A program made the translations under genes and the position numbers. A stretch of DNA of 42,781 bases from Nautiliaceae bacterium (GTDB lineage Bacteria; Campylobacterota; Campylobacteria; Campylobacterales; Nautiliaceae). Position 1 is the stretch's first letter. Each line of letters opens with the position of its first letter. The notes beneath the pieces are model-generated. The model was not told where the DNA came from. It ran no database searches and saw only the letters and a program-made list of their open reading frames with translations. The DNA lies in assembly GCA_027036005.1 (NCBI GenBank), contig JALVTJ010000016.1, forward strand, positions 1 to 42,781, given 5' to 3'. Of the stretch, positions 1-42,781 are shown piece after piece.

Positions 1-354
1 AAAGGCAATACTCTTTTTTGTAGAGGAATATATGTAAAACAAGAAATGGAAAAACTATTTAAAAAATTAAAAGAAGATAATTATTTGAAAAATTTAGACA
101 AAGAAACTTTTATTCAAAAATTAGCATATTATAAATGTGAATTAATAGCAATACATCCTTTTTACGAGTTAAATGGAAGAACTATAAGACTATTTATAGA
201 CATTTTAGCTATAAATGCAGGATATAGTGTAATAGATTATTCAAAAGTTAATGAAAAAGAATATATTAAATGTGCTATTGAATGTGTTCAGAATGCTGAT
301 TGTAAATGTTTTGAAAAAATAATAAGAAATTCCATAGAAAATTGTAACAAATAG
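1..354 (+). CDS. Fic/DOC family protein, 5'-truncated by the window edge
   Basis: Frame 1 is open from base 1 (KGNTLFCRGIYVKQEMEKLF...), so the start lies outside the window. Fic-like motif HPFYELNGRTIR. Confidence 0.8.
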   Translation, partial: KGNTLFCRGIYVKQEMEKLFKKLKEDNYLKNLDKETFIQKLAYYKCELIAIHPFYELNGRTIRLFIDILAINAGYSVIDYSKVNEKEYIKCAIECVQNADCKCFEKIIRNSIENCNK

Positions 355-456
355 AAACAAATAATTTTATAGCGGTAAAGTTAGCGGTAAAAAATAAAAT
401 CTGATTTATAAAAATCCCCTATATATAGGGATTAAAGAGTTAGAATATGAAGGACG

Positions 457-468
457 CCCTCTCCGCCA
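457..468 (+). other. possible tRNA 3'-end remnant (attachment-site scar)
   Basis: ccctctccgcca resembles a tRNA-Ser-type 3' acceptor end with CCA, but no tRNA body lies upstream. Confidence 0.25.
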
Positions 469-560
469 TTAAAAATCCAATAGATCTACAAATATTCAGT
501 GTTTTTGAAAACTGTTTTTTAATGTGTGATCTATATGTATATCATATGAACCTAAAAGTT

Positions 561-1190
561 TTATTTTTTTATAAACAACATTCCAATACCCATTAATATA
601 AACACTGCTCCCGATATTTTATAAAACCATTCCAAACTTTTTTCATCGAAAAACCAGGCTTTTGCGTGTTTGGAAATAAAACCATAAGTCATAAGAGATA
701 CGAAAGAAATAGTCATAAAAGTAAACGTCATTATAAAAAACTGTAAAACAACCGGATGATTCGGTGATAAAAATAATGGAAAAATTGCCGTAAAGAAAAG
801 TATAGGCTTCGGATTTGTAGCTGCTACAAGAAATCCTTTAATAAAAACTTTTTTAGGAATATAATTTTTTATGTGCTTATTACTTTGACTCAAATGAAAT
901 TCTTTATGTCCACTTATCATATGTTTTATTCCAAGATAAATAAGGTAAACTGCTCCGATTACTTTAAGAATCCAAAAAAACATATCTGATGTTTTAATTA
1001 ATACTCCGACTCCAAATATAGCAACTAACGATAATAAAAATAACCCCAAAATATTTCCAAAACTTGAAAACACAACGGCTCTTAAATCATATTTCATTGA
1101 ATTATTGATTGCAAGGAGAATTGCCGCTCCCGGACTTGTAATGGTTAAAATAGATACAATCAAATATCCCAAGTAATTATGTAAATTCAT
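561..1190 (-). CDS. LysE/RhtB family amino-acid exporter
   Basis: MNLHNYLGYLIVSILTITSPGAAILLAINNSMKYDLRAV...; multi-TM LysE-like layout. Confidence 0.85.
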   Translation of the reverse strand: MNLHNYLGYLIVSILTITSPGAAILLAINNSMKYDLRAVVFSSFGNILGLFLLSLVAIFGVGVLIKTSDMFFWILKVIGAVYLIYLGIKHMISGHKEFHLSQSNKHIKNYIPKKVFIKGFLVAATNPKPILFFTAIFPLFLSPNHPVVLQFFIMTFTFMTISFVSLMTYGFISKHAKAWFFDEKSLEWFYKISGAVFILMGIGMLFIKK

Positions 1191-1429
1191 TTTTCATCCT
1201 TTAAAATTATAAAAGTAAAAAATTGTAACAACTTTGTAAAGAAAAATTTGAAATTTATAATAAAAATTTATTTATTTTATATTCTAATGTAGAGAAAAGT
1301 TACATTTTTAAAATTGTTATAAAAATTTATGTTTCATAATGTAACAGTAATATTTATGTTTAATTTTTTGTTAAATATCAAGATTATTCATTTTATAATG
1401 CAAAAATAATTTTTTTATGGTTTTTATTG

Positions 1430-2018
1430 AATATTGAGCATGATTTTATTAAAGATTCGAAATTTACTCCTTATTTATTTATCAGAGGAGGTTATCAGTG
1501 GGTAAGCGATGATAAATATGACGCTTTATTGGCCGATATCGGTTTAGATGCAAAATATGAAGTATATAAAAATTTATCATTTAAAAGAGATTATTGATAG
1601 CGACGGTGATGGTGTTCCTGATTATTTTGACAAATGCCCTAATACTCCTAAGGGTGTGAAAGTAGATAAAAATGGATGTGGAGTATGTTTTAATTTTGAT
1701 ATTACGTTTGATACAAACAGTGCAAAAATCAAACCCGAATTTTTACCTAAAATTAAAAAATTTGCAAAATTTCTAAAAGAACATCCAGATATTAAAGCTG
1801 AAATTCAAGGTTATACAGATAATAAAAGAAAATATTCATATAATACGATTCTTTCTCAAAAAAGGGCGAAAGCGGTATACGAAATGTTTATTAAACTTGG
1901 AGTAAACAAAAATCAATTAACATAGGCGGGTTACGGTCCTAATAATCCTATTGTTTCCAATGCAACACGTGAGGGAAGAGCAAAAAACAGAAGGGTAGTA
2001 GCAAAATTAATCTACTAA
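1430..2018 (+). pseudogene. decayed OmpA-family outer membrane protein
   Basis: Barrel-like fragment (EHDFIKDSKFTPYLFIRGGYQWVSDDKYDALLADIGLDAKYEVYKNLSFKRDY*) in one frame. A TSP3 + OmpA C-terminal domain follows (SDGDGVPDYFDKCPNTPKG...QGYTDN...), interrupted by in-frame TAG at 1923-1925, after which AGYGPNNPIVSNATREGRAKNRRVVAKLIY* continues. Confidence 0.8.
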
Positions 2019-2055
2019 TCTTTTCTTTTTGTTATAATACTCAAAAAGGTTATCG

Positions 2056-2670
2056 GTGATAAAAGAGATTCTTTTTGACACTGTTTCTTTGATAACAATT
2101 TTAAATCCGATAGCGGCTGCTGCTATAATGCTAAGTCTTGTTAAATATTCGGATATTTCGGATGTTTCCAAAAAAGCGACTTTTACCGTTTTTGTTTCTT
2201 TATTAGTTACAATGTTTCTCGGAGGGATTATTTTAAAGATTTTCGGAATAAATATTCCTTCAATAAAAGCAATAGGGGGAGTTGTTTTACTTATAATAGC
2301 ACTTAATATGGTTCAGGGTAAAGAGATTGCTCCTACAAATTCTACCGAAGAAGAGCACGAAGCTGCAAGTGAAAAAAACGATATTGCAATTATTCCTTTG
2401 GCGATACCTATTCTTTTTGGTCCCGGTGTTATTACGACTATTATTATTTTAAGCGAAAAAAGTAAAAATTTATATGATAAAATAATTTTATTTGCAGCTG
2501 TTTTATTAGCCAGCGGAATTGTCTATTTGACATTAAGAAATGCGGCTTTTATATCAAAATTTTTAGGAGTGAATGGACTTAAAATAACTACAAGAATAAT
2601 GGGGCTTGTAATAGGTGCAATTGCATTTTTATTTTTAGTGGGAGGAGTTAAAGCTTTGTGGATGAGTTAA
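2056..2670 (+). CDS. MarC family integral membrane protein
   Basis: MIKEILFDTVSLITILNPIAAAAIMLSLV... and the IPLAIPILFGPGVITTIIIL motif. Confidence 0.85.
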   Translation: MIKEILFDTVSLITILNPIAAAAIMLSLVKYSDISDVSKKATFTVFVSLLVTMFLGGIILKIFGINIPSIKAIGGVVLLIIALNMVQGKEIAPTNSTEEEHEAASEKNDIAIIPLAIPILFGPGVITTIIILSEKSKNLYDKIILFAAVLLASGIVYLTLRNAAFISKFLGVNGLKITTRIMGLVIGAIAFLFLVGGVKALWMS

Positions 2671-2686
2671 AAAATAGGAGAAAAAA

Positions 2687-4414
2687 TTGAAAAAATTTTT
2701 CTTTTTAATATGTTTTACTTTTCTTTTTGCAAATAATAATGTATTGTCTCTTTTAAAACAAATACCAAAAAATTCACCTGATTATACGCTCGCTAGTGCT
2801 ATTGTAAAAAAAATAAAAACGATAAAACCTCAAAAAATAATTTTTGATGCAAATGTAACAAATCAATGGGATTATGAAAAAAAATTTTTGCAACTTGTAA
2901 AATACAAAAAAGAATTATTAATTTTTCCCGATAAAATAGATGATTTAGAAAATAAAATCAATTATTTAAAAGAAAATAATTCTTCTATTTCAAAATTACA
3001 AAATATATTTTATAAAACACAACTGAATATTTTAAAAAAAGAGTTTAATTTTTTGAATAACAATATAAAAAAATATGAAAAAAATCTTTTTGAAAAATTA
3101 AGTAGCATAAAATTTAGTGTAAATTATGTAAATAAACAGATAAAATATTGGAATTATTTATTATTACAAAAGAAAAAAGAGTATGAAAAATTAAAAATTG
3201 ATTTGCAAAAATGGCAAATTTTAAATAATCAAGAAAATATAAGACTAATAAAAAATTATATAAAAATCAATCGTGAAAAACAAAAAACGATATATCAAAA
3301 TCTTATCAACAATTATTTAATAATATGGTTTAAAAAACTTCAACAAAAAGACAGACATATTTTTGATTTGACAAAGAAAATAATAAATTATGAAAAATTT
3401 ATAGATAAAAATGAAGCAGTAGCATTAAATTACGTTATGTTTGATTTTGAAAAATTTAAATTCGGCAGTAAAATTTTAATATATCAGTCAAAAAGCGAAA
3501 TTAAAATAATTCTTTCTCAAATTTCTTCTGTGTTGGATTATCCTTTATTTAAACTTTCAGGTAAAATGATAACTCCTCTGGATTTTATTGTTATGCTTCT
3601 TATAATAATAATAGGTTGGTTTATAGGAAAATATTATAAAAAAATTATTTATTCCCTAAGAGACAAATATGAAATTTCTTTTTCAACTGCAACACTTCTT
3701 GCGAATATGGGATATTATTTTATTTTGACGATTACTTTTTTGATTGCATTAAAAAGCGTGGGGCTTAATTTAAGTTCATTGGCTATTATCGCTGGTGCTT
3801 TGTCTGTGGGTATAGGTTTTGGGCTTCAAAATATAGTCAGTAATTTTGTAAGTGGTGTTATTTTGATGTTTGAAAAAAGTATTAAAATTGGAGATTATAT
3901 AGAAATTGATGCAAATACAAGAGGAGAAGTTATTGATATTTCCATGCGTTCAACCATTATTAGAACAAATGATAATATAGATATAATAGTTCCAAATCAA
4001 TCTTTTATACAAAACAATGTAATAAATTGGACAATGAGGGATGATTTAGTAAGATTTAAAGTGCCTTTTGGTGTAGAATACGGAAGTGATATAAACAAAG
4101 TGGAAGAAGTTATTTTAAGTGCTCTTGAAAAGTCAAGTTTGCCTTTTGTAAAATCACAAAAATTTTTTTCAACTGATATTTCTCCAAGGGTTATTTTTTT
4201 GGAAATGGCTGATAACTCGCTTAATTTTGAACTTTTTGTATGGGTTAGAGGAGAATACGCCAAACGGCCAAAAAGAACAAGAAGTGAATTTTTAAAAATG
4301 ATTTATAATGCTTTGAATAATGCCGGAATAGGAATACCGTTTCCTCAGCAAGATTTACATATCAAAGATTCTGTTCCTTTTGAAATTTTGATAAAAGATT
4401 CAAAAGAGAAATAA
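2687..4414 (+). CDS. MscS-family mechanosensitive channel with long coiled-coil N-terminus
   Basis: ALSVGIGFGLQNIVSNFVSGVILMFEKSIKIGDYIEID is a typical MscS pore/beta domain; TTG start. Confidence 0.9.
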   Translation: MKKFFFLICFTFLFANNNVLSLLKQIPKNSPDYTLASAIVKKIKTIKPQKIIFDANVTNQWDYEKKFLQLVKYKKELLIFPDKIDDLENKINYLKENNSSISKLQNIFYKTQLNILKKEFNFLNNNIKKYEKNLFEKLSSIKFSVNYVNKQIKYWNYLLLQKKKEYEKLKIDLQKWQILNNQENIRLIKNYIKINREKQKTIYQNLINNYLIIWFKKLQQKDRHIFDLTKKIINYEKFIDKNEAVALNYVMFDFEKFKFGSKILIYQSKSEIKIILSQISSVLDYPLFKLSGKMITPLDFIVMLLIIIIGWFIGKYYKKIIYSLRDKYEISFSTATLLANMGYYFILTITFLIALKSVGLNLSSLAIIAGALSVGIGFGLQNIVSNFVSGVILMFEKSIKIGDYIEIDANTRGEVIDISMRSTIIRTNDNIDIIVPNQSFIQNNVINWTMRDDLVRFKVPFGVEYGSDINKVEEVILSALEKSSLPFVKSQKFFSTDISPRVIFLEMADNSLNFELFVWVRGEYAKRPKRTRSEFLKMIYNALNNAGIGIPFPQQDLHIKDSVPFEILIKDSKEK

Positions 4415-4453
4415 ATATACTCAATAATTTTTAAATTTTGTCGATATATTCGT

Positions 4454-4470
4454 AGGAATGGTTTTTGCTT
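4454..4470 (+). promoter_or_regulatory. sigma-54 (RpoN) promoter of flgL
   Basis: aGGAATGGTTTTTGCTT: GG and GC elements 12 bp apart, matching the Campylobacterota RpoN pattern GGAA-N6-TTTGCTT, about 20 bp before the ATG. Confidence 0.8.
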
Positions 4471-4491
4471 AAATTTAAAAAAAGGCGATAA

Positions 4492-7104
4492 ATGAGAGTT
4501 ACTCAATTTACGTTTTATAATAATTTTTTACTTAATCAGCAACAAGATTTAAGTGAGCTTACCAAAATACAATCCGAACTTGCCACTGGCAAAAAAATCG
4601 AATATATGAATGATAATCCGGTGGTTTATACGAAGTATCTTTCTTTGGATGAAGAGATAAACTCTTTTTCTCAGATAAAAAAAAGTGCCCAATTCGCAAA
4701 AACATTTGCAAATGAAACGGATACTACTTTAAATGATATTACAAATACGCTTGATAGCTTTAAAACAAAACTTCTTCAAGCTGCTAACGCTACTCAAAAT
4801 AAAACAAGCAGAGAAGCAATTGTAAGTGAATTGGAAGGTGAGCTTAATCATTTAAGAGATCTCGCAAATACCTCTATTGACGGGAAATATATTTTTAGTG
4901 GAAGTGCTTTTGATGTTGAGCCGATTAATGAAAACTTTCAATATGAAGGAAATAATAAAAAAGTAAAAGCTTTTTTAGGTGCGGGAGTTGAAAGAGAATT
5001 TAATATCGATGGAAAAAGTCTGTTTTTAGGCAGAGATGACGATTATAAAAAACATATGAGTTTGAATGTGATTCAATATAACAAAATAAAAGAATTTCCT
5101 CAATTTGTCGTTCGAGGAACTGACGGGAAATTATATATCGATAAAAACAATCCCCAAGATTCAATTGCTGTTAATGAAAATATACAACCTCAAAAATTAA
5201 CGCTTGATCCGAGTTCTATTTCAACCACTCCTTTAAGAGTTTTAACGGGGATTACGGATTTTAGAAATTCGGACGGGACATATACGAGCGGGGAGGATTA
5301 TTTTTTTATAAAAGGGAAAAGGAGCGACGGAAGTGTGATAAATACGTCATTTACATTAAGTAATGACGATTCAATTCAAAAGCTTCTTGATAAAATCGGA
5401 GAAATTTACGGAAACACTCCTACAAGTAAAAATGTAGATGTCAGTTTGAATAACGATGGTGAAATTCAAATAAAAGATTTAAATTCGGGGAAAATGATTA
5501 CGGATTTTTATATGGTGGCCGCAGGAAAATTTTCTCAATCTCAGCCTGATCCGACTTCTTTAAAAGATTTGATTAACGGAGGCTATGATGTAGTCTCTTT
5601 TCAAAAAAGCAGGTTTAATTCCATAAGAAATTTGGATACTATCAGCGCTTCTAATATTAATGATAATAAAACATTTAAGTTTTTTTCTAATTTTAAATTA
5701 ATCGATAATTCAAGAGATGCCCTACCGGATGATTTACTTCAAAATGTGATAGGACAAAAAGCTATAAGGAGTGCTGATGGGACAATTCAAGATATTGCAA
5801 CAATACATCTTAGCGGAACCGATACTGATGGAAATAGTGTAAGCGATGATTTGGATATAACTTCTACAACTACAATGCAGGATTTAATGGATAAAATCAA
5901 ATCGGATTTTGGGGATGTGGATGTATATTTGGAAAACGGAGAATTAAAAGTTGTAGATAATTCAGTTTCAAATACTCAAAAATCAAATTTGAGCATTTCT
6001 TTGGAAGCGGAAGATTCAAACGGGAATGCCTTGCAGGCTTTCAGAAGTGAAGACGTTGCGAATTTTAATGAGCTTTTTTTTAATAAAGAAGGTAATTTGA
6101 ATATATCAAATTATTCTCAAATAGTAGCTGATGAAAATTATGAATATAATAATGGACAATTAATAACACAACATAATGCAAACGCTCAAAATTATGCTAA
6201 TTTGAATACTGTTTTGGCAGATACGATAAATTTATCTCCTAATAATTATCCTCAAACAATAAATATAAGATTTAGGGATATAAACGGAAATTTTAATACG
6301 GCCACTATTACTTTAAGGGATACCCCGGATAGTAACGGGCACTATTCAACTTTTAGTGTTAACGGTGAAACTTATGATATTTTGGATCAAAACGGAAACG
6401 AAACCCCGGCACACGATAAAATAACAACTCAAACAACAATGGATCCGGATACTTGTGAGCTTTGTCAAAAGAAAACTTTGCAAAAAGGTGTTACATTTAA
6501 GCAACTTAGCGATGTTGTTTCGATGATAATAACCGATAATTTACCTGCTTCTTCATCCCTGAGCGATTATAACGAGGCAATTCAGAATGCTAAAAAAGAG
6601 GTTCAAGTCGGTGTGGATAATAAGGGCAGATTTTTCATTAAAGATTTAAGCAATCAAAATTCAAAAATTCAATTTTCTATGTTTAGTGAAAATTTTTCTT
6701 TTCAAGAAAACAATGCAATTACCATAGATGAACCTCAGAGTGATTTTTTCGGAACTTTACAAAAAGCAATAGAAGCTGTTAAAAACGGACAAAATTATGC
6801 AAATGCTTCTTCTAATGATCCGAGGAATTTTGGAATTCAAGGAGCAATTGAAGCAATAGGGCATGTAATGGATAGAGTTAGAAGAGAAGACGCTAAAATT
6901 GGAGCAGTTTCACAAGAATTTGATATGAGTATCCAAAGGGTTACAATGCTTACAACGCATGTGCAAGCTTTACAATCGGATAATATTGATACGGATATAG
7001 GTAATGCAACAATGAAATTAAATTCTTTGGAACTTTCATATGAGGCTCTTTTGGCGAGTATTGCTAAAATCAATAATTTGACGCTTCTTAACTATTTAAG
7101 ATAA
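4492..7104 (+). CDS. flgL: flagellar hook-associated protein FlgL
   Basis: MRVTQFTFYNNFLLNQQQDLSELTKIQSELATGKKIEYMNDNP...; flagellin-like N- and C-termini. Confidence 0.9.
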   Translation: MRVTQFTFYNNFLLNQQQDLSELTKIQSELATGKKIEYMNDNPVVYTKYLSLDEEINSFSQIKKSAQFAKTFANETDTTLNDITNTLDSFKTKLLQAANATQNKTSREAIVSELEGELNHLRDLANTSIDGKYIFSGSAFDVEPINENFQYEGNNKKVKAFLGAGVEREFNIDGKSLFLGRDDDYKKHMSLNVIQYNKIKEFPQFVVRGTDGKLYIDKNNPQDSIAVNENIQPQKLTLDPSSISTTPLRVLTGITDFRNSDGTYTSGEDYFFIKGKRSDGSVINTSFTLSNDDSIQKLLDKIGEIYGNTPTSKNVDVSLNNDGEIQIKDLNSGKMITDFYMVAAGKFSQSQPDPTSLKDLINGGYDVVSFQKSRFNSIRNLDTISASNINDNKTFKFFSNFKLIDNSRDALPDDLLQNVIGQKAIRSADGTIQDIATIHLSGTDTDGNSVSDDLDITSTTTMQDLMDKIKSDFGDVDVYLENGELKVVDNSVSNTQKSNLSISLEAEDSNGNALQAFRSEDVANFNELFFNKEGNLNISNYSQIVADENYEYNNGQLITQHNANAQNYANLNTVLADTINLSPNNYPQTINIRFRDINGNFNTATITLRDTPDSNGHYSTFSVNGETYDILDQNGNETPAHDKITTQTTMDPDTCELCQKKTLQKGVTFKQLSDVVSMIITDNLPASSSLSDYNEAIQNAKKEVQVGVDNKGRFFIKDLSNQNSKIQFSMFSENFSFQENNAITIDEPQSDFFGTLQKAIEAVKNGQNYANASSNDPRNFGIQGAIEAIGHVMDRVRREDAKIGAVSQEFDMSIQRVTMLTTHVQALQSDNIDTDIGNATMKLNSLELSYEALLASIAKINNLTLLNYLR

Positions 7105-7125
7105 AATTTCAAAAAAGGATTTGGA

Positions 7126-9222
7126 ATTTTTAGAAAAGCTCTCTTTTTATTTATTTTTGCTGTTATTGTTTTTTTAGGATTAGCAACTGTTGTTCCTAAT
7201 TTTCATTATGTAGGAAAATTTGGAAAATTTTTGGGAAATTTGAATTTAACTCTTTTTGGATTTTTGGCATATATTTTTGTTTTTTATCTTTTATGGATAT
7301 TGTATCTGGCTTATAAAAAAAGATTTGATTTTGCAAATTCTTTAAAAGTGCTCGGTGTTTTGATTTTATTTTTTGATTTTCTTTTTATACAATCTCTTGC
7401 AATTAATAAAGGGGTGATCGGAAATCTTTTTGTTAATACATTAAAAGGTTTTATAGGATTATTTGGAATTATTCTTTTGGTGATTGTTTTGGGAGCGTGG
7501 GGATTTATAATGCTTTTTGAAGATAAGGTATTTAAATATTTAGAAAAAGAGCGAATTCCCCAAAAAGAAAACGAAGAAAGTATTTCAAAAGAAAATTGTG
7601 AAAACAATATAAATGAATTTGAAAAAACGCACTTGAATGATAATGATGATAAAACAAATAACGAATTCGATTATTTGAATAATATAGAGATTGAAAACGA
7701 AACAAGAAAAGAGATTTTAAAAGAAGAAAACGCACAAGAAGACAATATTTCGGAAAAAAATAAAGTTTCTCATATAAAAGAACTTGAAGAAACTAAAAAA
7801 CTTCTTAGTCAAATAGAAATGGGAGAAAGAAATAAACCTAAAAATTGGAAATTTCCTCCGCTTGAATTTTTAAAAAAACCGCCCAAACACAAAAAAGAGA
7901 TAAATGAAACGGAAATTGACAAAAAAATAAAAATTCTTATAGAAAAACTTAAAAAATTCAAAATAGAAGGTGATGTGGTTCGTTATTATGTGGGACCTGT
8001 GGTTACGACGTTCGAATTTAAACCTCTGCCTCATATAAAAGTAAGTAAAATTTTAGCCCTTCAAGACGATTTGGCAATGGCGCTTAAAGCTCAATCAATA
8101 AGAATTCAAGCTCCTATCCCAGGAAAAGATGTTGTGGGAATAGAAATTCCGAATGAAAAACAAGAAACTATTTATTTAAGAGAAATTTTACAAAGCGATA
8201 TTTTTCAAAAGGCTAAATCTCCTTTAACATTGGCACTTGGCAAGGATATAGTGGGATCTCCGTTTGTAACGGATTTGAAAAAGTTGCCTCATTTGCTTAT
8301 TGCGGGAACCACTGGAAGTGGAAAAAGCGTCGGGATAAATGCAATGATTTTATCACTTCTTTACAAAAACTCCCCAGATGAGCTTAAACTTATAATGGTT
8401 GATCCGAAAATGCTTGAATTTTCAATATATAACGATATTCCTCATCTTTTAACACCTGTAATAACCGATCCCAAAAAAGCGATTATGGTTTTAAACGCAA
8501 TGGTAAAAGAGATGGAGAGGCGATATAAACTTATGGCTAAAATGAAAGTAAAAAACATAGAAGGATATAACAAAAAATCAGATGAAAAACTTCCCTATAT
8601 TGTAATAATAATCGATGAACTTGCGGATTTGATGATGACAAGCGGCAAGGATGTGGAGTATTCGATAGCAAGATTGGCACAAATGGCAAGAGCAAGCGGC
8701 ATTCATTTGATAGTGGCTACTCAAAGACCGAGCGTGGATGTCGTAACTGGACTTATAAAGGCGAATTTGCCAAGCAGAATTTCTTTTAAGGTCGGTCAAA
8801 AGATTGATTCGAAAGTAATTTTAGACCAATTCGGGGCTGAAAGTCTGCTTGGAAGAGGGGATATGCTTTTTACGCCTCCCGGAATTACCGGTTTGATAAG
8901 ACTTCACGCACCTTTTACAAGTGAAGAGGAAATTGAAAAAATTGTAGAATATTTAAAATCTCAAAAAGCTCCTGAATATGATACAATTATGATTAATAAT
9001 ATAGAAAATGAAGAGAATATGCAAAATGCTGATGAATTGGACGAGCTTTTCGAAGAAGCAAAAAAAATTATTTTAACGGAACAAAGAACCAGTATAAGCT
9101 ATCTTCAACGAAGACTTCAAATTGGGTATAATAGAGCAGCTAATATAATAGAACAGATGGAGAGAATGGGTATACTCTCGCCTCCCAATGCCAAAGGGCA
9201 AAGAGAAATTTTAAGGAGATAA
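7126..9222 (+). CDS. ftsK: DNA translocase FtsK (ORF track starts at 7231; coding appears to extend upstream)
   Basis: Walker A AGTTGSGKSVGINAM, RISFKVGQKIDSKVILDQFGAESLLGRGDMLF, and C-terminal gamma domain (LQRRLQIGYNRAANIIEQMERMGIL). Confidence 0.9.
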   Translation: MFRKALFLFIFAVIVFLGLATVVPNFHYVGKFGKFLGNLNLTLFGFLAYIFVFYLLWILYLAYKKRFDFANSLKVLGVLILFFDFLFIQSLAINKGVIGNLFVNTLKGFIGLFGIILLVIVLGAWGFIMLFEDKVFKYLEKERIPQKENEESISKENCENNINEFEKTHLNDNDDKTNNEFDYLNNIEIENETRKEILKEENAQEDNISEKNKVSHIKELEETKKLLSQIEMGERNKPKNWKFPPLEFLKKPPKHKKEINETEIDKKIKILIEKLKKFKIEGDVVRYYVGPVVTTFEFKPLPHIKVSKILALQDDLAMALKAQSIRIQAPIPGKDVVGIEIPNEKQETIYLREILQSDIFQKAKSPLTLALGKDIVGSPFVTDLKKLPHLLIAGTTGSGKSVGINAMILSLLYKNSPDELKLIMVDPKMLEFSIYNDIPHLLTPVITDPKKAIMVLNAMVKEMERRYKLMAKMKVKNIEGYNKKSDEKLPYIVIIIDELADLMMTSGKDVEYSIARLAQMARASGIHLIVATQRPSVDVVTGLIKANLPSRISFKVGQKIDSKVILDQFGAESLLGRGDMLFTPPGITGLIRLHAPFTSEEEIEKIVEYLKSQKAPEYDTIMINNIENEENMQNADELDELFEEAKKIILTEQRTSISYLQRRLQIGYNRAANIIEQMERMGILSPPNAKGQREILRR

Positions 9223-9223
9223 A

Positions 9224-9841
9224 ATGAAAAAATTAGTGTTATTAGTGTTTGCTATTTTATTTTTTATTGGTTGTGCTGATAAACCTATGGCTACTAGTGT
9301 TATCGGATTAGCTGGAAATGAAAAAGTTGTCGGATGGAGCGATAGTAATAATACGCAAAAGCCCAAAATTGTAATAAAAAAAATTTATATAACCGAACCG
9401 TTAAAAGATTCTGATAAAGACGGTGTTCCCGATAAAATAGACAAATGTCCCAATACTCCAAAAGGTCTTGTTGTGAATCATTACGGATGCCCTGTTATTA
9501 CAACACTCAGATTTAATTTTGATTTTAATAAATATAAAATAAAAAAAATATATTATCCTCAAATCAAGAAAATCGCCGAAATTTTAAAAGCCAATCCTAA
9601 ATTGAAAATAGAAATAGACGGTTATACCGATGATATAGGAAGCAAGGCTTATAATTTGCAATTATCCTTAAAAAGAGCCCGAGCTCTTAAAAATATTTTA
9701 ATAAACGTTTATAAAATCAATCCGAAAAGAATAGTTGTAAAAGGTTTTGGAGAAGCTTATCCTTTGGTGCCAAATACCACTTCAACAAACAGAGCGTTAA
9801 ACAGAAGGGTGGAAATTATAAATATTACAAATAAAAATTAA
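9224..9841 (+). CDS. OmpA-family lipoprotein with thrombospondin type-3 repeat
   Basis: Lipobox FFIGC; DSDKDGVPDKIDKCPNTPKG; OmpA motif IDGYTDDIGSKAYNLQLSLKRARALKNIL. Confidence 0.88.
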   Translation: MKKLVLLVFAILFFIGCADKPMATSVIGLAGNEKVVGWSDSNNTQKPKIVIKKIYITEPLKDSDKDGVPDKIDKCPNTPKGLVVNHYGCPVITTLRFNFDFNKYKIKKIYYPQIKKIAEILKANPKLKIEIDGYTDDIGSKAYNLQLSLKRARALKNILINVYKINPKRIVVKGFGEAYPLVPNTTSTNRALNRRVEIINITNKN

Positions 9842-11043
9842 ATTTCTTCTCCGTTTATAAATAATTTTTCCACTTCATTTGTATGCAAAATAATTTGCAT
9901 AGGTAAATTTTCCGGATTTTTTACTTTATCCGGAAGTTTAAAACTTATTAAATCAGCATCTTTCCCTTTCTCTATTGAGCCGTTGTTTAAGCCAAGCGAT
10001 TTTGCGGCATTTAAAGTAACCGCTTTTAGCAAATCTTTTGCCAAATATTTCGGATGTAAATCCACATGCATTAAAAGTGCAGCTCTGATTTCTTTAAAAA
10101 GATTTAAGGAATAATTGGAACTAAGACCATCCGTTGCCACGGAATAATTTATGGAATGATTTTTTACCGTTTCAAGATTCAAAAGGCCGACATTTAACAA
10201 TCTGTTTGAAACTGGACAGTGGGCTATATTAGCATCTATTTCGCTTATTTTTTGGAATTCTTCTTCATTTGCATAAACACAGTGTATAAAAGTTGTATTT
10301 GTATTTTTGAATTTTTCTATAAATTCAAGCGGTTTTATTAAAGGCTTTGCGTTTTTAAAATGTTTTTCAAAAAATAGTTTAAATTCCCCCTCTCCCTTAT
10401 CAAGCCATTTTCTCTCGGCTTTGCTTTCCATAAAATGAGCTTGAATCGGAAGATTTTTTTCTTTTGCTATGTTTATCGCTTTATCCATTAAAATAGGATG
10501 AACGGAATAAGGAGAATGAATTGAAAGTCCGATTTTGAATTTTTCGTTTTTTATTTTTTCGGATTCGTTTAATCTTGCCAGAAAATCCTGATAGAGCATA
10601 TCCGCAACAGCCGGGTTTGTTCCTATTATTTCGTTAAAATAAACCGTTTTTAAAGGAGAGTGTTTGAGATATTTCAAATCTTCTCCCGAAGAGCTTATTT
10701 CTCCAAAAGCACAAATTCCGCTTTTTTTCATTTCATCGATTGCTTTTTTAAAACATCTGTTTTTGCACTTTATAAAAAGCTCTTCCCTATTGATTATAAC
10801 CGAATCAAGCCAAGAAATAAAATCTCCGAAATTAAGGGAAGTTTTGTTTGAGCTGAATTCAAGATGCGTGTGAGCGTTAATGAGTGCCGGCATCAAAACC
10901 GAATTTTTACCCAAATAAATACTCTCACCCGGCAAATTATATTCTATGTCAATGATTTTTTTATCGAATAAAACCTCCGCATTTTCCAAAATTTCATAAT
11001 TTTTATTCATTGTAAGCACATAATCGGCTTTTAATTTAATCAA
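9838..11043 (-). CDS. amidohydrolase; likely aminofutalosine deaminase-type (futalosine menaquinone pathway)
   Basis: SVLMPALINAHTHLEFS, IHSPYSVHP, FMESKAER, ATDGLSSNYSLNLFKEIRAAL: Campylobacterota deaminase family. Confidence 0.75.
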   Translation of the reverse strand: MIKLKADYVLTMNKNYEILENAEVLFDKKIIDIEYNLPGESIYLGKNSVLMPALINAHTHLEFSSNKTSLNFGDFISWLDSVIINREELFIKCKNRCFKKAIDEMKKSGICAFGEISSSGEDLKYLKHSPLKTVYFNEIIGTNPAVADMLYQDFLARLNESEKIKNEKFKIGLSIHSPYSVHPILMDKAINIAKEKNLPIQAHFMESKAERKWLDKGEGEFKLFFEKHFKNAKPLIKPLEFIEKFKNTNTTFIHCVYANEEEFQKISEIDANIAHCPVSNRLLNVGLLNLETVKNHSINYSVATDGLSSNYSLNLFKEIRAALLMHVDLHPKYLAKDLLKAVTLNAAKSLGLNNGSIEKGKDADLISFKLPDKVKNPENLPMQIILHTNEVEKLFINGEEI

Positions 11044-11119
11044 ATTAAATCCTTTTTATAAGAATTAAGCAATATTTATGCCGAAATTTTAGTAAAATAA
11101 CATTAAAAAAGGAGATTTT

Positions 11120-11605
11120 ATGAAAATAAAAGTAATACACGGACCGAATTTGAATATGCTCGGAATTAGGGAAGTAAATATTTATGGTCCAATGAAACTT
11201 GACGATATAAATAAAAATTTACAAAACGTTGCAAAACAAAACGGTTTTGAAATTGAATTTTTTCAATCGAACCACGAAGGCGATATCGTGGATGCAATTC
11301 AGGAGAGTTTGGAGGACGGGACAAACGCCATTTTGATTAATCCTGCGGCACTTACACATACATCGGTATCGATAAGGGATGCGATAGCTGCGGTGAAATT
11401 ACCCGTTATTGAAGTTCATATGACAAATGTTGCAGCAAGAGAGGATTTCAGACAAAAATCTATGATAAGCGATATAGTTGCTGGAACGATTACCGGACTT
11501 GGACCGCTTAGTTATCATTTGGGACTTGTAGGCTTAATGGAAATTCTAAATCAAATAAAAAGGGCGCAAGAAATTCAGCAGGCACAAGCTCAAAAAGGGA
11601 ATTAG
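11120..11605 (+). CDS. aroQ: type II 3-dehydroquinate dehydratase
   Basis: [15 protein letters not shown]..., [32 protein letters not shown]. Confidence 0.95.
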
Positions 11606-12606
11606 TGAATTATATTTTAAACAAAGAAAACGAAATATATTACGAATGTAATTGGAGCAGCGATAATGCTCTTTTTCTTTGTTTAGAGGGGGATAAATTT
11701 GTAATTACGGACGGCAGATATACTCTTGACGCAAAAGAAAAAGCCTCTGCTGAGGTTATTGAATCAAGGGATTTGATAAAAAAAGCAAAAGAGCTTATTT
11801 TAAAATACAGACCTAAAAAACTAACAATTGATCCTCTTAATTGGAATAAAAAAGATTATAACGAACTTTTAAAAGTTGTAAATTTAAAAGATGAAGAGCA
11901 TTTTTCGCATAAAAAAAGAGTGATAAAATCAAAAAACGAACTTGAAATAATCAAAAAAGCTGCAAAAAAGGGCGCAAAAGCTTTTGATGAATTTGCAAAA
12001 AAGATTAAAATAGGGGCCGATGAATTTGAACTTGGTTTCGAATTTAAAAAAATATTGACAAAAAGAGGGAAAAGAGATATCAGTTTCGAACCCATTGTTG
12101 CAATTAATGAAAATGCCGCAAAGCCTCATGCCTTGCCTATGCGAAAAACATTGAAAAAAGGCGATTTGCTTTTGCTTGATGCGGGGATAAAATATAAAAG
12201 ATACTGCTCCGATAGAACAAGAACAATTTTTATAGGGAAAAATATTTCAATGAGTAAAAAACAGAAATTTCCTAAAAAAATCCAAAAAATTTACGATGTG
12301 GTTTTGAGGGCGCAAGAAGCGGCTATTAAAGCTGTGCGGGTTGGTATAAAGGCGAAAGAGCTTGATAAAATAGCAAGAGATATTATAACAAAAGCGGGAT
12401 ACGGGAAATATTTTGTCCATTCCTTAGGACACGGGGTAGGACTTGATATTCACGAATGGCCGTATATAAATTCCAAAAACGAAATAATTCTTAAAGAAGG
12501 GATGGTTTTTACAATAGAGCCCGGAATTTATATTCCGGGGGAATTCGGAATTAGAATTGAAGATATGGTGGCAATTAATTACGATTCGAAAGCGGAAATT
12601 TTATGA
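11605..12606 (+). CDS. pepQ: M24 family Xaa-Pro peptidase
   Basis: LLLLDAGIKYKRYCSDRTRTIFIG, HSLGHGVGLDIHEWP, GMVFTIEPGIYIPGEFGIRIEDMV. Confidence 0.88.
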   Translation: MNYILNKENEIYYECNWSSDNALFLCLEGDKFVITDGRYTLDAKEKASAEVIESRDLIKKAKELILKYRPKKLTIDPLNWNKKDYNELLKVVNLKDEEHFSHKKRVIKSKNELEIIKKAAKKGAKAFDEFAKKIKIGADEFELGFEFKKILTKRGKRDISFEPIVAINENAAKPHALPMRKTLKKGDLLLLDAGIKYKRYCSDRTRTIFIGKNISMSKKQKFPKKIQKIYDVVLRAQEAAIKAVRVGIKAKELDKIARDIITKAGYGKYFVHSLGHGVGLDIHEWPYINSKNEIILKEGMVFTIEPGIYIPGEFGIRIEDMVAINYDSKAEIL

Positions 12607-12767
12607 GCATAAGTAAAATAAGATCGATACTTTATAAATCGGCAAAATATTTAGGAGATATAAACGCCATAAAAAGAGCTGTTAAAAAGGGTGATTTTAC
12701 GCCTATTTTAAAAAGAATAATCAGAAGAATTTACGGACATATCACAAGCAGTAGAATACCTAAATAA
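12603..12767 (+). CDS. small basic conserved-looking protein (54 aa)
   Basis: Read from the sequence, not in ORF track: MSISKIRSILYKSAKYLGDINAIKRAVKKGDFTPILKRIIRRIYGHITSSRIPK*; ATG overlaps pepQ stop (ATGA coupling). Confidence 0.7.
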   Translation: MSISKIRSILYKSAKYLGDINAIKRAVKKGDFTPILKRIIRRIYGHITSSRIPK

Positions 12768-12781
12768 ATGGACAATGGAAA

Positions 12782-13285
12782 ATGATAAATGGGAAAATTA
12801 AAAGAGGGATTAGAAAAATTAAAGGAGATAATAGAGAAATTTTTTCAACAACTTTTTTCCCTGCAAAAATAAAAAATTCCACTAAAAAACATAAAACATT
12901 AATTGGTCTTGGGTGTAATGTGGGAGATTGTGTTAAAAGATTTAAAAAGCTTTATCTTTTTTTGCAAAATCATCCTAAAATCAATATATTGCAAACTTCA
13001 ATAATTTATAAAAACCCTCCTTTTGGGTATCTTAATCAGCCTGATTTTTATAATACGGTTATGGTTATTGCTACGAATTTATCTCCTTTTGAACTGATTA
13101 GATTTTTGCAATATACGGAAAAAAAATTCGGTAGAATTAGAAGTTTTAAAAATGCTCCCAGAACGTTGGATTTAGATATAATTATTTATGATAATTTAGA
13201 AATGAATAAAAATAATTTAATACTGCCGCATCCTTTTTTTAAAAAAAGGGATTCAGTTTTATTACCTCTTTTTTTAAAGGATTGA
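12782..13285 (+). CDS. folK: 2-amino-4-hydroxy-6-hydroxymethyldihydropteridine diphosphokinase
   Basis: TLIGLGCNVGDCVKRF..., PPFGYLNQPDFYNTV, RTLDLDIIIYDN, LPHPFFKKRDSVLLPL. Exact start uncertain. Confidence 0.9.
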   Translation: MINGKIKRGIRKIKGDNREIFSTTFFPAKIKNSTKKHKTLIGLGCNVGDCVKRFKKLYLFLQNHPKINILQTSIIYKNPPFGYLNQPDFYNTVMVIATNLSPFELIRFLQYTEKKFGRIRSFKNAPRTLDLDIIIYDNLEMNKNNLILPHPFFKKRDSVLLPLFLKD

Positions 13286-13286
13286 T

Positions 13287-14504
13287 TTGAAATTAAAAAC
13301 ATATACGGCTGAAAGTTACACGGAAGCTCTTAATAAAGTCAAGCGAGAACTCGGGGATGAGGTGGTTATTGTTTCAAGCAAAGAAATAAAACGAAAAACC
13401 TTAACCTCGCCTGGGTTATATGAAATTGTGGTAGCTGTTGAAGATAATAAAACAATAAAAAAACAGCCTAAAAAAGAGCAAATGGATGATGTATTGTTAA
13501 AACTTTCGAATGCGGCCAAAGAGATAGGTTCGTTTACGCCGAAACAGACAAAAAGTGAAAAAGATAAAATTAACAATTTAAAACCGGTAGGTTTCGATGA
13601 AATAAAAGAGCTTAAAGAAAAAGTAGAACAAATTGCAGATACCCTTAAATATCTTCAAGCGAATGTTTGGGATTTTACAAACAAAAATTCTCTTGAAATT
13701 CCGCCGGAATTCAGTGAAATTTACGCTTTGGCAAAAGCCAGCGGAATGAATACGAAACATCTCAATGAAATTATGCAGCTTACAATTAAATATATGCCGC
13801 TTAGAATGAGAAAAAACAGAAACGCAATAAAAAGATATTTTCATACTCTTCTTAAAAAAATGGTTCCTATAAGACTTGAAAGGGAAATAAATCCTCCACA
13901 TAAAAAAATTCTGATGTTTGTAGGACCTACCGGGGTTGGAAAAACCACCACAATAGCTAAATTGGCGGCCAGATATGCTTATAAACTGAATTCACGCCAC
14001 AAAGTAGGAATTATTACTCTTGATACATATAGAATAGGAGCGGTCGAGCAATTAATGACATATGCCAAAATGATGAGACTTCCCATTGAAACCGTTGTAG
14101 ATCCGAATGATTTTGAAGAAGCTTTGAATACTCTTAGACATAACGATTATATATTGATTGATACAGTGGGAAGTTCTCAGCATGACAAGGAAAAAATAGA
14201 AAAATTATCAAGGTTTTTGAAAGTAAATACGTTTGCGGAAATAAATATAAATTTGGTGCTTTCGGCAGTTAGTAAATATGAAGATCTTTTGGATATTTAT
14301 AAAAATTTTTCTCTTTTACCGATAGATACGCTTGTTTTTACCAAACTTGACGAAACAAGAACATACGGAAATATTTTTTCTTTGCTTTTGGATACAAAAA
14401 AACCCGTAAGTTATTTTTCCATTGGTCAAGAAGTTCCAGACGATTTAATGCAGGCAAATTCGGAATACCTCCTAAAAGGCATTCTCGAAAAGGAGCTTAG
14501 TTGA
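13287..14504 (+). CDS. flhF: flagellar SRP-like GTPase FlhF
   Basis: MKLKTYTAESYTEALNKVKRELGDEVVIVSSKE..., FVGPTGVGKTTTIAKLAARYA. Confidence 0.95.
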   Translation: MKLKTYTAESYTEALNKVKRELGDEVVIVSSKEIKRKTLTSPGLYEIVVAVEDNKTIKKQPKKEQMDDVLLKLSNAAKEIGSFTPKQTKSEKDKINNLKPVGFDEIKELKEKVEQIADTLKYLQANVWDFTNKNSLEIPPEFSEIYALAKASGMNTKHLNEIMQLTIKYMPLRMRKNRNAIKRYFHTLLKKMVPIRLEREINPPHKKILMFVGPTGVGKTTTIAKLAARYAYKLNSRHKVGIITLDTYRIGAVEQLMTYAKMMRLPIETVVDPNDFEEALNTLRHNDYILIDTVGSSQHDKEKIEKLSRFLKVNTFAEININLVLSAVSKYEDLLDIYKNFSLLPIDTLVFTKLDETRTYGNIFSLLLDTKKPVSYFSIGQEVPDDLMQANSEYLLKGILEKELS

Positions 14505-15361
14505 AAACGCAAGCCGATAAATTAAAAGAATTAATCAAAACAACCCCGAAAAAGCTTTCAACAAGGGTTATTGCAATAACAAGCGGCAAAGGAGGAGTAG
14601 GAAAATCAACTATAAGTGCAAATTTGGGATACGCTCTTCATTCTCTCGGATTTAAGGTGGCGCTTTTTGATGCAGATATAGGGCTTGCCAATTTGGACGT
14701 GCTACTTAGGGTAAATGCCAAAAAAAATATTTTTAATGTATTAAAAGGAGAGTGCGAATTAAAAGATGTCGCCGTTGAAATTGAAAAAGGATTTGTTTTA
14801 ATTCCGGGAGAGAGCGGGGAGGATATTATAAAATATGCCAATGAAGCCAATTTGGGTAATTTTTTTACACAGCTTGATTTTTTGGAAGATTTCGATTTTT
14901 TTATAATCGATACAAGTGCCGGAATTGATAAAAGAGTGCAGGTTTTCTTAGAAGGAGCTGATGATGTTTTGGTTGTAACGGTTCCAGAACCCGCCGCAAT
15001 AACGGACGCATATGCAATGATTAAGGTTATAAGCGAAAAAAGAGAATTGATTTATATGATTTTAAATGAAACAGCAAGTGAAAAAGAAGCCAAAAACGTA
15101 TTTCAAACCATCTTTAATGTAGCGAAAAAAAATATAAAAAAAGATTTCAGACTTCAAATGCTCGGATTTATTCAAAAAAATAAAATTATTTTAAATTCAT
15201 CCATAAAAAGACAACTTTTTACAAAAGAGTATCCTAATTCCACACCAAGCGAGCAAATTTTTAATATTGCTAAAAAGATAGCAAAAATTTCGGAACGAAA
15301 AGTGCTTGACAATAAAAATTCTATTGCCGGATTTTTCAAAAAAATTTTTTCCGGATTTTAA
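14501..15361 (+). CDS. flhG: MinD/ParA-like ATPase FlhG
   Basis: VIAITSGKGGVGKSTISANLGYALHSLGFKVALFDADIGLANLDVLL; downstream of flhF. Confidence 0.93.
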   Translation: MKTQADKLKELIKTTPKKLSTRVIAITSGKGGVGKSTISANLGYALHSLGFKVALFDADIGLANLDVLLRVNAKKNIFNVLKGECELKDVAVEIEKGFVLIPGESGEDIIKYANEANLGNFFTQLDFLEDFDFFIIDTSAGIDKRVQVFLEGADDVLVVTVPEPAAITDAYAMIKVISEKRELIYMILNETASEKEAKNVFQTIFNVAKKNIKKDFRLQMLGFIQKNKIILNSSIKRQLFTKEYPNSTPSEQIFNIAKKIAKISERKVLDNKNSIAGFFKKIFSGF

Positions 15362-15370
15362 AGGAAATAA

Positions 15371-15712
15371 ATGAAAGGTCTTAATTTTATCTATTTTTTA
15401 ACATCAAGCGGCTTTTTTATAGGAATAATTTATTCGATTATTAAAAATTTGAATTTTTTCGATTTTTTGTTTGCAACTTTTTTAATTACGGCGGTTTTTT
15501 TTATAATAGCTCAGGGAAGTGTTGCTTTTTTCATAAAATTTTTGGATATAAAAAATATTGTTTATTTTGATAAAAAAGCAATTGATGAAATTTTAAATAT
15601 TCAAATTAACGAGCTTGAAAAGAATGAAAATTTTATATATGAAAATTATCAATTTATCAGACAGATAGAAAAAGAAGAGATGGAAATAATCAAAAAGAAA
15701 AAAAATGAGTAA
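15371..15712 (+). CDS. hypothetical membrane protein of the flhG-fliA operon
   Basis: Two hydrophobic stretches; embedded in the operon with overlapping downstream start. Confidence 0.7.
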   Translation: MKGLNFIYFLTSSGFFIGIIYSIIKNLNFFDFLFATFLITAVFFIIAQGSVAFFIKFLDIKNIVYFDKKAIDEILNIQINELEKNENFIYENYQFIRQIEKEEMEIIKKKKNE

Positions 15713-16382
15713 TCCTTATATTGAAACATTAAAATCTTATAAAGATACGTTGATTATAGATTATATGCCTGCTGTCAAAGCGATGGCTTACAGGCTTAAA
15801 GAAAGACTTCCCGGAAGTGTTGATTTTAACGATTTGGTTTCAATTGGATATGAGGAATTGGTTAAACTCTCTCACAGATACGACCCAAAAAAAAACGATA
15901 ATTTTTGGGGATATGCACAAAAAAGAATATACGGAGCCATGCTTGATTTTTTAAGAAGTTTGGATACGTTAACAAGGGGAAATAGACAATTGGTCAAACG
16001 TATAGATCAAACAATACAGGATTATATGACAAAAAATGATTATGAACCGAGTGATGAATATTTAAGCGAAGTTTTAAATACGGATATAAAAAAGATTAAA
16101 AAAGCAAGGGCGGCTGATGAGATATATTCCGTAATGCCGATTGAAGATCAGCTCAATTTTTATGATGATATTTCAAAAAAAATAGAAGAAGAAGAGTTAA
16201 TTGATGTTATAAAAAAAGTTTTAAACACTCTTAATGAAAAAGAGCGATTAATCATACAATTATATTATTTTGAGGAGCTTTCATTAAAAGAGATTGCCGA
16301 TATTCTCGATGTAAGTGAGAGCAGAATTTCTCAAATACACAAAAAAACAATAAAAAAAATAAGGAAAAAGTTAAATGGCTGA
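15705..16382 (+). CDS. fliA: flagellar sigma factor sigma-28
   Basis: DYMPAVKAMAYRLKERLPGSVDFNDLVSIGYEELV..., EELSLKEIADILDVSESRISQIHKKTIKKIRKKL. Confidence 0.93.
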   Translation: MSNPYIETLKSYKDTLIIDYMPAVKAMAYRLKERLPGSVDFNDLVSIGYEELVKLSHRYDPKKNDNFWGYAQKRIYGAMLDFLRSLDTLTRGNRQLVKRIDQTIQDYMTKNDYEPSDEYLSEVLNTDIKKIKKARAADEIYSVMPIEDQLNFYDDISKKIEEEELIDVIKKVLNTLNEKERLIIQLYYFEELSLKEIADILDVSESRISQIHKKTIKKIRKKLNG

Positions 16383-17445
16383 GATACTCTCGCAAGATGA
16401 AATCGATGCTTTATTAGAAGTTGTCGAAGATGAGGAAATAAATCCGGAAGAGCTTGAAAACGCTCCCGATATATTAGAACAGAGAAAAATAACGTTATAC
16501 GATTTTAAAAGACCTAATAGGGTCAGTAAAGAGCAATTAAGAAGTATAAGAGCAATGCATGATAAAATGGCGAGAAGTTTGGCAAGCAATATTTCGTCTT
16601 TGATGAGAAGTATCGTTGAAATTCAACTTCATTCGGTCGATCAGATGACATATGGAGAATTTTTAATGAGTTTGCCAAGTCCGACTTCTTTTAATGTGTT
16701 TTCTCTTAAACCGCTTGATGGTAAAGGAATAATTGAAATCAATCCTTCAATCGTATTTCCTATGATTGATAGACTTTTGGGAGGTCCCGGTATACCATTT
16801 GACGCAAATAGGGAATTTACCGATATAGAGCTTAATTTATTGGATCAGATTTTAAGAATAATAACGCAAAATATGAAAGAAGTGTGGGCGCCTATTATGG
16901 ATTTGTATCCTGTTATAGAGGCAAAAGAATCAAGTCCAAATGTGGTTCAGATCGTTGCACAAAACGAAATAGTAATAATGGTTGTAATGGAAATTGTAAT
17001 TGGTCAGACAAGCGGAATGATGAATATATGCTATCCTGTAATTTCCATTGAATCTCTTTTGCCTAAACTTGCCAGCAGGGATTTGATGCTTAGTGAAACA
17101 AGCGGCAGAAAAAGTAGAAATAGAGAACTTAGAGCATTAATCAGGGGAGCGAAAATAGAACTTGAAGCGGTTTTGGGGTATGCAAAACTTAATATGAAAG
17201 AAATTTTGGATTTGGAAGTTGGGGATATCATCAAATTAAACCGTGTGGCTGATGATAGCGTAATGGTTAAGGTTGACGGGAGAGAAAAATTTGTTGCCGA
17301 GTTTGGTGTGAAAAGATATAGAAGATGTATAAAAATAAAAGAAAAACTTAAAACAGAACACGATGAGATTAAAGAGATACTTGAAATGCTCGAAATGAAA
17401 AGGAAACAGAGATTAGAACAGATTACCGGAGGGGAAAATGAATGA
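16375..17445 (+). CDS. fliM: flagellar motor switch protein FliM
   Basis: EILSQDEIDALLEVVEDEE..., LYDFKRPNRVSKEQLRSIRAMHDKMARSLASNIS. Confidence 0.95.
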   Translation: MAEILSQDEIDALLEVVEDEEINPEELENAPDILEQRKITLYDFKRPNRVSKEQLRSIRAMHDKMARSLASNISSLMRSIVEIQLHSVDQMTYGEFLMSLPSPTSFNVFSLKPLDGKGIIEINPSIVFPMIDRLLGGPGIPFDANREFTDIELNLLDQILRIITQNMKEVWAPIMDLYPVIEAKESSPNVVQIVAQNEIVIMVVMEIVIGQTSGMMNICYPVISIESLLPKLASRDLMLSETSGRKSRNRELRALIRGAKIELEAVLGYAKLNMKEILDLEVGDIIKLNRVADDSVMVKVDGREKFVAEFGVKRYRRCIKIKEKLKTEHDEIKEILEMLEMKRKQRLEQITGGENE

Positions 17446-18238
17446 ATTTATTAAATTACTGCAAAATGAAATAAAATCGACAATAGAAGGTCTTGTGGGT
17501 TTAAGCCCGGATATTTCGATTCTGTCTCAATCGGCGGAAATAGGGGAAACAAAACCTCCTTTTGTCAAAGTTGAAGTTAATGTTACTCCAAAAGGGAAAA
17601 TCGTTTTTTTATTGCCTCCGGCTTTTTCAACGGCTGTTTGCGATTTGATGCTCGGAGGTGAAGGCGAAGCGAAAGAAGAGGTAAATGAAGACGATTTAGA
17701 TGCTATTAAAGAGATAGTTTCAAATATTTTGGGAGCTTTAAGCACTACATTGGAAGCGCAAGAGAATACAAATAAATTTAAATTTGAAATTTCAGATATA
17801 AAATTTATAACTCAAAAAGAAGATTTTTCAGATTTTTCTTATATTGTTAATTTTACTTGTAAAATAAAAGATGTGGAAAGTATTTGCGGGGTTTTGTTCG
17901 ATGAAATTTTTTTAAGTAATTTTAATAATGATTTATCAACCGCTCCTAAAACAAAAGAAATTCATGAAGAAGTTAAAAATCTTGAAATGTTAATGGATAT
18001 AAAGCTTCAATTAAGGGTTAGAATAGGTTCTAAGGTTATGCTTTTGAAAGATATAATCGGAATGGATATAGGAAGTGTGATTGAACTTGACCAGCTTGCA
18101 AGCGAGCCTCTTGATATATTAATAGAAGATAAAAAAATAGGCGAAGGCGAGGTTGTAATTGTTGATGGAAACTTCGGAATTCAGATCACTTCAATAGGCT
18201 CCAAGGAAGAAAGGTTAAACACCATAAAAAAACAATAA
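17438..18238 (+). CDS. fliY: flagellar motor switch protein FliY/FliN family
   Basis: C-terminal SpoA domain (LQLRVRIGSKVMLLKDIIGMDIGSVIELDQLASEPLDILI); follows fliM. Confidence 0.9.
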   Translation: MNEFIKLLQNEIKSTIEGLVGLSPDISILSQSAEIGETKPPFVKVEVNVTPKGKIVFLLPPAFSTAVCDLMLGGEGEAKEEVNEDDLDAIKEIVSNILGALSTTLEAQENTNKFKFEISDIKFITQKEDFSDFSYIVNFTCKIKDVESICGVLFDEIFLSNFNNDLSTAPKTKEIHEEVKNLEMLMDIKLQLRVRIGSKVMLLKDIIGMDIGSVIELDQLASEPLDILIEDKKIGEGEVVIVDGNFGIQITSIGSKEERLNTIKKQ

Positions 18239-18262
18239 CGTTATTTCAAGTCATCTTTTTTA

Positions 18263-18291
18263 TTGACAAATCCCTTTTCGTTTGATAAATT
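18263..18291 (+). promoter_or_regulatory. predicted sigma-70 promoter
   Basis: TTGACA (18263-18268), 17-bp spacer, TAAATT (18286-18291), 21 bp before the GTG start. Confidence 0.55.
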
Positions 18292-18311
18292 GCGTTTAAA
18301 AAAGGTTCGGA

Positions 18312-19637
18312 GTGTTTAAATTCAGCGATATTTCGGATATGTGTATAAAATGCGGTAAATGTATTCCCGGATGCACGATTCATAGGGTAAATCCCGATGA
18401 AGCGACATCTCCAAGGGGTTTTTTGGATATTTTGAAAGCAGCCGAGGAAGGCGAGATTGATATAGATAAAACTTTTAAAGACACCGTTGAATCCTGTTTT
18501 TTGTGTAATCAGTGCGTTGAAATATGTCCGAATTCGCTTCCGACCGATTTTATGATAGAAAGTGCAAGGGCTAAGGTAGCTGAAAAATACGGAATTGCAT
18601 GGTGGAAAAGAGCGTTTTTCTTTATGTTAAGACACAGATGGGCGTATGATTTAATTAGCAAGCTCGGATTTTATTTTCAGACCTGCGGATTTAAAATCGA
18701 AGAAGGGAAAAAATCGATAAGAAGCAGATTTTCACTTCCGTTGCTTCACAAAGGAAGGCTTATCCCGGCTTTTAGAAAGAAAACGTTTTTGCAAAAATAT
18801 CCTGAAAAAATTCCCGCTAAAATACCTAAAAAAAGAGTTGCTATTTTTATAGGATGTCTTGCCAATTACAATTATACCGAGGTCGGAGACGCTCTTATTG
18901 AAATTTTGAAATTTTTGGATATAGATATTTTTATTCCCAAAAAGCAAAACTGCTGCGGGGCACCGGCATATTTTACCGGCGATTTTAAAACAACCGAATA
19001 TCTTATCAAAAAAAACATAGAATATTTCGAAACGTTTATTGACGATGTCGATGCTATTCTTGTTCCGGAAGCAACCTGTTTTGCAATGCTGAAAAAAGAT
19101 TACGAGGAATATATTAAATATTATATGCCAGATTGGCTTGAAAGGCATAAAAAAATAAAACAAAAACTTTTCGCTACAACCGAATGGCTTTATAAATATA
19201 CCGATATAAAAAATAAAATAAAAACAAAACCTCTTCATAGCGTAACATATCACGATGCCTGCCATGTAGGCAAGGTGTTTGGTATAAGAAAAGAGCCAAG
19301 AGAACTTTTAAAAAACATATGCGAAATAAGAGAAATGGAAAATCCTGATGTTTGTTGCGGATTCGGTGGTATTACAATTCAGAGTGAAAAATTTCATTTG
19401 GCAAAAAAAGAAGGTCTTATTAAAGCCGAAATGATAAAAAAAGTGGATGCCGAGTTTGTAAGTGCCGAATGCAGTGCTTGCAGGATGCAAATTACCGAGC
19501 ATATGGATAAAGTGGGCGATAATAAGCTGTTTAGACATCCTCTTGAACTGATTGCAGAAGCGATAAAAGAGGAAAAGATGAGGAAAAGAGAAGGAAAAGA
19601 GAGGGAAGAGATGGGTAAAATTAAAAAAGGTAATTAA
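18312..19637 (+). CDS. (Fe-S)-binding protein with CCG domains, GlcF/HdrD-like
   Basis: Two ferredoxin clusters (CIKCGKCIPGC, CFLCNQCVEIC) and CCG motifs (NCCGAPAYF, DVCCGFGGI). Confidence 0.87.
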   Translation: MFKFSDISDMCIKCGKCIPGCTIHRVNPDEATSPRGFLDILKAAEEGEIDIDKTFKDTVESCFLCNQCVEICPNSLPTDFMIESARAKVAEKYGIAWWKRAFFFMLRHRWAYDLISKLGFYFQTCGFKIEEGKKSIRSRFSLPLLHKGRLIPAFRKKTFLQKYPEKIPAKIPKKRVAIFIGCLANYNYTEVGDALIEILKFLDIDIFIPKKQNCCGAPAYFTGDFKTTEYLIKKNIEYFETFIDDVDAILVPEATCFAMLKKDYEEYIKYYMPDWLERHKKIKQKLFATTEWLYKYTDIKNKIKTKPLHSVTYHDACHVGKVFGIRKEPRELLKNICEIREMENPDVCCGFGGITIQSEKFHLAKKEGLIKAEMIKKVDAEFVSAECSACRMQITEHMDKVGDNKLFRHPLELIAEAIKEEKMRKREGKEREEMGKIKKGN

Positions 19638-20449
19638 TGGAATTTTGGCAGCATATATATTCTCACATAAATCCGATTGCGTTTAGTTTGTTTGGATTTA
19701 AAATTCACTGGTATGCTATTATGTATATTTTAGCGCTTGTGAGCGGATATTTACTTGGAATTAAATTCGGAGAAAAGTTGGGGTTTGATAAAAAAACCAT
19801 AGACGAATATTTTATTTGGGCAGAGATAGGAGTTATACTAGGGGCAAGATTCGGATATGTTCTTTTTTATATGCCGGGATATCAAAAATATTATCTTTTT
19901 CATCCTTGGGAGGCTTTTAATCCTTTTGTAAACGGAAAGTTCGTTGGAATTGCCGGAATGAGCTATCACGGCGCTGTTATCGGATTTGCTTTGGCTACTT
20001 TGCTTTTTTGTTATTTTAAAAAAATTGATTTTTGGAAAATATTAGATGTGGTTGCACTTGCCGTGCCTCTTGCATATATTTTTGGAAGATTGGGTAATTT
20101 TTTAAATGAAAGAATTGTTGGAAGAGTTACCGATGTGCCTTGGGGAGTTTATATTGACGGAGCACTGAGGCATCCGATAGGGATTTACGAAGCGTTTTTT
20201 GAAGGATTTTTAACCTTTCTTATTATATATTTTTATTACAAAAAATTTTACAAATGTAAAGGAGAACTGATAGGTCTTTATTTAATAAGTTACGGTTTTT
20301 TCAGATTTTTGTGCGAATTTTGGCGCGAGCCGGATCCTCAGCTTGGATTTATTATAGGCTCCTTTACAATGGGGCAAATTTTAAGTTCTTTTATGATTAT
20401 TTTTGGAATCGTAGTTTTTATTTATAGGAGGAAAAAATGCAAAAATTAG
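19637..20449 (+). CDS. lgt: prolipoprotein diacylglyceryl transferase
   Basis: HWYAIMYILALVSGYLLG, GRLGNFLNERIVGRVTDVPWG, RHPIGIYEAFFEG. Confidence 0.95.
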   Translation: MEFWQHIYSHINPIAFSLFGFKIHWYAIMYILALVSGYLLGIKFGEKLGFDKKTIDEYFIWAEIGVILGARFGYVLFYMPGYQKYYLFHPWEAFNPFVNGKFVGIAGMSYHGAVIGFALATLLFCYFKKIDFWKILDVVALAVPLAYIFGRLGNFLNERIVGRVTDVPWGVYIDGALRHPIGIYEAFFEGFLTFLIIYFYYKKFYKCKGELIGLYLISYGFFRFLCEFWREPDPQLGFIIGSFTMGQILSSFMIIFGIVVFIYRRKKCKN

Positions 20450-21678
20450 CGATTGTAGGAGGAGGAATAAGCGGACTTAGTTTGGCTTATTATCTTCAAA
20501 ACGATTATGAAATAAGCGTTTTCGAAAAAGACAAATGGGGAGGTAAGGCCTATACTCAAAAGATAGGAAGTTATCTTTTTGAAGAAGGTGTTAACGGCTT
20601 TTTAAGTAATTCTCCCAAAACACTTGAACTTTGTGAGGAGATTGGAATTAAACCTTTAAAAGCAAATGAAAATTCTAAAATCAGATATATTTACGATGAC
20701 AAACTTATTAAAATTCCAATTAAGCCTGTTGATTTTCTTTTTAGCGATATAATGAGTTTGAAAGGTAAATTAAGGATTTTAAAAGAATTTTTTATAAAAC
20801 CTGTATGCGATAGAGAAGAGAGTGTTGAGCAGTTTGCAAATAGAAGACTTGGCAAGGAATTTACTGGGAAAATGATGGTGCCTATGCTTGCCGGAATATA
20901 TGCTTCAACCCCAGAGAAAACGTCTATGAATGCCGCATTTCCTAAACTTAAAAAAATAGAATGTGAATACGGCTCGCTTTTTAAAGGTATGATTAAACTA
21001 AAAAGAGGGGGTCAGCCAAGCGGGGAGTTGCATTCGTTTGAATGGGGAATGAGCGAGTTTATAGATAAATTAAAAGAAAAAACAAAAGCAACTTTTATAC
21101 AAAAAGAGATAAAAGATATTGAAGATCTCAAAGGTTTTGATAAGATTATAATAGCAACCGAGAGTTTTAATGCAGCAAATATTTTGAAAAAATATGACAA
21201 ATTAAGCTCCCTGCTTAAAAAAATAGAATACAATCCCGTGGCAATAGTGGGATTTGATTTTGATAGTATCACTCCTATAAGTTTCGGTATTCTTACCGTA
21301 AAAGAAAAAACATTAGGGATTTTGATGGATAAATATATTTTTCCTCACAGAAACGGCATAAGGTTAATGCTCGGAGGTGCTAGATTTCCAGAGATTAAAG
21401 ATATGAGCGAAGAAGAAATTATTGAAATTGCAAAAAATGATATATATAAAATCTTAAAAAACGCAAATCCGAAAATTACTTGGATTAAAATACATAAAAG
21501 AGCAATTGCAAATTATTCCTTAGGTCATCAGGATTTGATAAGAGAAATTATGGATGAAGCAAAAAAATTTAACATTTATTTAACGGGGAATGCCTATAAT
21601 GGTGTAAGTTTTAACGATTGTATCAAAAATTCTTATGAACTTGCAAAGGAGTTAAAAAATGAAAAAAATCTTCATTAG
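20437..21678 (+). CDS. hemY: FAD-dependent protoporphyrinogen oxidase-like protein
   Basis: AIVGGGISGLSLAYYLQ, QFANRRLGKEFTGKMMVPMLAGIYASTPEKTSM, LTGNAYNGVSFNDCI. Confidence 0.78.
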   Translation: MQKLAIVGGGISGLSLAYYLQNDYEISVFEKDKWGGKAYTQKIGSYLFEEGVNGFLSNSPKTLELCEEIGIKPLKANENSKIRYIYDDKLIKIPIKPVDFLFSDIMSLKGKLRILKEFFIKPVCDREESVEQFANRRLGKEFTGKMMVPMLAGIYASTPEKTSMNAAFPKLKKIECEYGSLFKGMIKLKRGGQPSGELHSFEWGMSEFIDKLKEKTKATFIQKEIKDIEDLKGFDKIIIATESFNAANILKKYDKLSSLLKKIEYNPVAIVGFDFDSITPISFGILTVKEKTLGILMDKYIFPHRNGIRLMLGGARFPEIKDMSEEEIIEIAKNDIYKILKNANPKITWIKIHKRAIANYSLGHQDLIREIMDEAKKFNIYLTGNAYNGVSFNDCIKNSYELAKELKNEKNLH

Positions 21679-22075
21679 TGTTTTTTTACTGTTTTCGTTT
21701 CTTTTTGCAAATGAATCGATCCATTGGGTAAAAGATTATAAAAAAGCTTTTGAGACGGCAAAAAAAGAGCATAAGTTGCTTTTTGTGGATATTTCCGTTC
21801 ATCATTGCCCTCCTTGTTGGTATTTGGCTAATATTGTTTATAAATATCCCCCTGTGATTGAATATATTAACAAACATTTTGTTCCGATGTTTTATTTTGC
21901 CGATACGGATAGGGTTCCGATAGCGTTTTCTCCTTATTTTACAGGTGCTGCTCCTAATGTTTTGTTAATAACTCCGGGTGATAAACTTTATTACAGAATT
22001 TTCGGATCTCGTCCCGCAAAAATATTTTTGAAAACGCTTCAAAATATTAATCAAAAATATCAAAAAGGTAAATAA
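21659..22075 (+). CDS. periplasmic thioredoxin-like protein
   Basis: Signal peptide; DISVHHCPPCWYLANIVY with CPPC; paralogue of 38666..39088. Confidence 0.85.
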   Translation: MKKIFISVFLLFSFLFANESIHWVKDYKKAFETAKKEHKLLFVDISVHHCPPCWYLANIVYKYPPVIEYINKHFVPMFYFADTDRVPIAFSPYFTGAAPNVLLITPGDKLYYRIFGSRPAKIFLKTLQNINQKYQKGK

Positions 22076-22764
22076 TGGAAAATATGGTATATTCTTTGTT
22101 TAATTATTTTGATTCTATGCCTTTTTTAGTTAGTTTGGCTGCCGGGATTTTGTCTTTTTTATCCCCTTGCGTATTGCCTATGGTTCCGATTTATTTTTTT
22201 TACATAACGGGTATCAGTGCAAAAGAGCTTGAAAACAGGGAATTAACCAAAAAAGAAAGATTAAAAATTTTAATAAATTCTTTATTATTCATTGCAGGGT
22301 TTGCTCTTGTTTTTGTATTAATAGGTGCAGCTGCTGCAAATCTCATAGGAAATATTTTCGCTTATAAATGGATTAATATAATCGCGGGAATTATTATAAT
22401 AATTTTCGGTATTAATGTAGGAGGATTTATCAAATTTAAATTTATGCAATATGAAAAAAGAGTTAACTTTCAAAATGCGGGAAGTTTTCTTTTGGGAGTT
22501 TCGTTTGCATTCGGTTGGACGCCTTGTATCGGGCCAATTTTCGGGACAATTGTGGGAATGGCCGCAACAAATCCAGCTAAAAGCATTACAATGATGGTGC
22601 TTTATGTAATAGGGCTTGCAATTCCGTTTATTTTAATGGCTATTTTTACTATTTGGAGTATGAAACTTATAGAAAAAACAAAAAAATATATGGGAATAAT
22701 AGAAAAAATAAGCGGTATTTTTTTGATAATTGTAGGAATTTGGGTGTTATTTAAAGGATTTTAA
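22075..22764 (+). CDS. ccdA: cytochrome c biogenesis protein CcdA (DsbD-like transmembrane)
   Basis: SLAAGILSFLSPCVLPMVPIYF, SFAFGWTPCIGPIFGTIVG. Confidence 0.93.
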   Translation: MENMVYSLFNYFDSMPFLVSLAAGILSFLSPCVLPMVPIYFFYITGISAKELENRELTKKERLKILINSLLFIAGFALVFVLIGAAAANLIGNIFAYKWINIIAGIIIIIFGINVGGFIKFKFMQYEKRVNFQNAGSFLLGVSFAFGWTPCIGPIFGTIVGMAATNPAKSITMMVLYVIGLAIPFILMAIFTIWSMKLIEKTKKYMGIIEKISGIFLIIVGIWVLFKGF

Positions 22765-23589
22765 ATGAAAAAATTATTATTAATTCCACTATTTTTTTTA
22801 GGTTGCGTAAGTGAGCAGAATATTAATTTAAACAAAGAAATAAAAGCTGTAAACAAAGATAAAATATTAATGAAAAAATATCATATTACTTCTGATAATT
22901 TAATTCCGTTCGGTAAGAATTATCTTTTTTTTAAACCTTCCGTAAACGGAAGTGATATTTATATTTTGAATAGTAAATTTAATCTCATAAAAAAATTTTC
23001 GACTCCAATATTTTTAAATGCTCAAAAACTAAAAGTATATAAAAATAAAATCTATTTATTCGGAGTTGATGAAAACAGCTATTATCCAGTTTTACTTGTT
23101 TTTAATCAAAAAGGAAAAATGCTCCATAAATATGAAATTCCCAAAAAATATGCTTTGGCAAAGGATTTTTTTGTAGATAACAATAATGTATATTTTATGA
23201 TAGATGTTTATAAAAAAGGTAAAAGTCATATCGAAATTTATAAAAACAATCGAATTTATAAAAAAATAAATTTAAATCATTCTATTAACGGTAATTTTAT
23301 TTTTAAATTCAATAATGATATTTTTGTAACCGGAAATATTAAAAATAAAACTCAGGATGCTTTTATTGTAAATTTAAATAAAGGGTGGATAAGAATATTT
23401 GATTTGGGAATGGATGAAAGTATAATAAAAGTTGTTCTTAGAAAAAACAAATTGATTTTAACATTACTTTCGACGGATGAAATGGGAGCAAATGAATATT
23501 ATGAAATAATCTTAAATATAAATGGGAAAATTTTAAAAAATAAATGTAAAATAAAATTTCCGGTTGTGCCTAGTAGATTAAGAACTTAA
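22765..23589 (+). CDS. hypothetical lipoprotein
   Basis: MKKLLLIPLFFLGCVSEQ lipobox; no recognised domain. Confidence 0.7.
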   Translation: MKKLLLIPLFFLGCVSEQNINLNKEIKAVNKDKILMKKYHITSDNLIPFGKNYLFFKPSVNGSDIYILNSKFNLIKKFSTPIFLNAQKLKVYKNKIYLFGVDENSYYPVLLVFNQKGKMLHKYEIPKKYALAKDFFVDNNNVYFMIDVYKKGKSHIEIYKNNRIYKKINLNHSINGNFIFKFNNDIFVTGNIKNKTQDAFIVNLNKGWIRIFDLGMDESIIKVVLRKNKLILTLLSTDEMGANEYYEIILNINGKILKNKCKIKFPVVPSRLRT

Positions 23590-23594
23590 TATGC

Positions 23595-23600
23595 TATAAT
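23595..23600 (+). promoter_or_regulatory. extended -10 promoter for monoheme cytochrome c
   Basis: TGcTATAAT at 23592-23600, 29 bp before the ATG. Confidence 0.5.
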
Positions 23601-23628
23601 TTAATTCAAATTTTATGAAGGAGTTGAA

Positions 23629-23865
23629 ATGAAAAGATTATTAACATTAGCGGTTTTTGGGGTAATGGCATTTGCGTATCAAGATTGTGCTATGTGTCAT
23701 AACGGTGGTATGGCTAAAAAGTTGGATACATTAACACCTGCTCAAATAGAAGCGAAAATGAAAGCTTTCAAAGCAGGAAAAGGTAATCCTATGATGGTCA
23801 ATATTGCAAAAGGATTAAGTAAAAAAGATATTGCTGATGCTGCTAAAAAATACGGAAAAAAATAA
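23629..23865 (+). CDS. small periplasmic monoheme cytochrome c
   Basis: Signal peptide; single CAMCH heme motif; 78 aa. Confidence 0.85.
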   Translation: MKRLLTLAVFGVMAFAYQDCAMCHNGGMAKKLDTLTPAQIEAKMKAFKAGKGNPMMVNIAKGLSKKDIADAAKKYGKK

Positions 23866-23881
23866 TTTTTTCCGTATTTTA
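23846..23881 (+). terminator. Rho-independent terminator overlapping the cytochrome c stop
   Basis: AAATACGGAAAAA / TTTTTCCGTATTTT hairpin followed by T-rich tract. Confidence 0.7.
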
Positions 23882-23961
23882 TTATTGTCTTTAATTAAAT
23901 TTTTCTACAATTAAATATTCCTTTTCTACATTTTCTCTGTTTTTAATATTAATTAAATAAA

Positions 23962-23994
23962 TGGCACTTTTGAGACACTCTTTTTTCATATAAT
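23962..23994 (+). promoter_or_regulatory. hao promoter with phased GCAC-like direct repeat
   Basis: TGGCACTTTTGAGACACTCTTTTTTCATATAAT: repeats 11 bp apart, TATAAT at 23989-23994. Confidence 0.6.
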
Positions 23995-24022
23995 TTTAAA
24001 GAGTTCTCAAAAAGGAGTAAAA

Positions 24023-25558
24023 ATGAAAAAAATTGTCACTGCGGGAATAAGCGTTGCAGCAATAACAAGTATGGCGTTTGCTGTAAACTTGGATTCAAAT
24101 CCGAATTATGTAAGGCTCAAAAATTTTCATCCAAAAGGTGTAAGTAACGCTCAATGTTTAATGTGTCATAAAACTACTGATCCGGGTATAGTAGCGGATT
24201 GGGAGCATTCAAAACACGCAAAAGCGGGTGTAGGTTGTGTGCAATGTCACGTTGTTCCGAAAAATTATCCTACTGCATTTAAAGCACACCCTTATCAAGG
24301 TGCTAACTGGACTGTTCAAATTGCAGTTTCTTCTGTAACTTGTGCTAAATGTCATGCTAAGGAAGTTAAAGAATTTTTAAATTCAGGTCACGCAAGAGCT
24401 GGTGCTCAATGGCTTGCTATTAATAATACAAAACATGGCTTTTTGATGAGTAAGTTAGCTTATAATTATGAAAGTTTAAAGGGTAAAAATCCTTCACTTA
24501 ACGGATTTAGCGCTGCTAAAATGGATAAAGGTATTAGACACGATTCAAGCTTTTACAGAGCTAATCAAGACAATCCGAATGTTGCAAACTTAAATGTGGC
24601 AAATACATGTATTCAATGTCATGGAACCACTATTAAATTAGATAAAGAAGGAAGACCACTTCCTAGCACATGGCCAAATGACGGTATGGCATCATTATAT
24701 CCTGATGGTGGGGTTGGTAACTGTTTGGCATGTCATAGCAGACATAAATTTTCAGCAGCAGAAGCAAGGAATCCTGCTTCTTGTGAAAATTGTCACTTAG
24801 GACCTGACCATCCGGATAAAGAAATTTTTGAATCAAGTGTTCACGGACATATTTTTGAAACAAATGAAAAAGATTATGATTTTTCAACTGGAAAACAAAT
24901 TCCTGGAAAAACTTTAAGAGGACCTACATGTTTTACTTGTCATATGAGTGGTATTAATGGTCTTAAAGCAACTCATAACGTTTCACTTAGACTTAAATGG
25001 AACTTATGGGCACCTGCAAGTTTTCTAAGAACAGGTGGACATGAAACAGCCGGATGGGCTTGGTGGAGCGGTGGAGGAAAAGTAATTCCTGGTAAAACAA
25101 TTATTAGAGGAAATGCTAAAGCTGGTAATCCAAATGGACCTGAGGCTGCAAGGGCTGATATGAAAAAAGTTTGTATGACTTGTCATGAGGCTACATTTGT
25201 AAGTAATTATTTTCAAAGAACTGATGCAGCAGTTAAAGTGTATAATGAATATCACGCATATGCGACAAAAATGCTAAAAGAACTTAAAGCCAAAGGATTA
25301 ATAAAATCAGATGTATGGAGTGATCCTTTCTTTAAACTTTATTATTATTTATGGCATCATGAAGGAAGAAGATTCAGACAAGGTGCAGCGATGGGAAGTC
25401 CTGATTATGCACATTGGCATGGTGTATTTGAAGTAATGCAAGATATTAGAGAAATGAATGATATTTTCAATTATAGAATGAGAATGCTTAAAAAATACGG
25501 AAGTGCTAAAAAAGTTCTTGAAAACGAACCTCCAATGCCGGTTGTTACTCACGAATAA
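24023..25558 (+). CDS. haoA: octaheme cytochrome c, hydroxylamine oxidoreductase (Hao) family
   Basis: Eight CxxCH motifs: CLMCH, CVQCH, CAKCH, CIQCH, CLACH, CENCH, CFTCH, CMTCH; Sec signal; Hao-like C-terminus (SPDYAHWHGVFEVMQDI). Confidence 0.9.
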   Translation: MKKIVTAGISVAAITSMAFAVNLDSNPNYVRLKNFHPKGVSNAQCLMCHKTTDPGIVADWEHSKHAKAGVGCVQCHVVPKNYPTAFKAHPYQGANWTVQIAVSSVTCAKCHAKEVKEFLNSGHARAGAQWLAINNTKHGFLMSKLAYNYESLKGKNPSLNGFSAAKMDKGIRHDSSFYRANQDNPNVANLNVANTCIQCHGTTIKLDKEGRPLPSTWPNDGMASLYPDGGVGNCLACHSRHKFSAAEARNPASCENCHLGPDHPDKEIFESSVHGHIFETNEKDYDFSTGKQIPGKTLRGPTCFTCHMSGINGLKATHNVSLRLKWNLWAPASFLRTGGHETAGWAWWSGGGKVIPGKTIIRGNAKAGNPNGPEAARADMKKVCMTCHEATFVSNYFQRTDAAVKVYNEYHAYATKMLKELKAKGLIKSDVWSDPFFKLYYYLWHHEGRRFRQGAAMGSPDYAHWHGVFEVMQDIREMNDIFNYRMRMLKKYGSAKKVLENEPPMPVVTHE

Positions 25559-25564
25559 TTTTTT

Positions 25565-25586
25565 AAGCCCTTTCGGGCTTTTCTTT
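25565..25586 (+). terminator. terminator downstream of hao
   Basis: AAGCCC TTTC GGGCTT followed by TTCTTTT. Confidence 0.8.
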
Positions 25587-25740
25587 TACTGCATAAAAGT
25601 GTTTGACACTTATTAAACTTATTTTATTCTCTGCTGTCTATTAAAAATATAAACAATTTATAGTTTAAAGAAATTCCATTCCAAGTTATTTATTTGCTTT
25701 ATATACTTTTTTACAAACTCCGAATGGAGCTAAATGTATA

Positions 25741-26085
25741 TTAATATTTTCCTTTTAAGCTACCAAAATATGTTATTTTTTCAATAGGTTTATCTTCATT
25801 TAATTCTTTTACTGTTTTTTCAAAATCTATATTTTTCATCATTTTATCAAGTTCTTCTTCACAGTAGCTCATATGCATATCAGCACTGATTACAAAAGGT
25901 ATTTCCTCTAAGATTCTTACTTTTTCAATTTCTTCTTCAACGCTTTCTCCTTCGATTGTTACTATTATTATACCTTTTTCTTTATCACCGAAATGAACCT
26001 CACATATATCGCTTTCTTTGAGATTTAGCCATACGGCATCATAATTTTTAGGTAATGTTTTAACTATTATACTTGAAATATTCAT
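25741..26085 (-). CDS. napD: NapD chaperone
   Basis: MNISSIIVKTLPKNYDAVWLNLKESDICEVHFGDKEKGIIIVTIEG; NapD-like ferredoxin-fold protein; terminal gene of the nap operon. Confidence 0.85.
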   Translation of the reverse strand: MNISSIIVKTLPKNYDAVWLNLKESDICEVHFGDKEKGIIIVTIEGESVEEEIEKVRILEEIPFVISADMHMSYCEEELDKMMKNIDFEKTVKELNEDKPIEKITYFGSLKGKY

Positions 26086-26095
26086 ATTACTCCTT

Positions 26096-27046
26096 TTATT
26101 TTAATTTCCAGATAATAATTTCGCTTGGTGAATAACTGATTAATTCATTATTTGATAAAAACTTCATATTAATTAAAGGCATTTGATGCCCTTTTAACAA
26201 ATAAAGAGGTTTTGAGTATATGTTATAAACCATAATATTATCTTTTTCATCATATTGGATTGCATATTTTTCTAAATTTGGCGAAAGTGCAGCAGCGTAA
26301 GGTAAAAATTTTGCATCAGTTTTAGTAATCATTGTTTTTGTGTTTATATTATAAATTGCAACTCTTTTATCACTACTTGCATTGATAATATAATTTTTTA
26401 TAAAATCTATTCCTATTGTTTTATCTTTGTTATATCCTATCAAATCAAATAACTTTCTACCTGTTTTAATATCTACAACATGAATAACACCGCTTTCATC
26501 TCCTATTGCAATTTTTGTTTTTCTTTTATTTATTGCGTATGTGGAAAAAACATAATTTCCGATTTGTGTATCATAAAGAAATTTTTTTTCTTTTAAATTA
26601 TAAAGCATTATTTCATCACTTAAAAGAGCGAATAATATATTGCTTTTATTTATAAAAGAAGCTTTCATAAACATTTTTTCACTAGTAAAAATTTTTTTTA
26701 ATTTTCTTTTTTTTAAATTATAAATAAATAATATTCTGGATTCATTCTCGCCTTGTGCTAAAATTAAAAGATTTTTTCCGTTTTTTGATATATCAAGAGA
26801 ATAAATGGGCATTGAGATTAAATCTCCCATGAAATCATGAATTTTTGGTAAAATGATTTCATTTATTTTTTTATTTGTTTTAAAATCATTTATTAATATG
26901 TGGCCGTTTTCTAGACCGACAATTAAATATTTTTTATTAAATGCGACTTTTGAGATATAATAACTATATCTGTAAAATTTGTAAGGTTTAATAATAGGAA
27001 GAGCAAACGCCATTGCCGCAAAAAAAATCATTATAATTTTTTTCAT
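26096..27046 (-). CDS. napL: NapL, periplasmic WD40-like protein
   Basis: Signal peptide, WD40-like repeats; position between napF and napD. Confidence 0.85.
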   Translation of the reverse strand: MKKIIMIFFAAMAFALPIIKPYKFYRYSYYISKVAFNKKYLIVGLENGHILINDFKTNKKINEIILPKIHDFMGDLISMPIYSLDISKNGKNLLILAQGENESRILFIYNLKKRKLKKIFTSEKMFMKASFINKSNILFALLSDEIMLYNLKEKKFLYDTQIGNYVFSTYAINKRKTKIAIGDESGVIHVVDIKTGRKLFDLIGYNKDKTIGIDFIKNYIINASSDKRVAIYNINTKTMITKTDAKFLPYAAALSPNLEKYAIQYDEKDNIMVYNIYSKPLYLLKGHQMPLINMKFLSNNELISYSPSEIIIWKLK

Positions 27047-27055
27047 AACGCTCCT

Positions 27056-27532
27056 TTATAAAATTTTAGTTGCAATTGCATCAACAGGGCATACTCCTAT
27101 ACAAAAACCGCATCCCGTACATTTATCTAAATCAATTATAGGATTAAGGATACCGTTATAACTAATTGCGTTTTCTCCGCAAATATCTTGACATGAAAAG
27201 CAAACAGTTTTATTCCAAGCTAAACATTTTTGTGTATTTATTATCATTTCAACATTTAATTTTATTTTTTTATTTTCTAATTTTAATACATTATTGGGAC
27301 AAGCGATTGCACATTCATCACAAAATGTGCATCCGTTTATACCAAATTTAATAACGGGTTTTTCATTTTCTATAAAAATTATTTTTTCAGGACATGCATT
27401 TTTGCATTCTTTTGTTTTACATTCCAAACAATTTAAAAAATCTTCTTTTTTTTCAAAATAAGGCGGATAGATAAAAGATCTAAAAGGAGAAGGGACTCTC
27501 CTGAATAAATTTCTTTTTCTTTTATCTATCAT
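27056..27532 (-). CDS. napF: NapF ferredoxin-type protein
   Basis: Several 4Fe-4S cysteine motifs (CTFCDECAIACP, CTGCGFCIGVCP); RRVPSPFRSFIYPPYF N-terminus. Confidence 0.88.
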   Translation of the reverse strand: MIDKRKRNLFRRVPSPFRSFIYPPYFEKKEDFLNCLECKTKECKNACPEKIIFIENEKPVIKFGINGCTFCDECAIACPNNVLKLENKKIKLNVEMIINTQKCLAWNKTVCFSCQDICGENAISYNGILNPIIDLDKCTGCGFCIGVCPVDAIATKIL

Positions 27533-28035
27533 TTCATCCCTACATTGGCTTTCATAGATTCGAATTTATTTTCCACAACAGGATTTAATTTTGCCTGAGG
27601 AGCATGACAAGTTGTACAAAAATATCTACTTCCTGCAACTCTTCTTATATGTTTACCATTTTCAAAGTTATCTATAAAATGATCTTTTGGCATAGGAGTA
27701 ACCCCCAAAGCTTTTGCGTTTTGTGGCATGTGGCAATTTAAGCACATATTATTTTTGGCCGTAATTGGTGTCATTCCGGCAATGCTATGAGGTATCATTG
27801 GAGGAGCCGTTACATATGAAGTTTTATATAATTTAACCTTTCCAGGTATTGGAGCTTGAGAATTGTAAGTTACAACAGGCAGATTTTGAGAGCCTTTATT
27901 CAGTCCCGCTTTTCTTATGCCTGTTATTTGAACGGTTTTGTTTGATACTTGATTGTTTGTTGTAGAATTTACTTGGTTACATCCGGTTAATAATATTAAT
28001 GCACCAATAGAACTAATTAGTAGTGTTTTTTTCAT
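27529..28035 (-). CDS. napB: NapB, diheme cytochrome c subunit
   Basis: CLNCH and CTTCH heme motifs; PPMIPHSI; operon position. Confidence 0.93.
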   Translation of the reverse strand: MKKTLLISSIGALILLTGCNQVNSTTNNQVSNKTVQITGIRKAGLNKGSQNLPVVTYNSQAPIPGKVKLYKTSYVTAPPMIPHSIAGMTPITAKNNMCLNCHMPQNAKALGVTPMPKDHFIDNFENGKHIRRVAGSRYFCTTCHAPQAKLNPVVENKFESMKANVGMK

Positions 28036-28855
28036 TTTTTTCTCCTTTTATGAAATTTCTAAGTGAAAATTTTAATGCGTTGTCTTCGCATACTTCGATA
28101 CATCTTCCGCATTCTGTGCATTCAATTCCGTTAATAAAATCACTTTTTTTATTTATTACGGGTGCCAAAACCTGATTTTCCGGACAAATTTCCAAACAAT
28201 TACCGCAATTGGTGCAATTTTCTTTTGTATGATATACTCTTATAAAGTTTTTTGTCCCTATCAAAGAATACATAGCTCCCACAGGGCAGATATGACCACA
28301 CCAACCGTTTTTTAGCACAAATGCATCAAAAATAAAAATAACCAAAAGCCAAATCCATCCAAATCCCAAACTAAATGCTACACCTCTTGTAAATATTCCA
28401 ATTGGGCTTATAAATTCAAAAGCTGCTGCACCTATAATTGTTGAAAATATTAATAAAATAATCATAAAGGCATATCTGAATTTTTTAATTTTTATTGCAC
28501 TGATTAGATTGTCTTTTTCATGATGGGTTTTTCTCCTAATCCATCCAGCTAAATCAGTAATAAGATTAACTGGACATACCCAGCTACAATATGCTCTTCC
28601 ACCGATTATCGCATAAAAAAGTGTAATAATAATTACACCTATGATTAAATTAGAACTAATTACCGCACCTGCAAAAAGCATTTGCAAAAATGCATACGGA
28701 TCTGTTAAGGGAATGGTATTAAAAAGTTTTGAAAAACTTAAATTCCCCACTAAAATTTTCCATCCGTAATAATTAGCTCCGAAATATAAAAAAAGAATTG
28801 CAAACTGAGTAATACGTCTAAGGATTAAATATCTGTTTTTAATTATTTTATTCAT
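28013..28855 (-). CDS. napH: NapH, membrane quinol dehydrogenase Fe-S protein
   Basis: Four-TM protein with GRAYCSWVCPVN, GWCGHICPVG and two 4Fe-4S motifs. Confidence 0.93.
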   Translation of the reverse strand: MNKIIKNRYLILRRITQFAILFLYFGANYYGWKILVGNLSFSKLFNTIPLTDPYAFLQMLFAGAVISSNLIIGVIIITLFYAIIGGRAYCSWVCPVNLITDLAGWIRRKTHHEKDNLISAIKIKKFRYAFMIILLIFSTIIGAAAFEFISPIGIFTRGVAFSLGFGWIWLLVIFIFDAFVLKNGWCGHICPVGAMYSLIGTKNFIRVYHTKENCTNCGNCLEICPENQVLAPVINKKSDFINGIECTECGRCIEVCEDNALKFSLRNFIKGEKNEKNTTN

Positions 28856-29663
28856 TCCAATTTACTCCCTGATTTAGATTTTGGAGTGGATTTTCTTTAC
28901 TCCAAGGAGTTTTGGTTGTTGTTTTAGTGCTTGCGTTTTTAACTCTCTCTTGGTCTTTTTTACTCCATCCTTTGACGTATCTATTACTTACTTTTCCAAG
29001 GAATACGTCTCTTGGAAAAATTTTGATCGCGGCTTTTTCTGTTACGCATGCCATTTCACACATTCCGCAACCCGTGCAATAGTTTTCATGCACTACCGGA
29101 ATTCTATAAGCATGTTTTCCGGTTCTTTTATTTTGTTTCCATTCAATTGTAATCGCTTTATCCATTTCAGGACACGCTCTATAACAAGCCGTGCATTGTA
29201 ATCCCCAAAATGCAATACAGCTGCTTGGATCAATGACAGCTACACCCATTTTTGCATAATCTATTGCAACTTTACCTTTGTCATTTTGACACTCTTTTGG
29301 TGTAAGGGCGCCGGTAGGACAGGCATACATACAAGGAATGTCATCGCACATAAAACACGGCCCTGTTCTTGCATTAAAATAAGGTGTTCCTATTGGCACA
29401 TTATCTCCCGGCGATGCTAATTTCAATGTATCTATTTCTATGCCGTTTACTATCATTTTATTTTCTCTGTTTTTGCATGCGTCAACGCACAAACCGCATC
29501 TTATGCATGTTTTAATGAAATCCTTTTCAGGCAACGCACCAGGCGGTCTTAAAGCCAGAGGTTTGTCTTTATTCTCTTCGGCAAAACCTCCTACAATAGC
29601 GCCGGCAGCAGTAGCTGCCGCCGAAAGCTGCAAAAGAGAAGTTAAAAAATTTCTTCTATCCAA
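28848..29663 (-). CDS. napG: NapG, periplasmic ferredoxin-type protein
   Basis: Tat-like N-terminus MDRRNFLTSLLQLSAA; four 4Fe-4S motifs. Confidence 0.93.
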   Translation of the reverse strand: MDRRNFLTSLLQLSAAATAAGAIVGGFAEENKDKPLALRPPGALPEKDFIKTCIRCGLCVDACKNRENKMIVNGIEIDTLKLASPGDNVPIGTPYFNARTGPCFMCDDIPCMYACPTGALTPKECQNDKGKVAIDYAKMGVAVIDPSSCIAFWGLQCTACYRACPEMDKAITIEWKQNKRTGKHAYRIPVVHENYCTGCGMCEMACVTEKAAIKIFPRDVFLGKVSNRYVKGWSKKDQERVKNASTKTTTKTPWSKENPLQNLNQGVNWNE

Positions 29664-29672
29664 TTTTTACCT

Positions 29673-32507
29673 TTATGCTTTATAAATTTTAACAGCCGCT
29701 TTTTTATAATCGGTTTCTTTACTCATAGGACAAGTTGCATCAAGTGTGCATTTATTAATTAAAATTCTTTCGTCAAACCAAGGAATCATTACTAATCCTC
29801 TTGGAGGTTTATTTCTTCCTCTTGTTTCAATTCTTGCTTTTACTTTACCTCTTCTACTTTCAATTACAACTAAATCAAATCTTTCAAGTCCTAATTCTTT
29901 AGCATCTTTTGGATTCATATATAAAAGAGCTTCCGGCATTGCTCTATATAGTTCAGGAACCCTCATTGTCATTGTTCCGGTATGCCATTGTTCAAGAACC
30001 CTTCCTGTGCATAGCCAGAATTTATAACCGTTTGTATCATATTTCGGATCTTCCGGATGCACCATAAACGGTCTCCAGAAAATTTTCGCTTTATTTGGAA
30101 GATGAATTTTTCCTTCGCTTTTAATAGGACCTTTTAAATTACCTCTTTTAATAGTTTTAAGAAGCGGTCCGTAAAATGCAAATTTTTCTCCCGGTTTTGC
30201 AAATTTTCTTGCATACGGGTCATAATTGACATTAAATCTCCATTTTGTTTCGTGTCCGTTTACAACAGGCCATCTTAGACCTCTTACTTTTTGATATGTA
30301 TCAAAATCGGCTAAGTCATGACCTCTACCAATACCGAATTTTCTGTATTCTTCCCACATTGCTTTTTGAATAAAAAATCCGTAACCGTTAAATACTTTTC
30401 CATCACTTCCCACAACCTTCCTGAAATCACCTTCAGCTTCTGTATTAGGATGCATTTTTCCTGTTCCAGGATTTTTGGCGATAGGATCTGGCCATGGGAA
30501 ATTTTTGCGATACTCATCTCTATTAAATAAAACATCAAATAACGTATCTTCCGGACTATAACCCATCTCTTTTGCTTTGTCTAAAACATTTGGTAAAATA
30601 GTTCCATTTGGCAATTTCCATTCATGCCATACTTCTTTTAATTTAAATCTTTTTGCAAATTCTGTTAAAGTCCAAAGATCAGGCATTGCAATTCCAGGAG
30701 CTACAACTTGCTGTCTCCAATGTTGAGTTCTTCTTTCTGCATTTCCGTAAGCTCCCCATTTTTCATAAATCATGGCTATTGGCAATACCAAATCGGCTAC
30801 TCTCGCTGATACACCAGGATAACATTCGCTAACTACAATGAAATTATCCATAGTTCTTGCAGCTTTTAGCCAATGGTTTGCATTTGCTGTATTTTGCCAA
30901 GGGTTATTAACTTGTGCCCATACCCATTTTAAATGACCTGATTCAAGTTCTCTCATCATTTTAACAAAATGATATCCTACTTTTGGGTTAATTGTTCCAT
31001 GAGGAATTTTCCATAATCGTTCGGCTATTTTTCTATGTTTAGGAATTGCTACAAGCAAATCAGCTGGAAGTCTGTGTGCAAATGTTCCTACTTCTCTTGC
31101 TGTTCCGCATGCACTTGGTTGACCCGTTAAAGAGAATGCACCGTTACCCGGTTCAGCCTGTTTTCCAAGTAATAGATGAACCATATATACAATTTCGTTA
31201 ATCCAGCTTCCTCTAACATGTTGATTGAAGCCCATTGTCCAGAAAGATACTATTTTTCTATTTGGATCACAATAAAGATCTGCTAATTTAACAAGTTTTC
31301 TTTTAAAGCTTTCAAGTGATTCGTCTTTATCACCTTTTGCAACTTTTGCTACGTAATCTAATGTATAAGGCTCGACCGCTTTTTTGAAATCTTCAAAACT
31401 TATTTCCCAATGCCAAAACGGAGCGTGTCCTTTTCTATGTTTCATAACCATTTCATCACCGGCTTTCCATTTACCGATAGGACTTAGCGCAACCGCTTCT
31501 TCTGGTGTTACGACTTTTGCTTTTTGTTTTACGATTGTTTGCATTTCTTTGCTGGAATATCCAAGTTTTTCGGCAACGCTAGGCTCTCTCATACCATAAC
31601 CGGTATCCACTGTTCCTGTTGCAAAGATTGTATGTTTTTTAACAAAATCCCAATTAACAGCATTTCTTTTTAAAATTTCTCTACCTATATAATTCATAAT
31701 AGCTAAGTCTGTATTAGGTCTGAAAATTATTTCCATATCTGCAAGGTTTGAGCATCTATTTCTGTAAGTTGAGAGGTTAACAATTGTATATTTATCCGGA
31801 TTGTTTAATTTTGCATCGGATACTCTTGACCAAAGAATTGGATGCATTTCAGCCATATTTGCACCCCAAGTAATTACGGTATCTGTAAGTTCGATATCAT
31901 CGTAACATCCGCTTGGCTCATCGATACCGAATGTTTGATAAAAACCTACAACCGCACTTGCCATACAGTGCCTTGCATTAGGATCTATATTATTGCTTCT
32001 CCATCCGGCTTTTACCAATTTAAGCGCTACATATCCTTCTTCAATTGTATATTGACCGGAACCGAAAATTCCCACGCTTGTAGGACCGTATTTGTTATAA
32101 TATTTTTTAAATTGTCTCTCCATTTCATCAAACGCTCTTTTCCAGCTAACTGGTCTAAATGGTGCATTTTTATCAAATTCTCCGTTTTCATTTAGTCTAA
32201 GTAGAGGTTGAGTTAATCTGTCTGCCCCATACATAATTTTTGCATTAAAGTATCCTTTAATACAGTTAATTCCTCTATTAACCGGATTTAAAGGATCTCC
32301 TTTTACAGCTACACATTTATTTCCTTTTGTAGCAATCATAATACCACAACCTGTTCCACAAAAACGACATACCGCTTTATCCCATTGCCAGCCTTGCTGT
32401 GTTGCATCGGCTTGTGCTTTTACTTCTTCGGGAATTACAATCCCTGCTGCACTTGCCGCTGCTACTGCCGCTGTTGTTTTTAAAAAGTCTCTTCTGTTCA
32501 TTGACAT
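29673..32507 (-). CDS. napA: NapA, periplasmic nitrate reductase catalytic subunit
   Basis: Tat signal [63 protein letters not shown]. Start set at 32507 (SD aaaggagatag) rather than the ORF-track 32570. Confidence 0.95.
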
Positions 32508-32538
32508 ACTATCTCCTTTGGGAATTAATTTCATTTTA

Positions 32539-32544
32539 ATTATA
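32539..32544 (-). promoter_or_regulatory. nap operon -10 element
   Basis: TATAAT on the minus strand about 30 bp upstream of the napA start; no consensus -35. Confidence 0.5.
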
Positions 32545-32592
32545 TTACTTTTTGAAAGAAAAAAAAACAAAAATTTGACATTTTTATTTTTA

Positions 32593-32610
32593 TGGCACTT
32601 TTATGGCACT
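32593..32610. promoter_or_regulatory. GCAC direct repeat in the napA-modA intergenic region
   Basis: TGGCACTTTTATGGCACT: two TGGCAC units 11 bp apart, about 85 bp upstream of napA. Confidence 0.5.
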
Positions 32611-32672
32611 TTTTGTGAATAAATTGGTGAATGGGTATTTATATTTTTTGGTATTAAAAAAATTTAATTAAT

Positions 32673-32701
32673 TTGACATAAAAACGATTTTAATATATAA
32701 T
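32673..32701 (+). promoter_or_regulatory. consensus sigma-70 promoter for the mod operon leader
   Basis: TTGACA (32673-32678), 17-bp spacer, TATAAT (32696-32701). Confidence 0.85.
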
Positions 32702-32710
32702 TTTAAAAAA

Positions 32711-32858
32711 GGGTTTCGAGCTGTATTTCCTAAGGCTTTTGCTATGGATTGACAGCCGATAGGGTTTAAACGGAAACGTTTAGGCCTCCCGAGTTGGAAA
32801 GAAGCCCACTCCCTAATAAGGGTATTCCATCTCGGGTGCCCTTATTAGAGGAGAGGTT
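32711..32858 (+). promoter_or_regulatory. molybdenum-cofactor (Moco) riboswitch plus expression platform
   Basis: P1 GGGTTT/AAGCCC (32711-32716/32802-32807); GCTGT/ACAGC arm carrying CCTAAG...TATGG tetraloop receptor; TAAACG-GAAA-CGTTTA hairpin; conserved AGGG...GCCTCCCG...GGAAAG core; SD-sequestering hairpin CTCCCTAATAAGGG/CCCTTATTAGaGGAG; directly upstream of modA. Confidence 0.85.
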
Positions 32859-33575
32859 ATGAAAAAGTTTTTATTTTTGATTATTTCCGTAACGCTTTTT
32901 GCAAAGAGTCTTTATATTGCTTCTGCTGCTAATCTCACGTATGTAATGCCTGAAATAAAAAAAGCTTTTAATAAAAAATATCCAAATGTTAAAATAAATT
33001 TAGTTCTTTCGAGTAGCGGAAAATTAACTGCACAAATTTTAAGAGGTGCTCCTTATGATGTTTTTTTATCTGCTAATATGAAATATCCTTTAAAACTTTA
33101 TAAAGCAGGGATAGCAAAAATGCCTCCGAGAATATATGCAAGAGGGGCAATTTGTCTTTTTAGTTTGAAATATAAAGATATTTCTCTTAAAAATTTGGAT
33201 AAATTTAATATTATTGCAATATCCAAACCTAAAACGACTCCTTATGGAAAAGCGGCTATTGAAGCATTTAAAAATGCGGGAATTTATAAAAAAATAAAAT
33301 CAAAATTGGTTTTTGCAGAAACAATACCTGCTGTTTTTTCATATGTAAAAAGTTATGCGGATGTAGGGATAGTGGCGAAATCTACAATTTATTCAAAAAA
33401 CATTAAAAGTTTGGGAACGTTTTATTATAAAGAAATAAATCCACAATTATATCATCCTATAAATCAAGGTATAATTCTTTTATCCCAAAAAAAAGTCGCA
33501 AAAGAATTTTATAATTTTATGTTTAGTAAAAAAGTAAAAAATATATTAAAAAAATACGGATACGATACGATGTGA
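32859..33575 (+). CDS. modA: molybdate ABC transporter substrate-binding protein
   Basis: LYIASAANLTYVMPEIKKAFNKKYPNVKINLVLSSSGKLTAQILRGAPYDVFLSANMKYP. Confidence 0.95.
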   Translation: MKKFLFLIISVTLFAKSLYIASAANLTYVMPEIKKAFNKKYPNVKINLVLSSSGKLTAQILRGAPYDVFLSANMKYPLKLYKAGIAKMPPRIYARGAICLFSLKYKDISLKNLDKFNIIAISKPKTTPYGKAAIEAFKNAGIYKKIKSKLVFAETIPAVFSYVKSYADVGIVAKSTIYSKNIKSLGTFYYKEINPQLYHPINQGIILLSQKKVAKEFYNFMFSKKVKNILKKYGYDTM

Positions 33576-33660
33576 GATTGGTTATTAGTGTATTAGTTAT
33601 TTGCGCTAATATACAAATACACCAATATACCAATATACCAATACATCACTTTGGAGAATT
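33576..33660. repeat. dispersed AT-rich intergenic repeat, copy 1
   Basis: ATTGGTTATTAGTGTATTAGTTATTTGCGC..., nearly the reverse complement of a segment at 34733-34762; also tandem ACCAATAT units. Confidence 0.55.
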
Positions 33661-33664
33661 GAAA

Positions 33665-34039
33665 ATGGAAAATGAAATAACAGCGGTTTTAAAAAATATA
33701 ATTTCGATTAATAATCTTAATTTATTGGAATTTGAAAAAGAAAATCAAAAAATAAATGTTTTAATATTACAAATGAATATCGATTTGAAAATAGGAGAGA
33801 AGGCATTACTTTATATTAAGCCAACGAAACTTTTTTTGAGTAAGGAAAAATGTGAATTCGAAAATGTTTTAAAAGTAAAAGTAAAAAAAATAAAAAAAGG
33901 AAAAATTTTAGCAAATATAATATGTGAAATAACAAATGAAGAACTGGAAGTTTTAATGTTAAAAAATTTTGCTGATTTTGAAACGGAGGCGTATTTAATG
34001 TTTAAAGCAAGCGATATTTCTATAATAGGAAAAATATGA
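33665..34039 (+). CDS. TOBE/Mop-like molybdate-binding protein in mod operon
   Basis: ENEITAVLKNIISINNLNLLEFEKENQKINVLIL...KASDISIIGKI; TOBE-like. Start moved to 33665 because the upstream part of the ORF is the intergenic repeat. Confidence 0.75.
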   Translation: MENEITAVLKNIISINNLNLLEFEKENQKINVLILQMNIDLKIGEKALLYIKPTKLFLSKEKCEFENVLKVKVKKIKKGKILANIICEITNEELEVLMLKNFADFETEAYLMFKASDISIIGKI

Positions 34040-34719
34040 ATTTTGATTTTTATCCTTTTTATCTTTCGATTAAATTGGCTTTTATAGTAACGATTATTTT
34101 GTTAATTTTGGGAATTCCTTATGCTTGGTTTTTATCAACTACCAAATCCAAAATAAAACCTTTTTTGGAATCAATTACAGCCTTGCCTATTGTTTTACCG
34201 CCTTCCGTGCTGGGATTTTATCTGCTTTTTTTTCTCTCTCCTAATGCATACGTAGGAAAAATATTTTATGAATTATTTAATATAAAATTAGTTTTTTCTT
34301 TCGAAGGTTTGGTTGTAGCAAGTTCGATTTATTCTTTTCCTTTTATGATTCAACCAATTCAGGGCGGATTTGAAAGTATTAATAAAAACATAATAGAAGC
34401 TTCTTATTTAAGCGGTAAAGGTAAATTAATAACGCTTTTTAAAATAATACTACCAAATATTAAACCTTCTTTATTGACGGCAATTGTAATTACATTCGCA
34501 CATACCATAGGAGAATTTGGAGTTGTTTTGATGGTAGGAGGATCAATTCCTAAAAAAACAGAAGTCGCAAGCGTTGCAATTTACGATTATGTTGAAAATC
34601 TCGAATACCCAAAAGCTCATATTTACAGTGCAACTCTTTTGATTATCAGTTTTTTGGTTTTGCTTATTGTTTATTATATTAATCACCGAAAAAAAATAAA
34701 AAGTGGAATTGGTTATTAG
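34036..34719 (+). CDS. modB: molybdate ABC transporter permease
   Basis: ALPIVLPPSVLGFYLL, EASYLSGKGKLITLFKIILPNIKPSLLTAIVITFAHTIGEFGVVLMVGG. Confidence 0.94.
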   Translation: MNFDFYPFYLSIKLAFIVTIILLILGIPYAWFLSTTKSKIKPFLESITALPIVLPPSVLGFYLLFFLSPNAYVGKIFYELFNIKLVFSFEGLVVASSIYSFPFMIQPIQGGFESINKNIIEASYLSGKGKLITLFKIILPNIKPSLLTAIVITFAHTIGEFGVVLMVGGSIPKKTEVASVAIYDYVENLEYPKAHIYSATLLIISFLVLLIVYYINHRKKIKSGIGY

Positions 34720-34770
34720 TTATTGGTATTTTGGTGCAAATAACTAATATACTAATAACAAATAAACTAA
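34706..34770. repeat. dispersed AT-rich intergenic repeat, copy 2 (overlaps modB stop)
   Basis: AATTGGTTATTAGTTATTGGTATTTTGGTGCAAATAACTAATATACTAATAACAAAT: shares the GGTTATTAGT unit with copy 1 and contains its inverse. Confidence 0.55.
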
Positions 34771-35763
34771 ATGGAGAAAAAAATGAGTTATATACATATT
34801 AATGTAAGTAAAAATTTATTCGGTGCTCAAAAAAATATGAAACTTGAAATGGAATTTAATATCGAAAAAAATGATTTTTTGGCAATAAGCGGAGAGAGCG
34901 GGAGCGGTAAGACTACACTTTTAAGAATAATAGCGGGGCTTGAAGAAGCTAATGGAGAGATAAGGGTAGGAGATGAAATTTGGCTTAGTAATACCAATTT
35001 ACAAACCAGAGATATTGTTTCGTGTGGAAAAGATAAGGAAAAGACGAGGAAGAGAAAAGGAAAAGATAAAGATAAAGATTGTAATGTTTTTAATGGGCTT
35101 TGGTATAAAAACAGATTTTTACCTCCTCAAAAAAGAAAAATAGGGTTTGTTTTTCAGGATTTTGCACTTTTTCCAAATATGAATGTTTTAGAAAATCTTT
35201 TATATGTGCAAAAAGATAAAAAATTAGCGAATAAATTACTTGAAATGGTTGGAATGAAAAATTTAAGCGAAAGATATCCGAATACCCTAAGTGGAGGACA
35301 AAAACAAAGAATTGCTTTATGTAGAGCGTTAATGAGGAAACCTGAAATACTTCTTTTGGACGAGCCTTTTTCTGCTTTGGATGAAAAAAGAAAAGAAGAG
35401 TTGCAAAATGAAATTTATTTTTTTCATAAAGAATTTAATTTAACTACCATAATGGTTTCTCACTCATCTACGGAAATTTATAAACTTGCCGATAAAATGA
35501 TTGAAATAAAAAATGGTAAAATTATAAAAAAAGGAACTCCCAGAGAAATTTTACTAAAAACAAGAGGAAGTGAAAAATTTTCTCTTAAAGGAAGAATTAT
35601 TGATATAATAAATACTGATATTATAAATATTGCAGTTGTTTCTTTGGGGAGTCATATAGTTGAAATTGTCATTTCTCAGAAAGAAGCTGAAAAATTCAAA
35701 AAAAACGATGAAGTAATTATTTCAACAAAAGCTTTTCATCCGAATATAAAGGGAATAAAATGA
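34771..35763 (+). CDS. modC: molybdate ABC transporter ATP-binding protein with lysine-rich insertion
   Basis: SGESGSGKTTLLRIIAGLEEANG, LSGGQKQRIALCRALMRKPEILLLDEPFSALD, C-terminal TOBE-like domain. Confidence 0.92.
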   Translation: MEKKMSYIHINVSKNLFGAQKNMKLEMEFNIEKNDFLAISGESGSGKTTLLRIIAGLEEANGEIRVGDEIWLSNTNLQTRDIVSCGKDKEKTRKRKGKDKDKDCNVFNGLWYKNRFLPPQKRKIGFVFQDFALFPNMNVLENLLYVQKDKKLANKLLEMVGMKNLSERYPNTLSGGQKQRIALCRALMRKPEILLLDEPFSALDEKRKEELQNEIYFFHKEFNLTTIMVSHSSTEIYKLADKMIEIKNGKIIKKGTPREILLKTRGSEKFSLKGRIIDIINTDIINIAVVSLGSHIVEIVISQKEAEKFKKNDEVIISTKAFHPNIKGIK

Positions 35764-36407
35764 AAATATTACTTGTGGAAGATGATGAATTTATAGGAGA
35801 ATCAATTAAGGATTATTTAGAAATGCAGGGAAATAAGGTGGATTATTTTGTTTCTTCAAAAGAAGCATTTGAAAAAATATATCCTACTCATTACGATATT
35901 TTTTTACTTGATGTAAATATGCCCGATATTAATGGATTTGATTTTTATAAAGAAATGAAAAATTATGCGAATGTGCCTGTTATTTTTATTACGGCTTATT
36001 CGGATATAGAACATATTAAAAAAGCATTTGATTTGGGTGCTGCCGATTATATAAAAAAACCGTTTGAACTTGAAGAGCTTGAACTTAGGATTAAAAGACT
36101 TGTATTTAAAAAAACCAATGAAATAAAAATAACTCAAAATTATAAATTCGATCTGGAAAAACTAAGACTTTTTTATAAAGACGAAGAAGTGGATTTAACT
36201 CAGAATGAAAAATATTTTCTTGAACTTTTAATAAAAAATATCGGCAGTGTGGTTGATTTTGAAAAATTCAGAGATTATGTGTGGGATGGAAAGGATATAT
36301 GTGACAATACAATAAGAACACAGGTTAAAAAACTTAGAAAAAAGCTTAAAGAAAATTTTATTACAAACATAAGAGGTATTGGATATAAAATTGAAAAGAG
36401 CAAATGA
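35760..36407 (+). CDS. OmpR/PhoB-family response regulator
   Basis: MKILLVEDDEFIGESIKDYLEMQG..., DIFLLDVNMPDINGFD, C-terminal winged helix (IRTQVKKLRKKLKENFITNIRGIGYKIE). Confidence 0.93.
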   Translation: MKILLVEDDEFIGESIKDYLEMQGNKVDYFVSSKEAFEKIYPTHYDIFLLDVNMPDINGFDFYKEMKNYANVPVIFITAYSDIEHIKKAFDLGAADYIKKPFELEELELRIKRLVFKKTNEIKITQNYKFDLEKLRLFYKDEEVDLTQNEKYFLELLIKNIGSVVDFEKFRDYVWDGKDICDNTIRTQVKKLRKKLKENFITNIRGIGYKIEKSK

Positions 36408-37998
36408 TTTTAAAATAGATTTGATTTTGGCTTTTTCGCTTTTCGGATTTTTGATTATAATTGTTACAACATATGTTTCAATATATATTTTTAACAAAAT
36501 CGCTACTCAGGAATTTCACGATAAAATAAAACTAATTTCATCAAATATTTACAGAGAATATAATTCAAAAGAAAATACAATTAAGCTAACAACGGATGCA
36601 ATTATTAAAAATGATATTTTTAATTCTACTTTCGAGCCTAATATTAATGTTATAAAATCTATTTTCAAAACAATGCTTTATGCGAATAATGATCTTAAAG
36701 AGATAAATTATTTTAATTACGAAGGCAAAAATATTTTATCTTGTTATAAATTAAATTCCAATGTTTTTTGCGACAAATCTTTTAAAACATTTAACGTAAC
36801 CAATTTTAAAAAAAACAATCAAATTTTAATAAATAGGAAATTTAAAAACAATGCGATTGAATTTGATGCTGCGGCTCCTCTTAAAATAGGAACAATTCCG
36901 GGATTTATAGAAGTTAAGGCTTTAATTAAAAATATTTTTAAGAAAAATGATATATATCATGTGATTTTCATTGATAATAAAGGAGATGTTTTATATTCTA
37001 ATATATATAAAGAAAAAAATTTAAACGATATATTTAATTATCTTTTAAATAAACAGATTTTGAATATGAAAAACGGGTTTGTAAGCGATGAAATTTATGT
37101 GAAAAGCATTGCTCCGAATATGAAAATAATATTTATTCAAAATAAAAAAATTATAGATAAAACCAATGAAATATCAAAAAAAATAACAATTATAATGATT
37201 GTTATTTCTATTTTTTTGGCTATTCCTTTGGGTGTATTTTTTTCAAAACCTCTTTATAATTTTTATCAAATGTTGGATTTGAAAGTTCAAGAAGAGATAG
37301 AAAAAAGAAGACAAAAAGAGCAGATACTTTTTCATCAAAGCAAACTTGCCGCACTTGGAGAAATGTTAGGAAATATAGCACATCAATGGAGACATCCTAT
37401 TACAAGACTTTCTCTTCTTATTCAAAATTTCGATCTTGCTTATAAAAAAGGCAAATTAACACCCGAATTTATCGAAAAATTCAAACAGAACGCTTTAATG
37501 CAGATTAATTATATGTCCGAAACGATAGACGATTTTAGCAATTTTTTTAAAAAAGACACCGAAAAAGTCGAATTTTGCCCTTATGAAGTTATCAACGATG
37601 CTTTGAAACTAATTGAAGGTAGAATAAAAAATAACGGTATTAACGTGGATTTGAAAGTAATTTCAAAAAAACCTCTTTATGGATATAAAAGTGAATTTTC
37701 TCAGGTGATACTTAATATTTTGAATAATGCTATTGATGTATTAAAAAATAAAAATTTGACTGAAAAAAATATTTTTATCAGAATTTATGAAAATAAAATT
37801 GAAATAGAAGATAACGGAGGCGGAGTTAAAGAAGAAATTAAAGATAAAATTTTCGAACCTTATTTTACTACAAAATTTCAATCTCAGGGGACGGGAATAG
37901 GACTTTATATGAGTAAAGTGATAATTACACAACATTTTAGCGGAAAACTTTATTTTTATAATTCTAATAAAGGGGCTGTTTTTGTTATTGAAATATAA
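36379..37998 (+). CDS. membrane sensor histidine kinase
   Basis: Two TMs flanking a sensor domain; LAALGEMLGNIAHQWRHPITRLSL; N, G1 and G2 boxes (NILNNAIDVL, IEDNGGGV, GTGIGLYMSKVI). Confidence 0.92.
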   Translation: MDIKLKRANDFKIDLILAFSLFGFLIIIVTTYVSIYIFNKIATQEFHDKIKLISSNIYREYNSKENTIKLTTDAIIKNDIFNSTFEPNINVIKSIFKTMLYANNDLKEINYFNYEGKNILSCYKLNSNVFCDKSFKTFNVTNFKKNNQILINRKFKNNAIEFDAAAPLKIGTIPGFIEVKALIKNIFKKNDIYHVIFIDNKGDVLYSNIYKEKNLNDIFNYLLNKQILNMKNGFVSDEIYVKSIAPNMKIIFIQNKKIIDKTNEISKKITIIMIVISIFLAIPLGVFFSKPLYNFYQMLDLKVQEEIEKRRQKEQILFHQSKLAALGEMLGNIAHQWRHPITRLSLLIQNFDLAYKKGKLTPEFIEKFKQNALMQINYMSETIDDFSNFFKKDTEKVEFCPYEVINDALKLIEGRIKNNGINVDLKVISKKPLYGYKSEFSQVILNILNNAIDVLKNKNLTEKNIFIRIYENKIEIEDNGGGVKEEIKDKIFEPYFTTKFQSQGTGIGLYMSKVIITQHFSGKLYFYNSNKGAVFVIEI

Positions 37999-38030
37999 AG
38001 CACTTTTTAAGCACAAAAAATAATTATAAT
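37998..38030 (+). promoter_or_regulatory. promoter of NrfH-like gene with phased GCAC direct repeat
   Basis: AAGCACTTTTTAAGCACAAAAAATAATTATAAT: GCAC units 11 bp apart, TATAAT at 38025-38030. Confidence 0.6.
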
Positions 38031-38048
38031 TTCGAAAAAAGGTTAAAA

Positions 38049-38612
38049 ATGGCTAATAAAAAATTATTTTGGGGAGCTTTAATTTGTGGTGTTGTTTTGG
38101 GACTTGGAGCTTCATATGTTGCTGCTGTGGCAGTCGATAAAACAGGACAGCCGGAATTTTGTGCCAGTTGTCATGAAATGAAACCGATGGTGGACAGCTT
38201 TAAATTAAGTGTTCACGGAGGCAATAATCCCCAAGGGTTTGCAGCACATCATTGCACGGATTGTCATTTGCCGCATAATTCGCTTGCGGGATATTTGATT
38301 GCAAAAGGTATTAGCGGAACAAGAGATGCATTGGCACATATAGGGCTTATAAAAAAAGTTAATTTTAAAGAAAATTTCAATGAAATGGACAATTATGTAT
38401 ATGATAGTGCTTGTTTGCATTGTCATGAAGGTATGAGAGATCCTGAAACTGCTGTTGGGCTTAGTGAAAATATCAAAAAAATTCACGAAATTTATTATTG
38501 GGATGCTAAAAAACAAGGTAAAAAAATAAGCTGTGTAACATGCCATAACGATCAAACAATGACTCATTTTGCTCATCCGAATCTACTGGAAACATTATCT
38601 AACGAAAAATAA
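38049..38612 (+). CDS. NapC/NirT/NrfH-family tetraheme cytochrome c
   Basis: N-terminal TM; heme motifs CASCH, CTDCH, CLHCH, CVTCH; CASCHEMKPMVDSFKLSVHGG. Confidence 0.9.
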   Translation: MANKKLFWGALICGVVLGLGASYVAAVAVDKTGQPEFCASCHEMKPMVDSFKLSVHGGNNPQGFAAHHCTDCHLPHNSLAGYLIAKGISGTRDALAHIGLIKKVNFKENFNEMDNYVYDSACLHCHEGMRDPETAVGLSENIKKIHEIYYWDAKKQGKKISCVTCHNDQTMTHFAHPNLLETLSNEK

Positions 38613-38665
38613 TTTTCTTTTTTTTCTTTTGTTTTTGTGTTAAAATACCGAAAAAAAGGCTGTCT

Positions 38666-39088
38666 ATGAAAAAAATTTTTTTAGTATTGATCGGTGTAAT
38701 GTTGTTTGCATTTGATTGGAGTGGTAAAGTAGATTGGGCTATTAGCTATAATTTGGCAAAAAATTTAGCAAAAAAAGAGCATAAATTGGTAATGGTTGAC
38801 GTTTCTTTATCGCATTGTCCTCCATGCAGGTATTTGGCAAGTGAAGTTTATACTAATAACAAAGTTGCCGATTATATCAATAAACATTTTATTCCGGTAT
38901 TTTATCTTGCAGATAGAGATTCTATTCCTGTGGAAATTCAAAATTATTTTACAGGTTCAACTCCTACTATCCTTTTTATTAAACCGAGTGGTGAGCTTTT
39001 TTACAGAATGATAGGAGCAAGGCCACCTCAGAATTTTTTAGCTGTTTTAAAAGAAATTAATGCTCATTATGGAGATTCAAATGAATAA
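38666..39088 (+). CDS. periplasmic thioredoxin-like protein (paralogue of 21659..22075)
   Basis: DVSLSHCPPCRYLASEVY; shares INKHF.P.FY.AD.D..P......YFTG and the Y/FYRM/IxG/GSRP tail with the other copy. Confidence 0.85.
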   Translation: MKKIFLVLIGVMLFAFDWSGKVDWAISYNLAKNLAKKEHKLVMVDVSLSHCPPCRYLASEVYTNNKVADYINKHFIPVFYLADRDSIPVEIQNYFTGSTPTILFIKPSGELFYRMIGARPPQNFLAVLKEINAHYGDSNE

Positions 39089-41594
39089 TCCGGTAATCAA
39101 AAAAATTTATAATTTTTTCTTTTCAATAGAAATGGCAGTAGTTTTATCGTTAATATTTATATTGGCGATGATTTGGGCAACTTTGGGATTTTATACTGAC
39201 GCAGAAGGTATTAAGCATGCGTTTTCTATGACGGATGCTTGGAAATATGTATATGAGACAAAATGGTTTGAATCTATTATGTGGTTATTAGGAATTAATC
39301 TGATAGGTGTAATGTTTAGATATAAAACATATAAAAAATTGCCGATTTTTACTCTTCATTTATCAATAATAGTTATTTTATTAGGAGCTGCTATTACCAG
39401 ATATTTCGGCTATGAAGGACAGCTTCATTTAAGAGATGGTGAGACTAAATCTATTATCATGGTTGAAAGAAGCAAAGGGACTCCTTCGGACGTTTATCCT
39501 AAAAATTTAGGCTTTTCGATTAGACTTGATAGGTTTGTAATGCATAAATATCCGGGAAGTATGATGCCAAGTAGTTATGATAGTTTTGTAACTGTAATAG
39601 ACAAGGCTCATCACAAAATTTTTAAATATCATATTTATATGAACCATATTTTAGTTTATAGAGGATATAGGATTTATCAGGCAAGTTATGATCCGGATGA
39701 GAAAGGGAGTATTTTTTCTGTAAATCACGATCCGGGAATGTATGTTACATATTTGGGGTATTTACTTTTGGCAATAGGATTTTTTTGGAGTATGTTTTAT
39801 AAAAAATCAAGATTTATGATAACAATTAGAAAATTAAAACAAAGTGGTCTTTTTGCTTTTGTTTTAATGATACTTTTATCATCTCAAATTCATGCTTTTA
39901 ATTTGCAAACATATGCAAAAAAATCACTTGCACCTTCGAATCAGTGGGCTTTAACATTGGTGCAGGAAAACGGAAGAATCGAACCTATGGATACTTTGGA
40001 TTTGGATGTCGTGCATAAAATAACAAAAAAAGCTAATATTTTAGGATTAAATTATAATCAATTAATAGCCGGAATGGTTGCATATCCTCTTGAATTTCAA
40101 AAATTACCTTTTATTTATGTAGGGCATCCGACTATTAGAAAAATGCTTCATTTAAAAGGTAAATATGCAAGTTATAACGATTTCTTTTTACCTAATGGTG
40201 ATTTTAAATTTCAAAAACAAGTAGATGAGGCTTTAAGAACTCCTGATAAAGACAGAACTATGTTACAAAGGGAATTTTTAAAAATAAACGAGAGGGTTTA
40301 TATTGCTTATACGGTCTATAATGCGGCTATTTTTCATCTGTTTCCAACACCTAATAGTAAAAAAATGAATTATAAATGGTTTAGTTTACCTGAAATCAGG
40401 CAGGCCGTTACAATGAATTTAATGAGTCCTATGGATGCCAATTTTTATTTTAATTTATTTAAAAATTTGGCAGGAGGAATTAGAGATTTTAATGTAAATG
40501 AGGTTAAAAACGCAAGAGAAGAAATTTACAAACTTCAAAAAGATTATAGCGGAGCAATATTGCCAAGCCCTAACAGAATTAAATGGGAGATTAGATATAA
40601 CAGATGGCAAATATTCCCTAAATTATTGGGTGTTTATGCAAGTTTAGGTCTTTTGGCCATTATTTTGGGATTTATCGAAATATTAAAATTAAAAAAATTT
40701 ACAAAGACTGAGAAAGTTATTTTAATATTAGGATGGATTGGATTTTTGGCCCATACATTCAATATGTTTTTAAGATGGTATATTTCCGGTCATGCTCCTT
40801 GGTCCGATGCTTATGAATCAATTATATTTATAGCATGGGGCGCTGCGTTTGCATCTCTTGTCTTTTTCAGACGTTCTATGTTGGCATTAGGAGGAGGACT
40901 TTTTGTTGCGGGTATGTTTATGATGGTGGCACATTTGAATAATATCGATCCGCAAATAACAAATCTTGTGCCTGTGCTTAAATCTTATTGGCTTTTGGTT
41001 CATGTTGCTGTTATTACTTCAAGCTACGGATTTTTGGCAGTGGGCAGTATGTTGGGACTCCTTAATATAATTTTGTTCGGAATAAAAAATTATTTACATA
41101 GAAAACTTGATATTCAAATTAAACAGCTTAATAATATTATTTATATTGCTCTTTATATTGGTTTGGCACTTCTAAGTATCGGAACATTCTTAGGAGCGGT
41201 TTGGGCTAATGAAAGTTGGGGTAGATATTGGTCATGGGATCCGAAAGAGACATGGAGTTTAATCAGTATGGTGGTTTACGCACTTGTTATTCATACTAAA
41301 ATGATTCCTAAGATGAGAGGAGAATTTGTTTTTTCTTTGCTTTCGTTTTTCAGTTTCTTTTTTATTTTAATGACTTATTTCGGAGTGAATTTTTATATTG
41401 CACAAGGACTTCATAGTTATGGTCAGGGAGTTGTAAGCGGATATAGTTGGGTATATATTATTTTTATTGGTATGGGTATATGGTTATCAATTGCTTTTGT
41501 TACTCTTTTTATGGGTGTTGTGCAAAAAATAAACAGACCTGTTGAAGTTAAAGAGATAAATAAAAAAAACGAATATCATCCGGAAAATAAATAA
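39081..41594 (+). CDS. ccsBA: cytochrome c biogenesis protein CcsBA (NrfI-like System II synthetase)
   Basis: ResB-like N-terminus fused to CcsA-like C-terminus with WGRYWSWDPKETWSLISMVVYALVIHTKM. Start at 39081 preferred. Confidence 0.92.
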   Translation: MNNPVIKKIYNFFFSIEMAVVLSLIFILAMIWATLGFYTDAEGIKHAFSMTDAWKYVYETKWFESIMWLLGINLIGVMFRYKTYKKLPIFTLHLSIIVILLGAAITRYFGYEGQLHLRDGETKSIIMVERSKGTPSDVYPKNLGFSIRLDRFVMHKYPGSMMPSSYDSFVTVIDKAHHKIFKYHIYMNHILVYRGYRIYQASYDPDEKGSIFSVNHDPGMYVTYLGYLLLAIGFFWSMFYKKSRFMITIRKLKQSGLFAFVLMILLSSQIHAFNLQTYAKKSLAPSNQWALTLVQENGRIEPMDTLDLDVVHKITKKANILGLNYNQLIAGMVAYPLEFQKLPFIYVGHPTIRKMLHLKGKYASYNDFFLPNGDFKFQKQVDEALRTPDKDRTMLQREFLKINERVYIAYTVYNAAIFHLFPTPNSKKMNYKWFSLPEIRQAVTMNLMSPMDANFYFNLFKNLAGGIRDFNVNEVKNAREEIYKLQKDYSGAILPSPNRIKWEIRYNRWQIFPKLLGVYASLGLLAIILGFIEILKLKKFTKTEKVILILGWIGFLAHTFNMFLRWYISGHAPWSDAYESIIFIAWGAAFASLVFFRRSMLALGGGLFVAGMFMMVAHLNNIDPQITNLVPVLKSYWLLVHVAVITSSYGFLAVGSMLGLLNIILFGIKNYLHRKLDIQIKQLNNIIYIALYIGLALLSIGTFLGAVWANESWGRYWSWDPKETWSLISMVVYALVIHTKMIPKMRGEFVFSLLSFFSFFFILMTYFGVNFYIAQGLHSYGQGVVSGYSWVYIIFIGMGIWLSIAFVTLFMGVVQKINRPVEVKEINKKNEYHPENK

Positions 41595-41602
41595 GGATTA
41601 AA

Positions 41603-42073
41603 ATGAAATGCGAATTATGTGGAAATGAACATAATGTAAGTAATTTTAAAGTCGAACCGAAAGAAGAGTATGTGAATTTATGCGAGGAGTGTAAAAAACA
41701 AATTGAAAGCGGAAAATTGGATGAAAATCATTTTCAATGTCTGAATGATTCGATGTGGAGCGAAAAAAGCGCTGTAAAAGTTTTAACATACAGACTTTTA
41801 AAAGCTTTTGGCAGGAGTGATTTAATTGATATGATGTATTTGGAGCCTGAGGAAGAGGCATGGGCGAATAGTGAAATTGAAATAAAAAAAGACGCATACG
41901 GAAATGTTTTGAAAAACGGCGATAATGTAATGGTTATAAAAGATTTGAATGTAAAAGGAGCTAACAATATAAAAAGAGGAGAAGTTTTTAAAAATATCCG
42001 TCTTGGAGATACTCCCGGGCATATATTGGCAAAAAATATTTATATAAAAACGGAGTTTATCAAAAAGGTTTGA
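41603..42073 (+). CDS. phnA: PhnA-family zinc-ribbon protein
   Basis: CELCGN...CEEC zinc-ribbon; C-terminal KDAYGNVLKNGDNVMVIKDLNVKGANNIKRGEVFKNIRL. Confidence 0.82.
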   Translation: MKCELCGNEHNVSNFKVEPKEEYVNLCEECKKQIESGKLDENHFQCLNDSMWSEKSAVKVLTYRLLKAFGRSDLIDMMYLEPEEEAWANSEIEIKKDAYGNVLKNGDNVMVIKDLNVKGANNIKRGEVFKNIRLGDTPGHILAKNIYIKTEFIKKV

Positions 42074-42074
42074 A

Positions 42075-42781
42075 ATGTATTTTATTATCAGTTTTAATTA
42101 CAGAAATTCCGATGTTACGCTGAGAAGTAAATTATCAAAGCTGAATTTGGAAGATTTTAACGAATTTAAAGAAGTTTTGCTTTTAAAAACATGTAATAGA
42201 ATTGAAGTTGTATTCGATAGAAAAAAAGATATTAACGAATTGTATGATAATATATTTTGCAAAGTTTTAACTCCGGAGGAATTTTTAAAAGCCGAAATTT
42301 ATACGGATTTAGAAGCGGTTGAACATATGTTTAAATTGGCTTCTTCTCTTGATTCAATGGTAGTGGGAGAAACACAAATTACTGGTCAGCTTAAAGATGC
42401 TTTTGGCGAAGCTTACGAAAAACGTTTTATATCTCAGGACTTAACAAGACTTATTCATTTTTCTTTTAAATGTGCGAAAAAAATAAGAAATCAAACGCAA
42501 ATATCAAACGAACCTGTAAGCGTAGCCAGTATTGCTGTTAGAAAAGCGAAAGAAGAGCTTAACGATTTGAGCGGATATACCGCTTTGGTTATAGGTGTTG
42601 GTGATACAGCAAGGATTGTATGTAAAAATTTAATAAAAGAAGGCGTAAATATAATTTTGGTCAATAGAACTGTGGAAAATGCATTTGCCCTAAAAGAAGA
42701 GCTTGGGGATGAAGTAAATATAGATGTGCATTCTTTGGAATCTATTCCCAAATTAATTAATAATTACAGACTTCTTTTTTC
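42075..42781 (+). CDS. hemA: glutamyl-tRNA reductase, 3'-truncated by the window edge
   Basis: Read directly: MYFIISFNYRNSDVTLRSKL...LLLKTCNRIEVVFD...SSLDSMVVGETQITGQLKDAFGEAY...VASIAVRKAKEEL. Confidence 0.93.
   Translation, partial: MYFIISFNYRNSDVTLRSKLSKLNLEDFNEFKEVLLLKTCNRIEVVFDRKKDINELYDNIFCKVLTPEEFLKAEIYTDLEAVEHMFKLASSLDSMVVGETQITGQLKDAFGEAYEKRFISQDLTRLIHFSFKCAKKIRNQTQISNEPVSVASIAVRKAKEELNDLSGYTALVIGVGDTARIVCKNLIKEGVNIILVNRTVENAFALKEELGDEVNIDVHSLESIPKLINNYRLLF

Follow-up and report, generated by a model that had tools for sequence, protein, structure and literature searches.

A P3-lacking molybdenum/tungsten riboswitch ahead of modABC in one genus of Nautiliaceae, predicted to act as a translational OFF switch

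Introduction

How does a Nautiliaceae bacterium adjust molybdate uptake to its cofactor supply, and which metal cofactor would be read? The question is raised by the window, here the whole analysed stretch of 42,781 nucleotides (GenBank assembly GCA_027036005.1, contig JALVTJ010000016.1), in which a structured leader precedes modA. A gene for the molybdoenzyme NapA lies opposite modA, and this divergent napA-modA pair is found in the modA-bearing genomes. The transport genes are as follows.

32859..33575, + strand: modA, molybdate-binding protein, the first regulated gene (TIGR01256, 161.3 bits, cut-off 62.5)
33572..35763, + strand: remaining transport operon
33665-34039, + strand: TOBE-like open reading frame, with a weak TOBE match
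34036-34719, + strand: modB (TIGR02141, above cut-off)
34771-35763, + strand: modC-like ATPase, best ModC model below cut-off

A reading of the letters alone had proposed that the leader is a Moco-type riboswitch with a translational switch. We place a probability of about 0.77 on a translational OFF switch, in which a P3-lacking member of RF01055 at the 5' end of the modABC transcript responds to Moco and/or the tungsten cofactor. None of the papers searched linked this riboswitch to Campylobacter or Epsilonproteobacteria, and the 2008 list of carriers of the class names other groups (PMC2408646).

Results

The aptamer and its promoter

The Rfam covariance-model search of the window matched RF01055, currently named the molybdenum/tungsten riboswitch aptamer, at 32702-32820 with 74.5 bits (E 2.5e-16, gathering score 36), and this was the sole RNA family above threshold.

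32673..32701, + strand: sigma-70-type promoter TTGACA-17-TATAAT, 12 of 12 consensus positions
32702..32820, + strand: RF01055 aptamer, P3-lacking form (model positions 1-135, P3 positions deleted)
32711..32716, + strand: P1 5' strand GGGTTT, pairing with 32802-32807
32721..32755, + strand: P2 arm with the 11-nt GAAA-tetraloop receptor, CCTAAG 32729-32734 and TATGG 32743-32747
32756..32760, + strand: CCGAT linker in place of P3, from the Rfam alignment
32761-32764, 32785-32790 and 32796-32801, + strand: core elements AGGG, CCTCCC and GGAAAG, from the sequence
32767..32782, + strand: P4 hairpin, stem 32767-32772/32777-32782 with GAAA loop 32773-32776
32802..32807, + strand: P1 3' strand AAGCCC, pairing with 32711-32716

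The promoter ends 10 bases before P1, and transcription should begin around 32708, on the 5' edge of P1. This would make the aptamer the first element of the modABC transcript, and the other modA copies of the genus have similar promoters.

Ten copies from the genus were compared. Their aptamer helices were 93.2% paired, with 11 of 24 pairs covarying and 27 double-change cells against a shuffle mean of 8.9 (0 of 500 shuffles), although the copies are related and the changes are not all independent. Shifted registers of the same helices gave only 32-54% pairing. P1 was paired in 100% of cells and included a G-C to A-U exchange, P2 showed double changes at six of its ten pairs, and three of the six P4 pairs covaried. 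The core, the receptor and the GAAA loop were invariant among these covarying helices, the loop on P4 and the receptor CCUAAG...UAYGG each occurring in 10/10 copies. The sequence-only reading fared well at this level: its class assignment received the significant Rfam match, its helices were placed at exact coordinates, the stems covary as it had proposed to check, and both halves of its tetraloop/receptor contact, which is already described for the class (PMC2408646), are present. The window RNA is a lineage-restricted addition to a known class.

The missing stem P3

The likeness to the E. coli moaA leader that had also been claimed holds for the core and fails at P3, which is present in E. 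coli and absent here. In the Rfam alignment the P3 model positions are deleted and P2 closes into GCC-GAT-AGGG, an absence common to all ten genus copies. The P3 stem that marks the Moco subtype was not found, and the RNA has the form of the P3-lacking subtype. Regulski et al. (2008) reported that P3 is missing from 58 of 176 examples and that tungsten-cofactor genes occur in 17 of the 19 organisms whose RNAs lack it, a form accordingly proposed to sense the tungsten cofactor; deletion of P3 from the E. coli RNA merely broke function (PMC2408646).

We scanned a named genome collection with a P3-lacking core and counted only the 59 hits in which P2 closes directly onto the core, as the unfiltered scan consisted partly of P3-containing RNAs caught by chance. 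The GAT linker of the window was the commonest in this set (27/59). The first downstream genes (n=52) included TupA (13), MoaA (4), the AOR N-terminal domain (3) and WtpB (2), with a TonB-dependent receptor barrel in one case. The ModA family was not among the 25 commonest matches listed for these 52 genes, which makes modA an unusual target for the P3-lacking form.

Two mutually exclusive helices around the Shine-Dalgarno sequence

Downstream of the aptamer, the sequence-only reading had named a hairpin that masks the Shine-Dalgarno (SD) sequence and a competing anti-aptamer stem.

32788..32799, + strand: P5/core strand CCCGAGTTGGAA, 5' arm of the anti-aptamer helix, covarying with 32825-32836
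32809..32822, + strand: anti-SD arm CTCCCTAATAAGGG, from sequence and the arm-swap test
32825..32836, + strand: anti-aptamer 3' arm TTCCATCTCGGG, pairing with 32788-32799 with one T.T mismatch
32839..32853, + strand: SD-side arm CCCTTATTAGAGGAG, which includes the Shine-Dalgarno and pairs with 32809-32822 with one bulged A
32709..32714, + strand: AAGGGT, the ON-state alternative for the P1 5' strand, pairing with GCCCTT 32838-32843 in constrained folds

The SD hairpin was 77% paired on the MAFFT alignment and a one-column shift scored equally; this pair count was misregistered and was not used. Because MAFFT registers the hairpin poorly, arms were tested by swapping them between copies, using hand-picked arms and permutations in which kinship among the genus copies remains. 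Native anti-SD/SD pairs averaged -19.9 kcal/mol versus -12.5 kcal/mol for crossed pairs, and none of 20,000 permutations was as good. The anti-aptamer arms gave -17.0 versus -13.4 kcal/mol, with 2 of 20,000 permutations as good. When one representative was kept per group, the native order ranked 1/720 for anti-SD/SD and 4/720 for the anti-aptamer helix. The anti-aptamer pairing was also 93.6% paired, with a covariation score of 0.208 versus 0.142 (0/500 shuffles) and compensating changes such as GAG/CTC to GGG/CCC and CCC/GGG to CCT/AGG. Both stems named beforehand thus stand.

The two helices are incompatible, as each has an arm within the loop of the other and the connectors are two bases long; the anti-aptamer helix additionally crosses P1. 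Arm swaps, pair counts and truncation folds agree on conserved, mutually exclusive pairings around the SD, and the two-state translational platform recurs with compensating changes in 10/10 copies. In forced ON folds the AAGGGT/GCCCTT pairing appeared in eight of the nine copies folded; this alternative partner for P1 had been overlooked in the sequence-only reading.

Folding order and the proposed switch

With the window copy (L002), the SD was unpaired at 0.20 when P1 was forced and at 0.97 when the anti-aptamer helix was forced. Ligand-free truncated transcripts were then folded at 37 C. In all ten copies P1 stood at 0.86-1.00 while only the aptamer was made; once the anti-aptamer arm had emerged (32836 made), and before the SD arm, P1 fell to 0.00 and the anti-aptamer helix reached 0.95-1.00. 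The full-length equilibrium without ligand favoured the P1 (OFF) fold in seven of the ten copies (0.97 in the window), or in eight if L008 (0.76) is included. A purely thermodynamic switch is therefore not predicted and a kinetic step is essential, with the ON state as the kinetic product. Shuffled platforms, too, lost P1 midway, 54, 119 and 196 times per 300 trials (18-65%). Single-sequence folding was for this reason rejected as proof, and the weight rests on covariation.

Class, helices, covariation and folding order are computed results; the gene-OFF logic that joins them is well supported, and we infer the direction of control, the ligand and the kinetics. With cofactor bound, the folded P1, P2, P4 and P5 would hold the core shut, leaving 32809-32822 free to pair with 32839-32853, mask the Shine-Dalgarno and lower uptake. 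Without cofactor, TTCCATCTCGGG would be made before the SD arm, invade CCCGAGTTGGAA and break P1, and the freed P1 5' strand could then capture CCC(TT) on the SD side. The Shine-Dalgarno would remain open and ModABC would be made. Given the order in which the arms lie on the RNA, the choice would be made during transcription. This is the logic that had been predicted from the letters, and forced folds and covariation support it; its proposed OFF direction agrees with that of the E. coli moaA RNA (PMC2408646).

Two other platforms were weighed against this translational switch. The stable hairpin just 5' of the gene could suggest a riboswitch that terminates transcription, but the terminator search detected no terminator-like site at the leader, and the 3' arm of the hairpin is the SD itself with no T run after it. 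We rejected this platform and regard it as scarcely credible. The masked SD favoured by the ligand-free, full-length folds of most copies would also fit a plain equilibrium hairpin behind a degenerate relic aptamer, giving constitutively low translation. A relic is highly improbable, however, for an RNA that keeps its core, receptor and GAAA loop unchanged in ten copies, whose helices covary, and whose anti-aptamer arm covaries with the core.

Distribution in the genus and relation to ModE

The riboswitch was found in 8/8 genomes of the genus as ten copies, two of them in the window's genome. All ten lack P3 and lie before ModA-type transport genes, the targets being modABC in eight genomes and a second transport operon in two; in one copy a barrel-like gene comes first. 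Outside the genus, 0/52 genomes in the search of relatives and 0/395 in a phylum-wide draw carried the riboswitch, in draws that overlap and under stricter filters by which weak matches may be missed. The restriction to one genus had gone unnoticed in the sequence-only reading. Sister genera have a modA orthologue without the riboswitch, and the napA-modA gap, approximated from matched protein starts, is 65-92 bases in sister genus g2 versus 225-460 in the riboswitch genus. Gain by the genus is the simplest reading, and loss elsewhere is also possible.

ModE was found above cut-off in two sister genera, g3 and g5. Upstream of modA, g5 and one g3 genome carry inverted repeats of the form CGCTATAT...ATATAACG (L225, L226, L227, L229), which may resemble the ModE box. 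Among the eight genomes of the riboswitch genus, some of them incomplete, neither ModE above cut-off nor this repeat at modA was found. The only clear ModE match in the genus (54.8 bits) is a 243-residue divergent ModE-domain protein beside the wtp genes of the window's genome (G000), and G003 has one marginal match. That the riboswitch cleanly replaced ModE is only suggested, because g2 lacks both ModE above cut-off and the riboswitch.

Several other features were observed around the operon. Between napA and modA, direct repeats TATGGCACTTT lie at window 32592-32615 with 11-base spacing, and these repeats occur in most genus members and in g2. The spacing suggests that an OmpR-type regulator could bind them. 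In G002 (L007), a G/A-rich repetitive stretch upstream of the modA switch replaces the GGCAC repeats. A response regulator and a histidine kinase follow modC directly (window 35760-37998), an arrangement conserved in G001 and G006, and this pair possibly reads the GGCAC repeats. In the ModC-like ATPase (34771-35763), the Walker A region is followed by a lysine-rich insertion of ~30 residues.

The second copy and a barrel-like protein

The second P3-lacking copy in the window's genome (L130:3780-6577, G000:C10) had been missed by the sequence-only reading. It is followed by a 436-residue protein and then by a ModA-like protein and a ModB-like permease that both score below cut-off (TIGR01256 at 43.1 bits for the former, 160.7 bits for the latter), and no ATPase gene adjoins the ModA-like/ModB-like pair. 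In G001 a second switch lies directly before a ModA-like gene. The 436-residue protein begins with a signal-like stretch and ends in phenylalanine; Pfam, NCBIfam and PDB sequence searches gave no match, and weak relatives occur in few genomes. It is a putative outer-membrane barrel. It may not be the only outer-membrane protein under this riboswitch class, since 1/52 of the surveyed first genes matches a TonB-dependent receptor barrel. To our knowledge no dedicated outer-membrane channel is known for molybdate or tungstate, and the barrel-like gene is a candidate for one.

Moco or tungsten cofactor

The earlier assignment of a Moco-type riboswitch was right as to class; Moco as its ligand is not secured, as the P3-lacking form has been linked to the tungsten cofactor. 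The ligand may be Moco, the tungsten cofactor or both. The window's genome encodes WtpA (379.5 bits, cut-off 355) and a WtpC-like/WtpB-like pair next to a formate dehydrogenase; the genes run formate dehydrogenase, wtpA, wtpC-like, wtpB-like and the divergent ModE-domain protein (L178, G000:C78:5000-14667). The large subunit of this formate dehydrogenase is interrupted by one in-frame TGA, which is probably a selenocysteine codon. In the other seven genomes of the genus, 70-96% complete, no WtpA-type binding protein, no TupB above background and no AOR were found. Most of these seven have formate dehydrogenase-like enzymes, which could use either metal. In G006 (80% complete), no molybdopterin enzyme other than NapA was found, apart from a 554-residue partial match.

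Selective sensing of the tungsten cofactor, with ModABC importing tungstate as well as molybdate, is a reading to which we give slightly less than even odds. It is favoured by the loss of P3 in every copy, by the published association of such RNAs with tungsten markers (PMC2408646), by the TupA, WtpB and AOR genes among the surveyed targets, and by the WtpA and WtpC/WtpB-like genes beside the TGA-interrupted formate dehydrogenase. Seven genomes that keep a P3-lacking RNA on modA without WtpA-type protein, TupB or AOR speak against it, as does the position of modA opposite the gene of a molybdoenzyme, although these genomes are incomplete and their formate dehydrogenase-like enzymes could use tungsten. 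The same seven genomes, the control of modABC itself, the divergent napA-modA pair and the enzyme content of G006 all favour sensing of Moco or of both cofactors, with P3 loss not setting the metal in this lineage. That reading, which we rate as plausible at not quite one chance in two, has to contend with the published P3 correlation (PMC2408646), the tupA-rich survey and the tungstate genes of the window's genome.

A broader account is doubtful and offered tentatively: the genus would have acquired a P3-lacking switch that replaced ModE, controls both molybdate-type ABC systems and a dedicated outer-membrane molybdate/tungstate channel, and, in the majority of its members, reads Moco and not the tungsten cofactor, breaking the P3 rule.

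Discussion

One genus seems to shut off translation of metal uptake when cofactor is plentiful. Neither the class nor its tertiary contact nor its two forms are new. The present analysis extends the class to a lineage for which no report was found in the literature searched, and in which it is confined to one genus, and adds the platform, a second target and a question of specificity. In seven of its genomes a P3-lacking RNA precedes modABC next to the nitrate reductase gene, and the usual tungsten genes were not found there; the genus therefore offers a natural test of whether P3 loss sets metal specificity.

The E. coli moaA Moco riboswitch (PMC2408646) shares with the window RNA the core, P1, P2, P4 and P5, the GAAA loop and its receptor, and its repression by cofactor is likewise expected here. 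The E. coli RNA has P3, places the ribosome binding site within P1 and controls cofactor synthesis, whereas the window RNA lacks P3, carries a separate anti-SD hairpin and anti-aptamer helix after the aptamer, and precedes transport genes. The P3-less architecture and the GCCGATAGGG linker are those of the 'Tuco'/'Wco' riboswitches (PMC2408646; tandem forms, PMC9481103), although in other genomes the gene that follows is often tupA, a wtp gene, AOR or a moa gene, and not a modA next to napA. The closest precedent in print comes from Pelobacter carbinolicus, where a P3-lacking RNA on a molybdate transporter was named as an exception (PMC2408646). ModE performs the identical task at mod operons, shutting molybdate uptake when supply suffices, but it does so as a DNA-binding protein, where the window would use an RNA.
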